NCBI GenBank assembly: GCA_036262055.1 | Contig: DATAJP010000003.1 | Coordinates: 124,001 to 188,000 of the forward strand | Length of the DNA: 64,000 bases | Direction: 5' to 3' | Source of the DNA: Ignavibacteria bacterium | GTDB lineage: Bacteria; Bacteroidota; Ignavibacteria; Tepidaquicellales; Tepidaquicellaceae | In this document: positions 1-64,000 of the stretch, in pieces | Layout of the letters: the number at the start of each line of letters is the position of its first letter | Position numbering within the stretch: position 1 is the first letter of the stretch | Made by a program: the position numbers and the translations under genes | The notes under the pieces: generated by a model | Databases searched by the model: none | Seen by the model: only the letters and a program-made list of their open reading frames with translations | What the model was told of the DNA's origin: nothing

Positions 1-2
1 AG

Positions 3-1277
3 CTTTCCGAGATTGCAAATATATTTAAATCTTCAGATAATCCTCAAAGATTTAGACTAAGAAGCGGTGGAATTACAGATACAACTGATGGTAAGGGTAA
101 ACAAAGCATTCTTGATGTATTTAAAGTATTTGGCACATTTTTCCCTGAGAATATTACGGTTAACTTTACGCAGAGCAATACATTAACTAATAATAACGTA
201 GCAGGAAGTCCCGGCTTTGGAAATTTCTGGTTATATCCGACTACCAAAGAAGACCTTGGACCATCAAGAATGTACCAGCTCGGGTTCACTCAGTATCCCG
301 GGAAAAGGGTTGATTCTCTTTCAGGAGTAAGAGATTATTATAATGTGTTAAACGATTTATCATTGACAACATCAATCTCGCCAATATTTCCGGAACATAT
401 AAGAATGAGTCTCACATTCAAAAAGAAATGGGGCAGGGATAATGATAAAACTTACTCCACTAATGCATTTGGTGAAATGGCATCACTGTCAAACCAGGCG
501 CATTCGAATGCTAATTCCAATTCCATTTTCTTCGGAGGTGATGTTAAAGATTTTAAATTTATTCCGTCAGGAACGTCTTCAGAAAATCTTGCTAATGTAA
601 CTGAACAATTTAAAAGCCAGTTGTCATCGTTTCCTTTCCCGAATTGGAATATAACAATTTCAGGAGTCGAAAAATTTCCATTGTTCGGACAATTTGCTTC
701 GGCAGTTACAATAGAAAACGCATTTACATCAGAGTTTTCGGAAAGATATACTACGGATATAAATAACAACCCTGTTCCTAACTTAATGGCTGTCACTCAA
801 GGTTTTACTCCCTTGATCGGTATGAATATTACTTTCAAGGAAGCATTTGGCGGAAGCTTATCGGCAGTTTTCAGATATAACACAACTGTTCTGAATTCGC
901 TTACTCCATCAAGCTATCAGATTCAGACAACAAATACGCGTGACTGGAGCATTAACGCAAACTTTACGAAGGCTGGATTTGAAATTCCAATGTTCGGACT
1001 TTCATTGCAAAATGATATAGCATTTTCTCTCACGCTTTCAAAAACAATTAATGACCCGATTAGTTATACATTCCAATTGGCAGGAAGAAATGAAGCACCC
1101 GGAAACGGCTCTTCAGTAATGACTTTGAATCCTTCAATACAATATTCGTTAAGTCAGCGCGTGCAGATGCAGCTATTTTACAAATACATAAGAACAGAAC
1201 CGACTCAGCAAACAGCTAATATTGCTCCAAGAACTTCCAATGAGGGAGGGCTAAACATTCGAATTAGTATTCAATAA
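3..1277 (+). CDS. sprA: SprA-like T9SS outer-membrane translocon protein, C-terminal part (5' truncated by window)
   Basis: The frame is open from the first bases of the window, so the gene begins upstream; 424 C-terminal residues are visible. The sequence is a run of alternating hydrophobic/polar strands with many N, S and T residues, ending in TSNEGGLNIRISIQ. That is a typical outer-membrane beta-barrel end, and the order of segments (INANFTKAGFEIPMFG, then SLQNDIAFSLT) resembles the end of SprA/Sov. SprA is the very large barrel through which T9SS cargo crosses the outer membrane. This fits the three proteins with T9SS sorting tails encoded at 33.9-39.8 kb. The full SprA length and its N-terminal domains cannot be checked here, so another large barrel protein remains possible. 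Confidence 0.7.
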   Translation, partial: LSEIANIFKSSDNPQRFRLRSGGITDTTDGKGKQSILDVFKVFGTFFPENITVNFTQSNTLTNNNVAGSPGFGNFWLYPTTKEDLGPSRMYQLGFTQYPGKRVDSLSGVRDYYNVLNDLSLTTSISPIFPEHIRMSLTFKKKWGRDNDKTYSTNAFGEMASLSNQAHSNANSNSIFFGGDVKDFKFIPSGTSSENLANVTEQFKSQLSSFPFPNWNITISGVEKFPLFGQFASAVTIENAFTSEFSERYTTDINNNPVPNLMAVTQGFTPLIGMNITFKEAFGGSLSAVFRYNTTVLNSLTPSSYQIQTTNTRDWSINANFTKAGFEIPMFGLSLQNDIAFSLTLSKTINDPISYTFQLAGRNEAPGNGSSVMTLNPSIQYSLSQRVQMQLFYKYIRTEPTQQTANIAPRTSNEGGLNIRISIQ

Positions 1278-1310
1278 AAAAAAAATATTAATAAATTCTT
1301 TTTTAGAATT

Positions 1311-2336
1311 CTATTTTATTGTAATCTCGCCTTTTTTAATTTTTTCCTTCATTGCTTCGACTTTATCGATAATATCTTTTGAAAGCAAGCTCTTATTATT
1401 GTCATCATAAACATAGCCAATTCCGTTGTCCGATAAACCGAATACTTTTATACCGCCTTTGAATTGACCTTCCTTTAAAAGTTTTATTGTTCCATAAATT
1501 GCTTCCGAAACCTGCTTAATCATGCTTGTAATAACTTGTCCCGGAGCTTCATTCCATTGGTCCATATCAACACCTATAGCAAATTTCTTTTGTTCTTTTG
1601 CAGCTTCAAATAAACCAAGTCCCGATAAACCTGATGCGTGATAAATTATATCTGCCCCTTTGGTGTATTGACTTAATGCAATTTCCTGAGCTTTACCGGG
1701 ATTTTTAAATCCGTCAGGAGTTACACTTATGTAACTTGTAAAAACTTCAATATTAGGGTTTGAATATTTCGCTCCCTGAACGTAACCTGTCTCAAATTTT
1801 TTTATTAAAGGGCTTTCAACACCTCCTATGAAACCGATTTTATTAGTTGAGGTTTTTAATCCTGCAATTGCGCCAACAAGAAATGAGCCTTCTTCTTCTT
1901 TGAATTCAACTGCAAGAACATTAGGTGGTATGGTATTAGGATCTGTAATTGAGTAGTCTATGCATGCAAACTTTTTATTTGGAAATTCTTTTGCGACGTT
2001 GTTAATGTCATCGGTAAAAATGAATCCGACTCCGAAAATAAGCGCAATGTCAGGTCTTGCAGCAAATTTTCTTAATGCAGATTCTCTATCCGAACCATTC
2101 CCGGGGTCAATGTCTTCAAACTCAATACCAAGTTCTTTTTGAGCTTTCTCCAGACCTGCATAAGCGGCATCGTTAAATGATTTATCACCGCGTCCGCCGA
2201 CGTCGAACACAAGACCAACTTTTATAGGTGCATTACCGGTATTACTTGATGTATTAGTTTGTGTATTCTGATTTTCTTTTTTCCCGCAGGAAAAAACGGA
2301 AACAGCAATTAAAAGCAAAAGAATTTTCTTTATCAT
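1311..2336 (-). CDS. BMP/PnrA-family nucleoside-binding lipoprotein
   Basis: Periplasmic substrate-binding protein of the BMP (Med/PnrA) family, whose characterised members bind nucleosides for an ABC importer. I place the start at the ATG at 2336, not the upstream in-frame ATG at 2366, because it gives a clean lipoprotein signal (MIKKILLLLIAVSVFSC) with the lipobox Cys at residue 17. The conserved nucleoside-site segment GDKSFND follows, then a periplasmic-binding fold to the C-terminus; 341 residues is normal. The two genes upstream on the same strand are thymidine kinase and cytidine deaminase, which supports nucleosides as ligand. No permease or ATPase gene is adjacent. Family is sure, ligand is inferred. 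Confidence 0.87.
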   Translation of the reverse strand: MIKKILLLLIAVSVFSCGKKENQNTQTNTSSNTGNAPIKVGLVFDVGGRGDKSFNDAAYAGLEKAQKELGIEFEDIDPGNGSDRESALRKFAARPDIALIFGVGFIFTDDINNVAKEFPNKKFACIDYSITDPNTIPPNVLAVEFKEEEGSFLVGAIAGLKTSTNKIGFIGGVESPLIKKFETGYVQGAKYSNPNIEVFTSYISVTPDGFKNPGKAQEIALSQYTKGADIIYHASGLSGLGLFEAAKEQKKFAIGVDMDQWNEAPGQVITSMIKQVSEAIYGTIKLLKEGQFKGGIKVFGLSDNGIGYVYDDNNKSLLSKDIIDKVEAMKEKIKKGEITIK

Positions 2337-2409
2337 CAATAGAATTTGATTATTCTGGAAAGGCATTACTTTAGAAACTTTATGAACTTTAAAACTTTAT
2401 AACCGCGGC

Positions 2410-2982
2410 TTAATCCTTAAACGTATGGTGCAGACGGCACCTTGCTTCATAATGATTAGTTGCACCAACTAAAATCTGGTCATCATTATCCGATACTCTT
2501 TGAGTCCGGTTTGCAGGTGCTCCGCAGATTACACATACTGCCTGAATTTTAGTAATATACTCGGCAATTGCAAGAAGTTGGGGCATAGGTTCAAACGGTT
2601 GTGCTTTATAATCCTGGTCAAGTCCTGCTACAATCACCCGCTTACCTGAGTCAGCAAGTGTCTGACAGACGTTCACTAAGTTATTCCCAAAAAACTGAGC
2701 TTCGTCTACTCCGATAACTTCGGCATCAAAACATTTATCAAAAATTTCCTCTGCGTTTTCAATTATCTCTGAAGGGTATGACTGTTCATTATGGGAAACA
2801 ATCTCAAATTCTTTGTAACGGACATCGATTTTCGGTTTAAAAACTTTTACACGCTGGCGAGCAATCTCTGCTCTTCTTATCCTTCTGATAAGTTCTTCAG
2901 TCTTTCCTGAAAACATGCTTCCGCATATTACTTCAATATGACCGATTTTTTTGAATGTCCTTATCTGTAAATTCTCGTTCAA
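2410..2982 (-). CDS. tdk: Thymidine kinase (TK1 type)
   Basis: Phosphorylates thymidine to dTMP with ATP in the salvage pathway. The P-loop GSMFSGKT is at residues 21-28, and DEAQFF (93-98) carries the catalytic Glu94. A structural zinc site is formed by C150-x2-C153 and C182-x2-H185, and the lasso segment lies between. At 190 residues it has normal bacterial TK1 length. It lies 81 bases downstream of cdd on the same strand and is followed by the BMP lipoprotein, forming a pyrimidine salvage group. A repeat element occupies the tdk-cdd gap. Confidence 0.96.
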   Translation of the reverse strand: MNENLQIRTFKKIGHIEVICGSMFSGKTEELIRRIRRAEIARQRVKVFKPKIDVRYKEFEIVSHNEQSYPSEIIENAEEIFDKCFDAEVIGVDEAQFFGNNLVNVCQTLADSGKRVIVAGLDQDYKAQPFEPMPQLLAIAEYITKIQAVCVICGAPANRTQRVSDNDDQILVGATNHYEARCRLHHTFKD

Positions 2983-3009
2983 ATTTTAAAAATTAATCTT
3001 TAAAAAATT

Positions 3010-3056
3010 CCCCTCTTGAGAGGGGTGGCTCCGATGAAATCGGAGACGGGGTGTGT
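3010..3056 (+). repeat. Two-hairpin intergenic repeat (CCCCTC family), copy 1
   Basis: The stem CCCCTCTTGAGAGGGG (3010-3025) is followed by a second hairpin, CTCCGAT/ATCGGAG (3029-3035 with 3039-3045), and then GGGGTGTGT. An inverted copy of the same layout, with a different second stem, lies at 59477-59515. It sits in the transcribed gap between cdd and tdk. Confidence 0.75.
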
Positions 3057-3063
3057 TGAATTT

Positions 3064-3453
3064 TTAATTTAACTTAAATGAATTTGGTAATAAAGATTTT
3101 AATTTGAGGATTTTATATTTGGAAGGAGATTTTATGAGTATGATATCCATATCGTCCGAAAACTCGGATAAAAACTGTCTGCACGCTCCGCAGGGGTAAA
3201 CAAACTCATTTTTATCAGTATAAATTGCAATTGCTTTAAACTTTCTTACACCTTTTGAAATTCCTTTTGCTGCGGCAACACGTTCAGCGCATAAAGTTAA
3301 TGAAAATGACGAACTTTCTATGTTTACGCCTGTATAAACTTTATCATTTTCTCCTAAAAGAGCAGTAGAAACTTTAAAATTTGAATAGGGAGAATAAGAG
3401 TTATCAATATTTTTAATTGCTTTATTTATAAGCTCTAAGTATGGTTTTTTCAA
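3064..3453 (-). CDS. cdd: Cytidine deaminase
   Basis: Converts cytidine or deoxycytidine to uridine or deoxyuridine. Zinc ligands and the proton shuttle are visible: C55-A-E57 and P87-C-G-A-C91 (zinc Cys55, 88 and 91, general acid/base Glu57). The substrate-binding segment GVNIESSS is at 42-49. The 129-residue length matches the small homotetrameric class. First gene of the cdd-tdk-BMP salvage group on the minus strand, divergent from the glycosyltransferase at 3529. Confidence 0.95.
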   Translation of the reverse strand: MKKPYLELINKAIKNIDNSYSPYSNFKVSTALLGENDKVYTGVNIESSSFSLTLCAERVAAAKGISKGVRKFKAIAIYTDKNEFVYPCGACRQFLSEFSDDMDIILIKSPSKYKILKLKSLLPNSFKLN

Positions 3454-3473
3454 GATTTAAGTGATTGTTTTAA

Positions 3474-3507
3474 TTGATAATATATATATATTTATGTATA
3501 TTATCAA
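3474..3507. promoter_or_regulatory. AT-rich inverted repeat in a divergent intergenic region
   Basis: TTGATAATATA (3474-3484) and its exact reverse complement TATATTATCAA (3497-3507) are separated by 12 bases. They lie between divergent cdd and the glycosyltransferase, 20-30 bases from each start. The position suits an operator or shared promoter, but the high AT content makes chance palindromes common. Confidence 0.35.
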
Positions 3508-3528
3508 ATATTTATTTCATAATGACGG

Positions 3529-4728
3529 ATGCGAAAGCGAAAGATTTACAGGTTTTTAGACCGATATTTAGGTATCCCGGTGCTATTTGTGCTTGGTATA
3601 CTGCTTAAGAAAAGAAAACGATTACCCATTGAAAACATCCGGAAAATTTTATTTATAAAGCTTGCCGCCATAGGGGATACGATTATTTTAATTCCCACTT
3701 TCAGAGCTATAAAACAAAAATTTCCTGACTCCGAGCTGACTTTACTATGCACGCCGATTAATTATGAAATTGCAAAGAAGATTCCGTACATCGATAAAAT
3801 TATTAATTGCAACGTTCATTCTTTTCTGTCTAATCCATTAAGATTTTTCGGCTTCATAAAAGAGCTAAGAAAAGAAAAATACGATGTTGTAATAGACGGA
3901 AGTCAATGGGAAAGAATCGCAAGCATGATGACTTTGCTTGCAAAATCACAATATTCTATAGGATTTGCAACCGAGGGACAATACAAACATTTTGTATATG
4001 ACAGAGTTGTTCCTCATTTGAGAGATAAGCACGAGCTTGAGAATTTCCTCGATTTATTGAGACCATTAGGGATTATAACGGATAAAAATGAAAGATATCT
4101 TGAATATTTCTTAAATGATGATGATGAAAAATTTGCCGATGATTTCTGGAAGCAGCACAACTTAGAGGGGAAGCTCGTAATCGGTTTGCATCCCGGCTGC
4201 GGAGAAAACGGTAAGCCGCGTGAATGGGACAATGAAAAGTATATTGCATTAGGAAAACGTTTATTAAAGTATAATCCCGAAATAAAAATTCTTATAACGG
4301 GTGCACCTATTGAAATTGAACGGTGTAATGCAATCGCAGAAGGAATCGGAAGTCCGAATGTCATAAATACTGCGGGAAAATTTGCGCTTAATAATGTTGT
4401 TGCTCTTGTTAAGAGAGTTAAACTTGTTGTATGCAGTAATACAGGAATGCTTCATATAGCATCCTGTGTGGGGACTAAGACGTTAGGGTTACATGGTCCT
4501 ACAAATCCCGTCAAATGGGGGAGCTATCTTAAAGGCAGCGTTGTTATACAAAGCGACAAATTTTGCAGTCCGTGTTTATATCTCGGACATGAATACGGTT
4601 GCCAGTCGCCACAATGTATGGCTCATATCAAAGTTGATGATGTTTTCATAAGTATAAGAAAGGCACTTCAACCTGAGCTTTTTGAAATTAAGTTACCGGT
4701 TATCAAAGAGCTGAATGCCGTTAGTTAA
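3529..4728 (+). CDS. Glycosyltransferase family 9 (heptosyltransferase-like)
   Basis: GT-B fold transferase of the family that includes ADP-heptose:LPS heptosyltransferases. The N-terminal motif is [20 protein letters not shown] (residues 37-56). The nucleotide-sugar site appears as [15 protein letters not shown] and [27 protein letters not shown]-terminal four-cysteine cluster ([19 protein letters not shown]) is seen in many members of this family and may bind a metal. There is a short basic hydrophobic N-terminus before the catalytic domain. It is 399 residues, probably acting at the inner face of the membrane in LPS-core or surface glycan assembly. Acceptor and donor cannot be told from sequence. 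Confidence 0.88.
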
Positions 4729-4766
4729 GATTTTCAAAGTTTAAATTTAAATCAAACTTAAATTAT

Positions 4767-5888
4767 ATGTCAAAAAATTCTTTTAAAATTTATGATGTAA
4801 TGGAAGGTTACGGGCATGAACAGGTCGTTTTCTGCTCACACCAGGAATCCGGCTTAAAAGCCATCATCGGAATTCACAGCACAACATTAGGACCTGCCTT
4901 GGGCGGGTGCAGAATGTGGACTTATGCTTCAGATGAAGAAGCTTTGACAGACGTTTTAAGGTTATCTCAGGGGATGACTTATAAAGCTGCTGTTGCAGGA
5001 TTGAATCTCGGAGGCGGGAAAGCTGTTATTATTGGTGATTCACGTACCCAAAAATCAGAAGCATTGTTCAGAGCTTTCGGCAGATATGTTGAAGGTCTTT
5101 CAGGCAGGTATATTACAGCTGAAGACGTCGGAACAAGCGTAAAAGACATGGAATATGTGGCTATGGAGACAAGAAACGTTACCGGTATCCCAATTGAGCT
5201 CGGCGGAAGCGGTGACCCTTCACCTGTGACTGCATACGGAACATATGTTGGTATGAAAGCTTGCGCTAAGGAAGTTTACGGAACAGATTCTTTAAAGGGA
5301 AAGAAAATTGTTGTTCAGGGTGCAGGTGGAAATGTCGGTAAAAACCTATGCAAACATTTATTTGCAGAAGGTGCAAAGCTATATGTATCAGACATTTATG
5401 ATGAAAAACTTAAACCATTGGTTGAAGAGTTTAAAGCAACCATAATCGGTGCTGACGAGGTATATTCTTATGATGCTGATATATTTTCACCGACAGCTTT
5501 AGGTGCGATATTAAATTCTGAAACCATACCTCAGCTTAAAGTGAAAATCGTAGCCGGCGCAGCAAATAATCAGTTAAAAGATGAAGATAAAGATTGTAAA
5601 GCGTTGATGGATAAAGGAATTTTGTATGCTCCTGATTATGTTATCAATGCAGGCGGTTTGATTAACGTTTACAGCGAACTTGAAGGATATAACCGTGAGC
5701 GCGCAATGAAACGAGCTGCAGGAATTTATGATGCTATTATGAATATCATTGAAACATCAAAAAGAGAGAATATCCCGACTAATGCAGCATCAAAAGAAAT
5801 CGCGATGAGCAGAATTCAGGCAGTAAGCGATGTAAAGAGATTAAGAGTTTATCGTGACCTTAATCTTTTCAAAATGAGAAATTTATAA
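4767..5888 (+). CDS. Leucine dehydrogenase-type amino acid dehydrogenase
   Basis: NAD-dependent oxidative deaminase of branched-chain amino acids (Glu/Leu/Phe/Val dehydrogenase family). The N-terminal domain carries [11 protein letters not shown] and the substrate/catalytic lysines K73 ([12 protein letters not shown]) and K85 ([10 protein letters not shown]). The Rossmann domain has [10 protein letters not shown]. The 373-residue length fits leucine dehydrogenase (about 364) better than hexameric glutamate dehydrogenase (about 450). It begins 38 bases after the glycosyltransferase on the same strand. Exact substrate (Leu, Val or Phe) is unproven. Confidence 0.92.
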
Positions 5889-5904
5889 AATTTTATTTTT
5901 ATTT

Positions 5905-5932
5905 GTAGAGACGCAATATTTTGCGTCTCTAC
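5905..5932. repeat. Perfect hairpin GTAGAGACGCAA repeat
   Basis: GTAGAGACGCAA (5905-5916), loop TATT and the exact complement TTGCGTCTCTAC (5921-5932) form a 12-bp stem. There is no T-run after it, so it is not a standard terminator. Its GTAG...CTAC ends resemble the cruciform repeat at 30455-30503. Confidence 0.75.
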
Positions 5933-5946
5933 GAAAATCGAATCAT

Positions 5947-6219
5947 ATGGAATCTGCAATTTGGATTATCGTTGTATTAATAGCCGTCATAACATTAGTT
6001 CTTACTTTGGTGACCTCTGTTACCAAATGGAGCAATAAAGCGGTAACAAAATATGTTAAAGACGAGGATAAAGGATTAAAAGAAGATATACAAAAAAATC
6101 CGCAAAAGTATGGTGAAGAGTTACTTAAGGAAGAAAAACCTTTAAGCGAAAGAGCCGAAGAAGAAAAAGAAAGCCAGGATAAAGAAATTGAGGACAGTAA
6201 GCAAGGCGGGATTGTTTAA
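5947..6219 (+). CDS. Small single-pass membrane protein of unknown function
   Basis: 90 residues. Residues 4-27 form one hydrophobic helix (IWIIVVLIAVITLVLTLV). The rest is a highly charged Lys/Glu-rich tail likely to be helical and cytoplasmic. I do not recognise a family. It follows leucine dehydrogenase after a hairpin repeat and precedes another repeat (6225-6251), so co-transcription with upstream genes is possible. Codon use looks like that of its neighbours. It could be a spurious ORF, but the membrane helix followed by an unbroken charged tail argues for a real protein. Confidence 0.6.
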   Translation: MESAIWIIVVLIAVITLVLTLVTSVTKWSNKAVTKYVKDEDKGLKEDIQKNPQKYGEELLKEEKPLSERAEEEKESQDKEIEDSKQGGIV

Positions 6220-6224
6220 TCTGT

Positions 6225-6251
6225 GTCATTCTGAGCGAAGCGAAGAATCTC
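6225..6251 (+). repeat. GTCATTCTGAGCGAAG palindromic repeat fragment
   Basis: GTCATTCTGAGCGAAG followed by CGAAGAATCTC. It is the same unit that ends the longer elements at 13297-13386 and 31818-31886, where it is seen in reverse as CTTCGTTCAGAATGAC. Located between convergent genes. Confidence 0.6.
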
Positions 6252-6255
6252 GTTA

Positions 6256-7416
6256 TTAATTATCTATCATATTCTTAAACGGCTGTATGAGGCAAAACCT
6301 CTTCACAAGATTTACAATCTTATTTAAATCACTTTCCGAAATTAACTCAGGATTAAAATTATGTCCGTTAGAAGCATAAGCAGGAGTTTGAACTGCTTCA
6401 GGAATGATTTTTGCACCTTTCTCAAATAGCTCAACTTCCGCAGGCGGAGTAATTCCAAACCATGCAATTACATATTTCTTCAAAGCAATTGCCATATGCA
6501 TCCCAAAGCTGTCGCCGGTTATAACAACGTCAGGTATATTCATAAAACTCGCGCCGCTTCTTAAACCAAGATTTGTGGGTGTGTAAATAATTTTCTTTTG
6601 TGTTTCAGAATCGAACGCATCGTATATCTCAAGATTTCTTTCAGTATCTTCCTTGCCGCCAAGCAAAACTACACGCATATAATCGTTTTTTAAAAGCTCT
6701 GTAATCAAATAAATATGCTGTCCGATAGTCATTTTTTTATCGGGAAATTTTAATGAGCTGCCTGTATTAAATCCGATGTAAAACTTACTCCTGTCAAAAT
6801 GCACCTGACGTTTAAAGTCATCTATTAATTTTAATTCCTGCTCTGTAAAGTTATAAATATATTCAGCATTTTTATTCTCAAGCCCGAATGTTTCGTGAAT
6901 TATCTGAATTTTTGATTTTTTGTTTTCTTTGAACCGGAAATTATCATCAACTCCCAATCTGTAATTATCCAAAGCATCTTCATCGGCAGGAACCACCTGC
7001 CCGTCAGCATTGAGCAAAAAACCTTTTTTTGTAACAGCATTAATTTCGTTAGCGAAAGCGCAGACGCTAATGGATTTTTCTGTATTAAATAAAAAATCAA
7101 ATTTCATACTTCTTAAAATCATCCTGTCAGTTTCATTCCAGAAATAAATTCCATCTATGTATTGATTATTTTCAAGGAGCGGTTTTGGTTTTTCAGCTGT
7201 GAGCCAATAAATTGTACTTTCAGGGAATTTATTCTTAATGGATTTTAATACTGAAGTGTTAAGCAAAACATTGCTGAGACCATCAAGTGAAATGATTAAA
7301 AATTTTGTACCCATTCTGTTATCGGGAGAATCCATCTGGCATCCGTTTTCGAGACAGTTTTCGTATGAAATGCACGGTTTGTATCCGGAAAATTTTTTGC
7401 AGCGGGGGATATTCAT
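6256..7416 (-). CDS. Glycosyltransferase family 9-like protein with N-terminal four-cysteine segment
   Basis: The core from residue 38 (KFLIISLDGLSNVLLNTSVLKSI) has the GT9 pattern, and the late motif TGDSFGMHMAIALKKYVIAWFG aligns with the nucleotide-sugar site of heptosyltransferases. Unlike the GT9 at 3529, a cysteine-rich stretch is at the N-terminus: C6, C15, C21 and C26, spaced C-x8-C-x5-C-x4-C. The usual early GDT motif is replaced by GLSNVLL. The gene starts 3 bases after the deoxynucleoside kinase stop on the same strand, so the two are translationally linked. Role in surface glycan synthesis is inferred; the degenerate motifs mean activity is not certain. Confidence 0.8.
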   Translation of the reverse strand: MNIPRCKKFSGYKPCISYENCLENGCQMDSPDNRMGTKFLIISLDGLSNVLLNTSVLKSIKNKFPESTIYWLTAEKPKPLLENNQYIDGIYFWNETDRMILRSMKFDFLFNTEKSISVCAFANEINAVTKKGFLLNADGQVVPADEDALDNYRLGVDDNFRFKENKKSKIQIIHETFGLENKNAEYIYNFTEQELKLIDDFKRQVHFDRSKFYIGFNTGSSLKFPDKKMTIGQHIYLITELLKNDYMRVVLLGGKEDTERNLEIYDAFDSETQKKIIYTPTNLGLRSGASFMNIPDVVITGDSFGMHMAIALKKYVIAWFGITPPAEVELFEKGAKIIPEAVQTPAYASNGHNFNPELISESDLNKIVNLVKRFCLIQPFKNMIDN

Positions 7417-7419
7417 ATA

Positions 7420-8079
7420 TTACTTATTAACCTTTCTGAAAAATTTATCATTGCTGTCAAACAATCTCTCCTCAATTTTATTTATAACAAAATTTAAATC
7501 ATTTTGGGATGAAACAAAGTCAAGGTCATCAGTCTCGATTGTCATTGATTCTCCGGCTTTATAGCTGTTAATCCATTCCGAATAAGTTTCGTTAAGCTTT
7601 CCTATATACATTGGCTCGATATTTTGTTCAAAGTCACGTCCTCTGCGTTTAATTTGCTTCATAAGAGTATCGGTATTCGCTTTTAAATAAACAAGCAAAT
7701 CGGGTGGTTTCAGATAAGACACCATTTCACCGAATAAATTATGATAATTCATATAGTCTCTTTCATTTAACCTTCCTAATTCATATAAGTTCTTTGCAAA
7801 GATTTCGACATCCTCATAAATGCTTCTATCCTGAACAACAGATTCGGGTCTGTTTAAAATTTCACGGTGTGTTCTGAAGCGGTGTGAAAGAAAATAAATC
7901 TGGAGATTAAACGACCAGCGGTGCATGTCGCCGTAAAAATCGGTAAGGTATGGGTTATCATGGACTGACTCATAATAGGGAATCCAATCGAATCTTTCTG
8001 CGAGTAGTTTAGTCAGGGATGATTTTCCCGAACCAATATTTCCTGCTATTGATACAAAATGTTTTTTTTTGATATTCAT
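7420..8079 (-). CDS. Deoxynucleoside kinase (dGK/dAK family)
   Basis: Phosphorylates deoxynucleosides for salvage. P-loop GNIGSGKS is at residues 13-20, followed by the substrate-site Glu in YYESVHDNPYL, the DRS motif (VVQDRSIYED) and a LID segment RRGRDFEQ. At 219 residues it has the usual length for bacterial deoxyadenosine/deoxyguanosine kinases. It lies downstream of the rplS terminator, so it probably has its own promoter, and runs directly into the GT9 gene. Together with tdk and cdd it suggests active nucleoside salvage. Confidence 0.92.
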   Translation of the reverse strand: MNIKKKHFVSIAGNIGSGKSSLTKLLAERFDWIPYYESVHDNPYLTDFYGDMHRWSFNLQIYFLSHRFRTHREILNRPESVVQDRSIYEDVEIFAKNLYELGRLNERDYMNYHNLFGEMVSYLKPPDLLVYLKANTDTLMKQIKRRGRDFEQNIEPMYIGKLNETYSEWINSYKAGESMTIETDDLDFVSSQNDLNFVINKIEERLFDSNDKFFRKVNK

Positions 8080-8095
8080 TATAACTTATGCACAT

Positions 8096-8131
8096 AAAAA
8101 AACCGTCATAGTGAAAGAAAATATGACGGTT
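8096..8131 (-). terminator. Rho-independent terminator of the rplS operon
   Basis: On the minus strand AACCGTCATA and TATGACGGTT form a 10-bp stem (8101-8110 with 8122-8131) followed by a run of seven T. It lies about 30 bases after the rplS stop and separates the ribosomal operon from the deoxynucleoside kinase. Confidence 0.88.
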
Positions 8132-8158
8132 ATAAATTTATGAAAAGGATAAAATGTT

Positions 8159-8629
8159 TTATGCTGTTACTTCTTCAGCGGTTTTTGCTTCAACAACAGG
8201 TTCTGAAACATTTTCAACTGTTTCATTTGCCTTAGGTGTCTCAGGCATTCCTGCAGCTTTTTCCTCTTCAACTAAAGCAAATAATTTTTTCTTTTCTTTG
8301 ATTTTGGTAGCTGCCTTACCTGTTAAATTTCTGAGATAATATAATTTTGCTCTTCTTACACTTCCGTGTTTCAGAACTTCGATACCGCCGATTTTAGGTG
8401 AACTGAATGGAAATATTCTCTCAACACCGACACCATTGGAAATTTTTCTGACTCTGAAAGTCTTTCCTGCGCCGCCGCCTTTTATTCCCATTACTATGCC
8501 TTTGAACTGCTGAACTCTCTCTTTATCGCCTTCAATAACCTTAACTGAAACTGAAATTGTATCACCGGGATGAAAAACCGGCAAGTCATTCCTCATCTGA
8601 GCCGCCGTTATTAATTTTATTTTGTCCAT
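8159..8629 (-). CDS. rplS: Ribosomal protein L19 with acidic C-terminal extension
   Basis: 50S subunit protein at the 30S-50S interface. The core (residues 1-115) shows [30 protein letters not shown] and [22 protein letters not shown], clear L19. The protein is 156 residues against about 115 in most bacteria. The extra part is an Ala/Glu/Val-rich acidic tail without predicted fold. Last gene of the ffh-rpsP-khpA-rimM-trmD-rplS operon, followed by a strong terminator. Confidence 0.97.
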
Positions 8630-8723
8630 TTTTGTTATCCTTTCCTTAAACTGTTATGATATGTTTTCTGTAAAAAATGTAATGACAAGATAGTGAATAT
8701 AAAACTTTTATAAAATGCTAAAA

Positions 8724-9395
8724 TTAACCTTTTTTGCTAATTTTATCGTATTTTTCGCGTGCTTTTTGCTCTCTCCATTCACGAATTTTTGCATGATTGC
8801 CGCTTAATAAAATATCGGGAACGCGATGTCCCTCATATTCTTCAGGACGGGTATATTGCGGAGCATCGAAAATCTCCTCAACCTGGAAAGAATCTGTTAT
8901 GGCAGATTCGGAATCTCCTAAAACGCCGGGAATTAATCTTAAAACCGAATCAATAAAAACATATGCTGCAAGGTCTCCGCAGGAAATTACATAATTTCCG
9001 ATTGAAATTTCTTTTGTAACAAGAACGTCAATCACTCTTTGGTCAATTCCTTTGTAATGCCCGCAGATGCAGATTATATTTTTCTGAAGTGAATAGTAAT
9101 TTGCGGTTTTTTGTTCATAAATTTCCCCCTGCGGAGAGAAATAAATTATTTCGTCATAGTCACGTTCTGATTTAAGCTTGTTAACGCATTTGAAAATCGG
9201 TTCAGGTTTCAGAATCATTCCCGCCCCTCCGCCGTAAGGCGTATCATCAATTTGCTTGTAACTGCCTTCAGCATATTCACGGAGATTATGTATATGAATT
9301 TCCGCAAACTGTTTTTCAATTGCGCGGGAAGTAAGCCCGTGACTTAATGCACACTCAAGTATTTTAGTATTAGCACTTACTATATCGATTCGCAT
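8724..9395 (-). CDS. trmD: tRNA (guanine-N1-)-methyltransferase
   Basis: Methylates G37 of tRNAs using S-adenosylmethionine, which prevents +1 frameshifting. SPOUT knot motifs are visible: YFSPQGEIY, CGHYKGIDQRVID, IGNYVISCGDLAA, and the C-terminal GVLGDSESAITDSF and YEGHRVPDILLSGNHAKI typical of TrmD. The 223-residue length is usual. It sits in its conserved place between rimM and rplS, but here the rimM-trmD gap is filled by a 150-bp paired repeat. Confidence 0.97.
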   Translation of the reverse strand: MRIDIVSANTKILECALSHGLTSRAIEKQFAEIHIHNLREYAEGSYKQIDDTPYGGGAGMILKPEPIFKCVNKLKSERDYDEIIYFSPQGEIYEQKTANYYSLQKNIICICGHYKGIDQRVIDVLVTKEISIGNYVISCGDLAAYVFIDSVLRLIPGVLGDSESAITDSFQVEEIFDAPQYTRPEEYEGHRVPDILLSGNHAKIREWREQKAREKYDKISKKG

Positions 9396-9410
9396 ACAAA
9401 TTGTAAATTT

Positions 9411-9560
9411 GTCATTCCAGCGAAGGCTGGAATCTAGACTAAAATGATTCTAATAAAACAATGTTTATTATCAAAAAATATTTTATAAAATTTTTTGATT
9501 GTATAAAGATATATACTTGTTAGCTGCTAGCCTGGATCCCAGCCTTCGCTGGGATGACAT
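9411..9560. repeat. MITE-like pair of inverted GTCAT hairpins inside the rimM-trmD operon
   Basis: Left end: GTCATTCCAGCGAAGG then CTGGAATC (from 9411). Right end: the near-exact inverse GATCCCAGCCTTCGCTGGG then ATGAC (to about 9559). Each end folds on itself, and the two ends can pair with each other around about 80 AT-rich bases. The left copy continues into TAGACTAAAATGATTCTA, a tail shared with repeats at 32474 and 51539. Confidence 0.75.
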
Positions 9561-9578
9561 TTATAATTATTTTAGAAT

Positions 9579-10118
9579 CTATATCAATCCTTCAATCATT
9601 TTAATATATATCCGTTTTGTTTTCTCATCAATCTTTTCTATAAACTCTTTTCGATAAGGGATATACTTATCTTCGTTCTTCATATCTTTTGTTTTTATTA
9701 AATCATCACCGCCGTAATTTTCAAATGCGGCAACTTTTCCCATCAATTCGTCTCCCGCATATACATCAAAATCGATAAGTTCATGAAAATAGTGCTGTCC
9801 TTTTGCGAGTTTTTTCTTTTTAGTTTCTTCTATTAAGACAAACTTATTTGCAAAACTCTGAACTTCGTTAATCGAATTATAATCTATCAGCTTCAGCTTA
9901 ACATATTCGCCAATCATTTCCGAGTCATCAACATCAAAAATGAAAAAATCCTTATTCTTTATGAAAACTCTTTTTGATTCATCATAAAGATATAAGGATT
10001 TTAATTTTAAAAATCTTTCGGGAAAATCAGTAAGCGGGAAAATTTTCAAATAACCTTTTATTCCAAAAGGTTTCAGAATTTTTCCGATAGTTATAAACTT
10101 ATTGTAATCAGGTTTAAT
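9579..10118 (-). CDS. rimM: Ribosome maturation factor RimM with probable non-standard start codon
   Basis: Assists 30S maturation by binding S19. The N-terminal RimM domain is complete only if translation begins upstream of the TTG at 10049. Codons upstream of it encode KPDYNKFITIGKILKPFGIK, the classic RimM beginning, and run back to a TAA at 10131-10133. Between that stop and the RimM motif there is no ATG, GTG or TTG. The best candidates are ATT at 10118 (overlapping the khpA TGA, 179 residues) or CTG at 10121. The C-terminal PRC-barrel is seen as VYAGDELMGKVAAFENYGGDDLI. Starting at TTG 10049 would remove the first conserved strands and give only 156 residues. Confidence 0.88.
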   Translation of the reverse strand: MKPDYNKFITIGKILKPFGIKGYLKIFPLTDFPERFLKLKSLYLYDESKRVFIKNKDFFIFDVDDSEMIGEYVKLKLIDYNSINEVQSFANKFVLIEETKKKKLAKGQHYFHELIDFDVYAGDELMGKVAAFENYGGDDLIKTKDMKNEDKYIPYRKEFIEKIDEKTKRIYIKMIEGLI

Positions 10119-10369
10119 CAGCTGCGTTCTTTATTGCTTCTGTCGGGTATCTCCAATATTGCACGTTTGCCGTCTTTTGCCGCAATTGCAGTAAGAAGTG
10201 TTCTTATTGCTTTTGCGGTCTTGCCTTCTTTTCCAATTACCTTGCCGGTTTCGTTGTCGGCAACGGTTAAGCGGAACTTCAGCTTCTCGTCGTCGTGCAT
10301 TTCTTCAACTTTCACCGCATTAGGATTATCAACCAAATGCTTGGCAATGAATTCGATAAATTCCTTCAT
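10118..10369 (-). CDS. khpA: KH-domain RNA-binding protein KhpA
   Basis: Small RNA-binding protein of 83 residues with one KH domain; the GxxG loop is in VIGKEGKTAKAIRTLL. In Gram-positives KhpA pairs with KhpB/Jag and affects cell division and sRNA function. It sits between rpsP and rimM, its conserved position in many phyla. Its TGA stop overlaps the likely rimM start, so rimM translation is probably coupled to khpA. Confidence 0.93.
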   Translation of the reverse strand: MKEFIEFIAKHLVDNPNAVKVEEMHDDEKLKFRLTVADNETGKVIGKEGKTAKAIRTLLTAIAAKDGKRAILEIPDRSNKERS

Positions 10370-10457
10370 ACACGGTACTCCTGTTATTGAGTTTAAAGAA
10401 AAAATCTTCAGGGTATTAAACTAATAACAAGATGTTGAGTCGCAAATCTAATCAGTA

Positions 10458-10865
10458 TTAAGCAGCAGGTTGCTTTGCTTCAGCATCTCGTTTTGCCTTA
10501 CTCTCTTTGCGTCTTATTTTACGCGCTTTAGCTCTATCAAGTTTTGCAGCTTTTTCTGAGAAGAATTTATTTAATTCTTCTTCTATTTGCTCTGATGTTT
10601 TTCCTTTTTTCTCGAGATGCCATCTTAAAATAACCCCCTCTTTACTAAATAAATTTCTTACCGTATCGGTAGGGATAGCACCCGTTTTGAGCCAATAGAG
10701 AACCCTGTCGGTGTTTAATTTTATTTCCATTGGGTCCGGATTCGGGTTATATGAACCGAGTGATTCGATGAATTTTCCGTCTCTCGGAGACCTTGAATCC
10801 GCTGCAACGATTTTGTAAATGGGCTTATGCTTTTTACCCATTCTTTTGAGTCTTAACTTAACCAA
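10458..10865 (-). CDS. rpsP: Ribosomal protein S16 with basic C-terminal extension
   Basis: 30S subunit assembly protein. The N-terminus VKLRLKRMGKKHKPIYKIVAADSRSPRDGKFIESLGSYNP is diagnostic. It is 135 residues against 80-90 in many bacteria; the extra C-terminal third is Lys/Arg/Ala-rich (KAKRDAEAKQPAA), as in other FCB-group members. Second gene of the operon, after ffh. Confidence 0.97.
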   Translation of the reverse strand: MVKLRLKRMGKKHKPIYKIVAADSRSPRDGKFIESLGSYNPNPDPMEIKLNTDRVLYWLKTGAIPTDTVRNLFSKEGVILRWHLEKKGKTSEQIEEELNKFFSEKAAKLDRAKARKIRRKESKAKRDAEAKQPAA

Positions 10866-10909
10866 TTAATTTATTCCTTTTGTTTATTATATTATTTTTT
10901 TTGTTATAA

Positions 10910-12250
10910 TTAAATCTTAAAATTTGCGGGTATATTCATCTTTTTCATCATATTCGACATCTTACCTTTGCTGAAATTTTTCATCATCTTCTGCATATCT
11001 TCAAACTGCTTCACAACCCTGTTAACTTCCTGAATTGTGTTCCCGCTTCCGTTTGCAATTCTTCTTCTTCTCGAACCGTTTAACACATGAGGATTTTCTC
11101 TTTCCTTAATCGTCATTGAAAGAATTATTGCCTCTACTCTGGTCAATGCTGACTCATCAATCTCTTTTCCTTTGAGAGCATTTCCTGCTCCCGGAATCAT
11201 TGCTACAAGACTTGAAAGCGAACCCATTTTTTTGATTTGCTTCAATTGATTTAAGAAATCATTGAAATCAAACTTATTTTTTCTGAGCTTTGCTTCAAGC
11301 TGTTCGGCTTCCTTAACGTCGATTTCATTCTGTGCTTTTTCAACAAATGAAACGATATCGCCTTTGCCGAGTATTCTGCTTGCCATTCTGTCGGGGTAGA
11401 ACTGCTCAAGTGCTTCAAGCTTTTCTCCGACGCTGGCAAACTTTATCGGTTTATCGACAACTGCTTTGATTGATAACGCAGCACCGCCGCGTGTATCACC
11501 GTCTAACTTTGTAAGAACAACACCATTAAAATCAAGTTTATCATGAAAAGTCTTTGCGGTGTTAACTGCATCCTGACCTGTCATCGAATCAACGACGAAT
11601 AAAATCTCAGAGGGTTTAACCTCGTTCTTAATCTTCGATACCTCGTTCATCATCTCTTCATCTATTGCCAGACGGCCTGCAGTATCGATGATGACCGTAT
11701 CTCTTAAATTTTTTCTTGCGTGGTCAATCGAGTTCTTTGAAATCTTGACCGCATTTTTCTCATCGTCTTCAGAATAAACAGGAACATCGATTGACGTTCC
11801 GAGAATCTTCAACTGCTCGATAGCAGCAGGACGGTAAATATCGCATGCTACAAGTAGCGGGTTTTTACCTTTGCCTTTAAGATACTTAGCAAGCTTTGCA
11901 GAGAAAGTGGTTTTACCCGAACCCTGCAGACCAACGACCATAATAACTGAGGGAATTTCATTTCCGAAAACAATATCGGATTTTTCTGAACCGAGAAGCT
12001 TTATAAGCTCATCGTTAATGATTTTAACTATTAACTGACCCGGAGTTATGCTTGTAAGAACATTTTTTCCTAAAGAACGGACTTTTACGTCTTCTAAAAA
12101 CTTGGTTACGACTTTATAATTAACGTCAGCATCAAAAAGGACTTTCCTTACTTCTCTCAGCGACTCATCGACATTTCTTTCAGTAATTTTTCCTTGACCG
12201 CGTATCTTTTTCATTACGCCTTCAAGTTTCAGTGATATATCTTCGAACAT
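10910..12250 (-). CDS. ffh: Signal recognition particle protein Ffh (SRP54)
   Basis: GTPase that with 4.5S RNA targets nascent membrane proteins to the translocon. N domain (1-95), G domain with GLQGSGKTTFSAKLAKYL, DTAGRL and TKLDGDTRGGAALS, then a methionine-rich M domain (about 300-446) with the RNA-binding GSRRRRIANGSG helix. At 446 residues it is full length. First gene of the minus-strand operon continuing through rpsP to rplS; divergent from rnhB. Confidence 0.97.
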   Translation of the reverse strand: MFEDISLKLEGVMKKIRGQGKITERNVDESLREVRKVLFDADVNYKVVTKFLEDVKVRSLGKNVLTSITPGQLIVKIINDELIKLLGSEKSDIVFGNEIPSVIMVVGLQGSGKTTFSAKLAKYLKGKGKNPLLVACDIYRPAAIEQLKILGTSIDVPVYSEDDEKNAVKISKNSIDHARKNLRDTVIIDTAGRLAIDEEMMNEVSKIKNEVKPSEILFVVDSMTGQDAVNTAKTFHDKLDFNGVVLTKLDGDTRGGAALSIKAVVDKPIKFASVGEKLEALEQFYPDRMASRILGKGDIVSFVEKAQNEIDVKEAEQLEAKLRKNKFDFNDFLNQLKQIKKMGSLSSLVAMIPGAGNALKGKEIDESALTRVEAIILSMTIKERENPHVLNGSRRRRIANGSGNTIQEVNRVVKQFEDMQKMMKNFSKGKMSNMMKKMNIPANFKI

Positions 12251-12349
12251 TTAAAAATTATTTACAATGTGATAAGAAAATAGCGAAAATCCTTTATTAT
12301 TTCAATGAAATTAAATATTTTAAGGTTAAACCATTAAAATTCTGTAAAA

Positions 12350-12946
12350 TTGTTAATTTGTGGTATTGATGAGGCGGGGAGGGGACCTTTGGCGGGACCT
12401 GTTGTTGCGAGCTGTGTGGTATTTGAGCACGGAACGAGGCGCATCCGCGGTGTTAAGGATTCTAAAAAGCTAAAAGCCGATGACCGCAAGGAACTAAGCG
12501 AAAAAATTAAGGAAAGATGTCTTGCCTATGCGATTTTTGAGATTGATAATTTTGAAATCGACACCATAAACATTCTCAAAGCTACAATGCGCGCGATGCA
12601 TAGGTGCATTACACAACTCCAGATTAAACCGGATTTATATCTCATAGACGGAAATTATTTCAAGCTTGAAGATGGATTCGAGAAAACTTTGAATTACAAA
12701 ACCATAATAGAAGGGGATGATAAGGAGTTTGCGATTTCTGCGGCTTCGATTTTAGCGAAAGTTCACAGAGATGAAATAATGGTTAAATATGATGCGGTTT
12801 ACCCTGAATATAACTTTAAACAGCACAAAGGTTATGCAACCGAAGAGCATATCGAGAACGTGAAGAAATTCGGGATATGCGACATTCACCGCAAAACATT
12901 CTGCAGAAAATATTATGAGCTCATCCCGCTGTTTGTACAAGAATAG
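12350..12946 (+). CDS. rnhB: Ribonuclease HII
   Basis: Removes RNA from RNA-DNA hybrids and single ribonucleotides from DNA. Catalytic motifs: GIDEAGRGPLAGP (Asp7, Glu8) and the later ISAASILAKVHRDEIM, with IDGNYF between. The start is TTG at 12350; an in-frame TAA at 12335 rules out any upstream start, and the protein would lose its DEAGRG motif from a later one. It is 198 residues, normal. The 3' end overlaps yraN by 32 bases. Confidence 0.95.
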   Translation: MLICGIDEAGRGPLAGPVVASCVVFEHGTRRIRGVKDSKKLKADDRKELSEKIKERCLAYAIFEIDNFEIDTINILKATMRAMHRCITQLQIKPDLYLIDGNYFKLEDGFEKTLNYKTIIEGDDKEFAISAASILAKVHRDEIMVKYDAVYPEYNFKQHKGYATEEHIENVKKFGICDIHRKTFCRKYYELIPLFVQE

Positions 12947-13289
12947 AACAGGCAAAACAGGTGAAGCAATCGCAAAGCGCTATCTGCTGAACAAAGGTCT
13001 GAAATTTCTCCACTCAAATTACCGCTTCGAAAAATCCGAAATAGATTTAATTTTCATTGATCAGGATAAAAAGCTGATTTTGTTTTTTGAAGTAAAAACC
13101 CGCCGCAACAAGAACTTCGGTGAGCCGGAGGAATCAATTAATAATCTCAAAATGGAACATCTTCGCAAAGCCGCAGAAGGATTTATAATGAACAATGAAA
13201 AGTATTCAGGATATGATTTACGATTTGATGTCATTACGATTATGATGGGAGAAGAAATTGTTATCGACCACATCGAGAATGCGTTTTGA
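12915..13289 (+). CDS. yraN: YraN-family (UPF0102) putative endonuclease
   Basis: Small restriction-endonuclease-fold protein. Motifs: TGKTGEAIAKRYLLNKGLKF, EIDLIFIDQ and FFEVKTRRN, matching the E-x-D-x-E-x-K nuclease core of the family (124 residues). Commonly next to rnhB, as here. The ATG at 12915 lies inside rnhB; an alternative in-frame TTG at 12933 would shorten the overlap to 14 bases. Function in vivo is unknown; a role in DNA uptake or repair has been proposed for the family. Confidence 0.9.
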   Translation: MSSSRCLYKNRTGKTGEAIAKRYLLNKGLKFLHSNYRFEKSEIDLIFIDQDKKLILFFEVKTRRNKNFGEPEESINNLKMEHLRKAAEGFIMNNEKYSGYDLRFDVITIMMGEEIVIDHIENAF

Positions 13290-13296
13290 CTCGTGT

Positions 13297-13386
13297 GTCA
13301 TCCTGAGCATAGCGAAGGATCCCATTGCAAAGGAATGGGGATTCTTTCCCAAAGGGATGGCTATGCCACACTTCGTTCAGAATGAC
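13297..13386. repeat. GTCAT-bounded compound palindromic repeat
   Basis: Starts GTCATCCTGAGCATAGCG and ends CACTTCGTTCAGAATGAC, so the two ends are inverted copies of each other. The middle holds smaller palindromes (CATTGCAAAGGAATG, CCCAAAGGG). It fills most of the yraN-mgtE gap. A related element with the same right end is at 31818-31886. Confidence 0.7.
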
Positions 13387-13472
13387 ATAATATTTTAATG
13401 ACACTTGTTAAGTTTTTGTAACCACAAAATAATCAGTTGAAAATCCCCACCTTAATGAATATTTTTAGAAAT

Positions 13473-13480
13473 ATTTTTGT
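13473..13480 (+). promoter_or_regulatory. Possible FCB-type -7 element upstream of mgtE
   Basis: TATTTTTG matches the Bacteroidota -7 consensus TAnnTTTG and lies 61 bases before the mgtE TTG start. A matching -33 TTTG at the right distance is not seen, so this is weak. Confidence 0.25.
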
Positions 13481-13540
13481 TTTCTCAAGTTAGTATCCGT
13501 AATTCCCACTTTTTTTAAAACCTCTTTTAACAAATAATAA

Positions 13541-14944
13541 TTGGCAGAAGAAAAAAAATATAGCTCCTCATTAGACATTGATGATGAATTGATTGATGAA
13601 ATACATCAGTTAATTGCGTCACGGTCGGATGCCATATTGAAAACAATTCTGACCGATTTATATAACTACGATATCGCTGTTCTTATCAATAATCTTAAAG
13701 AAGATGAGGATGCGGCTTATCTATTTTCATTGCTTGATGATGAAACGGCTTCGGAAGTAATTCTTGAAGTTTATGATGAACGAAGAGATTTTATAGTTGA
13801 ACAGCTTGGCAAAGATAAAATTTCCGATTTAGTAGGGGAAATGCATTCCGATGATGCTGCCGACTTCGTTTCAGAACTTGAAGAAGATGTTGCCGAACAG
13901 GTTTTAACAGAGCTTGAGAAAGAGGATAAGGAAGATTCTGATGAAATCCGTGAACTCTTACGTTATGATGAGAATACCGCAGGCGGTATCATGGCAAAAG
14001 AGTTTATTGCTGTTAATCAACGATTGACTGTAGCTGAAGCAGTAAATATAGTTCAAGAAAAAGCGGAGGAAATAGACCAATTTTATAATCTTTTGGCTGT
14101 AGATGACAACGGTAAACTTACAGGAATTATTTCTTTAAAAAGATTAATTATTGCACTAAAAAATCCTGAGCAGATTTTGCTTCAGGTAATGAATCCCGAT
14201 GTTATTTCGGTTGAAGCTGACGTTGACCAGCAGGAAGTTGCAAAAATAATGCAGAGCTATGACCTTGTCTCTCTGCCTGTTGTCGATGAGCAAGACCGTT
14301 TGATAGGGCGGATTAGTATCGATGACGTTATCGACGTCATAGAAGAAGAATTCACCGAAGACGTTGCAAAGATGACGGGTACCGATGCTGAAGAGCTTGA
14401 AAAGAAATCTCCGTTTGAAATTGCAAAGCTCCGTCTTCCCTGGATACTTGTAACATTAGGAATTGAAATCATTGCAATCTTTGTGATTAAATCCCATGAT
14501 GCAATTCTTGAAAGAGTAATTCTGCTTGCAGCATTTATGCCGATAATCTCTGCGATATCGGGCAATACAGGTTTACAGACTGCAGCAATAATTGTTAGAG
14601 CTATTGACACCGGCTATGTGAATATTTCAACCTGGTGGAAACCTCTTGCAAAACAGATGAGTACGACTTTGATAATTGCATTCGTTGTGGGATGTTTAAC
14701 CGGTCTGATTGGTTATATAATGATGGATGGAAATAAAAGCGCATTCGGACTGACAGTTGGAATTTCAATGTTTGTTTCCATAAACATTGCAGGTCTTATG
14801 GGCACATGTGTCCCGATGATTTCAAAGAGATTCGGACTCGACCCGGCAATTACATCAGGACCTTTTGAGACTGCATTTCAGGATGTTGTGGGCATAAGCA
14901 TCTTTCTTTCAATCGCAACGTATATGTTATCACATTTAAACTGA
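13541..14944 (+). CDS. mgtE: Magnesium transporter MgtE
   Basis: Mg2+ channel of the inner membrane. The N-terminal superhelical domain (about 1-140) is acidic. The CBS pair (about 145-265) carries LLAVDDNGKLTGIISLKRLI and LPVVDEQDRLIGRISIDDVID. Five membrane helices follow from residue 300, with the pore-helix region FMPIISAISGNTGLQTAAIIVRAI and the last-helix FETAFQDVVGISIFL. The N and CBS domains act as the Mg2+ sensor in the family. The start is TTG at 13541 because TAA immediately precedes it in frame. 467 residues, full length. Confidence 0.96.
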   Translation: MAEEKKYSSSLDIDDELIDEIHQLIASRSDAILKTILTDLYNYDIAVLINNLKEDEDAAYLFSLLDDETASEVILEVYDERRDFIVEQLGKDKISDLVGEMHSDDAADFVSELEEDVAEQVLTELEKEDKEDSDEIRELLRYDENTAGGIMAKEFIAVNQRLTVAEAVNIVQEKAEEIDQFYNLLAVDDNGKLTGIISLKRLIIALKNPEQILLQVMNPDVISVEADVDQQEVAKIMQSYDLVSLPVVDEQDRLIGRISIDDVIDVIEEEFTEDVAKMTGTDAEELEKKSPFEIAKLRLPWILVTLGIEIIAIFVIKSHDAILERVILLAAFMPIISAISGNTGLQTAAIIVRAIDTGYVNISTWWKPLAKQMSTTLIIAFVVGCLTGLIGYIMMDGNKSAFGLTVGISMFVSINIAGLMGTCVPMISKRFGLDPAITSGPFETAFQDVVGISIFLSIATYMLSHLN

Positions 14945-14953
14945 ATATAAAAG

Positions 14954-15922
14954 ATGATAAGTAATTTAAGAAAACGATATGGTTATCTTGATATACCCGA
15001 TATTACTAATCAATTGTTTCTGATTTTCTTAAGCTTGTTAGTCCTTATTTTCGATAAGAATATTCCTCAGGCATTTATAATTGTTTTATCGAATTTTGTT
15101 CTTATTGGGCTTATAAATTATGTTGTAAAAAAATACGAAGAGAAGAGTGATGAAGATAAGCTTAAGTATTCGTTTTTTAAGATTCTGCGGTATTTTTATC
15201 CTGTGTTCATGATTTTATTCTGCTTTAAAGAAGTATATGTTTTAATGTTCAGCATTTGGGGAAGAACAATATTTGATTCTTATCTCATTTCAATCGACAG
15301 GTGGATTTTTGGATTTGACCCGACTGTTTATCTCGCGCAATTTAATCATCCCGCCATGGTGGAGTTCTTTCAGATAATTTACTGGCTGTTTTATTTTATG
15401 CAATTATCATTTGTTATTATTCTTTATATAGCGCAGCGTTTTGCTGAGTATAAATATGCAATGTTTGTAGTCTTTTTTGGTTTTTATCTTTCATTTATCG
15501 GTTACCTTTTGGTTCCTGCTATAGGTCCGAGATTTACTTTGCACGACTTCAAAAAACTTGATGCCGAGCTTGAAGGAATGTTTATGTCAGAGAAATTGAG
15601 ATTATTTATTAACAGCGGAGAATCAATTCCTGTTGATGTTCCTGATCCGGAAAATTATGCGCAGCGGGATGCGTTTCCTTCGGGTCATACGTTGATAGCA
15701 TTACTGATTACTTATCTCGCTTTCCGTTTCCGGTCAAAATGGCGGTGGTGGTATTGTATTTATACCATCTTGATGATTTTTTCGACAGTTTATCTGCGCT
15801 ATCACTACGTAATAGACCTTATAGCGGCTATACCATTTGCTGTTGTAACAATTCTTGTAGCGGAAAATATTTATAAAGGGAGGATTAACTTTAAAACCGG
15901 AGAAGCTATTAACTCGGCATAA
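14954..15922 (+). CDS. PAP2-superfamily membrane protein, AUR1/IPC-synthase-like
   Basis: 322 residues with about six membrane helices. The phosphatase/transferase motifs are FPSGHT (241-246) and RYHYVID with H284 and D288. In place of the KxxxxxxRP motif of classic PAP2 enzymes there is VPAIGPRF (187-194), the arrangement seen in the AUR1-like subgroup that transfers head groups to ceramide or related lipids. It starts 10 bases after mgtE and may be co-transcribed. Given a serine palmitoyltransferase-like gene at the right edge, a role in sphingolipid or phospholipid head-group chemistry is possible but unproven; a plain lipid phosphatase is the alternative. Confidence 0.75.
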   Translation: MISNLRKRYGYLDIPDITNQLFLIFLSLLVLIFDKNIPQAFIIVLSNFVLIGLINYVVKKYEEKSDEDKLKYSFFKILRYFYPVFMILFCFKEVYVLMFSIWGRTIFDSYLISIDRWIFGFDPTVYLAQFNHPAMVEFFQIIYWLFYFMQLSFVIILYIAQRFAEYKYAMFVVFFGFYLSFIGYLLVPAIGPRFTLHDFKKLDAELEGMFMSEKLRLFINSGESIPVDVPDPENYAQRDAFPSGHTLIALLITYLAFRFRSKWRWWYCIYTILMIFSTVYLRYHYVIDLIAAIPFAVVTILVAENIYKGRINFKTGEAINSA

Positions 15923-15925
15923 ATC

Positions 15926-16288
15926 TTAAGAATTCATTTTAGAAATGAGTTCCGCCATATTGATTGGCTTTGTGATGAAATCATTCATGCCTGCCTGTCT
16001 GCATCTTTCCTTTTCTTCTTCAAATGTATGAGCTGTCAATGCGATAATCTTAACGGGAGATTTAACGTTTGCCATTTCCCATTGTCTAATTTTTTGCGCA
16101 GCTTCATATCCGTTTAATATGGGCATCTGAATATCCATCAAGATGAGCTTAATGTCAGGGTCGGAAGTTGCTTTTTCAACGGCTGACTGCCCGTTACTTG
16201 CAGTAATAAAATCAAACCCCTGCTTAGTCAGCAGGCGTGACATTAACTTTAAGTTTATCGGATCGTCTTCTACAAGTAAAATTTTCAT
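15926..16288 (-). CDS. Stand-alone response regulator receiver protein (CheY-like)
   Basis: A single receiver domain of 120 residues and no output domain. Acidic pocket E7-D8-D9, phosphoacceptor D52 (LMDIQMP), T85 (ALTA) and K107 (ITKP) are all present. No histidine kinase is adjacent. It starts 6 bases after hemW and is the last gene of a lepA-lepB-hemW set on the minus strand. The receiver resembles those in hybrid kinases or phosphorelays; the partner is unknown. Confidence 0.92.
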   Translation of the reverse strand: MKILLVEDDPINLKLMSRLLTKQGFDFITASNGQSAVEKATSDPDIKLILMDIQMPILNGYEAAQKIRQWEMANVKSPVKIIALTAHTFEEEKERCRQAGMNDFITKPINMAELISKMNS

Positions 16289-16293
16289 TCTGT

Positions 16294-17421
16294 TTATAAA
16301 AACTTTGCAGTTATTTCATCTGCGAGCGCATATCCTTTATCCGTCAGTCTCAAGTGCTCATTATTCAGCAAAGCGTATTCATTTTTTACGAGACTTCCAA
16401 TGAATTCTTTATGAATTTCAAAAAAGCTTTCATTGAATTTTTCTTCGTAATCATTCAGGTTAATTCCTGAAGATCTGAGCGATAACATTATAAATTCAGA
16501 TTTGTAAGTGAGTCCTTCGGATTTTTTTTCTTTCTCCAATTCATCCAAAGGAAGATTCTCTTCTGCAAGTAATTTGCAATATTCTGAAACATTTTTCACG
16601 TTATTTTTTCTTACCTTATTCAGATAAGAGTGTGCACCCGGACCTAGACCCAGATAATTTTCAAGTGTCCAATATTTTGAATTATGTTTGGCTTTAAACC
16701 CCGGTTTAGAATAGCTCGATACTTCATAATGCTCATAACCGCCATCAGATAAGTATTTGCTTAAGTTTAAATATAAATCAGATTCAGTCTCAGAGTCATT
16801 TTTAACAATTTTTTTATTCAGATAATCCTTATACAAAACGGTTCTTTCTTCGAATGTTAACGTATAGCAAGAAATGTGGGGAGTTTTATAAGCAATTATT
16901 TTATCCAGAGATTTTTTAACATCTGAAAATTTTTGTCCGGGAAGAGAGTATATTATATCTGCGCTTATGTTTTTAAAAACACCCATGCAATCTGAAAGAA
17001 CTTTCTCGGCATCAGCACCTGTGTGATTCCGTGTAAGAAATTTTAAATCCTCATCATTGAATGATTGAATTCCCAAGCTAATGCGGTTGATGCCTGCAGA
17101 TTTGTATTCGGAAATGTTTTTGTTTAATAAATCTTCGGGGTTTGCCTCAAGTGTAATCTCCGAATTTTCAGCAATTGAAAATTTATTTTTTATGAAAGTA
17201 ATAATGCTTGAAATTTTTTCAGGGGATAGAAGGGAAGGAGTGCCTCCGCCGAAATATATGGAATCAAACTTTATATCTTTTAACTGCTCCGAATAAAGAA
17301 AAATTTCTTTTTCGAGAGCGGTTAAAAAATTATTGATTAACTTCAGATTTGTTGTGAAAAAGAAATCACAATAATTACATCGTTTTTCGCAAAAGGGAAT
17401 ATGTATGTAAATACCTGACAT
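16294..17421 (-). CDS. hemW: Heme chaperone HemW (radical SAM, HemN-like)
   Basis: Radical-SAM protein related to coproporphyrinogen III dehydrogenase. The [4Fe-4S] motif C11-x3-C15-x2-C18 sits in IPFCEKRCNYCDFF; the Cys after C18 found in true HemN is replaced (CDF), which favours HemW. FGGGTPSLL follows and the C-terminal HemN_C region is present. At 375 residues it matches HemW (about 380), shorter than HemN (about 455). HemW inserts heme into respiratory proteins in characterised cases. It starts 13 bases after lepB. Confidence 0.9.
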   Translation of the reverse strand: MSGIYIHIPFCEKRCNYCDFFFTTNLKLINNFLTALEKEIFLYSEQLKDIKFDSIYFGGGTPSLLSPEKISSIITFIKNKFSIAENSEITLEANPEDLLNKNISEYKSAGINRISLGIQSFNDEDLKFLTRNHTGADAEKVLSDCMGVFKNISADIIYSLPGQKFSDVKKSLDKIIAYKTPHISCYTLTFEERTVLYKDYLNKKIVKNDSETESDLYLNLSKYLSDGGYEHYEVSSYSKPGFKAKHNSKYWTLENYLGLGPGAHSYLNKVRKNNVKNVSEYCKLLAEENLPLDELEKEKKSEGLTYKSEFIMLSLRSSGINLNDYEEKFNESFFEIHKEFIGSLVKNEYALLNNEHLRLTDKGYALADEITAKFL

Positions 17422-17433
17422 TCACGTAAATTC

Positions 17434-18420
17434 TTAATGAATGAACATTCCTATCCTATCCCAGCGGGTAGTCCCGAGCAATTTAAAGAAATCGCTGAAT
17501 GGAATAGCAGGGTCCCAGCTCCAGTAAATCATTAATGCTTCACCGACGATGTTTTCAGTCGGCATAAAGCCCCAATATCTGCTGTCGAGTGAGTTATTGC
17601 GGTTATCACCCATCATAAACAAATAATCTCTCTGAACTTCATACTGACCATTCGGTAACTCCTGACCGTTAACAAAAACTTTATCTCCTCTTAACTGAAT
17701 TTCATTTCCTTCTTTCATTACAAAATACTTCCACGTATCAAAATTCATAACATTAATTTCAATCATTTGTCCTTTTTTCGGAACGGTTATAGGTCCATAA
17801 TTGTCTTCATTCCAACCCGAGCCCTTCGGGAAAATTCTGTAATTATCAAATCCCTTAGGTCTGGTTTGCGCATCGAAAATCGCATCAGGGGGATTTGGGA
17901 AAACCTGGTCATTAACGTACAAGGTTTTGTTTATAATTTGAATTTTATCACCCGGCAATCCGACACATCGTTTAATGTAATTAACTTGTTCGGGTGATTG
18001 AACCTGGTCTCTGTCTCCGGGAAAATCAAAGACAATTACATCCCCTAATTTAGGGTCTTTGAAACCCGGCAGCTTTATATAAGGAAGGCGAATGTCTGTA
18101 AAAGGGATATTTCTCGGAGTTGTTGCCCCATATGTAAACTTTGTTACGATAAGAAAATCTCCGACAAGCAATGTTTTTTCCATCGAACCGGTCGGAATTC
18201 TGTATGCTTCGAAAAGAAAAACTTTTATTATGAAAGCAACGATTGCAGCATATACGAGCGCATTAAAATACTCATTAACTTTTGATTTTTTCTGTGTTCC
18301 TTTTTTGCCGGCAGGTTTTTTATTTTTTGAAAACCTGTTCAATAAACTTTTTGGTTTATCTTTAGTCCCTGTCTTTGCTTTAACTTTTCCTTTATTTGTA
18401 TTTTCCGGTTTATCTGCCAA
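17434..18420 (-). CDS. lepB: Signal peptidase I
   Basis: Cleaves signal peptides on the outer face of the inner membrane. Catalytic Ser79 is in IPTGSMEKTLLVGDFL and Lys150 in NYIKRCVGLPGDKI, with the box E motif GDNRNNSLDSRYWG. One membrane helix lies at about 52-70. A Lys-rich cytoplasmic N-terminus of about 48 residues precedes it. 328 residues, with an insertion between the catalytic boxes. Sits 45 bases after lepA, the classic lepA-lepB pairing. Confidence 0.95.
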   Translation of the reverse strand: MADKPENTNKGKVKAKTGTKDKPKSLLNRFSKNKKPAGKKGTQKKSKVNEYFNALVYAAIVAFIIKVFLFEAYRIPTGSMEKTLLVGDFLIVTKFTYGATTPRNIPFTDIRLPYIKLPGFKDPKLGDVIVFDFPGDRDQVQSPEQVNYIKRCVGLPGDKIQIINKTLYVNDQVFPNPPDAIFDAQTRPKGFDNYRIFPKGSGWNEDNYGPITVPKKGQMIEINVMNFDTWKYFVMKEGNEIQLRGDKVFVNGQELPNGQYEVQRDYLFMMGDNRNNSLDSRYWGFMPTENIVGEALMIYWSWDPAIPFSDFFKLLGTTRWDRIGMFIH

Positions 18421-18465
18421 AATAATTAATTTTAAATTTTAATTTTTCTCAATTTGTTTATAATA

Positions 18466-20265
18466 TTATTTTTCAATTGAGAGAACAGCTAAAAACGCTT
18501 CTTGCGGTATTTCAACGGAACCGATTTGTTTCATCCGTTTTTTACCTTCTTTTTGTTTTTCAAGAAGCTTTCTCTTTCTTGATATATCGCCGCCGTAACA
18601 TTTTGCGGTTACATTCTTGCGCATTGCGCTGATGGTTTCTCTCGAAACAATTTTGTTTCCTATTGCTGCTTGTATGGCAACTTCGAACATTTGTTTTGGT
18701 ATAAGCTCTTTTAATTTACTGCAAAGCTTTCGTCCCCAATCATGCGCATTGCTTCTGTGGACTATTGACGAAAGGGCATCGACAGGGTCTCCGTTTAATA
18801 ATATGTCGAGTTTTACCAAATCCGATTCTCTATAATCTATAAGCTCATAATCAAACGAAGCATAACCTCGTGTCGAAGATTTTAATTTATCAAAAAAATC
18901 AAATATGATTTCCCCCAATGGGAATTCGAACTGCAAATCAACTCTCTTAGCATCGATATAATGCGTCGTTTTATATATACCTCTGCGGTCATTTGCGAGT
19001 TTCATAATATTACCGATATAGTCTGTGGGAGTTATAATCTGTGCTTTTATATAAGGTTCTTCAATATATTCTATCTTTGCAGGATCAGGCATAAGAGACG
19101 GATTATCTACAATAAGAACTTCACCGTTAGTCTTATATACTTTATACTCAACATTGGGAACGGTTGTTACAATATTTAAACCGTATTCGCGTTCAAGCCG
19201 TTCCTGGATAATCTCAAGGTGAAGCATGCCTAAAAATCCGCATCTGAAACCAAATCCCAAAGCAATTGACGTTTCAGGTTCGTAAGTAAGCGAAGCATCG
19301 TTCAGCTTCAACTTAGATAGGGAATCACGAAGCGTTTCAAAGTCTTCGGTCATAGAAGGATAAATACCACTGAACACCATGGGCTTAACTTCTTTATAAC
19401 CGGGCAATGGTTCCGTAATGGGTCTGTGATAATTATAAATCGTATCACCAACCTTACAATCATTTACGTCTTTCATTCCAGCGATAAGATATCCGACATT
19501 TCCCGATTCAAGCTTTCCGGTTTTCACACGTCCCATTTTAAGAACGCCGACTTCTTCTGCAATGAATGTTTTTCCGCTGAAATAAAAATTTACCTGGTCG
19601 CCTTCTTTAAGTTCTCCGTCAACAACTCTTATGTATGTAACAACACCGCGGTAAATATCAAAAATGGAATCGAATATTAATGCTCTCAAAGGAGCTTCCT
19701 TATGTATTTTTGGTGCAGGTATTCTTTTGACAATAGCTTCAAGTATTTCTCCGGTTCCTGTTCCTACTTTTGCGCTTGCATGAATAATATCTTCTTTTTT
19801 CCCTCCTATTAATTCAAGAATCTGTTCGCTAACCTCATCAACCATAGCGCTCGGAAGGTCTATTTTATTAAGAACAGGAATTATTTCCAGACCGTTTTCA
19901 ATTGCAAGATACAGATTGCTTATTGTCTGAGCTTCTATTCCCTGAGTGGAGTCAACCACAAGCAATGCTCCTTCACAGGCAGCAAGAGAACGCGATACTT
20001 CATAAGAAAAATCTACGTGCCCGGGAGTGTCAATTAAATTAAGCGTATATTCTTCGCCGTCCTTTGCTTTATATTTCATCTGGATGGCGTGGAGTTTTAT
20101 GGTAATTCCGCGTTCCTGTTCGAGGTCCATATTATCAAGGACCTGCTTGGTCATATTTCTGGATTCTATAGTTCCTGTAGTTTCGAGTAGTCGGTCGGCG
20201 AGTGTAGATTTCCCATGGTCAATATGGGCAATAATGCAAAAATTTCGTAAGGTTGATTTGCTCAA
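18466..20265 (-). CDS. lepA: Translation elongation factor 4 (LepA)
   Basis: Ribosome-associated GTPase. G1 [16 protein letters not shown]3 DTPGHVDF and G4 NKIDLP are visible. Domains II, III and V follow, then the LepA-specific C-terminal domain ending [21 protein letters not shown]. At 599 residues it is full length. First gene of the lepA-lepB-hemW-response regulator set. Upstream 20266-20501 is AT-rich with no gene. Confidence 0.97.
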
Positions 20266-20501
20266 TTATATATTTATAAGTTTTTCCCGGTATTAATAAA
20301 TATCCGCAATATTTTATCATAACCACTAAATTGATTAATAAGTGGCAGAACTACAAAGATACTCAAAATTAAAAAAAAAGTGGATTCCAAAATAAAGTTA
20401 AATTAAGAATTTAACCTTTTTTAAAATCCACAAATAAATGTCGAATTAAAATCCCGGTTTTATAAATCCGAGATTCAAAATCCGAAATTCCAAATTAAAG
20501 A

Positions 20502-20690
20502 TTATGCCTTAGTTTTTCTTGAAGCTCTTATTTCCTGAATTTCTTTTCTGATTTCAGAAGCAGCTTTTTTAAGGTCATTTAAAGACTTTCTTAATCTCGT
20601 TCCGGCAGCATTTTGCTCCTTCGTATAAAACTTTTCAGTATCGGATTTCATTGCATCAATAATTTCCTGTAATTTTGAGAATTTGTCCAT
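20502..20690 (-). CDS. Histone H1-like DNA-binding protein (Hc1-type)
   Basis: 62 residues, Lys/Arg-rich and helical. The pattern DKFSKLQEIIDAMKSDTEKF followed by GTRLRKSLNDLKKAASEIRKEIQEIR matches the small Hc1/H1-like proteins common in Bacteroidota and relatives. Probably binds DNA or nucleoid. Preceded by a short AGGAG-containing leader (GGAGAAC upstream of ATG). It lies just downstream of sdhD on the same strand. Confidence 0.82.
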   Translation of the reverse strand: MDKFSKLQEIIDAMKSDTEKFYTKEQNAAGTRLRKSLNDLKKAASEIRKEIQEIRASRKTKA

Positions 20691-20718
20691 TTTGTTCTCC
20701 TTCTTGGATTTTTTTGGT

Positions 20719-21108
20719 TTAGTTTTTTGGTATAATAGAGGTTAAGTCATTTAAATAAGGAATAGAAAAAATTATTGTAAAACCCCATGCTGTAAATGCA
20801 AGCCCGAAAACAACAAGCAATGAAATAATTGTGTAATTCTGCCAAGTTTTTAATTTGTAATCACGAAAAATTCCCCAAACACCATTTAAACCGTGATACA
20901 TTGCTAAAACTATAAAAGTAAGGTCAATAATTCTATACCACGAAAACTGCATCCTTGAAAGAACTGCTTCATAAGTATGTCCCGAATCGGGATGATAATG
21001 CATCAAAATATAGTGACCTATCATAAAGATTACAAGCGCAATTCCTGTTATTCTTTGCATAACCCAGCTTTTTGAGCCGGTATTTTTCGAAGCTGTATAT
21101 TTATACAT
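20719..21108 (-). CDS. sdhD: Succinate dehydrogenase membrane anchor subunit (SdhD-like)
   Basis: 129 residues with three membrane helices. WVMQRITGIALVIFMIGHYILMHYH and AMYHGLNGVWGIFRDY carry the conserved Ser/Arg near the quinone site and likely heme-ligand histidines. Part of complex II in the inner membrane together with SdhC. The flavoprotein and Fe-S subunits are not adjacent: the next gene downstream is the H1-like gene. It could equally be a fumarate reductase anchor. Confidence 0.85.
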   Translation of the reverse strand: MYKYTASKNTGSKSWVMQRITGIALVIFMIGHYILMHYHPDSGHTYEAVLSRMQFSWYRIIDLTFIVLAMYHGLNGVWGIFRDYKLKTWQNYTIISLLVVFGLAFTAWGFTIIFSIPYLNDLTSIIPKN

Positions 21109-21123
21109 TTAAATGTTAGTCCT

Positions 21124-21145
21124 GTAGTCGAATCCGTTAGGATTC
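21124..21145. repeat. GTAGTCGAA repeat fragment between sdhC and sdhD
   Basis: GTAGTCGAATCC then GTTAGGATTC: a GAATCC/GGATTC hairpin preceded by GTAGTC. The beginning is the same as that of the cruciform repeat at 30455-30503, with changed but complementary stem bases. Confidence 0.5.
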
Positions 21146-21158
21146 TTGAAAATCTAAA

Positions 21159-21599
21159 CTATTTTGCTAAAATTCCCATTTCGTATGAGAACATTACAAA
21201 TCCCATAGCAAGAAATAAAATCACACCAATTATCCAGCAGATTGCATAAAGCGATTTGTGATAACGCGCTCCGTCAGCCCAGTCAACAATTACGATTCTG
21301 ATTCCATTTAAAGAATGAAATAATACGAATGCAAATAAGAACCATTCGAGAGCCATAAAAATCGGTGTTGTAAAAGTTTGCATTTTGGCATCGAAAGCTG
21401 CTTTGCCTTCTGTGAGAGGACTGAGTGAATAAATGTGAAGAAACAGATAACCGATTAGCGCAATACCGGTAATTCTATGTAGAATCCAAGCCCAACTTCC
21501 CGAATCTTTTTTATAGCTTAAATTTTCACTTACCCAATTTTTTTGGTCGAATGTTTTTATCTTTTTTTCGTTTTCAAGCTGGGAATCTACTGTCTGCAT
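21159..21599 (-). CDS. sdhC: Succinate dehydrogenase cytochrome b subunit (SdhC-like)
   Basis: Three-helix cytochrome b subunit. WAWILHRITGIALIGYLFLHIYSL carries the conserved H-R-x-T-G motif and a heme-ligand His, and FHSLNGIRIVIVDWADGARY is the second signature. I place the start at the ATG at 21599 (MQTVDSQ, 146 residues); a longer in-frame ATG at 21701 adds 34 residues of AT-rich leader translation not expected in the family. Upstream of sdhD with a 50-base gap containing a repeat fragment. Confidence 0.88.
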   Translation of the reverse strand: MQTVDSQLENEKKIKTFDQKNWVSENLSYKKDSGSWAWILHRITGIALIGYLFLHIYSLSPLTEGKAAFDAKMQTFTTPIFMALEWFLFAFVLFHSLNGIRIVIVDWADGARYHKSLYAICWIIGVILFLAMGFVMFSYEMGILAK

Positions 21600-21733
21600 T
21601 TCTAAACTTTGAATATTGTTAAAAATTATCAAATTTTGATAAAAAATACAATTTAAATATTTAAAGTGAGAAATAATTAATTTATCCCTTATTTGGGACA
21701 AAAATATTAAAACTAATTAAAATTAATAAATTT

Positions 21734-22102
21734 TTAATGTTCCTGATTCGATGTGCTTTTATCAATTGAGGATAAAATCTGTGTGATTATGAATAAAGCA
21801 ATACCGGCATAAACCAAAAAATACGCTTCGGTGCTTGCATCTTCAGAAGGTGTTGAAGATAAAATAACCTCATAAATACCCCAAAACATTCCTCCGATAA
21901 AAGCAAAAATAGATATAAAAGTAAGGAATTTATAAACCGGTTTAGTTGACTTTGTAGTGCCTACATAATCGGAATATGCGTCATGAAAACTATCTTCGTG
22001 TGTGTTAATTTCAAAATCGAAAAGTTTGTATCCGCAAACAGGGCATTCATCACTGTCAACGTCAACTTTTTCTTTACAATTTGGGCAGGTTACTAATGAC
22101 AT
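21734..22102 (-). CDS. Zinc-ribbon membrane protein of unknown function
   Basis: 122 residues. The N-terminal zinc ribbon is C6-x2-C9 and C20-x2-C23 (CPNCKEKVDVDSDECPVCG), followed by an acidic linker and two membrane helices (about 57-77 and 92-112). Such zinc-ribbon plus helices proteins are common and mostly uncharacterised. It stands between the SDR gene and sdhC on the same strand; the 98-base and 135-base gaps suggest it may be its own unit. Confidence 0.72.
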   Translation of the reverse strand: MSLVTCPNCKEKVDVDSDECPVCGYKLFDFEINTHEDSFHDAYSDYVGTTKSTKPVYKFLTFISIFAFIGGMFWGIYEVILSSTPSEDASTEAYFLVYAGIALFIITQILSSIDKSTSNQEH

Positions 22103-22199
22103 TATACAATTTAATTTTACTTATTAACTAATTAAACACAAAAAAATAAAAAATGTTACTGAATCTCAGAAAGCTTTTATTAAATAATTATTAATTAGA

Positions 22200-22910
22200 T
22201 TATAAATCGCCTTTTACGGGTCTGATTATTACTTCTTCAATGGCGACTTTCTTTGGTTGGTCTATTATGTCTTCAATAACATTTGCAATATCAATTGATT
22301 CAAGCATACGGTTTCTGTGTTTTGTTCTTATTTTGCTGTCCCACATAGGCGTTTCGGTTGCTCCCGGGAGTATGTTGGTAATTTTTACATTATATCTTCT
22401 TGTTTCTTTCCGCAAAACATTCGACATTGCAAGCAGTCCTGCTTTTGAAGCTGCATAAACAGCGCTTCCTTCAAGAACAGTATTCGCAGCTACCGACAAC
22501 AAATTTATAATATGACCGTTTTTTCTTTTCATCATTTCGGGAAGCACAATCTTTGTGCAAAGAAATGAACCCCGTAAATTTATATCCATAACATAATCAT
22601 AATCATAAGCTTTCGTATCCTGAAATTTCTTGAATACTGTAACTCCCGCATTATTTATAAGAACGTCAACACGTCCGTATTTTTCCTTAATGCGTTTATA
22701 GGTCGATTGAATGCTTCGTTCGGAAGAAACGTCGCACACAAAGGCAGAAGCTTCGCGTTCGCTGAATTTAATTTCGCTTACGATATTTACCAAGCGGGAT
22801 TTTCTTCTTGCGGAAACAACAATAGTATGTCCTGCTTTCGAAAGTATTAAAGCAGTGTCCTTGCCTATGCCGGTTGATGCACCGGTTATCCAGATTACTT
22901 TTGAAGGCAT
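22200..22910 (-). CDS. Short-chain dehydrogenase/reductase
   Basis: Classical SDR of 236 residues. Cofactor motif TGASTGIGKD, NNAG (91-94 region), catalytic Ser in LLSVAAN and YAASK. R in SARRKSR after strand 2 suggests NADP preference. The substrate is not predictable. It follows the methylmalonyl-CoA mutase gene by 56 bases and ends the fabD-to-SDR run on the minus strand. Confidence 0.88.
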   Translation of the reverse strand: MPSKVIWITGASTGIGKDTALILSKAGHTIVVSARRKSRLVNIVSEIKFSEREASAFVCDVSSERSIQSTYKRIKEKYGRVDVLINNAGVTVFKKFQDTKAYDYDYVMDINLRGSFLCTKIVLPEMMKRKNGHIINLLSVAANTVLEGSAVYAASKAGLLAMSNVLRKETRRYNVKITNILPGATETPMWDSKIRTKHRNRMLESIDIANVIEDIIDQPKKVAIEEVIIRPVKGDL

Positions 22911-22966
22911 ATTTTAAATACCTTTGCTAAGATTTAATATTATTTTAAGCAAAGGCATAAAATCCT

Positions 22967-24556
22967 TTAATTATATTCACCCCATACGCTTCTAAGCGTA
23001 TTTGATATTTCGCCGATGGTAGCGTAGTTTTCGATTGCATCGAGGAAATAGGGAAGCAGGTTTTCATTTGTTCCTGCTTTTATTTTAATAGTCTCAAGAA
23101 GAGAATTTACTTTCATATTATCTCTTTCTTGTTTTAGCTTTTTTAATTTCTGATTCTGTATATCTCTGACAGATTCTCCGACTGTAAAAATTTTGTAATC
23201 TTCTTCTTTGTCCGATACAAAATCATTTACTCCGACAACAATTGTCTTTTTGCTTTCAACATCTTTCTGAAAGCTGTAAGCATTGTTCTCAATTTCTGTT
23301 TTTTGGAAACGACTTTCAATTGCTTTTAATGCTCCACCCATAGTTTCTATTTTGTCTATGTACTCTGTTGCTTTTTGCTCGAGCCGGTCAGTCATATATT
23401 CAACAAGATATGAACCTCCCAAAGGATCAACACTGTCTGCAACCCCGCTTTCAAATGCAATTATCTGCTGAGTACGCAATGCAGTCTGCGCAGCATCTTC
23501 TGTCGGCAATGACAATGCTTCATCTTTGCCGTTTGTATGTAAAGATTGACACCCTCCAAGGACAGCTGAAAGCGCCTGTATTGTAACTCGTGCTACGTTG
23601 TTGTCTATTTGCGTATCAGTTAAAGTTGAACCGCCTGTCTGCGCATGGAAACGAAGTTTCAAGCTTTCAGGATTCTTTGCACCAAACTTCTCTTTCATGA
23701 TCTTTGCCCACATTCTGCGCGCCGCACGGAATTTTGCAACTTCTTCGATGAAGTTATTATGTGCATTAAAAAAGAATGATAAACGTTTTGCGAAAACATC
23801 GACATCGAGTCCTGCGTTAACTGCCGAACGGACATATTCAATGCCGTTTGATAACGTAAAAGCAATTTCTTGCGCAGCGCTTGAACCGGCTTCACGAATA
23901 TGGTAACCCGAAATAGAGATTGTATTCCATGAAGGTAAATTTTCATTGCACCATTTAAATATGTCCGTTACTAATCTCAATGAATGTTGGGGAGGGTAAA
24001 TATATGTTCCGCGTGCAATGTATTCCTTTAATATGTCATTCTGAACCGTTCCCGAAAGTTTTTTTAAATCGGCGTTTTGTTTTTTTGCAACTGCAACATA
24101 CATTAACAATAGCAGGGAAGCCGTTGAGTTAATTGTCATTGATGAAGTAACTTTATCAAGATTGATTCCATCGAAAAGTGTTTCCATATCTTTGAGGGAA
24201 TCAATCGCAACACCGACTTTGCCTACTTCACCTTCAGCCATCGGATCATCGGAATCATATCCGATTTGTGTGGGTAAATCAAAAGCAACCGATAGACCCG
24301 TCGTGCCGTTTGCAATTAGAAATTTATAACGCTCGTTAGATTCTTCAGCAGTTCCAAACCCTGCATATTGGCGCATCGTCCATAAGCGAGAACGGTACAT
24401 TGTCGGATGAACTCCGCGGGTATATGGGTATTCTCCGGCAGGAGGAAGTGGAGCAGACGAGTTTAAAGATTCAGGAATAATAATATCAGAATCAGTTTTA
24501 AACTCTTCTTTACGTTGAGTTAATTTCGAATTAACCTTTGGTTTATTAACGGACAC
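22967..24556 (-). CDS. Methylmalonyl-CoA mutase family, large-subunit catalytic domain
   Basis: B12-dependent acyl-CoA mutase TIM-barrel domain: [47 protein letters not shown] and the Arg in [11 protein letters not shown]. The Tyr in RQYAGF and this Arg match methylmalonyl-CoA mutase rather than isobutyryl-CoA (Phe, Gln) or hydroxyisobutyryl-CoA (Ile) mutases, as far as the residues can be aligned by eye. The C-terminal B12-binding domain is absent (529 residues), so a separate small subunit must exist elsewhere. The start is GTG at 24556, fixed by an in-frame TAA just upstream. It begins 4 bases after the lipoprotein gene. Confidence 0.88.
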
Positions 24557-24560
24557 TTAA

Positions 24561-24920
24561 CTATTTGCTTTTATATAACTTATAGCGTTTCTTTGAATCC
24601 ATTGTATAAAACCCGTCAGGTTGGTCAATTATGATTGTCCATATATTCGATGACATGTATGGATTTTTTTCCGTGAGCTCGATATTAAGAGTGGAATCGT
24701 TTACTGAAGTCACCTTATAAGCGGTTTTAAATGATGACTGCCCAAGCGAATCATCCCATTTAAAGTAAACATTGTTTTCGTCAAATCCGACGATTTGTTT
24801 TTCGGTTCCGTTTTCATTTATGAAAGTGTTGCCGACAATATTTACCCGGCTGCCGCTTTTTTGTCCACAAGATGAAACTGCAACAACCGTTATAATAACA
24901 AATAATATTTTTCTTAGCAT
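24561..24920 (-). CDS. Small lipoprotein of unknown function
   Basis: 119 residues. Signal MLRKILFVIITVVAVSSCGQ with the lipobox Cys18. The mature part is beta-rich with SFKTAYKVTSVNDSTLNIEL and a C-terminal YTMDSKKRYKLYKS. I do not recognise a family. It lies between fabG (17 bases) and the mutase gene (4 bases), so it is surely in the same transcript; a link to their metabolism is not implied. Confidence 0.75.
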   Translation of the reverse strand: MLRKILFVIITVVAVSSCGQKSGSRVNIVGNTFINENGTEKQIVGFDENNVYFKWDDSLGQSSFKTAYKVTSVNDSTLNIELTEKNPYMSSNIWTIIIDQPDGFYTMDSKKRYKLYKSK

Positions 24921-24937
24921 AAAATTGAATTTTAAAT

Positions 24938-25663
24938 TTACATTATGAGACCGCCGTCAACGCATAATGTCTGTCCGGTTATATATGAAGCGTCATCGGA
25001 AGCAAAATACATAACGGCTTTTGCAACTTCGTCGGTTTTTGCAAACCGTTTCAGTGGGATACTGTTTAGATAATTTTGTTTAACATCATCTGCAAGCTTA
25101 TCTGTCATTTCGGTTTCAATGAAACCGGGTGCTATTGCGTTTACATTTATGTTCCTCGATGCAAGTTCTTTTGCAACTGCTTTGGTGAAGCCAATTACGC
25201 CTGCTTTCGAAGCTGAATAATTTGCCTGACCTGGATTACCTATGATTCCCGATATGGAAGTAATGTTAATTATCTTGCCATAACGCTTGCTCATCATAGG
25301 TCTGGTAACAGCTTTTGTAAAATTAAAAACACCTTTTAAGTTAGTATCGATAACTGCATTCCAATCATCTTCTGACATTCGCATTAATAAACCGTCTTTG
25401 GTTATACCTGCGTTATTCACGAGAACATCTATTTTTCCCGATTCCTTATTGATGGTTTCGACTAATTCTGTTACAGCTTTTAAATCTGCAACGTCGCATT
25501 TGTGATGAGCAATATTTAATGAATTAAAGTAATTTTCATCAATTGCATTTTTATAGGTAACATAAACTTTTGCTCCGGCTTTGTTGAATGCTTCGGCAAT
25601 AGATTTGCCGATGCCTCGTGAACCCCCTGTAACAATAACAACCTTTCCTGAAAAATCAAACAT
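24938..25663 (-). CDS. fabG: 3-oxoacyl-[acyl-carrier-protein] reductase
   Basis: NADPH-dependent ketoreductase of type II fatty acid synthesis. TGGSRGIGKS (12-21), NNAG, Ser in ITSISGIIGNPGQANYSASKAG and the C-terminal PGFIETEMTD and ASYITGQTLCVDGG are typical FabG. 241 residues. In an operon downstream of fabD with the DUF3109 gene in between; no acpP or fabF here. Confidence 0.95.
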   Translation of the reverse strand: MFDFSGKVVIVTGGSRGIGKSIAEAFNKAGAKVYVTYKNAIDENYFNSLNIAHHKCDVADLKAVTELVETINKESGKIDVLVNNAGITKDGLLMRMSEDDWNAVIDTNLKGVFNFTKAVTRPMMSKRYGKIINITSISGIIGNPGQANYSASKAGVIGFTKAVAKELASRNINVNAIAPGFIETEMTDKLADDVKQNYLNSIPLKRFAKTDEVAKAVMYFASDDASYITGQTLCVDGGLIM

Positions 25664-25682
25664 TATGGTAAATTAAATTTGC

Positions 25683-26321
25683 TTAAACCTGGTTAATCTG
25701 AATTGTAAATTTTTGTGAATAATTTTTTTTGTAAATTTCATTTAAGAAATTAAAAAATTCTTCACCGAGAACATATCTGAGCTCTTCTTGAACTCCGTCA
25801 AACACAGTTTGAGTGAAATTTTCAGTCTTATGCTTTCCGCAATAATCCATATCAAGTGAATGAACGTCATCATACATTAAAGTATTGTCAACAATCGTAA
25901 CAGGATAAAGAATGCAGTGAGTCGGCTTAATTGCCCATTTGTGCATTCCTTTCTTCATCGCAACTACCTGCAAAGTGCAATAGTGATTTTCATCATTGAA
26001 TACACACTTCTCAATACCATTTCTGTCTATATAAGTATTTGTTCCGATTGAATAACCCGATTCAAAATCTTTATCTACTTCAATATGATTGTCAAACCAA
26101 CTTTCAGAATCTTTTGGCTGGTCAGCAGTCATGCTTTCAATGATGTCATTTTCATAAGGCATAATCACATCTTTAAAGTCCCTGTCCATAATAACGCCCG
26201 AAGAACAGCATTGTCCGAAGCAAAGCTTCATATCGCAGCCGGCAACAAACCCCTGCGAGAATATACTTTCATCTATTTTTACACCATTGAACTCATTGAA
26301 CTCAATTTTTTTTTCTTCCAT
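25683..26321 (-). CDS. DUF3109 family cysteine-rich protein
   Basis: 212 residues. The N-terminal cluster GCDMKLCFGQCCSSGV matches the metal-binding start of DUF3109 proteins, with further cysteines at CVFNDENHYCTLQVVA, HCILYPV and DYCGKH. This distribution suggests an Fe-S or zinc cluster. Function is unknown. The family is widespread in Bacteroidota and relatives. Placed between fabD (45 bases) and fabG (19 bases). Confidence 0.82.
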   Translation of the reverse strand: MEEKKIEFNEFNGVKIDESIFSQGFVAGCDMKLCFGQCCSSGVIMDRDFKDVIMPYENDIIESMTADQPKDSESWFDNHIEVDKDFESGYSIGTNTYIDRNGIEKCVFNDENHYCTLQVVAMKKGMHKWAIKPTHCILYPVTIVDNTLMYDDVHSLDMDYCGKHKTENFTQTVFDGVQEELRYVLGEEFFNFLNEIYKKNYSQKFTIQINQV

Positions 26322-26366
26322 CAGTCAATTAATGCAGTAATGTTTTTATACGATATATCTGAGCTA

Positions 26367-27308
26367 TTATATCTTTTCTAAATCTGCGAGTGAACTAACA
26401 TTAAATGTTTTCACGTCAGGATTAATTTTTTTAATCAAGCCGGTTAAAACTTTTCCGGAACCTATTTCATAAAAAGTATCAACATCATCACGAATCATGT
26501 TTTGAATTAATACTTGCCATTTAACAGGTGAAAACAATTGTCTATATAATAATTGTTCAATAATTCTTTTATCAGTTGCAGGTTCTGCTTCAACGTTTGA
26601 ATAAACCGGAATACTTGCATCATTTATCTCCGCTTTTTCAATTGATACGCGCAAATCATCTGCGAGCCCGACCATCAGCTCGGAATGAAACGCTCCGCTT
26701 ACTTCAAGCTCTTTTGCAAGACGGCAATTATAAGGAGGAGATTTTGCAATTTCCATTGCTTTGTGAACTGCATTTACATCGCCTGATATTACAATTTGTC
26801 CGGGACAGTTATAATTCGCGGGCTGAACAATCTCAACAGGGTCATCAATTAAGTCGCCACCCATAACGGTTTTGCAAATTTCATTTACCTGATTGTCTGT
26901 GAGCCCGATTAATGCTGCCATAGTTCCCGGCTTTCTGTCTCCGGCATCTTTCATTAGATCGCCGCGTCTCTTCACAAGTTTTAATCCTTCTTCAAACGTA
27001 AAGGCATCTGCATAAGCATAAGCCGTATATTCGCCAAGGGAATGCCCCGCGGCAAAATCAGCTTTGATTTTATCCCCGATTAGTTTAAAAAGTATATATG
27101 AGTGAACAAATAATGCGGGTTGAGTTATGTTTGTGAGTTTTAATATATCGGTAGGACCATCGAATGAAAACTGACTAAGTTTCGTTTCCATTATATCATC
27201 GGCTTTTAAATAAAGTTCGCGCGCATACTCACTGCTATCAAACAAATCTTTTCCCATGCCGACTGTCTGTGAACCTTGTCCCGGAAATACGAATGCTGTC
27301 TTTGACAT
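26367..27308 (-). CDS. fabD: Malonyl-CoA:ACP transacylase
   Basis: Loads malonyl groups on ACP for fatty acid synthesis. Oxyanion Gln in FPGQGSQ, nucleophile Ser90 in GHSLGEYTAYAYA, Arg115 and catalytic His208 in GAFHSELM are all in place. 313 residues, normal. First gene of the fabD-DUF3109-fabG-lipoprotein-mutase operon on the minus strand. Confidence 0.96.
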   Translation of the reverse strand: MSKTAFVFPGQGSQTVGMGKDLFDSSEYARELYLKADDIMETKLSQFSFDGPTDILKLTNITQPALFVHSYILFKLIGDKIKADFAAGHSLGEYTAYAYADAFTFEEGLKLVKRRGDLMKDAGDRKPGTMAALIGLTDNQVNEICKTVMGGDLIDDPVEIVQPANYNCPGQIVISGDVNAVHKAMEIAKSPPYNCRLAKELEVSGAFHSELMVGLADDLRVSIEKAEINDASIPVYSNVEAEPATDKRIIEQLLYRQLFSPVKWQVLIQNMIRDDVDTFYEIGSGKVLTGLIKKINPDVKTFNVSSLADLEKI

Positions 27309-27377
27309 TAATTATTTAATTATGTGCAAATTAAACAATTAATGTTATTAATTAAATGAAAAATGAAAAATAATATT

Positions 27378-27402
27378 TCATTCCCGCGAAGGCGGGAAGC
27401 CA
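27378..27402 (+). repeat. TCATTCCCGCG hairpin repeat
   Basis: TTCCCGC/GCGGGAA hairpin in the form TCATTCCCGCGAAGG then CGGGAAGCC. Same family as the repeats at 9411, 31818, 32474, 51539 and 62504. Directly follows the stop of the orphan T9SS tail. Confidence 0.65.
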
Positions 27403-27408
27403 AACGAA

Positions 27409-27489
27409 TCACTTTACTAAAACAATTTTTTTGGTCTCAACAAAATCATTGGAGATTAATCTAACAAAATAAACTCCGCTGTTAAGGCT
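27409..27489 (-). pseudogene. Orphan T9SS sorting-tail fragment
   Basis: In a reading frame one base off from the gene ending at 27482, the minus strand encodes SLNSGVYFVRLISNDFVETK then KIVLVK and TGA. This is the end of a T9SS type A sorting domain (compare SGIYFYTITAGSFRDTKK in this window). The frame stays open upstream inside the neighbouring gene, but the sequence loses resemblance to a sorting domain about ten residues back, and the YPNPFNP part is absent. It is read best as a remnant of a lost secreted-protein gene, or as the result of a frameshift fusing the end of the neighbour. Confidence 0.65.
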
Positions 27490-28345
27490 TCCTTGACATT
27501 TTATAATGAAGTTTGAGAAAAGGTCTTCCATAAAAATGGAGTGTATGATTTGTGCGGAGGACATTTTCTTCATCAACATAAACGTGTATCCACTCGTGCA
27601 TTGATTTTACGAACTTAGCCCAATACCTGCCCTGATGGTTTGTAAGAACAAAATAAAATCCGTTGTCACCGAATCTTTTCCCTTCTGAACTAAGAAGCAA
27701 TGAACCATCTTTTAAAACTTCTTTTTTCATTATAACGGAAGCGTTGCCATTAGGGAGCGGGAAGACAACTTTTAAATGTGAGCAGTCTTCATTTCTTGTT
27801 TTGCTTGTGGTGTATATTCCGGAGTAGATTACGTTGCCTGAGCTTTTCATGATTCTATACCATACAGTATATTTCGCAACGTTTTCTTTATCACGAAGTT
27901 TTATGATTTTACTGTTAATACCCATTGAAGAATCCATTGCGCTCAAAGGAAGATTTAATTGCTGCAGTCTTCTGCTGAAGATTATTGCAAGCAGTTTCCC
28001 AAAAGGTTTATAAAAACTGCACCATTCTGACCAGATTTCAAAATTATAATCGGAAGTGCATTCATAAAAATTTATAATTTCGGGATGAACATTCTTTTTA
28101 TCGGATTCATCAGGAAGCAATGCATGCATTGAATCCATAAGACCTGTACCTTTTTCGTTTTCCGAAATGCTGAGGTTCTCTGAACTTGCGAGGTCTTTAA
28201 AAAATTTATCTTTGATTATTCTGGTATCGCCGATTGGTCCTAAGAGCCAATCATCATCTTGAGGATTGAATTTTTTTCCGGTGGTTTTTACCCAAACCTG
28301 TGTAATCCAATCTTGAAGATACCCGGCTTTTTTATTTAACCACAT
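27482..28345 (-). CDS. Conserved protein of unknown function (possibly DUF4166-like)
   Basis: 287 residues, no signal peptide, one Trp-rich N-terminus (MWLNKKAGYLQDWITQVWVK). The C-terminal half is a beta-rich domain with WYRIMKSSGNVIYSG, GFYFVLTNHQGRYWAKF and IHVYVDEENVLRTNHTLHFYG. This recalls DUF4166 proteins, but I am not certain of the family. Divergent from acs with a 122-base gap. Its 3' end overlaps the orphan T9SS tail in another frame, so its last residues (LKLHYKMSRKP) may not be the original C-terminus. Confidence 0.7.
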   Translation of the reverse strand: MWLNKKAGYLQDWITQVWVKTTGKKFNPQDDDWLLGPIGDTRIIKDKFFKDLASSENLSISENEKGTGLMDSMHALLPDESDKKNVHPEIINFYECTSDYNFEIWSEWCSFYKPFGKLLAIIFSRRLQQLNLPLSAMDSSMGINSKIIKLRDKENVAKYTVWYRIMKSSGNVIYSGIYTTSKTRNEDCSHLKVVFPLPNGNASVIMKKEVLKDGSLLLSSEGKRFGDNGFYFVLTNHQGRYWAKFVKSMHEWIHVYVDEENVLRTNHTLHFYGRPFLKLHYKMSRKP

Positions 28346-28441
28346 ATTACAAAAATAACGTAAAACGATTTTCAGATAAATGTTAATTAAATTGCCAAAA
28401 GTGAGACGGAAATTTAAATTTATTAAATATTAACTAATTGT

Positions 28442-28449
28442 TATCTTTG
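28442..28449 (+). promoter_or_regulatory. Possible FCB-type -7 element for acs
   Basis: TATCTTTG fits the TAnnTTTG consensus of Bacteroidota-type promoters and is 19 bases before the acs ATG, implying a very short leader. No convincing -33 TTTG is seen. Confidence 0.3.
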
Positions 28450-28467
28450 CCTTCATTTAAATTTTTT

Positions 28468-30420
28468 ATGGAAGAAAATTTTACCTCACTTTCGAGAGAG
28501 AAGAGATTATTTAAGCCGAATAAAGCTTTTACTAAAAATGCTTACATAAAATCTTTTGCAGATTATAAAAAGAAATATGCTGAAAGCATAAAAAGTCCGG
28601 AAAAATTCTGGGGAAAAGTTGCAGGCGAGCTTCACTGGTTTAAAAAATGGACAAAAGTTCTAAAATGGAAAGCTCCACATGCAGAATGGTTCACGGGCGG
28701 GAAATTAAATTTATCTTATAACTGCTTAGACAGGCATCTTGAAACTCATAGAAAAAACAAAGTTGCTTTATTTTTTGAAGGCGAGCTTGGAGACACAAAA
28801 ACTTTAACTTATCATCAATTATATATCGAAGTAAATAAGTTTGCAAATGTTTTAAAAAACAACGGAGTTCAAAAAGGCGACAGAGTTTGCATTTACATGC
28901 CGATGACTCCCGAAGGTGTTATTGCAATGCTTGCATGCGCAAGGATTGGCGCAATTCATTCGGTTGTATTCGCAGGGTTTTCTTCTCAGGCATTGATTGA
29001 CAGGATAAACGATGCGGAAGCTTCGATGGTGATTACAGCAGATGGAAGTTTCAGACGCGGACAAGTTGTGAAGTTAAAAGAAGCAGTCGATGCGGCTATG
29101 CCGCAGTGTCCGACTGTAAAGAATGTAATTGTATTGAGAAGAGTCGGGAATGATGTAAACTGGAATCCGATGCTTGATAAATGGTGGCATGATGAAATGC
29201 AAAATGCTGATGAATATTGCGAAGCTGAAAAGCTCGATGCCGAGCATCCACTTTATATATTATACACAAGCGGAACCACAGGAAAGCCAAAAGGAATTTT
29301 GCATACAACTGGCGGGTATTCTGTTCAGACATATTTAACAACAAAAGCAGTTTTTGATATTCGTGATGAAGATATTTATTGGTGCACTGCCGATATCGGC
29401 TGGGTGACAGGGCACAGTTATGTTGTTTATGGTCCTTTGCAAACAGGCGCGAGCATTTTGATTTACGAAGGAGCGCCGAATTTTCCGAATCCTGACAGGT
29501 TCTGGTATCTAATAGACAAATATAAAGTTTCGATTTTTTATACTGCACCGACTGCGATCCGTGCGTTCATTAAATGGGGAAATCATTGGGTTGAGAAATA
29601 CAAGCTTGACTCACTGCGTTTGCTTGGAACAGTCGGCGAGCCGATAAATCCCGAAGCGTGGATGTGGTATAATAAAATGATTGGCAAAGAAAAATGTCCG
29701 ATTGTTGATACGTGGTGGCAAACGGAAACAGGCGCAATTATGATTTCACCTTTGCCCGGAGCAATACCGACAAAACCGGGTTCCTGCACACTGCCTTTTT
29801 TTGGTATTCAGCCGGAAGTTGTTGATAAGCAGGGGAAGGAAGTTCCGAAAGGTTCGGGCGGATTATTAATAGTAAGAAAGCCGTGGCCATCGATACTCAG
29901 AACAATCTGGCGTGATGATGAAAGATTTCAGAAACAGTATTTCAGTGAGTTTCCGGGAATATATTTCACTGGTGACGGCGCAAGAAGAGACAAAGACGGT
30001 TATTTCTGGGTGATGGGTCGTGTTGATGATGTGATAAACGTTAGCGGGCACAGACTTGGAACAGCTGAAATTGAATCTGCACTTGTTGCTCATCCTAAAG
30101 TCGCTGAGTCAGCAGTTGTCGGCAAGCCTGATGAGATAAAGGGAAGTTCAATTTGTGCGTTTGTATCTCTTGAGAGTTCGCATTCACCTTCAGACGAGCT
30201 TAAACAGGAATTAAAAGAATGGGTTGTTAAGGAAATCGGTGCGCTTGCCCGTCCCGATGACATAAGATTTACCGACATGCTTCCGAAAACACGAAGCGGA
30301 AAAATAATGAGACGTTTGCTCCGCGAGCTTGCAAACTCAGGTGAAGTCAAAGGTGATGTAACAACACTCGAAGACTTTGCAGTACTTGAGAGATTGAGAC
30401 AACAAGAGGAAGAGGAGTAG
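28468..30420 (+). CDS. acs: Acetyl-CoA synthetase
   Basis: Activates acetate to acetyl-CoA through acetyl-AMP. Motifs: [36 protein letters not shown], the hinge [20 protein letters not shown] and the acylation-site Lys in [15 protein letters not shown]. The ATG at 28468 gives [12 protein letters not shown] and 650 residues, the usual length; an in-frame TTG at 28438 is less likely. Followed after 174 bases, including a repeat, by a thiolase. Probable role: acetate or fatty-acid derived acetate use. Confidence 0.96.
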
Positions 30421-30454
30421 TTTTAGTAAAAAGTAAAAAAGCAAAAGTAAAAAT

Positions 30455-30503
30455 GTAGTCGAACCCTTCAAGGTTCGCAACGAAAGCTAAAGCTTTCGGC
30501 TAC
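30455..30503. repeat. GTAG...CTAC cruciform repeat
   Basis: Outer stem GTAG/CTAC encloses two hairpins: CGAACC/GGTTCG (loop CTTCAA overlaps the stem end) and CGAAAGCT/AGCTTTCG. The whole folds as a three-way junction. Located between acs and the thiolase gene. A related partial copy is at 21124. Confidence 0.7.
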
Positions 30504-30594
30504 AGTAAATTTAAAAGCTTTGAGTCTTTGTGCTTTTGTGGCAAAATAAATCAGCGTAAATCAGCGTTGAAGAAAAAGGAATAATAAAATCTAA

Positions 30595-31791
30595 ATGAAA
30601 GAAGTTTATATAATTGACGGAATAAGAACAGCGATAGGGAAGTATGCAGGTTCATTGAAGGATACGAGACCTGATGATATGGCTGCGCTTTTGATTAAAA
30701 AGATTGTAGAAAGAAATCCGAATGTTCCGAAAGAAGAAATCGAGGATGTTATTCTCGGTAATGCTAACGGCGCAGGTGAGGAAAACAGAAACATTGCAAG
30801 AATGTGCGTGCTTCTTGCGGAGCTTCCGCTGACTGTTGGCGGCGCGACGGTTAATCGTCTTTGCGCATCGGGTATGCAGGCATTTGTTAGCGGTGTGCAC
30901 GGGATTAGAAACGATGAGGGTGAGTGCTATCTGGCTGGAGGAGTTGAATCTATGACTCGCGCGCCGTTTGTTCTTGGAAAAAACGCAGAAGCATTTGGAA
31001 GAAAAGCCGAAATGTATGATACGACAATCGGATGGAGATTTACAAATCCGCGTCTTGCTAAAATGCATCATCCTTATTCTATGGGTGAGACAGCAGAGAA
31101 CGTTGCAGAGAAATACAATGTAACGCGTGAACGTCAGGATGAGTTTGCATATAATTCTCAGATGAAAGCGAAGAAATCAATCGAGGACGGCAGATTTAAA
31201 AACGAAATTATTCCCGTTGAAATAAAAGTAAAAAAGGAAATAAAATATTTTGACGTGGATGAGTTTGCAAGACCTGATACTTCAATGGAAGCTCTTGCAA
31301 AACTGAAGCCTGCTTTCAGAGAAGGCGGAACAGTAACTGCAGGTAATTCAAGCGGAGTGAATGACGGCGCAAGCTTGATAATGCTTGCATCGAAAGATTT
31401 TGTAAAGAAGTATAATCTGAAACCTCGCGCAAGATATGTTGCATCTGCGGTTGCCGGTGTTGACCCTGCGTGCATGGGCATCGGTCCTGTTCCTGCAACG
31501 AAGAAAGCACTCGAACGCGCAGGACTTAAACTAAATGACATAGATTTAGCAGAGCTTAATGAAGCTTTTGCTGCACAGAGCTTGGCGTGCATGGATGAGC
31601 TTGGAATAAATCCCGATATTGTCAATGTAAACGGTGGAGCAATTGCGCTCGGTCATCCGCTTGGCAGCAGCGGTTCGAGAATTATTATTACTTTACTGAA
31701 CGAGCTTGAAAAGAGAAATAAAAGATACGGTTTGGCAACGATGTGCATTGGTGTTGGACAAGGCATGGCTTCGATAATCGAACGTGTGTAG
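30595..31791 (+). CDS. Acetyl-CoA C-acyltransferase (thiolase)
   Basis: Condensing or degradative thiolase. Nucleophile Cys90 (VNRLCASGMQ), His354 in GGAIALGHPLGSSGSR and the second Cys384 in TMCIGVGQG are all present, and 398 residues is the normal length. Could work as acetoacetyl-CoA thiolase, 3-ketoacyl-CoA thiolase or 3-oxoadipyl-CoA thiolase; no hydroxyacyl-CoA dehydrogenase or CoA transferase is nearby to decide. Located downstream of acs on the same strand. Confidence 0.93.
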   Translation: MKEVYIIDGIRTAIGKYAGSLKDTRPDDMAALLIKKIVERNPNVPKEEIEDVILGNANGAGEENRNIARMCVLLAELPLTVGGATVNRLCASGMQAFVSGVHGIRNDEGECYLAGGVESMTRAPFVLGKNAEAFGRKAEMYDTTIGWRFTNPRLAKMHHPYSMGETAENVAEKYNVTRERQDEFAYNSQMKAKKSIEDGRFKNEIIPVEIKVKKEIKYFDVDEFARPDTSMEALAKLKPAFREGGTVTAGNSSGVNDGASLIMLASKDFVKKYNLKPRARYVASAVAGVDPACMGIGPVPATKKALERAGLKLNDIDLAELNEAFAAQSLACMDELGINPDIVNVNGGAIALGHPLGSSGSRIIITLLNELEKRNKRYGLATMCIGVGQGMASIIERV

Positions 31792-31817
31792 TTTTAATTT
31801 ATAAATTATTTTTTGAA

Positions 31818-31886
31818 GTCATTCCCGCGAAAGCGGGAATCCCACTTCCATGAAGTAAGGGGATTCTTCACTTCGTTCAGAATGAC
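31818..31886. repeat. GTCAT-bounded compound palindromic repeat
   Basis: Begins GTCATTCCCGCGAAAGCGG (a hairpin) and ends CACTTCGTTCAGAATGAC, the same right end as the element at 13297-13386. The termini GTCATTC/GAATGAC are inverted. It fills the thiolase-pgsA gap. Confidence 0.72.
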
Positions 31887-31911
31887 ACACTACTTTTAAT
31901 TTAAATTCCCT

Positions 31912-32472
31912 TTGACGCTTCCGAATCAATTATCAGTCCTTCGAATAATCCTCTCGCCGGTGTTTTTATATTTATTCCTCTCGGAGGATAAATCAATGAA
32001 GATTGCTGGGTTTGTAGTTTATATGATTGCATCATTCACGGATTGGTATGACGGATGGCATGCGCGGAGATTTGGAGTTATTACCAAAACGGGAATTTTC
32101 CTTGACCCACTTGCCGATAAAATCCTTGTGTCATTTGCTTTCATTGCGTTTTACATGCTCGGCATCATGCCATTGTGGATGATGATAGTAATTGTTATCC
32201 GCGATATTGTCATAACACTGCTTCGTTCATATAAAGAATCTAAAGGAGTGACTTTAAAAACTTCATATATCGCAAAAGTAAAAACTTTTGTTCAGATGAC
32301 GTATGTGTTTTTGATTTTGCTGGTTATCTTATTGATTGCTTTGGATATCAATTCACAGGATTTCACAAATTTTTTAAACTCGGAATTGAATTATATTTTA
32401 ATGCTCTCGGTTACTTTATTAACGGTATATACGGGAGTTACGTATTTTTTTGAGAATAAACAATCCTCCTAA
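31912..32472 (+). CDS. pgsA: CDP-diacylglycerol-glycerol-3-phosphate 3-phosphatidyltransferase-like
   Basis: CDP-alcohol phosphotransferase of the inner membrane that makes phosphatidylglycerol phosphate. The signature D-G-x2-A-R-x8-G-x3-D-x3-D is seen in YDGWHARRFG then GIFLDPLADKIL. The N-terminal LPNQLSVLRIILSPVFLYLF and about five membrane helices match PgsA; 186 residues. The start is TTG at 31912: an in-frame TAA lies at 31897 and no ATG intervenes. Other CDP-alcohol substrates cannot be fully excluded. Confidence 0.9.
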   Translation: MTLPNQLSVLRIILSPVFLYLFLSEDKSMKIAGFVVYMIASFTDWYDGWHARRFGVITKTGIFLDPLADKILVSFAFIAFYMLGIMPLWMMIVIVIRDIVITLLRSYKESKGVTLKTSYIAKVKTFVQMTYVFLILLVILLIALDINSQDFTNFLNSELNYILMLSVTLLTVYTGVTYFFENKQSS

Positions 32473-32473
32473 T

Positions 32474-32515
32474 GTCATTCCCGCGCAGGCGAGAATCCAA
32501 ACTAAAATGATTTAA
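32474..32515 (+). repeat. GTCATTCC hairpin repeat with ACTAAAATGATT tail
   Basis: GTCATTCCCGCGCAGGCG then AGAATCCAAACTAAAATGAT. It aligns without gaps over 42 bases with 9411-9452 and 51539-51580. Begins 2 bases after the pgsA stop. Confidence 0.75.
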
Positions 32516-32566
32516 AGAACTTAATACATTGACCACTGAAACAAGTTCAGGGCGACATAACTTGAA

Positions 32567-33814
32567 ATGAATGCAAAAGTAATTTCCATAGGGGATGAGA
32601 TTTTAATCGGACAAATTGTTAATACAAATGCCTCGTTCATTGCGGAAAAATTATATTCAATTGGCATTCCTGTTTCGAAAATTATTACCATAGGAGATAA
32701 TGAACAAGATTTACTTGATGAACTAAAGGAAAGTGAAGAGAAATTCGATGTTACTATTATAACAGGAGGTCTTGGACCGACACATGATGATTTGACCAAG
32801 CCTGTTTTGTTGAAATATTTTAATGATGAGTTAGTTATTGATGAAAAAGTTCTGAAACATGTAAAGAAAATGTTTGCAAGCCGTAATGTTGAAATGCCGA
32901 AATCGAATATTGGTCAGGCAGAGGTTCCGAAAAATTCCAGAGTAATCTGGAATAACAACGGAACTGCTCCCGGAATATGGATTGAAAAAAATAACAAGGT
33001 GTATGCTGCGTTACCGGGTGTTCCTTATGAAATGAAACCGATGGTTACCGATTTTGTTTTACCCGAGCTCCAAAAAATTTTCAAGGACAAATTTGATAAT
33101 TATTATTTCAGCAGAACAATTCTGACAACAGGAATTTCGGAATCGGCATTGTTTGAAAAAATCGGAGATATAAAAGAAATTACCGGTGAAAATAAAATGG
33201 CATTTCTTCCTTCAGCCGATGTGATTCGTCTGCGAATAGATATTAAAGCAAAAGATAAAAAATCTGCTGAAGCAGAATTTAATAAAATCCAAAAGAAGCT
33301 TGAAGCAAAAATTTCAGAATATATGTTTGGTTATGATGAAGATAAAATGGAAAAACTTATTGGTGATTTACTGATAAAAAAGAAATTGAAACTTGCAGTT
33401 GCCGAATCCTGCACGGGCGGTAATATTTCATTTTTGATTGTAAACATTCCCGGTTCATCTGAATATTATCTCGGCGGTGTCTGTACATATGCTAACGAAG
33501 CCAAGCAAAAAATGCTGGGTGTTAAAAAAGAAACACTTGAAAGCTATGGTGCTGTCAGCGAAAAAACCGCAATTGAAATGGCTGAAGGTGCAAGAAAAGA
33601 ATTTAAAGCAGATGTTGCAATTTCAACTACGGGCATAGCAGGACCTGCAGGAGGCACTGAAGCAAAACCTGTCGGACTTGTTTACATTGGTTATTCAGAT
33701 AAAAACAAAAGTTTCGCTGAAAAATTTTATTTTGGTGACAACCGGATGAAAAACATATCCCGCGCAACAATTGCCGCAATGAACATTTTACGCAAAGAAT
33801 TGCTGAAATTATAA
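32567..33814 (+). CDS. cinA: CinA family protein (NMN deamidase / ADP-ribose pyrophosphatase type)
   Basis: Two domains. The N-terminal MoCF-like COG1058 domain (about 1-170) has IGDEILIGQIVNTNASFIAEKL and TGGLGPTHDD. The C-terminal CinA domain (about 255-415) has the catalytic-Ser motif AVAESCTGG and STTGIAGPAGGTEAKPVGLVYIG. The enzyme recycles pyridine nucleotides in characterised homologues. 415 residues, full length. Close to pgsA, which is a common neighbour of cinA in many bacteria. Confidence 0.95.
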   Translation: MNAKVISIGDEILIGQIVNTNASFIAEKLYSIGIPVSKIITIGDNEQDLLDELKESEEKFDVTIITGGLGPTHDDLTKPVLLKYFNDELVIDEKVLKHVKKMFASRNVEMPKSNIGQAEVPKNSRVIWNNNGTAPGIWIEKNNKVYAALPGVPYEMKPMVTDFVLPELQKIFKDKFDNYYFSRTILTTGISESALFEKIGDIKEITGENKMAFLPSADVIRLRIDIKAKDKKSAEAEFNKIQKKLEAKISEYMFGYDEDKMEKLIGDLLIKKKLKLAVAESCTGGNISFLIVNIPGSSEYYLGGVCTYANEAKQKMLGVKKETLESYGAVSEKTAIEMAEGARKEFKADVAISTTGIAGPAGGTEAKPVGLVYIGYSDKNKSFAEKFYFGDNRMKNISRATIAAMNILRKELLKL

Positions 33815-33935
33815 TAATCTGTCGGAATCGGAACTACATAAATTCAGGAAACTATTATAAATCAGAAATTTAAGATTGAATTTAATATTTAATAATCGTA
33901 AAATTACATAACTTTTTAAAACCTAACTAATACAT

Positions 33936-35918
33936 ATGAAGACTTTCCTACCTTTTTTTAAAAAAGCATTTTCCTCGCTTTTGACATTAGCATTAATAGT
34001 CGGCGCATCATACATAGTATATGCTTATGTTGATGACCCGAATGTTGATAGTGTCCCGCAATATTTGAGAGATAGCTATGTTCCTAAAATTTATGATGCG
34101 ATGCCTCCCGTTACTATTGATGATTATGATAATTTTAATATCGGAACTGACTTTGCAGAAGTTCATATGACTGTAAATCCAAGAAATCCGACACAGTTTT
34201 TTAATGCATACAACATAAACGGAACTCACCACACTGAGAACGGATTTGACTGGACTACAAATAATCCCGTATTTCCAAACCAAGCTGGTGATCCAGTTGC
34301 TGCTTATGATAGTTTAGGAAGACTATATTATGATAACATGAAAAGCCCGATTACAGGAACATGGGTAGCTTATTCGGATAACAACGGAGCTTCATGGATA
34401 GCCGCAAATGTTTCTGCAAACATTGGGAATGATAAAAACTGGATTTCTGCAGATCAATCTAATGGACCATATTCAAATTATGTTTATGGTGCAATGACAC
34501 CTGGTAACTTTGTTCGAAGCACAAACAGAGGTTCATCATTTGCTCAAACTTTTAATTCGTCAAATACACTTCCTGGTGCTATGACCGCAGTTGGTGCTAA
34601 CATCAATACAGGTGTGTCTGGTGGTGCAGTTTATTTTGTTTCTAATACCGGAAGTACATTTACTCCTACTTATAACTTCCATTTATCAACAAATGGCGGT
34701 GCGAATTTCACTACTGTATCAGCAGGTAACAGATGGGTTGATACCGTTGGTGTTGCTTCAGGCGGAAGACATTCAATCTCAAATATGAGAACAAGACCGT
34801 ATCCTATGATTGGTGCAGATAACGGATGGAGTGCATTCAGAGGACGAGTTTATGTAATCCATGCAGGAAATCCCGGAACATCTAACAAGCCGGAAATATG
34901 GTGCAGATACTCAACAAATATGGGTTCCAATTGGTCAGCAAGAATTAGAGTAACTGACGGTCCTATGAATGTTTCAAATCACTGGCACCCTGCGATGTGG
35001 GTTGACCAAAAAACCGGTCACATTTTTGCTCAATGGATGGATACAAGGGATACTCCAACCAATGACAGTGCATTGATATATGCTTCTCGTTCAACAGACG
35101 GCGGCGTAACTTGGGCTCCAAATGTTCAGGTTTCAAATAAAAAATTCAGAATAAACTGCACCTCTTGCGGAGGCGGTGGTACTCCTTTATACTTGGGTGA
35201 CTATAACAGTATAGTTTCTAATGGAAAAGTCTCAATGTTATCCTGGACTGATTTCAGAAACAATAGTTTCGGTTCATATACCGCTTATTTCCCGGATTTT
35301 GGAATGAGAGTTACTCCGGCAACGGATAGTTTAAATCCGAATGTTGGAAATATTACAATTAATGTTCAGGTGCCTTCAGTAAAGCTTTATTCAGATACTG
35401 TAGAATTTTCAGCAGTCGTAACACCTACTCCGGGAGCAGGAACAATAAATGTAACTTTCCCATCCGGAAACAAATTAACATCCTTCCCAAGTGCTGTTCC
35501 GATGAGAATTCAAGGTTCAGGTGGTGTTACAGCTGGAACCTATACTGTAACTGTAACAGGAAAAGGACCAAACGGAACACCGATACATAAAAGAGATGTA
35601 ACAGTTTATGTTGCCAATACGGTAACAGGTGTCGAAGACCCGTCTCAGATTCCAACAAGATGGGAATTAGCGCAAAATTATCCTAATCCTTTTAATCCTG
35701 TAACAAGAATTAACTATTCAACATTGGCAATAACAGATGTAAAAATTTCAGTGTTTAATTCTGTTGGAAAAGAAGTTGCAGTTTATAAATTCAAGCAAAA
35801 AACAGCAGGAAATCATTTCGTGATTTTCAATGCCGGCGCATTGCCGTCAGGAGTTTATTTCTATAAGCTTGAAACTGCACAATTCACTGACACAAAGAAA
35901 ATGCTTTTGATAAAATAA
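33936..35918 (+). CDS. T9SS-secreted protein with Asp-box (sialidase-like) repeats
   Basis: 660 residues. The signal region is MKTFLPFFKKAFSSLLTLAL then IVGASYIVYAYVDD. At least five Asp-box type repeats are visible: YSDNNGASWIA, RSTNRGSSF, LSTNGGANF, YSTNMGSNWSA and RSTDGGVTWAP, implying a six-bladed beta-propeller as in sialidases. A beta-sandwich linker (about 470-560) precedes the sorting tail with NYPNPFNPVTRI and SGVYFYKLETAQFTDTKKM. Asp boxes alone do not prove glycosidase activity, and catalytic sialidase residues are not evident. Ends with a strong terminator. Confidence 0.85.
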   Translation: MKTFLPFFKKAFSSLLTLALIVGASYIVYAYVDDPNVDSVPQYLRDSYVPKIYDAMPPVTIDDYDNFNIGTDFAEVHMTVNPRNPTQFFNAYNINGTHHTENGFDWTTNNPVFPNQAGDPVAAYDSLGRLYYDNMKSPITGTWVAYSDNNGASWIAANVSANIGNDKNWISADQSNGPYSNYVYGAMTPGNFVRSTNRGSSFAQTFNSSNTLPGAMTAVGANINTGVSGGAVYFVSNTGSTFTPTYNFHLSTNGGANFTTVSAGNRWVDTVGVASGGRHSISNMRTRPYPMIGADNGWSAFRGRVYVIHAGNPGTSNKPEIWCRYSTNMGSNWSARIRVTDGPMNVSNHWHPAMWVDQKTGHIFAQWMDTRDTPTNDSALIYASRSTDGGVTWAPNVQVSNKKFRINCTSCGGGGTPLYLGDYNSIVSNGKVSMLSWTDFRNNSFGSYTAYFPDFGMRVTPATDSLNPNVGNITINVQVPSVKLYSDTVEFSAVVTPTPGAGTINVTFPSGNKLTSFPSAVPMRIQGSGGVTAGTYTVTVTGKGPNGTPIHKRDVTVYVANTVTGVEDPSQIPTRWELAQNYPNPFNPVTRINYSTLAITDVKISVFNSVGKEVAVYKFKQKTAGNHFVIFNAGALPSGVYFYKLETAQFTDTKKMLLIK

Positions 35919-35943
35919 CAGTGCTTAATAAGTATGAATAATT

Positions 35944-35970
35944 AAAAGGGGGCGTTAACCCCCTTTTTTT
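35944..35970 (+). terminator. Rho-independent terminator
   Basis: AAAAGGGGG, loop CGTTAA, then CCCCC and a run of T: stem 35944-35952 with 35959-35967. Follows the Asp-box T9SS gene. Confidence 0.92.
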
Positions 35971-36084
35971 TATTCCTAAAATATTTAATAAAGTTTTTCA
36001 TTTGATTTTTAAAAAAAATATCATAACTTAAACCTCCACTAAATACTGTTTCTTATTTATAAACCTTAAATTGGAGGTAATAAA

Positions 36085-37638
36085 ATGAAACGAATTTCTT
36101 TTCTACTTTTTTTCTTAACCCTCATTATTTTATTTGCAGAAGTATCAACGGCTCAAACACCTCAATATTATAATTATCAAAATGTTGGAACGTCATCAAA
36201 TTTCTTTCCATTTGGTGTTGTTGCAGGTAAAGAAGTGCAATGGCTTGTTGGCCCAAATGAGTTTGCTCAGCCTACTCCGGCACCATCAGGTATGAGAATA
36301 ACAAAACTTTATTTTTTTATGACAGGTGCATCTTCAAATAATCTTGTTAATCTTACTATCAAATTGGGTCAGGCAGCTATTAATACTCTTCCTACAGGAG
36401 CGTGGTATGCGGGACAACTTGATACCGTCTATCACAGACCTGCAGTAACTCTTACATCTACTGCCTTGGGATGGATGAGCATTACATTGGACAGACCGTT
36501 TAATTATGATCCTTCATTAGGCTTGGTTATAGACATAAATCAATGCGGTGCAACTTCTACGACTATGACCACGCGTCAGAATGGTATTACAGGGTTCTTC
36601 AGAAGAAACTACAGTGCAGCAGGTAGCTGTCCTTTCACATGGGGCGGACAAGATGCAAATGTTGCCAACTGTGGAATTGATGTTGAAGCGGCAGGTTCAC
36701 CGCAGAATTTTGCGCTTCGTTTGCCAACACCCGGTGTAAATACAAACTATGTAGCAATACCTCACCAGGCAAGCATGATAGGACTTACAGCATATACAAT
36801 AGAAGCGTGGATGAGACCCGGCTCAACAGTAGCAGCAAATACAGTATTAAATAAAGGCGGTGCATCATTCGACTATCAGCTTGGAGTAAGTGCCGGTGGT
36901 GTTCCTTTCGTAAGAAACCAGGGTGGTATAGCAACATCAGTAGGACTTATTATAACTGCAGGAGTATGGACGCACCTTGCAGCTACGTTTGACGGTTCAA
37001 CTGTAAGATTCTATAAAGACGGAGTATTAGCATCGACTGTTCCACTTGCAACACTTCCGGGCAGCTCAGCAAATGAGATGCGAATCGGAAGAGGAAATGC
37101 TGATGCAGGAACGGGAAATCTGAAAGAGGTCAGATTGTGGTCAACAGCCAGAACTCAGGCACAGATAGACTCAAACAGATGCAGAAAATATCCGTCAACA
37201 TTTTCATCTTCAACAGGTTTGAAAGCAGTCTGGCATTTTGACAGCACGTTTGTGGATTCAGTGAGCGGATATAACGGAACCCCAGTGGGAACAATAGGCT
37301 TTGATACCGTATCATATCCATTCCCGGGAGTTTGTTCACCATCTGTGATAACACCGGTAGGGGTTAATATTCCTGACAGATATTCATTATCACAGAATTA
37401 CCCAAATCCGTTCAATCCTACAACAAGAATAGAATTTGCAATTCCAAGAGGAGAGTTTGTCGAATTGAAGCTATATGATTTGCTTGGCAAAGAAGTCGGA
37501 GTATTGGTTCAAGGACCATACGAAGCAGGCAGATATATATTTGACTTCAACGCAGGAAGTTTATCGAGCGGAATATACTTCTATACAATCACGGCAGGAA
37601 GCTTCAGAGATACAAAGAAGATGCTTCTTGTAAAATAA
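36085..37638 (+). CDS. T9SS-secreted LamG-domain protein
   Basis: 517 residues. Signal MKRISFLLFFLTLIILFAEV ends near STAQ. Residues about 25-200 form a Cys-containing beta domain of unknown type. A LamG/concanavalin-like lectin domain (about 205-400) has AYTIEAWMRPG, GVWTHLAATFDGSTVRFYKDG and LKEVRLWSTARTQAQID. The sorting tail is SQNYPNPFNPTTRIEFAI and SGIYFYTITAGSFRDTKKML. The leader TTAAATTGGAGGT with the ATG 13 bases after the GGAGG gives a clear ribosome site and is nearly identical to that of the next gene. Likely surface attached or secreted, probably binding glycans. Confidence 0.87.
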   Translation: MKRISFLLFFLTLIILFAEVSTAQTPQYYNYQNVGTSSNFFPFGVVAGKEVQWLVGPNEFAQPTPAPSGMRITKLYFFMTGASSNNLVNLTIKLGQAAINTLPTGAWYAGQLDTVYHRPAVTLTSTALGWMSITLDRPFNYDPSLGLVIDINQCGATSTTMTTRQNGITGFFRRNYSAAGSCPFTWGGQDANVANCGIDVEAAGSPQNFALRLPTPGVNTNYVAIPHQASMIGLTAYTIEAWMRPGSTVAANTVLNKGGASFDYQLGVSAGGVPFVRNQGGIATSVGLIITAGVWTHLAATFDGSTVRFYKDGVLASTVPLATLPGSSANEMRIGRGNADAGTGNLKEVRLWSTARTQAQIDSNRCRKYPSTFSSSTGLKAVWHFDSTFVDSVSGYNGTPVGTIGFDTVSYPFPGVCSPSVITPVGVNIPDRYSLSQNYPNPFNPTTRIEFAIPRGEFVELKLYDLLGKEVGVLVQGPYEAGRYIFDFNAGSLSSGIYFYTITAGSFRDTKKMLLVK

Positions 37639-37666
37639 ATTTAATGTTAAATAATGCTTAAAATAT

Positions 37667-37690
37667 AGGGGCGTCAAGCCCCTTTATTAT
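37667..37690 (+). terminator. Rho-independent terminator
   Basis: AGGGGC (37667-37672), loop GTCAA, GCCCCT (37678-37683), then TTATTATTT. Downstream of the LamG T9SS gene. Confidence 0.85.
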
Positions 37691-37787
37691 TTAACAAAGT
37701 TTTCCATTTGATTTAAAAATTATTTATTTTATTTTTTATAAATAATAAACAGAGAAGTTTCTTTTTTAACTTAAATTGGAGAGTAAA

Positions 37788-39755
37788 ATGAAACGCCTAC
37801 CTTTACTGTTTGTATTAATTCTTTCCTTAACTTTTTCTATTTTTATTATCTCGAAAGATGCGAATTCACAAGCGCTTCCGGATATTCTGTATTATAAATT
37901 TGAAAATAATGCAGGTCCTACTTCAACACCAAACTCAGCAAATCCCGGGGCTGGAAACAATCCGGCAACAATAACCGGTTCAACCGTTCTTGCTTCAGGC
38001 GGTCAGTTTGATTCATGTATATCGGGAAATGCTGCAACCAATGGTGGGGTTCAAACGGGCTGGAATACAAATCTCGGATCAAGCAGCTGGACAATCAGCA
38101 TGTGGATTGAACTTCCGACTAATGCTACCGGTTCTGCGCTTTATCTTTTCGGAGATAATACTGCAGGTTCATTCAGATGTTTTCATAATGGAGCAGCCGG
38201 AGTTAATTCATTACGTTTAACAGGAACAGGAATCACAAATGTAAATGTAACCGGTGTTGGTCCTGCACCAATGGTAGTTACATTTGTATATGATTCTGCA
38301 TTAGCAAGCATAACTGTTTATAAAAACGGTGTGTTTGACCAAACCGTTGTACAAACTCCTCTTAACCTTACTACAGGTACCGGAGGTTTTAAAATTGGGG
38401 GTTATACAACCTCAGCAACAATGTCTGCTAAACTTGATGAATTCCGTGTTTACAGAAGAGCGTTATCCGCAGCAGAAGTTCTTGCAACGTGGAACGTTGA
38501 ATTAGGCGGCGGCGGTGGTCCTGTTGTCCAACCTGATTCGATTTGTTACAAAGGACCTGTGCCGGCATATCCGACAGGATTTTTCGGACATGCATCAAAC
38601 TGGTTAGGTGATACATTATACATCTGCGGTGGCAGTGCAACGGGAACCGCATCTACATCAGTTTATAGATATTCTATGAATAGCGACAGCTGGTCAGCCG
38701 GTACAAGCATGCCGGTTGCAAAAACAGGCGGAGATTTGGTACAATGCGGTAACGCATTATATTACATTGGAGGTGGTTCTGCACTTGCGGCAACAGGAGG
38801 AACATCAACAACACTTCGTTATCGTCCGAATATTGGTTGGGATACTGTAGCATCGATACCTCAGTTGGTAGCAGGTAATACAGCAGAAGCCTGGGGAGAT
38901 AGTGTAATATTCTGTATAGCAGGCGGTTGGACACAATATTACCGGACTATACAAGTATATAGAGTGGGTTCCAATACATGGTCAAAAGCAGACTCACTTG
39001 GAGCCGGTTTAGGCAGAAGATCACATGCAACCGGAATTGTTGGCAATAAGATATTTGTATCGTGCGGATTTTCAGGAGCATTCCGAAATGACACACAAAT
39101 TGGAACTATAGGAGCAAATGCAAATTCCATAACCTGGTCAACTGCTCCGGCAATTAATTGCCGTAGCGGAATGTCCCGACCGGGCGGTGTTGGTCATGAA
39201 GGTTATTTCTATGTAATAGGAGCAGAAACTTCTCCTGCACCTGCGATACAGGATAGTGTATTCAGATTTAATGTAAATACCAATACCTGGGAAACGCCTA
39301 TACGCGGCAGAGGTACAGGAGCAGCGTCAAATTATTGGGGCGTAGTATCAGCAAAGACAATAGATAACCGTGTTAACATTTTCATACCCGGAGGAAGCGT
39401 TACCGGTGCAACTACCTGGGGCTTATATATAGTTCGTTCCGGAGGATGTTCACTTGTAACCGGCATTGAAAATACAGGAACGGGAATTCCTGATAACTTT
39501 AAGCTGTCACAGAACTATCCTAATCCATTTAATCCTACAACAAAGATAGCATTCTCTATACCTGTAAGGGAGCTTGTAGTATTGAAGCTATATGATATTA
39601 CGGGTAAGGAAGTATCGACGCTTGCAAACAGTACATATGAGGCAGGGAATTACATTCTTGACTTCAACGCAGGAAGTTTATCGAGCGGAATATACTTCTA
39701 TACAATCACAGCCGGCAGTTTCAGAGATACAAAGAAAATGATGCTGATTAAGTAA
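37788..39755 (+). CDS. T9SS-secreted LamG and Kelch-repeat protein
   Basis: 655 residues from the ATG at 37788, chosen over an in-frame TTG at 37776 because a GGAG ribosome site lies just before it and the signal MKRLPLLFVLILSLTFSIFI is complete. A LamG domain (about 28-225, SSWTISMWIELPTN and AKLDEFRVYRRALSAAEV) is followed by Kelch repeats (about 250-560: GDTLYICGGSATGTASTSVY, NALYYIGGGSAL, NKIFVSCGFSG, GYFYVIGAET). The sorting tail SQNYPNPFNPTTKIAFSIP and SGIYFYTITAGSFRDTKKMM ends it. Its tail DNA shares 52 identical bases with the preceding gene. Confidence 0.87.
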   Translation: MKRLPLLFVLILSLTFSIFIISKDANSQALPDILYYKFENNAGPTSTPNSANPGAGNNPATITGSTVLASGGQFDSCISGNAATNGGVQTGWNTNLGSSSWTISMWIELPTNATGSALYLFGDNTAGSFRCFHNGAAGVNSLRLTGTGITNVNVTGVGPAPMVVTFVYDSALASITVYKNGVFDQTVVQTPLNLTTGTGGFKIGGYTTSATMSAKLDEFRVYRRALSAAEVLATWNVELGGGGGPVVQPDSICYKGPVPAYPTGFFGHASNWLGDTLYICGGSATGTASTSVYRYSMNSDSWSAGTSMPVAKTGGDLVQCGNALYYIGGGSALAATGGTSTTLRYRPNIGWDTVASIPQLVAGNTAEAWGDSVIFCIAGGWTQYYRTIQVYRVGSNTWSKADSLGAGLGRRSHATGIVGNKIFVSCGFSGAFRNDTQIGTIGANANSITWSTAPAINCRSGMSRPGGVGHEGYFYVIGAETSPAPAIQDSVFRFNVNTNTWETPIRGRGTGAASNYWGVVSAKTIDNRVNIFIPGGSVTGATTWGLYIVRSGGCSLVTGIENTGTGIPDNFKLSQNYPNPFNPTTKIAFSIPVRELVVLKLYDITGKEVSTLANSTYEAGNYILDFNAGSLSSGIYFYTITAGSFRDTKKMMLIK

Positions 39756-39787
39756 TTTAATATTTTAATTTATTAAATATTATATTA

Positions 39788-39819
39788 AACAAGGGGCACT
39801 AAGCCCCTTGTTTGTTTAT
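39788..39819 (+). terminator. Rho-independent terminator
   Basis: AACAAGGGGC (39788-39797), loop ACTAA, GCCCCTTGTT (39803-39812), then TGTTTAT. Lies between the Kelch gene and the convergent methyltransferase gene; the T-tract is on the plus strand. Confidence 0.9.
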
Positions 39820-39822
39820 AAC

Positions 39823-40590
39823 TTAACTAAGCTTATTTCGAAAATAGTATAAAGTAATTCCTGCAGATACAGAAAGGTTCAGTGATTCACAATCTGAAAA
39901 TCCTTTAATCTTAATTTTTTCAAAACCCAGACTCAGTAAATCAGTGCTTAATCCCGAAGCTTCATTTCCAAAAGCTAAAATTATTTTATCAGACTTGTTA
40001 ATATTAACATCTTCCAAGCTTTTGCTTGCACTAAGGTCGGTCAAAAAAATTTTATAGTCCCTGTAATTTTTTACTTCCCGTATTAAATCTAATTCAGTTC
40101 TTATCTTTAGATTGAACATAGCCCCTTGTGATGCCCTGACGGTTTTGGGGTTATAAACATCAACAGAATCCTTACTTAATAAAATTAACTCAACTCCAAA
40201 CCAGTACGCGGTCCGCAATATCGTGCCAAGGTTTCCCGGATCATTAATCCGGTCTAATGCAAGAATGATATTTCCTGTTTCTTTGGATTTATCTTCATCA
40301 GTAATATTTAATATGGCAGAAATACCCTGGGATTTGACTGTATCGGAAATTTTCTCAAATTCTTTTGAACTAAGGTACTCTAATTCATATTTGCCGGATA
40401 ATTCATTAATAATTTGCTTATCTTCAAAATCTTTTCTAATAAAAATTTTCTCTATGTTATTTTTGTAATACTTCGATTTGATTGCTTCCTCAATTAAATG
40501 AGCTCCTTCAATTATGAATTTTTTTTGTTCGGCTCTGAACTTCCTGTCTTTGAGTAGATTCTTATAATATGAAATTTCGTTTTTGGTCAC
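39823..40590 (-). CDS. SpoU-family RNA 2'-O-methyltransferase
   Basis: TrmH/RlmB type SPOUT enzyme of 255 residues. The N-terminal substrate-binding domain has KKFIIEGAHLIEEAI. The knot motifs are LALDRINDPGNLGTILRTAYWFGVELILL (motif 1), ILAFGNEASGLS (motif 2) and CESLNLSVSAGITLYYF (motif 3). It methylates a 2'-OH of rRNA or tRNA; the exact target is not predictable. Located 12 bases downstream of queD on the same strand. Confidence 0.92.
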   Translation of the reverse strand: MTKNEISYYKNLLKDRKFRAEQKKFIIEGAHLIEEAIKSKYYKNNIEKIFIRKDFEDKQIINELSGKYELEYLSSKEFEKISDTVKSQGISAILNITDEDKSKETGNIILALDRINDPGNLGTILRTAYWFGVELILLSKDSVDVYNPKTVRASQGAMFNLKIRTELDLIREVKNYRDYKIFLTDLSASKSLEDVNINKSDKIILAFGNEASGLSTDLLSLGFEKIKIKGFSDCESLNLSVSAGITLYYFRNKLS

Positions 40591-40602
40591 AAGATTGATT
40601 AA

Positions 40603-41007
40603 CTATTCTCCGCGGTACTCAACTGAGTTTTTTTCGGTTTCATAAAGCTTAATCGAATAAAGCTTTACGTTATCTTTGTTTATTTTATCTTTCAGAATAT
40701 CCCAGAAAACTTTTGTCATATTTTCCGTGGTGGGGATTATGCCTTTAAAAATGTCAAGCTCATTCAAAAAACTGTGGTCAACTTTTTTTATTATGCATTC
40801 AAGAAGAATGGCTTTAAGCTTTTTTAAATCCATCACATATCCGCTTTCCGCATCGGGAATACCGCACAAGGTAACTTCCATATAATAATTATGTCCGTGA
40901 AGATGATTGCATTTACCGAATATCTCTATGTTGCGTTCTTTTGATAAAGCAGGATTTTCAAGCTTGTGAGACGCCGAGAAATGTTCTTTTCTTGTTATGA
41001 ATATCAT
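40603..41007 (-). CDS. queD: 6-carboxytetrahydropterin synthase (QueD/PTPS family)
   Basis: Makes 6-carboxy-5,6,7,8-tetrahydropterin for queuosine and other deazapurines, or a pterin. Zinc histidines H14 (FSASHKL), H37 and H39 (CNHLHGHNY) and catalytic Cys33 are present; 134 residues. No other queuosine genes (queC, queE, queF) are nearby. An insertion of about eight residues between H14 and C33 (LENPALSKERNIEIFGK) is common in FCB homologues. Confidence 0.92.
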   Translation of the reverse strand: MIFITRKEHFSASHKLENPALSKERNIEIFGKCNHLHGHNYYMEVTLCGIPDAESGYVMDLKKLKAILLECIIKKVDHSFLNELDIFKGIIPTTENMTKVFWDILKDKINKDNVKLYSIKLYETEKNSVEYRGE

Positions 41008-41182
41008 TGTAATATTTTAATGTTAAAATATAATTATGTTAAGAAACCTTTTGTCTATTTTTAAGTCTCAATGTAAGTAAACTTGTATATATTATGAAAT
41101 CGTTCATTATATTTTTTTGTTTTCTATTTTTATAATTTGAAACATATGCTCCTAAAAACCGTTATATAAACTGTAAAATCCA

Positions 41183-42532
41183 ATGAATTTAATGAAAAAA
41201 ATATTAGTTCTTTTCCTCGCTCTTGTAATATGTCCTTCTGCATTTGCACAGCAAAATGTAACACTGGATGATGCAGTCAGAACTGCAATTTCAAATAATT
41301 TAGACATATCTTCAATTCAGAATAATATGATAATACAGAATTATTATCTGAGAAGAAGTCAGGGTGCGCTATACCCTTCACTGAACTTGAACGGAAGATG
41401 GACAAGGAACATCACGGATTCAAAAGGAGGAACTATTTTCCAAAACGGTGTGCCGATAAATATCCCTGACCAGTCGACTACAAGCAATGATTTTAATCTT
41501 AGTTTAAACTCCACTGTTACCTTATTTGACGGTTTTGCAAATTTCAGACAGGTTGATTATGATGAAACTGCTATTAATACATATAGATTAGAAATAGAAA
41601 GACAGAAAACCGACATTGTAATAAACATTAACACATTATACATCGAGGTTTTAAAAAATGAGCAGATAGTAATTGCAAATCAGCAGACACTTGCAGATTC
41701 AAGAGCTCAGCTTGAAAGAATAAGAGAGATTATTAATGTTGGCAGGGGAACGATTGCCGATTTATATAAGCAAGACGTTCAGGTTGCAACCGATGAGCTT
41801 AATCTTCAACGTTCACAAAATGTTCTTGAAAAATCAAAAGTAGATTTGCTGAATGCAATGAGCGATGATGTCAATAAACAGGTTACAGCAAGCGCTCAGG
41901 GCATAAACGTAAATATAACAAACGAAGAGCTTGCAGGAATTGTAGCCGCAAATTCAAATGTTGACGTACTTGTACGGAGAGGAATTGCTGACAGGTATGA
42001 TTTTAAATCTGTTATGCTTCAGATTGAGCTTAACAGAATAAATCTCGACATAGCCGAGAAAAAAGAATATTTCCCTATACTTTCTGCTTTTGGGAATTAT
42101 AATCTGAATGGAGATGCGATTGGTGATATTACGAATACCCGAGTTGCAACATTCGGTCTGCAATTAAGTTACCCGATATTTCAGGGATTCAGTTATGATG
42201 TTAACAGGCAAGTTGCGGAAGTAAACATCAAGCAAAGCGAACTTAACCTTCAAAAACTTGAACTTGCAATTAAAGCTGAAGTTAAAAAAGCCGTTCTTGA
42301 TTTGCAAAATTCATACAATCAGGTTGTTGTCATTGACAGAAGTATTCGTTCAGCAGAGCAGGATAAATTATTATCGGAAGAGAATTACAGATTAGGGCTT
42401 GGAACACTGCTTGACGTTCAGATTGCAACAACAAGATTAAATAATTTGCAAATCGAGAAAATTAATACAACATATAATTTTCTGATTGCAAAAAGGCTAA
42501 TAGATTATTACTCAGGACAAATAAAATATTAA
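41183..42532 (+). CDS. TolC-family outer-membrane efflux protein
   Basis: 449 residues. A signal peptide ends at AFAQQ, followed by two outer-membrane efflux repeats with long coiled-coil helices (for example VTLDDAVRTAISNNLDI, and LNNLQIEKINTTYNFLIAKR at the end). It is the channel of the tripartite pump encoded with the next four genes. The start may be the second Met (41192), giving MKKILVLFLALVICPSAFA. First gene of the operon. Confidence 0.92.
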   Translation: MNLMKKILVLFLALVICPSAFAQQNVTLDDAVRTAISNNLDISSIQNNMIIQNYYLRRSQGALYPSLNLNGRWTRNITDSKGGTIFQNGVPINIPDQSTTSNDFNLSLNSTVTLFDGFANFRQVDYDETAINTYRLEIERQKTDIVININTLYIEVLKNEQIVIANQQTLADSRAQLERIREIINVGRGTIADLYKQDVQVATDELNLQRSQNVLEKSKVDLLNAMSDDVNKQVTASAQGINVNITNEELAGIVAANSNVDVLVRRGIADRYDFKSVMLQIELNRINLDIAEKKEYFPILSAFGNYNLNGDAIGDITNTRVATFGLQLSYPIFQGFSYDVNRQVAEVNIKQSELNLQKLELAIKAEVKKAVLDLQNSYNQVVVIDRSIRSAEQDKLLSEENYRLGLGTLLDVQIATTRLNNLQIEKINTTYNFLIAKRLIDYYSGQIKY

Positions 42533-42548
42533 ATATATAAATAACAAG

Positions 42549-43898
42549 ATGTCAGACCAAACTAATCCTCAAGTTATTCAAACAACTCCAAGCCAGGTTG
42601 TAAAACCGGTGGTTAAGAAAAAGAAAAAAAGCAGGAAGAAATTATTTATAATTGGTGGAATTGTCCTGCTTCTGTTGATAATTATCACAGTTATAGTCTC
42701 CGGCAAAAAAGAAAAAACAATCGAGGTTCAGACTGAAAAAATTTCAAAGATGAACATAACTCAGGTTGTTCAGGCAACGGGAAAAATACAATCTGAAATA
42801 CAGGTAAATATCAGTTCTGAAGTCAGCGGAGAAATTATTTCTCTTCCTTTTAAAGAAGGGGATGAAATAAAGAAAGGGGCTCTTCTCGTTAAAATAAAAC
42901 CTGATGCATACATTCCACAGCTTCAACAGCAAGTTGCAAATGTGAAGGTTCAAGAGAGCGCACTGAATGAACAGGAAGTTCAACTAAGAAGATTTGAGCT
43001 TGAATTAAGCCGGACTAAGGAGCTTGTAACAAAAGGTCTTGCATCACAGAGTGAGCTTGATAATGCGCAGTCGAATTATGACCAGGCACTGGCAACGGTC
43101 GGCAGAGTGCGTGCGCAAATCACACAATCACGCGCATCGCTTTCTTCTGTTCAGTATGACCTTTCAAAGACAAGTATTTTTGCGCCGGTATCAGGAACTG
43201 TAACCGCACTCAATAACGAAGTCGGTGAAAAAGTTTTGGGAACAAGTTTTAATCAGGGCAGCAATATTATGAGTATATCTGACTTAAGCAAAATGGAATG
43301 CCAGGTTGAAGTTGGCGAAACCGATGTAACGCTTATTAAGCTTGGTGATACAGCAAGAATTGAAATTGATGCTTTTCCTGATAAGATTTTCAAAGGGTAT
43401 GTTTACGAAGTCGGTAACTCTGCTAAATCAAAAGCGACAGGAACTCAGGAAGAAGTAGTAAACTTCATTGTTAAAATAAGAATAATTGACAACGACGTTG
43501 ATTTGCGTCCGGGAATGAGCTGTAACGTTGATATTGAAGTTGCAAGAAAAGAAAATGTTCTTGCAGTACCGATTCAATCGGTTACAACTCGTGAAGATTT
43601 TAACGCAATACAGAATACCGACATGGGAAATGAAAATCTTATGCGTTCGAAGGATGTAGATGCAAAGAAAAAATTAAAACCTCAGGAAGTTGTGTTCATT
43701 GTTGAAGGCACGGTTTCAAAATTAAAAAATGTAAAGACAGGAATCAGCAACGATACTTATATAGAAGTAACTGAAGGACTTGCCGAAGGAGAAGAAGTTG
43801 TGAAGGGAAGCTTCAAAGCAATCAGCAAAGAACTGGAAAATGATACTAAGGTCAAAGTTAATAATGATGTGAAGAAAAAATCCTTTGATGAGGAGTAA
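42549..43898 (+). CDS. MacA/HlyD-type periplasmic adaptor
   Basis: 449 residues. A Lys-rich cytoplasmic start (KKKKKSRKKLF) precedes a membrane helix at about 32-50. The biotinyl-lipoyl half-motifs are QVNISSEVSGEIISLPFKEGD and TSIFAPVSGTVTALNNEVGE around a coiled coil (about 125-205). A beta-barrel domain follows, with an extended C-terminal part (VEGTVSKLKNVKTGISNDTY). Links the MacB-like permeases to the TolC-like channel. Starts 16 bases after the tolC-like gene. Confidence 0.92.
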   Translation: MSDQTNPQVIQTTPSQVVKPVVKKKKKSRKKLFIIGGIVLLLLIIITVIVSGKKEKTIEVQTEKISKMNITQVVQATGKIQSEIQVNISSEVSGEIISLPFKEGDEIKKGALLVKIKPDAYIPQLQQQVANVKVQESALNEQEVQLRRFELELSRTKELVTKGLASQSELDNAQSNYDQALATVGRVRAQITQSRASLSSVQYDLSKTSIFAPVSGTVTALNNEVGEKVLGTSFNQGSNIMSISDLSKMECQVEVGETDVTLIKLGDTARIEIDAFPDKIFKGYVYEVGNSAKSKATGTQEEVVNFIVKIRIIDNDVDLRPGMSCNVDIEVARKENVLAVPIQSVTTREDFNAIQNTDMGNENLMRSKDVDAKKKLKPQEVVFIVEGTVSKLKNVKTGISNDTYIEVTEGLAEGEEVVKGSFKAISKELENDTKVKVNNDVKKKSFDEE

Positions 43899-43908
43899 TC
43901 GCTTATAA

Positions 43909-44640
43909 ATGGAAAACCTAATTGAAATTAAAGACGTTAAGAAGCTCTATATAATGGGTGTAGAAGAGTTGTATGCACTCAAAGGTGTAAATGTTAATAT
44001 TCAGAAAAATGAATACGTTGCCATTATGGGACCGTCGGGTTCAGGTAAATCAACACTGATGAACATAATCGGCTGTCTTGATACTCCGACTTCCGGCGAA
44101 TATATACTTAACGGCAAAAACGTAAACGAAATGGAGGATGATGAGCTTGCTGAGATAAGAAACCGGGAAATCGGTTTTGTATTTCAGACATTTAATTTAC
44201 TTCCGAGAATAAATGCGCTTCATAATGTTGAGCTTCCGCTTGTTTATTCAGGTATGTCTAAAACCGACCGGCTTGAGCTTGCTGAGCAGGCGCTCGTCAA
44301 TGTCGGGCTTGCAGATAGAATGGGGCACAAGCCAAACGAACTTTCCGGTGGACAGAGGCAGAGAGTTGCTATTGCGCGCGCTCTTGTGAATAATCCTTCT
44401 CTTATACTTGCAGATGAGCCGACAGGTAATCTTGACACAAAGACAGGTGAGGAAATAATGAATTTGTTTGAGGAACTGTGGAGTAAAGGAAATACAATTA
44501 TTGTGGTTACACACGAAGAAGACATTGCAAAGAATGCTCATAGAATCATTAAACTACGCGACGGCTTAATTGAAGCTGATTATCTGAGTGAAAAAGGCAT
44601 CAGCAAGAAAAAAATTAAAGAAGAGTTAGCTTCAGTATAA
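43909..44640 (+). CDS. MacB/LolD-type ABC transporter ATP-binding protein
   Basis: 243 residues. Walker [11 protein letters not shown]-loop [20 protein letters not shown], signature [15 protein letters not shown], Walker [13 protein letters not shown] and His-switch [16 protein letters not shown] are complete. As a stand-alone ATPase it must serve the two FtsX-type permeases that follow, one base after its stop. A short Lys-rich C-terminal tail ([11 protein letters not shown]) extends past the usual end. Confidence 0.95.
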
Positions 44641-44641
44641 A

Positions 44642-45868
44642 ATGAATTTCTTTTCCGAAATAAAAGAAAATATTTTAATTTCGTTTAATGCGATTAATGC
44701 GAATAAGCTAAGGTCATTACTTGCCACTTTGGGTATTGTAATCGGTATTACTGCCGTTACGCTTATGCAGACTGCGATTGAGGGTATTAACCGTGCTTTC
44801 GAGAAAAGTATTGCCGCAGTTGGCGCAGATGTTCTTTATGTTCAGAAGTTTGAATGGTTCGGAAAAGAAGACTGGAGTTTTTACAAAAATAGAAAAGACA
44901 TTACGATGCAGCAGTATGATTTTCTTAATGTAAATTCACAGACATCTGCTATAATGGCTCCTTCTGTCGGTACAAACCGTACATTACGATATCGTGATTT
45001 GGTTTTGCAGAATGTTTTTGTGCTTGGCTCGACATGGGAATACCAGGAGGTCAGCGGTTTTAATATGGCTGAGGGAAGATATTTTACACAGAGGGAAACC
45101 GACGGCGGTTATCCTGTATGCGTGATAGGAACTGACATTCGAGATGCATTTTTTCCCAACACAGATCCTCTTGGAAAAACAATTAAAGTCGGCACATATT
45201 CATTTAAAATTATCGGAGTTGTTGCAAAGCAGGGAAGCTTGTTAGGTTTATTTAGCTTGGATAACCGCGTCATAGTTCCCATAGAAAGATTTTTTACTTT
45301 ATTCGGTGATAAACGCGGATTAACGATTAATGTTAAAGCTGCTGACATAAACAATCTCGAGGAAACCAAAGAAGAAATAAAAGGATTGATGCGAAAGGCA
45401 AGGAAAGTTCCTTATGGTCAGCCGGATGATTTTGGTATTAATGCTCAGGAGGCATTCCAGACAACTTATGAAAGTTTAACCGGTCTTATAAAAGTTATTG
45501 GAACGATGATAACGATGCTTGCTCTTATTGTCGGTTCGGTCGGAATTGCAAACATTATGTTCGTCTCTGTAAAAGAACGGACGCGGGAAATTGGTATTCG
45601 TAAAGCTCTTGGAGCAAAAAAACGGACAATCAGGTTTCAGTTTTTGATTGAGTCGAGCATGATTTGTCTTCTCGGCGGGATAATCGGTCTTTTAATTGCA
45701 TTTCCAATTAGTTTATTAATAGATGCGCTTGTCCTGCCTACTTCTATGCCGTTATGGATTGTTGCGCTTGCAATTTTTATATCGCTGTTATTCGGAATTC
45801 TTGCAGGGTTTTTCCCTGCATACTCGGCAGCTAAAATGGATCCTGTCGATTCATTAAGATATGAATAA
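44642..45868 (+). CDS. MacB-like permease, first copy
   Basis: 408 residues. N-terminal helix (KLRSLLATLGIVIGITAVTLM), a large periplasmic MacB_PCD domain (about 45-275), then three FtsX-domain helices, with the conserved loop VKERTREIGIRKALGAKKRTIRFQF cut by coupling-helix residues. Starts one base after the ATPase stop. Type VII ABC family: mechanotransmission rather than transport through the membrane itself. Substrate unknown. Confidence 0.92.
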   Translation: MNFFSEIKENILISFNAINANKLRSLLATLGIVIGITAVTLMQTAIEGINRAFEKSIAAVGADVLYVQKFEWFGKEDWSFYKNRKDITMQQYDFLNVNSQTSAIMAPSVGTNRTLRYRDLVLQNVFVLGSTWEYQEVSGFNMAEGRYFTQRETDGGYPVCVIGTDIRDAFFPNTDPLGKTIKVGTYSFKIIGVVAKQGSLLGLFSLDNRVIVPIERFFTLFGDKRGLTINVKAADINNLEETKEEIKGLMRKARKVPYGQPDDFGINAQEAFQTTYESLTGLIKVIGTMITMLALIVGSVGIANIMFVSVKERTREIGIRKALGAKKRTIRFQFLIESSMICLLGGIIGLLIAFPISLLIDALVLPTSMPLWIVALAIFISLLFGILAGFFPAYSAAKMDPVDSLRYE

Positions 45869-45889
45869 ATCACTTTGTCATTTAGTTAA

Positions 45890-47122
45890 ATGAATATACT
45901 TGAAATCATAAAACTTTCTTTCGGAACGTTAAGCAATAACAAGCTGAGAGCTACTCTAACGCTCATCGGTATTATCATAGGTGTATTTTCCATAATTGCA
46001 ATTATGACTTTGCTCAATGCGCTTCAGGCAGGAATTGAAACAGGATTATCCGAACTCGGCAGCAACACATATCAGGTGCAGAAATATCCCGCGCTTCAGA
46101 TGGGTGGACCTGAAGGTAATTCAAAATACAGAAACAGACCCGACATTACTTATGACCAGGGCATGCGTTTAAAAGAAACGGCAACGATTTATAAATACAT
46201 GTCGCTTGAAGATTATATTTATGAAAAAACTTTCAGGTCGGAATATGACCATACAAATCCTAATAATTATATCGGAGGCGTTATACCTGAATATCTTGAA
46301 TGCAATAACAGAGCCGTCGGACTCGGCAGATTTATTTCACAGGTTGATGTTGATTATGCGAAAAATGTTTGCGTAGTCGGGATTGACGTGACAGATAAAC
46401 TTTTTCCGAATATGAACCCCATAGGAAAAACAGTAATACTCGATAATATTCCGTATGAAATCATAGGTGTATTCGAGCCGAAAGGGGAAAGCTTCGGAGT
46501 AAGCGGAGATAATTTTGCATTAATCCCTATTTCAACGATGCAGAAACTTTACGGTAAAAATACACGCTCGCTTAATATTGCAATTCAGGCACCCAGTAAA
46601 GATACATACAATGAATCGCAGGAAAATGTCATTAGTGTTTTGCGCGCAATCAGAAAAGTGCCTCCAGGCGAACCGAATAATTTCGAAATTTATTCCAATG
46701 AATCTCTTATCAGCACAGTAAATGAATTTACTGCTTATTTCAAATACGGCGCAGGATTTATTTCATTTATTTCGCTTCTCGCTGCAGGTATCGGTATTAT
46801 GAACATTATGCTTGTATCTGTTACAGAGCGTACAAGAGAAATAGGGATACGTAAAGCCATTGGTGCAAAGAAAACCACAATACTTACGCAATTTTTAATT
46901 GAGGCAATTATTCTCTGTCAGTTTGGAGGTTTGATAGGCATTATACTCGGTGTGTTAACAGGAAATCTCATAGGTCTGTATTTGCAGTCTCCTGTTGTAA
47001 TTCCTTATGACTGGGTTATAATAGGTCTTATTGTGTGTTCAACAGTCGGAATAGTCTTTGGTGTTTATCCTGCGGCAAAAGCAGCGAAGTTGAATCCTAT
47101 TGACGCTCTCAGGTATGAATAA
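45890..47122 (+). CDS. MacB-like permease, second copy
   Basis: 410 residues with the same plan as its neighbour: N-terminal helix (KLRATLTLIGIIIGVFSIIA), periplasmic domain, and a C-terminal FtsX unit with VTERTREIGIRKAIGAKK. The two are clearly related but differ greatly in the periplasmic part, consistent with a heterodimer. Its last 14 bases overlap the convergent phosphotransferase gene. Confidence 0.92.
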   Translation: MNILEIIKLSFGTLSNNKLRATLTLIGIIIGVFSIIAIMTLLNALQAGIETGLSELGSNTYQVQKYPALQMGGPEGNSKYRNRPDITYDQGMRLKETATIYKYMSLEDYIYEKTFRSEYDHTNPNNYIGGVIPEYLECNNRAVGLGRFISQVDVDYAKNVCVVGIDVTDKLFPNMNPIGKTVILDNIPYEIIGVFEPKGESFGVSGDNFALIPISTMQKLYGKNTRSLNIAIQAPSKDTYNESQENVISVLRAIRKVPPGEPNNFEIYSNESLISTVNEFTAYFKYGAGFISFISLLAAGIGIMNIMLVSVTERTREIGIRKAIGAKKTTILTQFLIEAIILCQFGGLIGIILGVLTGNLIGLYLQSPVVIPYDWVIIGLIVCSTVGIVFGVYPAAKAAKLNPIDALRYE

Positions 47123-48110
47123 TCGTTTCGTTAAAACCTGAAACAAGCTCATATAATTTCTTCATTTCCGGAACATCGGAATTTTCAACAACAAATAAAA
47201 TATTATCAACCTGCTTATTGATTTTTTTAAGGTAAGATGTATCTTTTTTTGTGGAGTAAGTAGACCCGTAACTGCCAAGCATCTGTAAAATTCTCATAAC
47301 AGCTATATCATAAAATTCTTTTATCTTATCCGAATAATCTAAATTAAAGTTAGTTTTTAAAATATTATTATATTGTTCGAGATATTTTAACTTATTTTCA
47401 TTGGTAATATTTGAACTTCCGGAGAAAATAAAAGAAACAACATCATAATAAAGAGGTCCTTTCCTTCCTGACTGATAATCAATAAAATAAAATTCATTCT
47501 TATACAGCATTATATTGCGGGGTTGATAATCACGATATATGAAATAGCTTTTATCTGCTTTGTCTAATGAATCAAGGAGATATTTCTTAATGTTTTCAAA
47601 GTTTTTTCCGGAAAATTGGATTTCAAATTGTTTAACAAAAGAATTATTGAATTTGTTAAGGTCAAATTCAAGCTGAGCATTATCAAAAATTTTTGTTTCG
47701 TAACAATAATTGTAATCAATTTTATTTTTCAATTCAATCTGAATATATGCAAGCTGTCTCAATGCTTCCAAATATAAATTTTCGCATTTGTGTGATTTGC
47801 AATACGAGAAAAGTGTTTCATCGCCTAAATCTTCTTCGAGGTAATACAAGGAATCATTTGAAACAATGTAAATCTCAGGAACATTGAACCCGTTAGCTTT
47901 GAAAATTTGAGTAAATTTTATGAAGGCTTTATTTTCAGAAACATTCTCGTTGAAAATGACAATATATTTTTTATTTTCCGTCGATATACGGTAAATTTGT
48001 CTTTTTGATGCTCCTGCAATTAGAGGTTCAATGCTTAGTATATCATCAGCAAATTTTTTATGGAATAATTTTCTGAAGTTATCTAAAAAAGTTGGTGTGT
48101 TATAACTCAT
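47109..48110 (-). CDS. Aminoglycoside phosphotransferase-fold kinase (AmgK-like, small-molecule kinase)
   Basis: 333 residues of the APH/choline kinase fold. The catalytic loop YRDYQPRNIMLY has the Asp and Asn, with the usual first His replaced by Tyr. The metal-binding motif is FIDYQSGRKGPLYYDVVSFIF, the pattern of AmgK-type amino-sugar kinases and relatives. The N-lobe has AGASKRQIYRISTENKKYIV. Starts by a 4-base overlap with the TIGR01777 gene, so the two are co-translated. A role in cell-wall sugar recycling is a guess from the family; antibiotic resistance is not implied. Confidence 0.82.
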   Translation of the reverse strand: MSYNTPTFLDNFRKLFHKKFADDILSIEPLIAGASKRQIYRISTENKKYIVIFNENVSENKAFIKFTQIFKANGFNVPEIYIVSNDSLYYLEEDLGDETLFSYCKSHKCENLYLEALRQLAYIQIELKNKIDYNYCYETKIFDNAQLEFDLNKFNNSFVKQFEIQFSGKNFENIKKYLLDSLDKADKSYFIYRDYQPRNIMLYKNEFYFIDYQSGRKGPLYYDVVSFIFSGSSNITNENKLKYLEQYNNILKTNFNLDYSDKIKEFYDIAVMRILQMLGSYGSTYSTKKDTSYLKKINKQVDNILFVVENSDVPEMKKLYELVSGFNETIIHT

Positions 48111-49033
48111 TTCTTTACAAGATCTTTTAACGCGGTATCAATTTCGGTGAATTCAAATTTAAAATGATGGTCTAAAGCTTTTTGAGGAATCACCCTTTGC
48201 CCGTGAAGTAAGCTTTCGCTCAGCTCTCCTGAAATTATTTTCAAAGCAAATCCGGGAATCGGTGCCCAGCATGGACGGTGTAAAGCTTTGCCCATTGCTT
48301 TGCAAAATTGTTTATTCGTTACGGGATTTGGCGCGGTTAAATTTAACGGTTCGGATATAAAATAATCGTCAAGTGCAAACATATAGAGTTCAATTACATC
48401 ATTTATATGAATCCATGATATATATTGTTTCCCGTTCCCCATATATCCGCCGACAAATAACTTAAACGGTAGACTTAATTTTGGAAACGCCCCTTCGTTT
48501 TTATCGAGAACGAAACCCGTTCTCATATTGACAACACGCACTCCAAACTCTTCAGCTTTTTTTGCTTCAGCTTCCCAGTCAATGCACAATTTTGCAAGAA
48601 AGTCTTTTCCGTATGTTGATTCTTCATTTAACTCCGTATCACTTCTAAAACCGTATATGCCGACACCTGATGCGCAAATGAATGCTTCGGGTTTTTTACC
48701 GCTCATTCTTATTGCATCAACCAATTTTCTTGTTGAGTTAATTCTGCTGTCATATAAAAGCTGTTTAAATTTATTACTCCAACGTTTCCCGGCAACATTA
48801 GCGCCGGCAAGGTTTATTACATAATCTGAAACATTTATATGATTTGAAAGCTCATCTATGCTGCTGTTATCATTCCATTGAATAAAATCAATACCGGTTC
48901 CTCGAAGTAAGTTCTTAGCTTTTTGAACATCTCTTGTAAGCAATTTTACGGAATAGTCGTTTGAAAGAAGCTTTGGAATGAGATGAGAACCGATTTGTCC
49001 GGTTCCTCCGGCAATTAACACGGTTTTTGGCAT
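48107..49033 (-). CDS. TIGR01777-family NAD-dependent epimerase-like protein
   Basis: 308 residues, extended SDR of the YfcH type. GGTGQIGSHLIPKLL, LAGANVAGKRWSNKFKQLLY and SRINSTRKLVDAI are signature segments. A C-terminal DUF1731 region carries ALHRPCWAPIPGFALKIISG and LLHGQRVIPQKALDHHFKF. Reaction unknown. Upstream of the phosphotransferase with ATGA overlap. Confidence 0.93.
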   Translation of the reverse strand: MPKTVLIAGGTGQIGSHLIPKLLSNDYSVKLLTRDVQKAKNLLRGTGIDFIQWNDNSSIDELSNHINVSDYVINLAGANVAGKRWSNKFKQLLYDSRINSTRKLVDAIRMSGKKPEAFICASGVGIYGFRSDTELNEESTYGKDFLAKLCIDWEAEAKKAEEFGVRVVNMRTGFVLDKNEGAFPKLSLPFKLFVGGYMGNGKQYISWIHINDVIELYMFALDDYFISEPLNLTAPNPVTNKQFCKAMGKALHRPCWAPIPGFALKIISGELSESLLHGQRVIPQKALDHHFKFEFTEIDTALKDLVKK

Positions 49034-49249
49034 TTGGGAACTTAATTATTAAAACTTTCAATTTAAACTTATTTTAATATCTAACTATGTTTTTACTGTA
49101 TTTTAATTATCAAAAAAAACATCAAAAGCTAACGAAATTGATGCATTTTGTAGATTATAAGTTTGGCAAGCAAATTGCAAATAGTATGGCTTATTATTGA
49201 TTATACTGAAAAAAAGGATAAATTTTAAAGCAAGTAAATAAAAAAAAAA

Positions 49250-49924
49250 ATGAAATACCTTAAATTAACATCACTTTTCTTATTCGTTGCAGTGCTTTTT
49301 AGCGCTTGCAGCCGTTATGATGGTTCTGTGGTAGGACCTACTACTGTAACAACAACCCAAACCAAACTGAAAGTTATTAACACAGCTACAAATTTTACAT
49401 CTTTATCTGCCAAAATAAATAACAATTCTCCTCAAATTTTGGCTTTTGAAAATTTGCTCCCATATCAGACTTTACCTTCAGGTGTTCAAAAAATGCTTGT
49501 TAAGACACCGGATGGAACCGATTCATTACATCATGAGAATAATCTTTCCAATAATGTTGCATATACATGGTTCATAATTGACGGAGCGCCCCTGAGTGTT
49601 CTCCCGGCTGTTGATAATCTTGATATTCCTGCAAACGGAAAAGCCAAAGTGAGAATATCAAATTTTACCAATGTAGATACTATTAATATAAAAATTACCG
49701 GCGGAGATAATTTAATAACCGGAATCAACAATGGCGCAGTTTGGGGTTATGCCTCAGTAAATAGTGGGACATATAACTTAGAAATAAGAGATTTTTCGGA
49801 TGATAAACTGTTGTATTCTGCAAACGGGGTAACGTTTTCCAATCAAAATATATATGATTTAGTAGTAAGCGGATATTACGGAGGAACCGGACTTAAAGAA
49901 ATTAGGTTTACAGTTTATAACTAA
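49250..49924 (+). CDS. DUF4397-type lipoprotein, copy 1
   Basis: 224 residues. Lipobox in FLFVAVLFSACSRYDGSV (Cys20). The mature part has DUF4397-like beta repeats: KLKVINTATNFTSLSAKINN, KVRISNFTNVDTINIKITG and GTYNLEIRDFSDDKLLYSA. It is a paralogue of the next gene. Probably surface or periplasmic with an unknown role. The 215 bases upstream are AT-rich without a gene. Confidence 0.82.
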   Translation: MKYLKLTSLFLFVAVLFSACSRYDGSVVGPTTVTTTQTKLKVINTATNFTSLSAKINNNSPQILAFENLLPYQTLPSGVQKMLVKTPDGTDSLHHENNLSNNVAYTWFIIDGAPLSVLPAVDNLDIPANGKAKVRISNFTNVDTINIKITGGDNLITGINNGAVWGYASVNSGTYNLEIRDFSDDKLLYSANGVTFSNQNIYDLVVSGYYGGTGLKEIRFTVYN

Positions 49925-49943
49925 GGCTAATTTTAAATTAGCT
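49925..49943 (+). other. Intercistronic stem-loop
   Basis: GCTAATTT and AAATTAGC form a tight hairpin just after the stop of the first DUF4397 gene and 30 bases before the second. No T-run follows, so it is more likely an mRNA processing or stability element than a terminator. Confidence 0.35.
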
Positions 49944-49974
49944 TTAGTTATATTTGGAAACTAAACCTAAAATT

Positions 49975-50661
49975 ATGAAACTGCTTAAAAGCATCGTTCT
50001 CGTTGTTACCCTTTTTTCTGCAATTTTATTTTCTTCATGTGATGAAAATAACCCTTTAAATCCTACCGGAAATGCAAGATTAAAAGTTATTAATTCAATT
50101 GCAACTCACGGTTCGGTATTGCTGCAATTCGACAGCGTTACATATAATCCAACATTTGGCTATACTGAAGCTACCGATTATAGAAGTTTTACCAGTGGTA
50201 CTCATTCTGTCCGCGTCGTTGGAACGTCAGGAAGCACAACTACTGAAGCAACCTTAGGAAGAACTCTGGATGCTAATACAACGCATACATGGTTTGTTCA
50301 TGATAACATAAATCTGAACGGGTTTGTTTATACTACAGCAGTCGATAACCTTAATAGTCCTGCTTCAGGTAAATTTAAGTTAAGAGTTGCAAATGTTTCT
50401 CCGAGAACGGGTGCAATAAACATTAAATCTACCGGCGCTCCTAATGATATGTTTTCGAATGTATCGATGTCAAGCGTATCAGGGTATTTAGAGTTTGATG
50501 AAGGAACTTATTCTTTAGAAATCAGAGATGCAAGTAACGGAAGTTTATATGGAACACCGCAAACTGTAACTTTTACAAACGGAAGGATTTATGATTTGGC
50601 AGTTTCGGGGTTAAATACACTTGGTTCACCTATCATTTTTACTGTTTACTTATCAAACTAA
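49975..50661 (+). CDS. DUF4397-type lipoprotein, copy 2
   Basis: 228 residues from the ATG at 49975, preferred over a TTG at 49954 because it gives a proper lipoprotein signal MKLLKSIVLVVTLFSAILFS-SC. Repeats parallel to its neighbour: RLKVINSIATHGSVLLQFDS, KLRVANVSPRTGAINIKSTG and GTYSLEIRDASNGSLYGTP. Tandem duplicate of the preceding gene, followed by a terminator. Confidence 0.83.
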   Translation: MKLLKSIVLVVTLFSAILFSSCDENNPLNPTGNARLKVINSIATHGSVLLQFDSVTYNPTFGYTEATDYRSFTSGTHSVRVVGTSGSTTTEATLGRTLDANTTHTWFVHDNINLNGFVYTTAVDNLNSPASGKFKLRVANVSPRTGAINIKSTGAPNDMFSNVSMSSVSGYLEFDEGTYSLEIRDASNGSLYGTPQTVTFTNGRIYDLAVSGLNTLGSPIIFTVYLSN

Positions 50662-50679
50662 TTTCAGTACAACAATATA

Positions 50680-50718
50680 ATAAGGATGCTTTTGCTCAAA
50701 AGCATCCTTATTTTTTTT
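50680..50718 (+). terminator. Strong Rho-independent terminator
   Basis: ATAAGGATGCTTTTG pairs with CAAAAGCATCCTTAT (50680-50694 with 50697-50711), followed by eight T. Ends the DUF4397 pair; the T-run overlaps the stop of the convergent hydrolase gene. Confidence 0.94.
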
Positions 50719-51532
50719 ACACTTCTGAATCGCTTCTGGGAAACGGAATTTTCATCAAAAAATCTTCAACGCATCTGTTAAACTCATCAGGTTTTTCTAT
50801 ATTTGATAAATGTCCTGCGCCATGCATAACTTTTAAATAAGAGTTTTTTAAATTTTCTTTCATACGCTCTGCATACTCGACACCTGTCATTGCATCTTTA
50901 TCGCTGGCGATTATTAATGCAGGGATATTAATGTGCTTTAATTCTTCAAGAGTTTCAGTGCGGGTTGCGAGCGCATTTGCAACCTGAGAAATTCCTTCCG
51001 GCGATTGCCAGCTCATAACTTCCTTAACAAAATTTTTAATATCATCATTTTTATATGACTGTTCTGATATAATATTTTTTAAAAACTGGCTGAGGAATAA
51101 ATCTTTCTTTCCTTTCTTCATTTGTTTGACTAATGTATTACGCGCAATTAAAACATCATTTGTATCTCGTTCGGCTCTTGTATTGGAAAGAATAATGGAA
51201 TTAAACAAATCCGGTGAACGTTGTATAGCTCTCAAGATAATATATCCGCCTATTGAAAGCCCGCATGCATTAACTTCATCAAGCTGTAATTCAGAAATGA
51301 TATTCAGCAGGTCATCAACCAAATCTTCCATCATAAGAGGATAGGGAGAATCATATTTGCTGTAACCAAGTCCGCGGATGTCATAAGTTATTACTCGAAA
51401 ATCATTTTTAAAATGTTCAACCTGCTTATCCCATTGGCGGCTGCATAAAGGAAAAGCATGAATGAATATAATTACAGGATTATCTCCTCCTGTGTCATAA
51501 ACTGCAATGCCGTTTATTTCTGATTTTTTCAT
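50717..51532 (-). CDS. Alpha/beta hydrolase
   Basis: 271 residues. The nucleophile elbow is CGLSIGGYIILRA (Ser in G-L-S-I-G), acid Asp in LIIASDKDAMTG, and His in HGAGHLSNIEKP. An oxyanion-region motif FIHAFPLCSRQWDKQ is present. Similar to 3-oxoadipate enol-lactonase and BioH-like esterases; substrate unknown. Its start is next to the repeat at 51539. Confidence 0.9.
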   Translation of the reverse strand: MKKSEINGIAVYDTGGDNPVIIFIHAFPLCSRQWDKQVEHFKNDFRVITYDIRGLGYSKYDSPYPLMMEDLVDDLLNIISELQLDEVNACGLSIGGYIILRAIQRSPDLFNSIILSNTRAERDTNDVLIARNTLVKQMKKGKKDLFLSQFLKNIISEQSYKNDDIKNFVKEVMSWQSPEGISQVANALATRTETLEELKHINIPALIIASDKDAMTGVEYAERMKENLKNSYLKVMHGAGHLSNIEKPDEFNRCVEDFLMKIPFPRSDSEV

Positions 51533-51538
51533 AACATT

Positions 51539-51580
51539 GTCATTCCCGCGCAGACGGAAATCTAAGCTAAAATGATTCTA
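51539..51580 (+). repeat. GTCATTCC hairpin repeat with CTAAAATGATT tail
   Basis: GTCATTCCCGCGCAGACGG then AAATCTAAGCTAAAATGATT; ungapped 42-base relative of 9411-9452 and 32474-32515. Located between the hydrolase and DUF2461 genes. Confidence 0.75.
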
Positions 51581-51608
51581 CATATAAATATGCAGAGTGA
51601 CAAAAATA

Positions 51609-52310
51609 CTATTTTATTGCGTCATCTAAAAATTTTATAAAATCTCTCATCAACTTAAGGTGGTGAACTATTAATTCAACAATTGACGCATCATAAATAA
51701 CATCTACTTCATACTGCTTCTCAATATAAAACTGTGTCATTTTCAGAATTTCCTGCAAACGTTTATCAGTAATATTTTCATATCCTCGTGGAGTTTTAAC
51801 AGCTTTTATTCCAAGCACCTCTCCATATTCTTTTTTTATCTCTTTATTATCTATAACCTTTAAATACTGTTTATAGTTTTTAAAGATATAACTTCTGATT
51901 TTCTTTAAATTATTAAGGTCAGTGCTGTATTGTCCTCCTGCGACGAGAAATTCATCGGGTGTAAAATGAAAATAAAACTGAGGAATTTCGGACGATTTCA
52001 CCTTATTGAATGCAAATGCTGCCGATGCATAATTTTTATATGGGGTCTTATCTTTGGTAAAGCGTATGTCGCGATTGATTCTAAATATCGACTTATAATT
52101 AACTACAATATCTTTATCTATTTTTTTAATTTCCACTGCAAGAGCATCTATGAGGTCTTTCATCGGCTGTTTTATATAGACCTCGTATTCTTCACGATGC
52201 TTATCAAACCATTTTTTATTGTTATTCCGTTTATTCGATAGCGCTTTAAAGAATTTTATTGCTTCAGGTGAAAATCCAAGAAAGGGCGGTTTTATTAACT
52301 CGTCAAGCAT
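51609..52310 (-). CDS. DUF2461 (TIGR02453) family protein
   Basis: 233 residues. The start FLGFSPEAIKFFKALSNKRN then KKWFDKHREEYE, followed by FRINRDIRFTKDKTPYKNY, YFHFTPDEFLVAGG and the rest of the fold are diagnostic of the DUF2461 family. Function unknown. Stands alone between the hydrolase and the divergent macroglobulin gene. Confidence 0.93.
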   Translation of the reverse strand: MLDELIKPPFLGFSPEAIKFFKALSNKRNNNKKWFDKHREEYEVYIKQPMKDLIDALAVEIKKIDKDIVVNYKSIFRINRDIRFTKDKTPYKNYASAAFAFNKVKSSEIPQFYFHFTPDEFLVAGGQYSTDLNNLKKIRSYIFKNYKQYLKVIDNKEIKKEYGEVLGIKAVKTPRGYENITDKRLQEILKMTQFYIEKQYEVDVIYDASIVELIVHHLKLMRDFIKFLDDAIK

Positions 52311-52425
52311 GTGTATATTTTTTTAGACAAAATCGGGAACTATTTAAAAATAGCAATACTATAAAACTAAAATAAGTAATTTATTTCATTATAGAAAAAA
52401 TTTTACTAACTTAAAACTCCCCATT

Positions 52426-55400
52426 ATGGAAACGGATAAGCTATGTAAACTTGCACAGGGAATACTGTTTCTTTTTCTGACCTCAATTCTTTTAATAACA
52501 CCTCATTTAACGCAGGCGCAAACTACAGACATAAATTTTAATCTTTCCGCCAATCATTATTATAACCCCGGTGATAAAGTATCAATAAACATCTCTTCTT
52601 ATGATTACTCAAATAAATCAGCAAGAAGATACACATTTAAAGTTCAGGTTCTGAAAATAAAAAATCTTGATGAGTTTTATTCAAAACAATTATCTCGCGG
52701 AAGTCTTGATGTTCTCGGAGCTGATAGCACTAATCTTTTATATCTTACCGAAGAAGTCCGGTCATTCGATAAAACTATCAGACAAAAAAATGAATACGGG
52801 TATGCATATATGAATGATGTGATTGATATAAGCGGTCTTGAAAAAGGAGCATACATAGCACGGATTACAAACAAAAATAAAGTCGCATACATTGGATTTG
52901 TAATTACATCTTTAGGCATTCTTTCCAAAGCGGGAACCGGTTCTATGCTCGGATATGTCGTTCAGAAACAATCGGGTGAGCCGGTGAATGACGTAAGTTT
53001 AAATTTTTATCTCGGTATGAACAAAGTCGGTTCAGGAGTTACAAATTTCGGAACGGCTTACCAGACTTTCGATATTCAACAAGTTTCGAATATTAACAGT
53101 GACTTCAATAATCAAATTGCTGCGTTAATTATCGGTCAGCACGGCGATGATGTGGTTATCTCCGATTCCTATTTATATTTTGGCTACGGCGAAAGCAAAT
53201 ATTCGGTTTATATTTATACAAATCAACCGGTTTATAGAACCGACTCGCAAGTTGACTTCAAAGGTATCATAAGAACGATGAGCAACTTCCAGTATTCGGC
53301 AGTTGGAAATCAGGATATAACGGTAAAGATAAAAGACTCACGAAATGCTGAAGTGTATAAGGAAGTATTAAGAAGTGATGCAATGGGAAGTGTTAATGGA
53401 AGTTATAAAATCGAAAAAGAAGCACCTCTCGGAACATATACGATTTATTTTGAAATAGGTGAAGGCAATACATACTCACAGACATTTTCCGTCGAGCAAT
53501 ACAAAAAGCCCGAATATAAAGTAACCGTTACTCCTGAGAATACGCAATATCTAAACAGCGAGACAATCGAAGCAAAAATTAAAGCAGATTATTATTTCGG
53601 CAGCCCAGTTGCAAACGCTGAAGTTGAGTATAATATTTTTAAGCAAAGATATTACAAACCGTGGTGGAGCTACAGTGAGTATGCATGGTGGTATGCAGAT
53701 TATTATGAAAATCAGGATGAGAATTCAATGTATAACAATTCCGAAATGATTTATTCCGGCAAAGGATCTTTGAATGAATACGGCGAGATGACTATTTATT
53801 ACAACATAAAAGAAGATTTTAAAAACGATAATAACGGACGTGACTGGTGGTGGTATGGATGGAGTGATGAGACTGATTACAGATACATAATTCAGGCAAA
53901 GGTTGTTGATAAATCACGTCGTGAAATTGACGGCATAGGAACGGTGCTTGTAACGCGCGGAAAGTTTTTCATCACGGCAAATGCAAATAAATATTTATAT
54001 AAACCGAATGATGACGTTACCATCACAGTGCGCACAATGGATTTTTCAGACAAGCCGGTATCTACCGATTTTTTGATAAGCATATACAAGTATGATTTCA
54101 GTTATTATAAAGATAACGAATACAAAAAAGATTTTGTCGCATCGCTTAACGGAAAAACTTTAAGCGAGGGAGAGGGAACCGTGACTTACAAGCTTCCTTA
54201 TGATGCAGAAGGATATTACATTGCTGAAATTCAATCAACCGATGAACGCGGAAACAAAATAACCGGTTCGACTAACTTCTCGGTTTATAAAGAAAGCATG
54301 AGCTGGTGGGATGATAACAGCGGCGTGCTGATTATGACTGACAAGGATAGCTATAAGGTTGGCGATACTGTGAAAGCAGTTGTGATTACCCCGACTCCGG
54401 ATGCAACTGTCTTAATGACAGCTGAAAGCGATAACATACTTTATTATGCAACGGAAAAATTTTATGGAACTTCGAAAGAAGTTTTAATTCCCGTTACCGA
54501 AAAATTTTCTTCAAATTTTTATGTCAAAGCGGCTTATATAAAAGATGGAACTATGTATGATGTGCAAAAAATGCTGATGGTAATTCAGGAGCAAAAGTTC
54601 TTAACAGTTGAAATCGACCCGTCGAAGCTGATATATAAACCGAAAGAAAAAGGTGAGCTGAAAGTTCGTGTGCTAGACTATACCGGAATGCCTGTCAGAA
54701 ACGCTGAAGTATCGCTTGGTATAATAGACGAGAGCATTTATGCAATAAAAGAAGAAACTACGAAAGACATCCGTAAATTTTTCTACGGACCGAAATATGT
54801 TTATGTGTCTTCTTCTTATGAAAGCGGAAATTATACTTATGCATATTCCCGCTTGCTGACAATATTTGAACGCTTCAACATTCATTCAATAAAAGAAAGC
54901 GAGCTTGCAACGGTTACTGGCCGATTGCTTGACAGGGATAGCAAGATTGTTCCCGGTGCAATAATTATTATTGACGATGAATATCAAGCAGCAATTACAA
55001 ATGACAGCGGAGAATTTGAGTTCAAGCTTCCTGCCGGGAAGTATTCAATTTCTATATACACGGGTAAAGAAAAGAACGAAGACGTTCGTGAGCTTATGCT
55101 TTCAAAAGGAGAAACAAAGAATTTTATTTTATATACAGATGAGAGTTTGAATGAGCTTGAACAGCAGAAATCACTTGAACAAACAGGTGCATTTAATTTT
55201 CGCGGAGGAAGAACATCTGATATAGTTGCTCTTACAGAAGGAGTAGTTTCTGAAGAAAAAATGAATGCCCCTAAATCTAAAAAGAATGGTGAAAAAGATG
55301 ATTACCAAACTGCTGAGGTTCGTTCTGATTTCAGAGATGCAATTCTCTGGTCACCTTCACAAATGACTGATGACAACGGATATACAACTGTCGAGGTTCA

Positions 55401-57459
55401 GTATCCTGATAACTTAACCGAGTGGAGAATTACTTCGCGAGTTATTACTGAAGATTCAAAGGTTGGACAAAATGTAAAGACTGTTATCACAAGAAAAGAT
55501 TTGCTTGTGAGAATGGAAACTCCAAGATTTTTACAGCAAAATGATAACGTGACGATTTCGACAATCGTGCATAATTATTTGAGTTCAGAAAAAAGAGCAA
55601 AGGTGAAATTTACAGCGGATAACGTTCAGCCAATGAATGCAACAGAGCAGACGATTACGATTCCATCAAACGGTGAAGTCAGATTAGATTGGAATATCAA
55701 TGTAACAGGTGTAACAGGTGATGCAAAGCTTTATGTTGAAGCTTTAACCGATGAAGAATCTGATGCGGTTGAGCTTAAAGTTCCTTTGGAACCGACGGGT
55801 CTGAAGATGACAAACAGTTTGATTGCTGATTTTGATGATGCTTACAAAAACGAAACAAAAAATTTTGAAATACCGATTACGAGCAACTTGCAGTCAGCAA
55901 GCTTGAAGTTCACGGTTTCACCATCGCTTGCTTCCACGATTTTGACTGCGCTCGATGAGCTTGCAGGTTATCCTTATGGATGTGTCGAGCAGACTATGAG
56001 CAGATTTTTGCCGACTGTTGTAGTTGCGAGAGCTTTCAGAGAGCTTGATGCGCCAATCAGCGCGGCAACACAGAAGGATTTGCCTAAGATGGTCGAAGCA
56101 GGATTGAACCGCTTATATGGATTCCAGCATTCGGATGGCGGATGGGGTTGGTGGACAAATGACGGCACTAATCCGTTCATGACCGCTTATGTTGTTTACG
56201 GAATGACAACTGCGCAATCTGCGGGATATACCATTAAGAATGGTGTTTTGAACAATGGCGTTAAAGCAATGAAGTCTCAATTGAAAGGTGAAAACCTTGA
56301 GTCAACAACACGCGCATATGTTCTGTATTCTCTTGCTCTTGCGGATAAAAATTCTAATACACTTATTCGTGAATACATAAAGCTTTTACAAAAAGAAGAT
56401 TTGAATGATTATGCAAAGAGCTTGATAATCTTAACTCTCAATGAAATCGGTGATACTCAGCAGGCAAATGATGTGGTGGCTGATTTAGTGAAGGACGTTA
56501 AATATTCAGGCGAAGGCGCAGCTTACTGGGAAGGTAAGTCGTTTCATTATAACTGGCAGGATGATAAAGTTCAGACTACAGCAATGGCTCTCAGCGCGCT
56601 TGTGAAAACAAACATGCATGCGGATTTGAAAAATAAAATCGTCCGCTGGCTTATGATGCAAAGAATGGGTTTTGCATGGAGAAATACTCAGGAGACCGCA
56701 TTCATTGTTTACTCAATGGTTGATTATTTAAAAACTTCAGATGAGCTCAATCCTGATTATACCATAAAAGTTTTTGTGAATGAAAAAGAATATATGTCAA
56801 AGCAGATGACCCGCGACGATGTTTTTAAAAAAGATGAAATCATCGAAGTTGATTACACTGCTTTGCAGATGAACAATAATGTTATCCGCATTGAAAAATC
56901 AGGAACAGGAAAAGTTTATTTTTCGGGAACGGTGAATTATTATGTCAATTCAAACAACGTCAGCGCGATGGAAAACGGTTTCAGAGTCGAGCGTGAGTAT
57001 TATGTCATTAAGCAATATGAATCATACAAAGGCAACAATATTGTCTACAGAAAGTATCCTTACGACGGCAATATAAAATCGGGAGATATGCTTCTCGTGA
57101 AGCTCCGCGTTTATACAAAAGAAAATAATCTTTCTTACTTCATGCTCGAAGACCCGATTCCTGCGGGATGCGAAGTCATCACCGACGACTGGGCTTATAA
57201 CATCGAAGATGAGGAAGATTACGGAGTTGTTTATGATTATCCTTACTGGAGATGGTGGTATGCCGACAAGGACATCCGCGATAACAAAGTTACTTTCTTC
57301 GCGACGTATCTTTACGGAGACCATTATGAGTTCTCATACATAATGCGCGCGCAGATACCGGGACAGTATAACGTCAATCCTTCTGTGGGAGCGCTTATGT
57401 ATTATCCCGAAGTCAACGGCAACTCCCCGACAATGAGGATGAATATATCTGACAAGTAG
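52426..57459 (+). CDS. Alpha-2-macroglobulin-like protein with thioester and inserted TonB-receptor-like front domain
   Basis: 1677 residues with a Sec signal (LAQGILFLFLTSILLITPHL, cleavage near TQAQ) and no lipobox. MG-type beta domains fill about 30-800: VYRTDSQVDFKGIIR is MG2-like, with further repeats to MPVRNAEVSLGIIDESIYAI. A carboxypeptidase-regulatory-like domain (about 829-905, VTGRLLDRDSKIVPGAIIII) is followed by FRGGRTSDIVALTEGVV (925-941), which looks like the start of a TonB receptor plug. Then the A2M domain (ILWSPSQMTDDNGYTTVEV) and the thioester domain with CVEQ at 1186-1189 in GYPYGCVEQTMSRFLP. The reaction-centre alpha-toroid and receptor-like C-terminus follow. Bacterial homologues are thought to trap foreign proteases in the periplasm. 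No PBP1C gene is adjacent, unlike many such genes. Confidence 0.92.
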   Translation: METDKLCKLAQGILFLFLTSILLITPHLTQAQTTDINFNLSANHYYNPGDKVSINISSYDYSNKSARRYTFKVQVLKIKNLDEFYSKQLSRGSLDVLGADSTNLLYLTEEVRSFDKTIRQKNEYGYAYMNDVIDISGLEKGAYIARITNKNKVAYIGFVITSLGILSKAGTGSMLGYVVQKQSGEPVNDVSLNFYLGMNKVGSGVTNFGTAYQTFDIQQVSNINSDFNNQIAALIIGQHGDDVVISDSYLYFGYGESKYSVYIYTNQPVYRTDSQVDFKGIIRTMSNFQYSAVGNQDITVKIKDSRNAEVYKEVLRSDAMGSVNGSYKIEKEAPLGTYTIYFEIGEGNTYSQTFSVEQYKKPEYKVTVTPENTQYLNSETIEAKIKADYYFGSPVANAEVEYNIFKQRYYKPWWSYSEYAWWYADYYENQDENSMYNNSEMIYSGKGSLNEYGEMTIYYNIKEDFKNDNNGRDWWWYGWSDETDYRYIIQAKVVDKSRREIDGIGTVLVTRGKFFITANANKYLYKPNDDVTITVRTMDFSDKPVSTDFLISIYKYDFSYYKDNEYKKDFVASLNGKTLSEGEGTVTYKLPYDAEGYYIAEIQSTDERGNKITGSTNFSVYKESMSWWDDNSGVLIMTDKDSYKVGDTVKAVVITPTPDATVLMTAESDNILYYATEKFYGTSKEVLIPVTEKFSSNFYVKAAYIKDGTMYDVQKMLMVIQEQKFLTVEIDPSKLIYKPKEKGELKVRVLDYTGMPVRNAEVSLGIIDESIYAIKEETTKDIRKFFYGPKYVYVSSSYESGNYTYAYSRLLTIFERFNIHSIKESELATVTGRLLDRDSKIVPGAIIIIDDEYQAAITNDSGEFEFKLPAGKYSISIYTGKEKNEDVRELMLSKGETKNFILYTDESLNELEQQKSLEQTGAFNFRGGRTSDIVALTEGVVSEEKMNAPKSKKNGEKDDYQTAEVRSDFRDAILWSPSQMTDDNGYTTVEVQYPDNLTEWRITSRVITEDSKVGQNVKTVITRKDLLVRMETPRFLQQNDNVTISTIVHNYLSSEKRAKVKFTADNVQPMNATEQTITIPSNGEVRLDWNINVTGVTGDAKLYVEALTDEESDAVELKVPLEPTGLKMTNSLIADFDDAYKNETKNFEIPITSNLQSASLKFTVSPSLASTILTALDELAGYPYGCVEQTMSRFLPTVVVARAFRELDAPISAATQKDLPKMVEAGLNRLYGFQHSDGGWGWWTNDGTNPFMTAYVVYGMTTAQSAGYTIKNGVLNNGVKAMKSQLKGENLESTTRAYVLYSLALADKNSNTLIREYIKLLQKEDLNDYAKSLIILTLNEIGDTQQANDVVADLVKDVKYSGEGAAYWEGKSFHYNWQDDKVQTTAMALSALVKTNMHADLKNKIVRWLMMQRMGFAWRNTQETAFIVYSMVDYLKTSDELNPDYTIKVFVNEKEYMSKQMTRDDVFKKDEIIEVDYTALQMNNNVIRIEKSGTGKVYFSGTVNYYVNSNNVSAMENGFRVEREYYVIKQYESYKGNNIVYRKYPYDGNIKSGDMLLVKLRVYTKENNLSYFMLEDPIPAGCEVITDDWAYNIEDEEDYGVVYDYPYWRWWYADKDIRDNKVTFFATYLYGDHYEFSYIMRAQIPGQYNVNPSVGALMYYPEVNGNSPTMRMNISDK

Positions 57460-57464
57460 TTTTA

Positions 57465-57538
57465 TCCCCCTTTGGAGGGGGAAACAGGGGGAGGATTTAA
57501 GTGATGTCCTCCTCCTAAATCCTCCTCTCCCAAAGGGA
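57465..57538. repeat. Inverted pair of CCCCTTTGG...GGAGGATTT repeats
   Basis: The left copy starts TCCCCCTTTGGAGGGGGA and ends GGGGGAGGATTT. The right copy, inverted, is AAATCCTCCTCTCCC then AAAGGGA (57517-57538). Each is palindromic inside. Together they can form one long cruciform just after the macroglobulin stop, possibly ending its transcript. Confidence 0.65.
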
Positions 57539-57561
57539 CGACGATGTCGCAAAGAGGACTT

Positions 57562-57633
57562 GTCATCCGGGACTTGATCCGGGATCCAGTCTTCAGGTCA
57601 CCTAACCTGGATTCCAACTTTCGCTGGAATGAC
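57562..57633. repeat. GTCAT-bounded compound palindromic repeat
   Basis: Begins GTCATCCGGGACTTGATCC (a CCGGGA-TCCGGG palindrome) and ends CCAACTTTCGCTGGAATGAC. Ends are inverted as in the elements at 13297 and 31818. Located between the macroglobulin and the KTSC gene. Confidence 0.7.
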
Positions 57634-57674
57634 AATAAGTCGAATTTTGTTTTACATTTTATATTTTATGTTTT

Positions 57675-57887
57675 ATGAAACGACAGCACGTCAATTCCAC
57701 AAGCGTTCGTTCAATCGGCTATGACGAAGCAACGAAAACTCTCGAAGTAAAATTCATCGATGGCGATGTTTATCAATATTTCAAAGTCCCCGAAAAAATT
57801 TACCTCGACCTCCTCACCGCCAGCTCCATCGGCGCATATCTGAATAAAGAAATCAAAGGTAAGTTTGAGTATAGGAAGATGGAATAA
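57675..57887 (+). CDS. KTSC-domain protein
   Basis: 70 residues that are all one KTSC domain: NSTSVRSIGYDEATKTLEVK, FIDGDVYQYFKVPEKIYLDL and FEYRKM. KTSC is found alone or fused to RNA-related enzymes such as lysyl-tRNA synthetase; function unknown. Encoded in a patch of repeats between the macroglobulin and the transposase unit. Its codon use is richer in C-ending codons than neighbours (for example ATCGACCTCCTCACC-like stretches), which could mark a different origin. Confidence 0.87.
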   Translation: MKRQHVNSTSVRSIGYDEATKTLEVKFIDGDVYQYFKVPEKIYLDLLTASSIGAYLNKEIKGKFEYRKME

Positions 57888-57948
57888 CGAAATTCGTATT
57901 TTAAGTAAATAATGATTTTTATAAGTTTGTGAAATAAATATAGTTTAC

Positions 57949-58533
57949 GCCGTTGTTGGTGTTTTCACCAACAACCAATTTTCTTAAAGTAAATGAACAA
58001 TCTTGTATTTTTCACTGCTACAATTCTTGAATGGAAACCATTGCTCACACTTGATAAATATAAAAATATAATTATTAGCAGCTTAAAATATCTTGTTGAG
58101 AACAATAAAATAAAAATATATGCGTTTGTCATAATGCCGAATCATATTCATTTAATATGGAAAATTAAAAATGAATTAAATTATTCGGACATTCAACGTG
58201 ATTTTTTAAAATACACCTCTCAAATGATTAAATTTGATTTAGAGAAAACAAATGTTGATTTGTTAAATGAATTTTATGTGGATGCTAAAGATAGGAAATA
58301 TCAAATTTGGGAACGAAATCCTTTGTCTATTGAATTAATCTCTAAAGAAATAACAGAACAAAAAATCAATTATATTCATAAAAATCCTTTAATGCCAAAA
58401 TGGAATTTAGCTGAAGAATCGCATTTGTATAAATATGCTTCAACAAAATATTATCTCGAAGGAACAGATGAGTTTGGAATTTTAGAAAACTATATGAATT
58501 ATGACGGTTGTTGGTGAAAACACCAACAACGGC
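57949..58533 (+). mobile_element. REP-flanked RAYT-type transposon unit (585 bp)
   Basis: The transposase gene is bounded by two 28-base sequences that are exact reverse complements (57949-57976 and 58506-58533). Each is itself a hairpin: stem GTTGTTGGTG/CACCAACAAC with loop TTTT or AAAA, plus outer GCC or GGC. This is the architecture of REP sequences next to REP-associated tyrosine transposases. The right hairpin begins within the last four codons of the gene and includes its stop. No target duplication is apparent from inspection of the flanks. Confidence 0.85.
57993..58517 (+). CDS. REP-associated tyrosine transposase (Y1_Tnp, IS200-like)
   Basis: 174 residues of the HUH single-strand transposase family. 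The HUH motif is MPNHIHLIW (H51, H53), and the catalytic Tyr127 lies in INYIHKNPLMPKW, the pattern typical of RAYTs. The N-terminal beta strand VFFTATILEWKP fits too. Such enzymes cut REP hairpins. This gene sits between inverted REP hairpins and its last four residues DGCW are encoded by one of them. Reading frame intact, so it may still be active. Confidence 0.9.
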   Translation: MNNLVFFTATILEWKPLLTLDKYKNIIISSLKYLVENNKIKIYAFVIMPNHIHLIWKIKNELNYSDIQRDFLKYTSQMIKFDLEKTNVDLLNEFYVDAKDRKYQIWERNPLSIELISKEITEQKINYIHKNPLMPKWNLAEESHLYKYASTKYYLEGTDEFGILENYMNYDGCW

Positions 58534-58611
58534 GATGATGATTTTGGTTTGATGGAATAGACACGGTTAGATTTTATGGTCTGTTTATTAGCAAAATAAA
58601 TAAAAATCAAT

Positions 58612-59472
58612 ATGAAAGTTATTATTCTGACTTTTACAAATTTGTTATTATTAATTTATTCTCTTTCCTTCGCCCAACCCACCAAATCCATCTCTTACGG
58701 TGATGTAGTTTATGAATTCACGGAAGTGAAATCGAAAGATGGGTTTGTGACTGATACGAAAGTGAAGATTGTTAATCAGTCTGACGGCAAGGTGCTTTAT
58801 GAAAATATGATGGATGAAATAAAAAAGGATGAAGAGAAAACGGGGTTTCAATATCTGCAGGAGTACAGATTGATTGACATTAACGGTGATGGAAGCGATG
58901 AGTTGATTTTAAACGGATATGTCGGTATGTCGCCCTATTTTCTTTTCGGCAACGGTTACATCATCGACAAAACAAAAAGCTACCTGCCGCTTTATGAAAT
59001 TCAGAATCTGAACATGCAGGCGATAGATTCGGTTAACATGATTCTTGAAATCATCGAGAAAGAATCTCCCGCTGTGCTTGGACTTTGGAATATTTATCAT
59101 GTGAAATACAACGGACAGCTTGAGCTTGTGCCGTATATGAGCGATGAATTTTATGATATGCTTTCGAATGAAAATTATCAGAATATTATGCAAAACCATA
59201 AAGAGATGAGTCCCGAAGACGACATCTGCAAAAATTCTCCGCTTAGTCCAACGATGGAAGAGTTTTACTCATATTACTGGCGTGCAGTTGAAAATGTTTT
59301 TTACAATGCCTACATCAATAATGTTTTTTATCTTGCCGAGGCGTGGTTTTTAAAACACAATAATTGTCCGGATAAAAATAAAATACTTGAAGTGATTTTG
59401 AAAGATACGGAAAAACGTCAGGAGCAGTTTATAAGTTATATGCGAGATTATTATCCGATAAAATATAAATAA
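58612..59472 (+). CDS. Exported protein of unknown function
   Basis: 286 residues with a signal peptide (ILTFTNLLLLIYSLSFAQP). A short FG-GAP-like calcium-binding segment DINGDGSDELILNGY at about residues 89-103 suggests a beta-propeller-like or dockerin-like fold over part of the chain. The C-terminal half is helical with many aromatic residues. Not recognised beyond that. Flanked by the transposon unit upstream and a CCCCTC repeat directly downstream. Confidence 0.72.
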   Translation: MKVIILTFTNLLLLIYSLSFAQPTKSISYGDVVYEFTEVKSKDGFVTDTKVKIVNQSDGKVLYENMMDEIKKDEEKTGFQYLQEYRLIDINGDGSDELILNGYVGMSPYFLFGNGYIIDKTKSYLPLYEIQNLNMQAIDSVNMILEIIEKESPAVLGLWNIYHVKYNGQLELVPYMSDEFYDMLSNENYQNIMQNHKEMSPEDDICKNSPLSPTMEEFYSYYWRAVENVFYNAYINNVFYLAEAWFLKHNNCPDKNKILEVILKDTEKRQEQFISYMRDYYPIKYK

Positions 59473-59476
59473 TTTT

Positions 59477-59515
59477 ACACACCCCGCTGCTTCGCAGCAC
59501 CCCTCTCGAGAGGGG
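59477..59515 (-). repeat. Two-hairpin intergenic repeat (CCCCTC family), copy 2
   Basis: Read on the minus strand it has CCCCTCTCGAGAGGGG, then hairpin GCTGC/GCAGC with loop GAA, then GGGGTGTGT. Same plan as 3010-3056 but with different second-stem bases that keep pairing. Located 4 bases after the stop of the exported-protein gene. Confidence 0.75.
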
Positions 59516-59631
59516 AATTTTTGTTCTTTCATCCCGACAAGTCGGAACTTCGCTACGCTCAGCTTCTTACCTCCAACTTTCAAATAATTTGTGCTAATTT
59601 GTGTCAATCTGTGGTTTAATCTTTTGAAAAT

Positions 59632-60843
59632 TTGAAAAAAATAATTTCAAAGACTGTCTGGATTTTGGGATTTGTCAGTTTGTTCAATGACATATCAAGC
59701 GAGATGCTTATTCCAATTATGCCGATTTTTCTTAAGAGCATTGGCTTCACGGCATTTCTTATCGGACTGCTTGAAGGATTTGCCGAAGCAACAGCGGGGC
59801 TTAGCAAGGGATATTTCGGATACTTATCGGATAAGTATAACACTCGCAAGCCGTTTGTTTCAAGCGGATATTTTTTAAGCACACTTTCAAAACCAATGCT
59901 GGCTCTCAGCATTTATCCGCTGTGGATTTTCCTTGCGAGATTTTTTGACAGGTTTGGAAAAGGAATCCGCACTTCAGCCCGTGATGCAATTTTATCCGAC
60001 CAGGCAACTGCTCAGACCAAAGGAAGAATTTTCGGATTTCATAAAGGAATGGACACGACCGGAGCAGTGATTGGTCCTCTGATTTCTTTGCTGCTGCTGA
60101 CATTCTATGATGTAAGCTACCAGACAATTTTTTTAGTTGCCTTCGCTCCGTCGCTTGTCGGATTTTTATTGACCTTATTTGTTAAAGAAAAAAAATCGGA
60201 GCATAAAGTTAAAAAAAGTATTCCCGGTTTTTTTACTTTTGTAAAATATTGGAAGGAAGCTTCGCCGGATTATAAAAAAGCCGTCATCGGGTTCCTTGCT
60301 TTCGGAGTAATAAACAGCTCTGATTTGTTTTTGCTGCTGATGATTAAGAACATCACAAACTCCGACCAGGATGTGCTTATGGTTTATATTTTTTATAATG
60401 TTGTGTTTGCTGCAACGTCATATCCGATGGGAGCAATTGCCGATAAAATCGGTTTCAAGAAAAGTTATGTCATCGGACTGATTATTTTTGCAATCGTTTA
60501 CGGCGTTATGTCAACTTCGCCTTCGCTTTATGTCATTTACGGATTATTCTTGCTCTACGGACTGTATGCTTCATTAAACGAAAGCGTCTCCAAGGCGTGG
60601 ATTGCAAGCATTGTGCATACAAAAATTGCAACTGCTTTGGGATTTTTCACAGGATTCAATAGCGTTTGTCTTTTGCTCTCAAGCACCATCGCGGGATTAA
60701 TCTGGACTTCGTTCGGGGCACCTGTAATGTTTGCTTATGCAGGAGCAGGCGCAATAATTGTAGCGGCGTATTTATTGATTACGTTCCGTGGTCAGAGCTT
60801 CAAGGTAGATGGAAAGTATATAGAACCCGCCGAAGAGCAATAA
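59632..60843 (+). CDS. Major facilitator superfamily transporter
   Basis: 403 residues with about 11-12 membrane helices. The loop motif GYLSDKYNTRKPF is the MFS motif A-like segment and RFFDRFGKGIRTSARDAIL is typical of the family of small-molecule exporters that includes YfcJ-like and related proteins. The start is TTG at 59632 because TAA at 59617 closes the frame upstream and the next Met lies inside the first helix. Stops immediately before the convergent argS stop. Substrate unknown. Confidence 0.88.
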   Translation: MKKIISKTVWILGFVSLFNDISSEMLIPIMPIFLKSIGFTAFLIGLLEGFAEATAGLSKGYFGYLSDKYNTRKPFVSSGYFLSTLSKPMLALSIYPLWIFLARFFDRFGKGIRTSARDAILSDQATAQTKGRIFGFHKGMDTTGAVIGPLISLLLLTFYDVSYQTIFLVAFAPSLVGFLLTLFVKEKKSEHKVKKSIPGFFTFVKYWKEASPDYKKAVIGFLAFGVINSSDLFLLLMIKNITNSDQDVLMVYIFYNVVFAATSYPMGAIADKIGFKKSYVIGLIIFAIVYGVMSTSPSLYVIYGLFLLYGLYASLNESVSKAWIASIVHTKIATALGFFTGFNSVCLLLSSTIAGLIWTSFGAPVMFAYAGAGAIIVAAYLLITFRGQSFKVDGKYIEPAEEQ

Positions 60844-62487
60844 TTACATTCTTTCAGGGGCGGAAATTCCGATAATGCTAAAACCATTTTTCAAAACCTG
60901 CTGTGTTGCCATGCAAAGCTTCAAGCGAGCGGCAGAAAGTTTTGGATTTTCGGCATCAAGCACACGGTTGTTGTGATAAAACAAGTGAAAGTCACTTGCG
61001 ACTTTATTTAGGTAAGTAATAATCTTATGCGGTTCATAAGTTCTTGTGGCATCCTGAACTTCTTCAGGGAAGTCAGCAAGTGTCTTTAATAAACGCATTT
61101 CTTCGGGAGCAGTTAAGAGAGCCGGTTCGGAATCAGCACACAAAATATCGGGAAAATTTGTTTCAGCATTTCGCAAAATTCCGCAGATACGTGCGTGAGC
61201 ATACTGTAAATAATATACAGGATTTTTTTCCGAGTGCTCTTTTGCAAGCTTAATGTCAAAATCGAGATGCGTGTTTGCTCCCCGCATCACAAAGAAGAAT
61301 TGCGTAGCATCAACACCGATGTCGTTTATAAGCTCATCGAGATAATATGAAGTATCGCTTCGCCCGCTCATTTTAACGGACTCATCTCCCATTTTAAACG
61401 TGACCATCTGGTGAATGATGACGTGGATTTTATCTGTATTATATCCTGCTGAACGCACACCGTATAGGACTTCTTTATATGTGTCGCCATGGTCAGAACC
61501 AAAGATGTCAATGATTAAATCAAACCCGCGTTCGAGTTTATTTATATGATATGCCATGTCCGGCAAACGGTAAGTCGGCTCTCCGGTATTTTTAACAATT
61601 ACTTTATCTTTATCAAAACCTTCTGCCTGATTCATTTTTAGCCATACCGCGCCGTCATTTTCATAAGACATTTCTTTCTCTTTAAATAATGCAAGAAGCT
61701 TTTCGATGTCTCCGTTTTTATATAATTCGGTTTCATTGAAAAATACATCGTGGTTTATCCCGAGTTTGTTTAAAGTATTTCGAATAACTTTGAAATTAAA
61801 ATTTTCTCCTGCGGTTTTGAAAAATTCTAAATCCTTAGAATCTTTTAAAGAATCTTTTCTCTGGCTGTAAATTAACTGCGCAATATTTTTTATGTACTCG
61901 CCCTGGTAACCGTCTTCAGGGAAAGGGAAGCTTCGGTCAATCATCTGCATGTAGCGTGCATAAACAGACTCCGCAAGCTTTTGCATCTGGTTGCCTGCGT
62001 CGTTGTAGTAATACTCGCGAGTTACTTGATATCCCGTCCATTCAAGAAGATTTGCAATAGCTTTGCCAAGAGCAATTTGTCTGCCGTGTCCTGCGTGGAG
62101 CGGCTTTGTGGGGTTTGCGCTTACCCATTCAAGATTTGCTTTTTTGCCTGAGTTGTCTTTTGTCTTTCCGAAATCATTTCCGCTTACTATTATTTCACCA
62201 AGAACTTCACGATAATAAAAATCCGAAACAAAAAAATTTATAAATCCGGGTCCCGCGATTTCAACTTTTGAAATAAATTTTTCATCAAAAGTTATATTCG
62301 AAATAATTTCATTCGCTAAGTCGCGCGGTTTTTTGTTTAATTGCTTCGACGCAACAAGTGCAATATTGGTCGTGAGGTCTCCGTGTTTTTCATCTTTTGG
62401 CTTATCAAAAATGACTTTTGAATCCGAACCGGTTTTATTAAGATATTCCGTTAATAAATTCGTAAGATATTTTATTATTTCGGTCAT
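60844..62487 (-). CDS. argS: Arginyl-tRNA synthetase
   Basis: Class I synthetase. The N-terminal Add-1 domain has FDKPKDEKHGDLTTNIALVA. The HIGH motif is HAGHGRQIALG in VSANPTKPLHAGHG. The KMSK-like position is MSGRSDTSYYL, as is usual for many ArgRS that lack KMSK. The anticodon-binding DALR domain is at the C-terminus (HARICGILRNA to SAARLKLCMATQQVLKNGFS). 547 residues, full length. Convergent to the MFS gene with no intergenic base. Confidence 0.97.
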   Translation of the reverse strand: MTEIIKYLTNLLTEYLNKTGSDSKVIFDKPKDEKHGDLTTNIALVASKQLNKKPRDLANEIISNITFDEKFISKVEIAGPGFINFFVSDFYYREVLGEIIVSGNDFGKTKDNSGKKANLEWVSANPTKPLHAGHGRQIALGKAIANLLEWTGYQVTREYYYNDAGNQMQKLAESVYARYMQMIDRSFPFPEDGYQGEYIKNIAQLIYSQRKDSLKDSKDLEFFKTAGENFNFKVIRNTLNKLGINHDVFFNETELYKNGDIEKLLALFKEKEMSYENDGAVWLKMNQAEGFDKDKVIVKNTGEPTYRLPDMAYHINKLERGFDLIIDIFGSDHGDTYKEVLYGVRSAGYNTDKIHVIIHQMVTFKMGDESVKMSGRSDTSYYLDELINDIGVDATQFFFVMRGANTHLDFDIKLAKEHSEKNPVYYLQYAHARICGILRNAETNFPDILCADSEPALLTAPEEMRLLKTLADFPEEVQDATRTYEPHKIITYLNKVASDFHLFYHNNRVLDAENPKLSAARLKLCMATQQVLKNGFSIIGISAPERM

Positions 62488-62503
62488 TAAAAATTGTACC
62501 TAT

Positions 62504-62533
62504 CCTGGGATTCCCGCCTGCGCGGGAATGACT
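62504..62533 (-). repeat. GTCATTCCCGCG hairpin repeat
   Basis: GGGATTCCCGCC and GCGCGGGAATGACT: a TTCCCGC/GCGGGAA hairpin of the same family as 27378 and 31818, in opposite orientation. Just upstream of argS. Confidence 0.65.
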
Positions 62534-62582
62534 TCAAATTTATTCATTAAATTATTTATTACTCATTACTAATTACATATTG

Positions 62583-63572
62583 CTAATTGTTCTTTAGCCA
62601 GCCTTCTTGTTTGTACCAATCCACGGTTTTTTTAAATGCTTCTTCGAGTGATAATTTTTGTTTATAACCAAGTTCGAGTTTTGCTTTTTCATTTGAACAA
62701 ACCCATCGAGTTTGTGTTATGTCTTTGCATTTCTCAACGTTCAATGTTGCTGCATTTTTTTGAAACTTTGCAAAGAATTGCGCAATATAACCAACGGTAA
62801 ACACAACCGCATGAGGCAGTGCAACTTTGAAAGCTTTTCTTCCAAGTATTTTAGATGTTAAGCTTCCGATTTCATCCCAGTTATATGCTTTATCCATGCA
62901 GATAAAATAAATCTGTCCGTTTGCAGCATCGTTTATTGCAGCTAAATAAATTCCATCTACAAGTTCCTCTACATAAACCAAACTCAGATATTTTTCACCG
63001 AAACCAATCACACTGTTAAGACCTTTTTGAAACGCCTGGAAATAAACAAGAATCTCGGTATCTCTCGGACCAAAAACTGCAGGAGGTCTTATAATACAAA
63101 CATTCATTTTATCCTTATAATTCAAAACAGCTTCTTCAGCATGACGCTTTGTAACACCGTATGTCGTTATTGGATGGCACGGAGCATCTTCTGTCAACGG
63201 TTTTTCTGTAGGGGTCGGACCGCATGCCGCAAGAGAAGAGATATGAACGAATTTTTTTATCTTCGGATTAACTTTATATGTTATATCAAGCAGGTTTTTT
63301 GTTGCGAGGTAATTTCCGCGCTCGAAACCTTCGCTTGTTTTTGCTTTTACAACTCCCGCAACATGGAAAACATAATCCATGTCTTTTATTACTTTTTCAA
63401 GCGCTTCATTCGAAAATAAATCACCGTCAACATAGTGAACGTTCTTGCCTTCGAGCCATTTCACTGACGAGGTCGAACGCTTCAAACAATATACTTCAAA
63501 ACCTTCTTTTAAGAGTCTATCGGCAAGGTGACTGCCCACAAAACCCGTTGCTCCTGTTATAAATGCTTTCAT
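62583..63572 (-). CDS. Extended short-chain dehydrogenase (NAD-dependent epimerase/dehydratase family)
   Basis: 329 residues. Cofactor motif TGATGFVGSHLADRLL, catalytic Ser in HISSLAAC and Y-x3-K in TYGVTKRHAEEA. The rest resembles the dihydroflavonol/3-beta-HSD group more than sugar epimerases. It is divergent from a serine palmitoyltransferase-like gene 134 bases away. In Caulobacter the sphingolipid reductase CerR is an extended SDR encoded with spt, so a role in ketosphinganine or ceramide reduction is an attractive inference, not proven. Confidence 0.85.
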   Translation of the reverse strand: MKAFITGATGFVGSHLADRLLKEGFEVYCLKRSTSSVKWLEGKNVHYVDGDLFSNEALEKVIKDMDYVFHVAGVVKAKTSEGFERGNYLATKNLLDITYKVNPKIKKFVHISSLAACGPTPTEKPLTEDAPCHPITTYGVTKRHAEEAVLNYKDKMNVCIIRPPAVFGPRDTEILVYFQAFQKGLNSVIGFGEKYLSLVYVEELVDGIYLAAINDAANGQIYFICMDKAYNWDEIGSLTSKILGRKAFKVALPHAVVFTVGYIAQFFAKFQKNAATLNVEKCKDITQTRWVCSNEKAKLELGYKQKLSLEEAFKKTVDWYKQEGWLKNN

Positions 63573-63706
63573 AATTCCTTAGATTGTATCCGAATTTTGG
63601 CGTTGTATTCGAAAAATATCATAGAAGTTATAAATTAATATTCGTATTTTCTATTTCGAAATTTTTCAACATTATCCTAATATTAACAATTAACTACTTA
63701 TAATTA

Positions 63707-64000
63707 ATGGATTTATTTCAGAAGTGTTATAATTTTAAACGTGCAGACGAAGTCAAAGCAGCGGGTTTTTATCCTTATTTCAGAGCAATCGAAGCTAACG
63801 AGGGACCGGAAGTAATGATAGAAGGAAGGAAAATCATTATGGCAGGCTCAAACAATTATCTTGGTTTGACTGCGCATCCGAAGGTGAAAGAAGCTGCAAT
63901 AAAAGCAATTGAAATGTATGGAACGGGCTGCTCAGGTTCACGTTATTTAACCGGAACACTGGATTTGCACAACAAGCTTGAAGAAAAGTTTGCAGACTTT
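63707..64000 (+). CDS. Serine palmitoyltransferase-like alpha-oxoamine synthase (3' truncated by window)
   Basis: 98 residues visible. [36 protein letters not shown] and [22 protein letters not shown] form the N-terminal part of the PLP-dependent alpha-oxoamine synthase family. The FYPYFRAIE stretch and overall length before GSNNYLGL match serine palmitoyltransferase of sphingolipid-producing FCB bacteria better than BioF or KBL. The PLP lysine lies beyond the window. First step of sphingolipid synthesis if correct. Confidence 0.85.

Follow-up and report, generated by a model that had tools for sequence, protein, structure and literature searches.

In Escherichia coli, infC and pcnB are AUU-start genes, and very few bacterial genes are known to have a near-cognate start codon. 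IF3 autoregulates infC, which begins with AUU or a related start codon. The genes of the E. coli trmD operon are unevenly translated, and its maturation enzymes are thought to be made in smaller amounts than its ribosomal proteins. In the part available to us, a 2024 review states that there is no information on how the trmD operon is regulated (PMC10931766). The same source describes a UUG start for rpsT, which encodes bS20, in several gammaproteobacterial families (PMC10931766). Comparisons of closely related genomes showed that a UUG start very rarely switches to AUU or CUG; among 2,468 ancestral UUG starts, the available part of the study gives one switch to CUG and mentions none to AUU (PMC5622118). 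In the titles and abstracts of the open-licence literature, including the accessible parts of PMC10931766 and PMC10783764, we found no description of a non-standard start for rimM.

The window analyzed here is a stretch of 64,000 nucleotides from an Ignavibacteria bacterium (contig DATAJP010000003.1, positions 124,001 to 188,000), and it carries an operon with the order rpsP-khpA-rimM-trmD-rplS on the minus strand (Table 1). Compared to the trmD operon of E. coli, the order of rpsP, rimM, trmD and rplS is the same; the differences are that the operon of the window includes khpA and that the apparent means of setting the output of each gene are the start codon and the strength of the Shine-Dalgarno site. 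Compared to E. coli infC, rimM of the window likewise has only near-cognate codons available, and its product likewise acts on the 30S subunit. However, rimM does not encode IF3 itself, shares bases with the gene upstream of it and has no Shine-Dalgarno site, and a control of rimM by IF3 is hypothetical. E. coli pcnB is a parallel in that, without being infC, it has a near-cognate start, although its protein and operon are unrelated. The rpsT gene resembles rimM as a case of a weak start conserved within lineages in a ribosome-related gene, but UUG is a standard alternative start codon and rimM of the window does not have even that.

Table 1. Positions of the operon genes and of the codons considered at the khpA-rimM junction (window coordinates)
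Feature	Position	Strand	Remarks
rpsP (bS16)	10458..10865	-	TTG start, like most rpsP genes of the family
khpA	10118..10369	-	ATG start, strong Shine-Dalgarno site; stop TGA at 10120-10118
TAA closing the rimM frame upstream	10131..10133	-	Stop-to-stop reading
rimM open frame, stop to stop	9579..10130	-	183 codons; TIGR02273 and Pfam matches above cut-off
CTG, second candidate rimM start	10119..10121	-	CTGA overlap with khpA stop; same overlap in G231 (L096)
ATT, favored candidate rimM start	10116..10118	-	1-base overlap with khpA stop (TGATT)
First TTG of the rimM frame	10047..10049	-	Inside conserved domain; rejected as start
trmD	8724..9395	-	ATG start; downstream operon gene
rplS (bL19)	8159..8629	-	ATG start, strong Shine-Dalgarno site

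The initial annotation had claimed that no ATG, GTG or TTG in the rimM frame gives the full conserved domain and that the first conserved segment lies upstream of a TTG at 10049. Both claims were borne out when the frame was read from stop to stop. It is a single frame of 183 codons (10130-9579), and none of the three standard codons follows the upstream stop until the conserved N-terminus is reached (codons 1 to 27: AGA ACG CAG CTG ATT AAA CCT GAT TAC AAT AAG TTT ATA ACT ATC GGA AAA ATT CTG AAA CCT TTT GGA ATA AAA GGT TAT). The earliest one is the TTG at 10049, which is residue 28 and falls inside the domain, as the Pfam RimM match begins at residue 14 and the TIGR02273 match at residue 13. 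The identity of the protein is clear from its score of 102.2 bits against TIGR02273 (16S_RimM; cut-off 66.2), which covers profile positions 2-165 of 166, and from the presence of both expected domains above their cut-offs, namely PF01782 (the RimM N-terminal domain, 53 bits) and PF24986 (PRC barrel, 36.8 bits). There is exactly one rimM in the whole genome. Gene callers limited to ATG, GTG and TTG would be expected to start rimM at 10049 and thereby truncate RimM. An internal start at this TTG, giving a short RimM, has in its favor that it is the first standard start in the frame. It would remove the conserved first segment, including I13, G16, K17, K20, G23 and G26, all of which are invariant in an alignment of five sequences, and no member of the family begins there; we regard it as extremely improbable.

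Such a frame is exceptional in the window. Among 60 mechanically chosen frames of at least 80 codons, four have their first ATG, GTG or TTG at least 25 codons in: rimM, a frame cut by the window edge, a frame antisense to khpA and a frame at 27482-28429, which has an ATG at codon 28 and looks ordinary by eye. Thus, rimM is the sole clear case among these 60 frames of a conserved N-terminus that is not preceded by a standard start.

The start codons of relatives place this observation in context. The family sample comprised 29 genomes, of which 27 gave a rimM match and 26 a readable N-terminus (one of the 26, L025, lies at the end of a contig, and its frame is broken or runs out near residue 125; L028 repeats L010, and L029-L031, which belong to other groups, were not counted). 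In these 26 genomes, rimM starts with TTG in 22, with GTG in 2 and with ATG in none; the other 2, the window and G026, have no standard start. The initial annotation had named ATG as the start that resequencing might reveal; the usual start in the family is TTG. It had also proposed a comparison of the khpA-rimM junction in close relatives, and this comparison was informative: G026, the nearest relative, belongs to another genus and likewise lacks a standard rimM start. The missing start is thus apparently common to two genera, as judged from their sequences. In a quick tree of RpsP, KhpA, TrmD and RplS, made without bootstrap, the window, G026 and G027 were grouped at 98% SH-aLRT support, nearest to a genome that uses TTG. 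The contig of G027, the third member of this clade, begins inside rimM, so the N-terminus is unreadable; khpA was looked for in the G027 genome and not found.

These data bear on the explanation that the true start codon is a standard one obscured by a sequencing or assembly error. One substitution in ATT or in CTG would yield a standard start. However, G026 comes from a separate assembly of another genus and also lacks such a codon, and both assemblies would need to be wrong; a base error is unlikely because the two agree in this respect. Furthermore, the insertion of one base at the junction would be expected to produce a khpA-rimM fusion or a frame shift and would supply no start, and the start state of the family is TTG, not ATG. 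Taken together, an error of this kind is very unlikely.

Outside the family, we classified rimM in 61 genomes by asking for an in-frame ATG within 30 codons before the domain. These 61, of about 197 with a match (224 less 27), are not a random draw; they are the best-scoring genomes, the members of families f13 and f18 with listed places, and one to three genomes from each other family, with L049, L053 and L060 left out as repeats of L096, L022 and L103. An ATG was available in 35, GTG or TTG alone in 25, and none of the three in 1. In family f13, rimM was non-AUG in all 9 genomes examined. A distant member of the same class, G231 (L096), also has a rimM without a standard start, and there a CTG overlaps the khpA stop as CTGA. 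To judge from these start codons, many genomes of the class have a non-AUG rimM, the family of the window has no other kind, and the clade of the window carries this furthest. The window rimM represents the far end of a family-wide trait and does not reflect the loss of an ATG.

A different explanation is a relaxed need for RimM, in which drift would be eroding the start on the way to losing the gene. The sister family f2 is what makes this conceivable. No rimM match was found in any of its 15 genomes, with either the window protein or TIGR02273, and none exceeded the PF01782 cut-off; in the 5 loci examined (L091-L095, from G032, G035, G029, G030 and G041), khpA adjoins trmD. It seems from these searches that rimM has been lost in f2. 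In the window, however, the frame is intact and the RimM profile score is well above the cut-off. RimM of the window and of G026 share 48.6% identity, with a residual of +1.2 (rank 186 of 300 pairs) relative to what the other operon proteins predict, so that by sequence comparison RimM in these two genomes is under ordinary constraint and changes at the rate expected from its neighbors. Since RimM evolves at a normal rate, rimM would not be decaying, and we consider the relaxed-need explanation unlikely.

Which codon would be used in place of a standard start can be narrowed down by position. Within the family, the distance from the rimM start to the conserved Gly in the IGK motif is 8-11 codons. 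In the window, ATT at 10118 lies 11 codons before this Gly, CTG at 10121 lies 12 codons before it and an in-frame ATA at 10094 only 3. Because ATT falls within the family range, it is favored; it would give a RimM of 179 amino acids. In the alignment, P7 and D8 of the frame correspond to the residues that come just after the start in relatives, and for this reason translation should begin at ATT or before it. The ATA at 10094 is unlikely as a start, being closer to the domain than any start in the family. CTG is retained as a candidate because in G231, another genome with no standard rimM start, a CTG overlaps the khpA stop in the same way. In our judgement, ATT has about an even chance of being the rimM start and CTG a smaller but substantial one, with the remainder left to other codons; ATT and CTG cannot be told apart from sequence alone. 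In G026, TTA occupies the position 11 codons before the conserved Gly, ATC the one at 13 and ATA the one at 15; this ATA overlaps the khpA stop as ATAA. There is no near-cognate codon within 8-11 codons before the Gly of G026. The window and G026 may therefore have their starts at different positions, as far as the two sequences indicate.

Both candidates in the window touch the end of khpA. The initial annotation had noted that ATT at 10118 overlaps the khpA stop as TGATT, and this holds, as the stop TGA occupies 10120-10118. CTG 10121-10119 was among the codons listed there, although its 2-base overlap with TGA, a 4-base CTGA arrangement, was not discussed. In either case rimM would start on the stop codon of the upstream gene, as in reinitiation pairs, and it has no strong Shine-Dalgarno site of its own. 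The predicted anti-Shine-Dalgarno duplex energy, calculated with a generic anti-Shine-Dalgarno sequence and not one read from the 16S rRNA of this genome, is -1.0 kcal/mol at both rimM candidates; the medians were -8.9 for khpA, -7.8 for rpsP, -7.4 for rplS and -1.2 for trmD. The absence of such pairing at rimM is not universal, as several TTG-starting rimM genes of the family have some Shine-Dalgarno pairing (to -7.7). Furthermore, trmD mostly lacks a Shine-Dalgarno site yet keeps ATG (25 of 25 family genomes). Of the other neighbors of rimM in the family, rplS has ATG in 25 of 25 genomes, and khpA starts with ATG in 22 of 23 and with GTG in 1 of 23.

A start at the stop codon without a Shine-Dalgarno site suits reinitiation by a ribosome that has finished khpA. 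We propose that rimM is probably translated weakly by this route: ribosomes finishing khpA would re-initiate at a near-cognate codon over the khpA stop, with ATT 10118 favored and CTG 10121 next, without the aid of a Shine-Dalgarno site. The outcome would be little RimM, a catalytic maturation factor, beside much bS16 and bL19 from the same operon. Reinitiation in E. coli in the absence of a Shine-Dalgarno site has been described as being of low efficiency in the part of the study available (PMC2268962). We infer each of the three elements, namely the codon used, the reinitiation route and the low output. The earlier suggestion of reinitiation at a non-standard codon thus finds support in the overlap with the khpA stop and in the lack of a Shine-Dalgarno site; ATT, the codon it named, is favored, with CTG close behind. 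A point against the proposed route to low RimM output is that non-AUG rimM is scattered across the class, as shown by the 25 of 61 genomes outside the family with GTG or TTG alone. Lacking a standard start in two genera, in a family whose readable rimM genes never begin with ATG, rimM offers a natural test of whether the strength of a start codon sets the ratio of an assembly factor to ribosomal proteins.

A non-AUG start alone need not mean low output, because rpsP, which encodes a ribosomal protein, also avoids ATG throughout the family (TTG in 20 of 23 genomes, GTG in 3 and ATG in 0). Most rpsP genes of the family have a strong Shine-Dalgarno site despite the non-ATG start. Outside the family, TTG or GTG was present at the aligned rpsP start in 41 of 43 readable genomes, counted by eye from printed rows with repeats left out; the 2 exceptions, which start with ATG, are members of the sister family f2, and in one of the 41 there is an additional ATG, four codons further upstream.

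Two other arrangements at the junction were considered and rejected. An RNA structure that hides the rimM start is not indicated, as the 121-base junction folds no better than its shuffled versions (z -0.59), 49 of 200 of which folded as well. For a KhpA-RimM fusion by frameshifting, inspection by eye revealed no slippery site, and the rimM frame of several relatives does not begin until the khpA stop or beyond it.

The parallel with infC deserves separate consideration. In infC of the window genome (L111, G000:C2:1156400-1158200), the conserved motif is not preceded by an ATG, GTG or TTG, and the best candidate start is ATC (in ATC CGA). The order has 43 genomes with an infC match; of the 30 loci retrieved, 29 likewise have no standard start, and the exception has a TTG well upstream. 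The comparison with infC made in the initial annotation is therefore a reasonable one for this genome.

By analogy with E. coli, near-cognate starts of rimM and infC could both be repressed by IF3, and RimM would then rise with a shortage of free IF3, such as might arise when IF3 is bound up on immature 30S subunits. In addition to the infC starts of this genome and order, findings from the parts of two studies available to us are consistent with such control: excess IF3 inhibits reinitiation in E. coli, less severely where a Shine-Dalgarno site is present, and also inhibits non-canonical starts (PMC2268962), and IF1 and IF3 are present on immature 30S subunits in cells without RimM (PMC13246957). 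However, the other members of the family use TTG, which by the standards of E. coli is a canonical start; the rimM start codon is itself putative, and the functional evidence all comes from E. coli. We regard control of rimM by IF3 as a plausible but tentative alternative of rather low probability. Somewhat more doubtful still is the extension in which this lineage would have a small set of IF3-sensing genes made up of rimM and infC, a homeostatic loop that couples assembly and initiation via start codons alone. If it were true, unfinished 30S subunits soaking up IF3 would lead to more IF3, which gates initiation, and to more RimM, which finishes the 30S head. The same rimM case could also test whether IF3 links assembly with initiation.

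Between rimM and trmD, at 9420-9565 of the window, there are inverted repeats like GTCATCCCAGCGAAGGCTGGGATCC. Repeats of this type are scattered in intergenic regions. Similar residues (NHFSLD..LR) can be read upstream of trmD and upstream of the gene at 50717-51577.

Follow-up and report, generated by a model that had tools for sequence, protein, structure and literature searches.

A probable REPtron in an Ignavibacteria bacterium and the mobile, sometimes protein-coding, REP hairpins of its lineage

The window, which is the whole 64,000-nucleotide stretch of Ignavibacteria DNA analysed here, contains a 587-bp unit in which a gene for a Y1/HUH protein lies between two hairpins (Table 1; genomes and loci are cited below by our own G and L handles). 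The ends of the unit are an inverted repeat pair of 29 nt each, 100% complementary and 529 nt apart, and each arm is a perfect 10-bp hairpin, GTTGTTGGTG-N4-CACCAACAAC, with a 4-nt loop. When up to three mismatches were allowed, the only matches to an arm within the window were the two flanking copies themselves, with 0 expected (100 shuffles). An earlier note, made from the letters alone, had described two exact inverted hairpin arms around a unit at 57949–58533; the stems and their exact complementarity hold, but the arms are 29 rather than 28 nt and the unit extends one base further at each end (57948–58534). The same note had placed the last codons and the stop of the gene inside the right hairpin. 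This is correct for glycine, cysteine, tryptophan and the stop: gene and right arm share 12 nt (GGT TGT TGG TGA), with which the gene ends and the arm opens, so that the arm begins 9 nt ahead of the stop codon and 12 nt ahead of the gene end. The Asp codon that had been counted with them (58503–58505) lies outside the arm. Elsewhere in the window, a sub-threshold Rfam match to whalefall-1 (57462–57496; 33 bits versus a gathering threshold of 37, E = 3.5 × 10−5) falls in a stretch that resembles several other places of the genome.

Table 1. Features of the unit in window coordinates
Feature	Coordinates	Strand	Description
Left REP	57948..57976	+	GCC foot and hairpin 57952–57975, loop TTTT; ends 17 nt before the start codon
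RAYT gene	57993..58517	+	174-aa ORF, Y1/HUH, H51-I-H53 and Y127 intact
Right REP	58506..58534	-	Exact inverse of the left REP; hairpin 58507–58530, loop AAAA; GGC foot on the 3′ side
Gene/right REP overlap	58506..58517	+	G172, C173, W174 and TGA stop

As the earlier note had supposed, the gene product belongs to the REP-associated tyrosine transposases (RAYTs), which are credited with dispersing REPs, small DNA hairpins, through bacterial genomes. It matches Pfam Y1_Tnp (1.1 × 10−6) and the NCBIfam profile REP_Tyr_transpos (8.8 × 10−22; 77.6 bits, just under the cut-off of 80). With a 10-member profile, Escherichia coli TnpA_REP (4er8) is the only solved relative (E = 0.0018), and the same structure is the top fold match (E = 5.6 × 10−8) of an AlphaFold model with a mean pLDDT of 87, followed by IS200/IS605 transposases. 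H51-I-H53 and Y127 are invariant among 10 aligned proteins, in agreement with the intact HUH/Y1 transposase noted before, and the alignment gives the motifs NHIH, WE and YIHKNP. The tail block, residues 171–174, is modelled with low confidence (mean pLDDT 65). The gene is single copy in the 2.87-Mb genome, which also encodes one paralogous Y1 transposase of 36% identity (L016, G000:C3:499010-502522).

The hairpin is a dispersed REP. Its core, GTTGGTG-N4-CACCAAC, occurs at 14 places in the genome (reversed control, 0), and although the query required only 7 bp of stem, all 14 copies have the full 10-bp stem. The outer stem is compensated in two of them (CTT/AAG in L014 and TTT/AAA in L012), and 12 of the 14, both flanking copies counted, have the GTTGTTGGTG stem in full together with an identical loop and the GGC foot. 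Several solitary copies lie 2–9 nt past stop codons. Apart from the gene-flanking pair and two same-orientation copies 488 nt apart, the REPs of this genome are solitary, and it has no short-spaced inverted REP pairs of the REPIN or BIME kind; REP arrays are present in one relative (G018). Copy numbers of the same type of hairpin range from several to about 20 in species that belong to one genus of the order and to a few genera of the family; the other relatives compared have almost none. Because two genomes (G033 and G036) carry REPs with no match to the RAYT gene, gene and REP are not strictly coupled.

The arrangement of hairpin, gene and inverted hairpin is a family rule. Oppositely oriented hairpins stand on either side of the gene in the intact relatives G018, G008, G037, G029, G030, G039, G034 and G032 (51–62% identity). 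An inverted repeat of at least 12 nt, often itself a hairpin, spans the gene in most of the best 80 homologs from genome contigs, which belong to Bacteroidota (Pontibacter, Roseivirga, Mucilaginibacter, Cyclobacteriaceae and Chitinophagaceae) and Ignavibacteria. The stems of the homologs vary in parallel on both sides (TTGTTGGTG.., TTGTTGGAG.., GGTTCGTG..). At one locus of G006 (L049), a RAYT of 43% identity is found between two blocks (1320–1434 and 2006–2120) of a very different hairpin family (CATTCCCAAACTCCTGTTTGGGAATG), and there the blocks on both sides share one orientation.

REPs have moved in this lineage, because one gene has filled and empty alleles in related genomes and another carries an insert that its 29 orthologs lack. 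The latter is anmK (PF03702, 1.2 × 10−90) of the genome of the window, in which a REP (L011) is read in frame and accounts for 15 extra residues, SVVGENTNNGGDREV, absent from 29 of 29 aligned orthologs. The former encodes a type 9 (T9SS) sorting tail, with VVGDNTNNG in G038 and G030 and without it in G036, where the flanking DNA is closely similar; the empty allele reads EAGG against VVGDNTNNGEI in the filled one, and residues were therefore either replaced or lost locally when the hairpin inserted. No general target-site duplication was found, as expected under a single-strand mechanism: among 90 simple hairpins, one direct repeat of at least 9 nt within 25 nt was seen versus 0.45 expected from mismatched-pair controls. 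The anmK REP (L011 1480-1545, G000:C3:225430) is bordered by a 9-nt direct repeat, TAGAGAAGT, and removal of the insert with one TAGAGAAGT copy gives ILEKSKNIPKED, near the IIKKSKNIPKED of the ortholog; this repeat may be a duplication made by insertion or may be due to chance.

REPs are also in frame within pyrE (L017, TIGR01367), rsmI (L012, TIGR00096) and, at the same turn, three further T9SS sorting domains (L158, L168 and L169; TIGR04183). All REPs in recognized genes read V-V-G-[ED]-N-T-N-N-G, with the variant FVGENTNKDG in rsmI. Five of the six frames are open through the hairpin, yet one frame is used in seven genes; under even frame use this would be unlikely, with 0.2^7 as our own estimate, which assumes independence and an unbiased choice of real genes. 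Hairpin-spanning open reading frames in other frames (L020, L025, L029, L036, L147, L174 and others) were dismissed by inspection as spurious or as lying upstream of the true start. Five REPs in four genes of five species (L142, L178, L158, L168 and L169) encode VVG[D/E]NTNNG at one shared position, the last turn of T9SS sorting domains, and this recurrence may reflect independent insertion or recombination between tails. At another locus (L044 1186-1833, G038:C296), the reading frame of a truncated RAYT crosses a REP and continues as a T9SS sorting tail (..IIFFVVGDASLNTNNGGDPSTTIKYSIP..).

Not only hairpins but also gene-bearing elements of the family are at variable sites in relatives, with the GCC foot as the left junction. 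At two loci of G029 the left end coincides exactly with the REP foot, and congeners are empty at these sites (slashes mark the junctions): L068 begins ..ATGGGAACAAATT/CGCCGTCG, at which G032, G038, G030 and G036 read ..GGGAACAAATT/ACATTATTTTACATATAA and G041 nearly so, and L069 begins ..CAGTTT/CGCCG, the segment being absent from G032. In both, the extra DNA extends 1.2–2 kb beyond the right REP and closes with a repeat, about 28 and 46 nt long, of the sequence adjoining the insertion on its left, which implies more than one event or read-through capture. The two G029 RAYT genes are about 71% identical at the DNA level. G016 carries at least seven MITE-like copies, 88–99% identical, in which the two hairpins are longer and 50–59 codons remain of the RAYT C terminus; their left flanks all diverge from the foot outward, and the right flank is common to some. 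In G008 and G018 the position of the gene is non-syntenic with the window, and a flank search of the relatives for an empty site of the window unit itself gave no syntenic site past the upstream gene. The earlier note had staked its reading against a hairpin that occurs once, relatives whose genes are unflanked and a lack of empty sites; instead, the genome has 14 core copies, solitary ones included, inverted REPs flank the gene in the family, and empty sites were found in relatives (anmK orthologs, the T9SS-tail gene and the G029 loci).

A side observation concerns G016 (L064, G016:C14:5000-23000), in which a RAYT-derived MITE-like copy lies about 290–350 nt upstream of a gene for a Cas9-like protein (1,529 amino acids), followed by a cas1-like gene and an array with a 76-nt period. 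The stretch from the MITE to cas9 has duplicates next to two further MITE copies, and the L064 region has no Rfam match.

We conclude with a probability of roughly 0.85 that the unit is a REPtron, that is, a single-copy RAYT bracketed by two inverted cognate REPs, of an Ignavibacteria/Bacteroidota lineage, because of the RAYT profile and fold, the dispersed REP, the conserved layout with paired stem changes and the mobility of the REPs. Counting against this reading, the window REP has neither the canonical GT[AG]G foot nor the imperfect stem of group 2 REPs, and some genomes (G033 and G036) carry REPs but no close RAYT. By analogy with TnpA_REP and IS200/IS605 transposases (PMC8266576), the RAYT would recognize the extruded hairpin as single-stranded DNA, binding one of its strands, the foot would choose the cut and Y127 would nick beside it, and rejoining of the nicked REP strand elsewhere would give rise to solitary REPs; cleavage, strand choice and target choice by this protein are thus predictions from better-known enzymes.

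A doubtful but serious alternative is that the unit is an autonomous insertion sequence rather than a domesticated RAYT, with the hairpins as its ends, transposition of the whole, MITE-like derivatives and solitary hairpins as remnants. The internally deleted copies of G016 with their differing left flanks, the two G029 loci that start at the foot next to empty congeners and the non-syntenic positions in G008 and G018 argue for it. However, the gene is present once against 14 REPs, the divergence of the two G029 genes means that they are not recent copies of each other, the overrun beyond the right REP leaves no exact unit, and variable sites may equally be explained by horizontal transfer or loss. 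Far less credible, and the least probable of the readings considered, is that the hairpins are transcription terminators or RNA-stabilizing structures independent of the transposase. The solitary copies just after stop codons would suit such a role, but no T-run follows the hairpin, hairpins of the same type enclose the gene in homologs from across Bacteroidota and the hairpins match no Rfam family; this explanation was rejected, being largely excluded by the copies inside anmK, pyrE, rsmI and T9SS-tail genes.

The overlap of gene and right REP is specific to the window copy and reflects no family constraint. Among the intact relatives and the best 80 homologs, the right arm never begins before the end of the stop codon in any other homolog whose inverted repeat is detectable, and where it comes closest, it begins directly at the stop codon or a few nucleotides later. 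As a conserved feature the overlap is ruled out, since the stop of the relatives precedes the right hairpin, and the sequences suggest that it is best explained as an accident. One relative (L035) reads ATG CTT GTA TGA where the window has ATG AAT TAT GAC GGT TGT TGG TGA, and from this single comparison, at 62–63% identity, a shift of the frame by one base, which placed the stop within the REP, is perhaps the simplest account. The stop would normally stand just ahead of the right REP; the frame may have been lost here through a one-base indel, after which translation would enter the REP for a few codons and end at its built-in TGA. It is very improbable that the overlap is functional, whether by tying the C terminus to its substrate through an in-frame REP or by letting the protein bind or regulate its own mRNA. 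The overlap itself is real, and in E. coli TnpA_REP the C-terminal tail touches the foot and regulates activity (PMC8266576), but only three tail residues are involved here, and the non-coding left REP is identical. The earlier view of a meaningful minimal arrangement that locks the protein to its substrate is therefore not supported, because the overlap is unique to this copy, the tail is modelled with low confidence and deletion of the last 13 residues of the E. coli protein raised its activity (PMC8266576).

The overlap is thus a lineage-specific curiosity, and the coding REPs together with the filled and empty sites are the better finding; REPtrons are a known kind of unit, and the interest lies in the in-frame coding REPs. 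RAYTs are generally regarded as domesticated. In Ignavibacteria, filled sites that align with empty ones, derivatives formed by deletion and REPs within genes make REP mobility testable in one clade, perhaps together with the mobility of gene-bearing elements, and the in-frame insertions illustrate how proteins can gain peptide loops from a selfish hairpin. The published view is that there is 'no evidence of tnpAREP mobility' (PMC8266576). Contrary to it, we tentatively raise the possibility, which we hold to be rather unlikely as a whole, that REPs of this family act as mobile hairpins that code for protein and spread VVG(E/D)NTNNG in one preferred sense frame, in enzymes and repeatedly in the same T9SS-tail turn, and that RAYT genes move with the REPs.

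Compared with known systems, IS200/IS605 elements (IS608 and ISDra2) share the Y1/HUH fold and hairpin substrates. We consider the closest likeness to be the RAYT/REP REPtron (Nunvar et al. 2010, PMC2817692; TnpA_REP 4er8), with a Y1/HUH protein, a single-copy gene between two inverted REPs, dispersed REPs and a REP near the stop codon; rayt 3′ ends within repeat arrays have been reported before (PMC2817692). Unlike in that system, the foot is GCCG in the window (CCCG in several relatives) without GT[AG]G, the stem is perfect without a bulge, the right REP overlaps the coding end and the REPs are mostly single. The perfect stem also separates the window REP from group 2 REPs, and the GT[AG]G tetranucleotide 5′ of the hairpin, typical of REPs although not required in subclass 2.6, is absent in the window REPs. 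The protein possibly belongs to TnpA_Y1 subclass 2.6, or RAYT group 5 (Quentin et al. 2018, PMC6006769), which is mainly from Bacteroidetes and shares NHIH, YIHxNP, conserved serines in the C-terminal part and 'atypical' flanking structures without GT[AG]G; compared by tabulated motifs only, the subclass has NH[LIV]H, WQ and YIH[QN]NP against NHIH, WE and YIHKNP here. Returning to IS200/IS605, the transpos_IS200 profile gives the 174-aa protein 20.5 bits against a cut-off of 55. The REPs in genes resemble Rickettsia palindromic elements and related repeats (PMC3733652), small palindromes in frame in ordinary genes, including REPs that give open reading frames their stop codons and '3′ov' repeats that overlap tyrosine transposase genes; they differ from these in hairpin family, constant sense frame and recurrence at one turn of T9SS sorting domains. 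The ends of the window unit are exact inverse copies, and this distinguishes it from IS200/IS605. In the latter, the hairpins at the ends generally lie subterminally, and one is not the inverse of the other.
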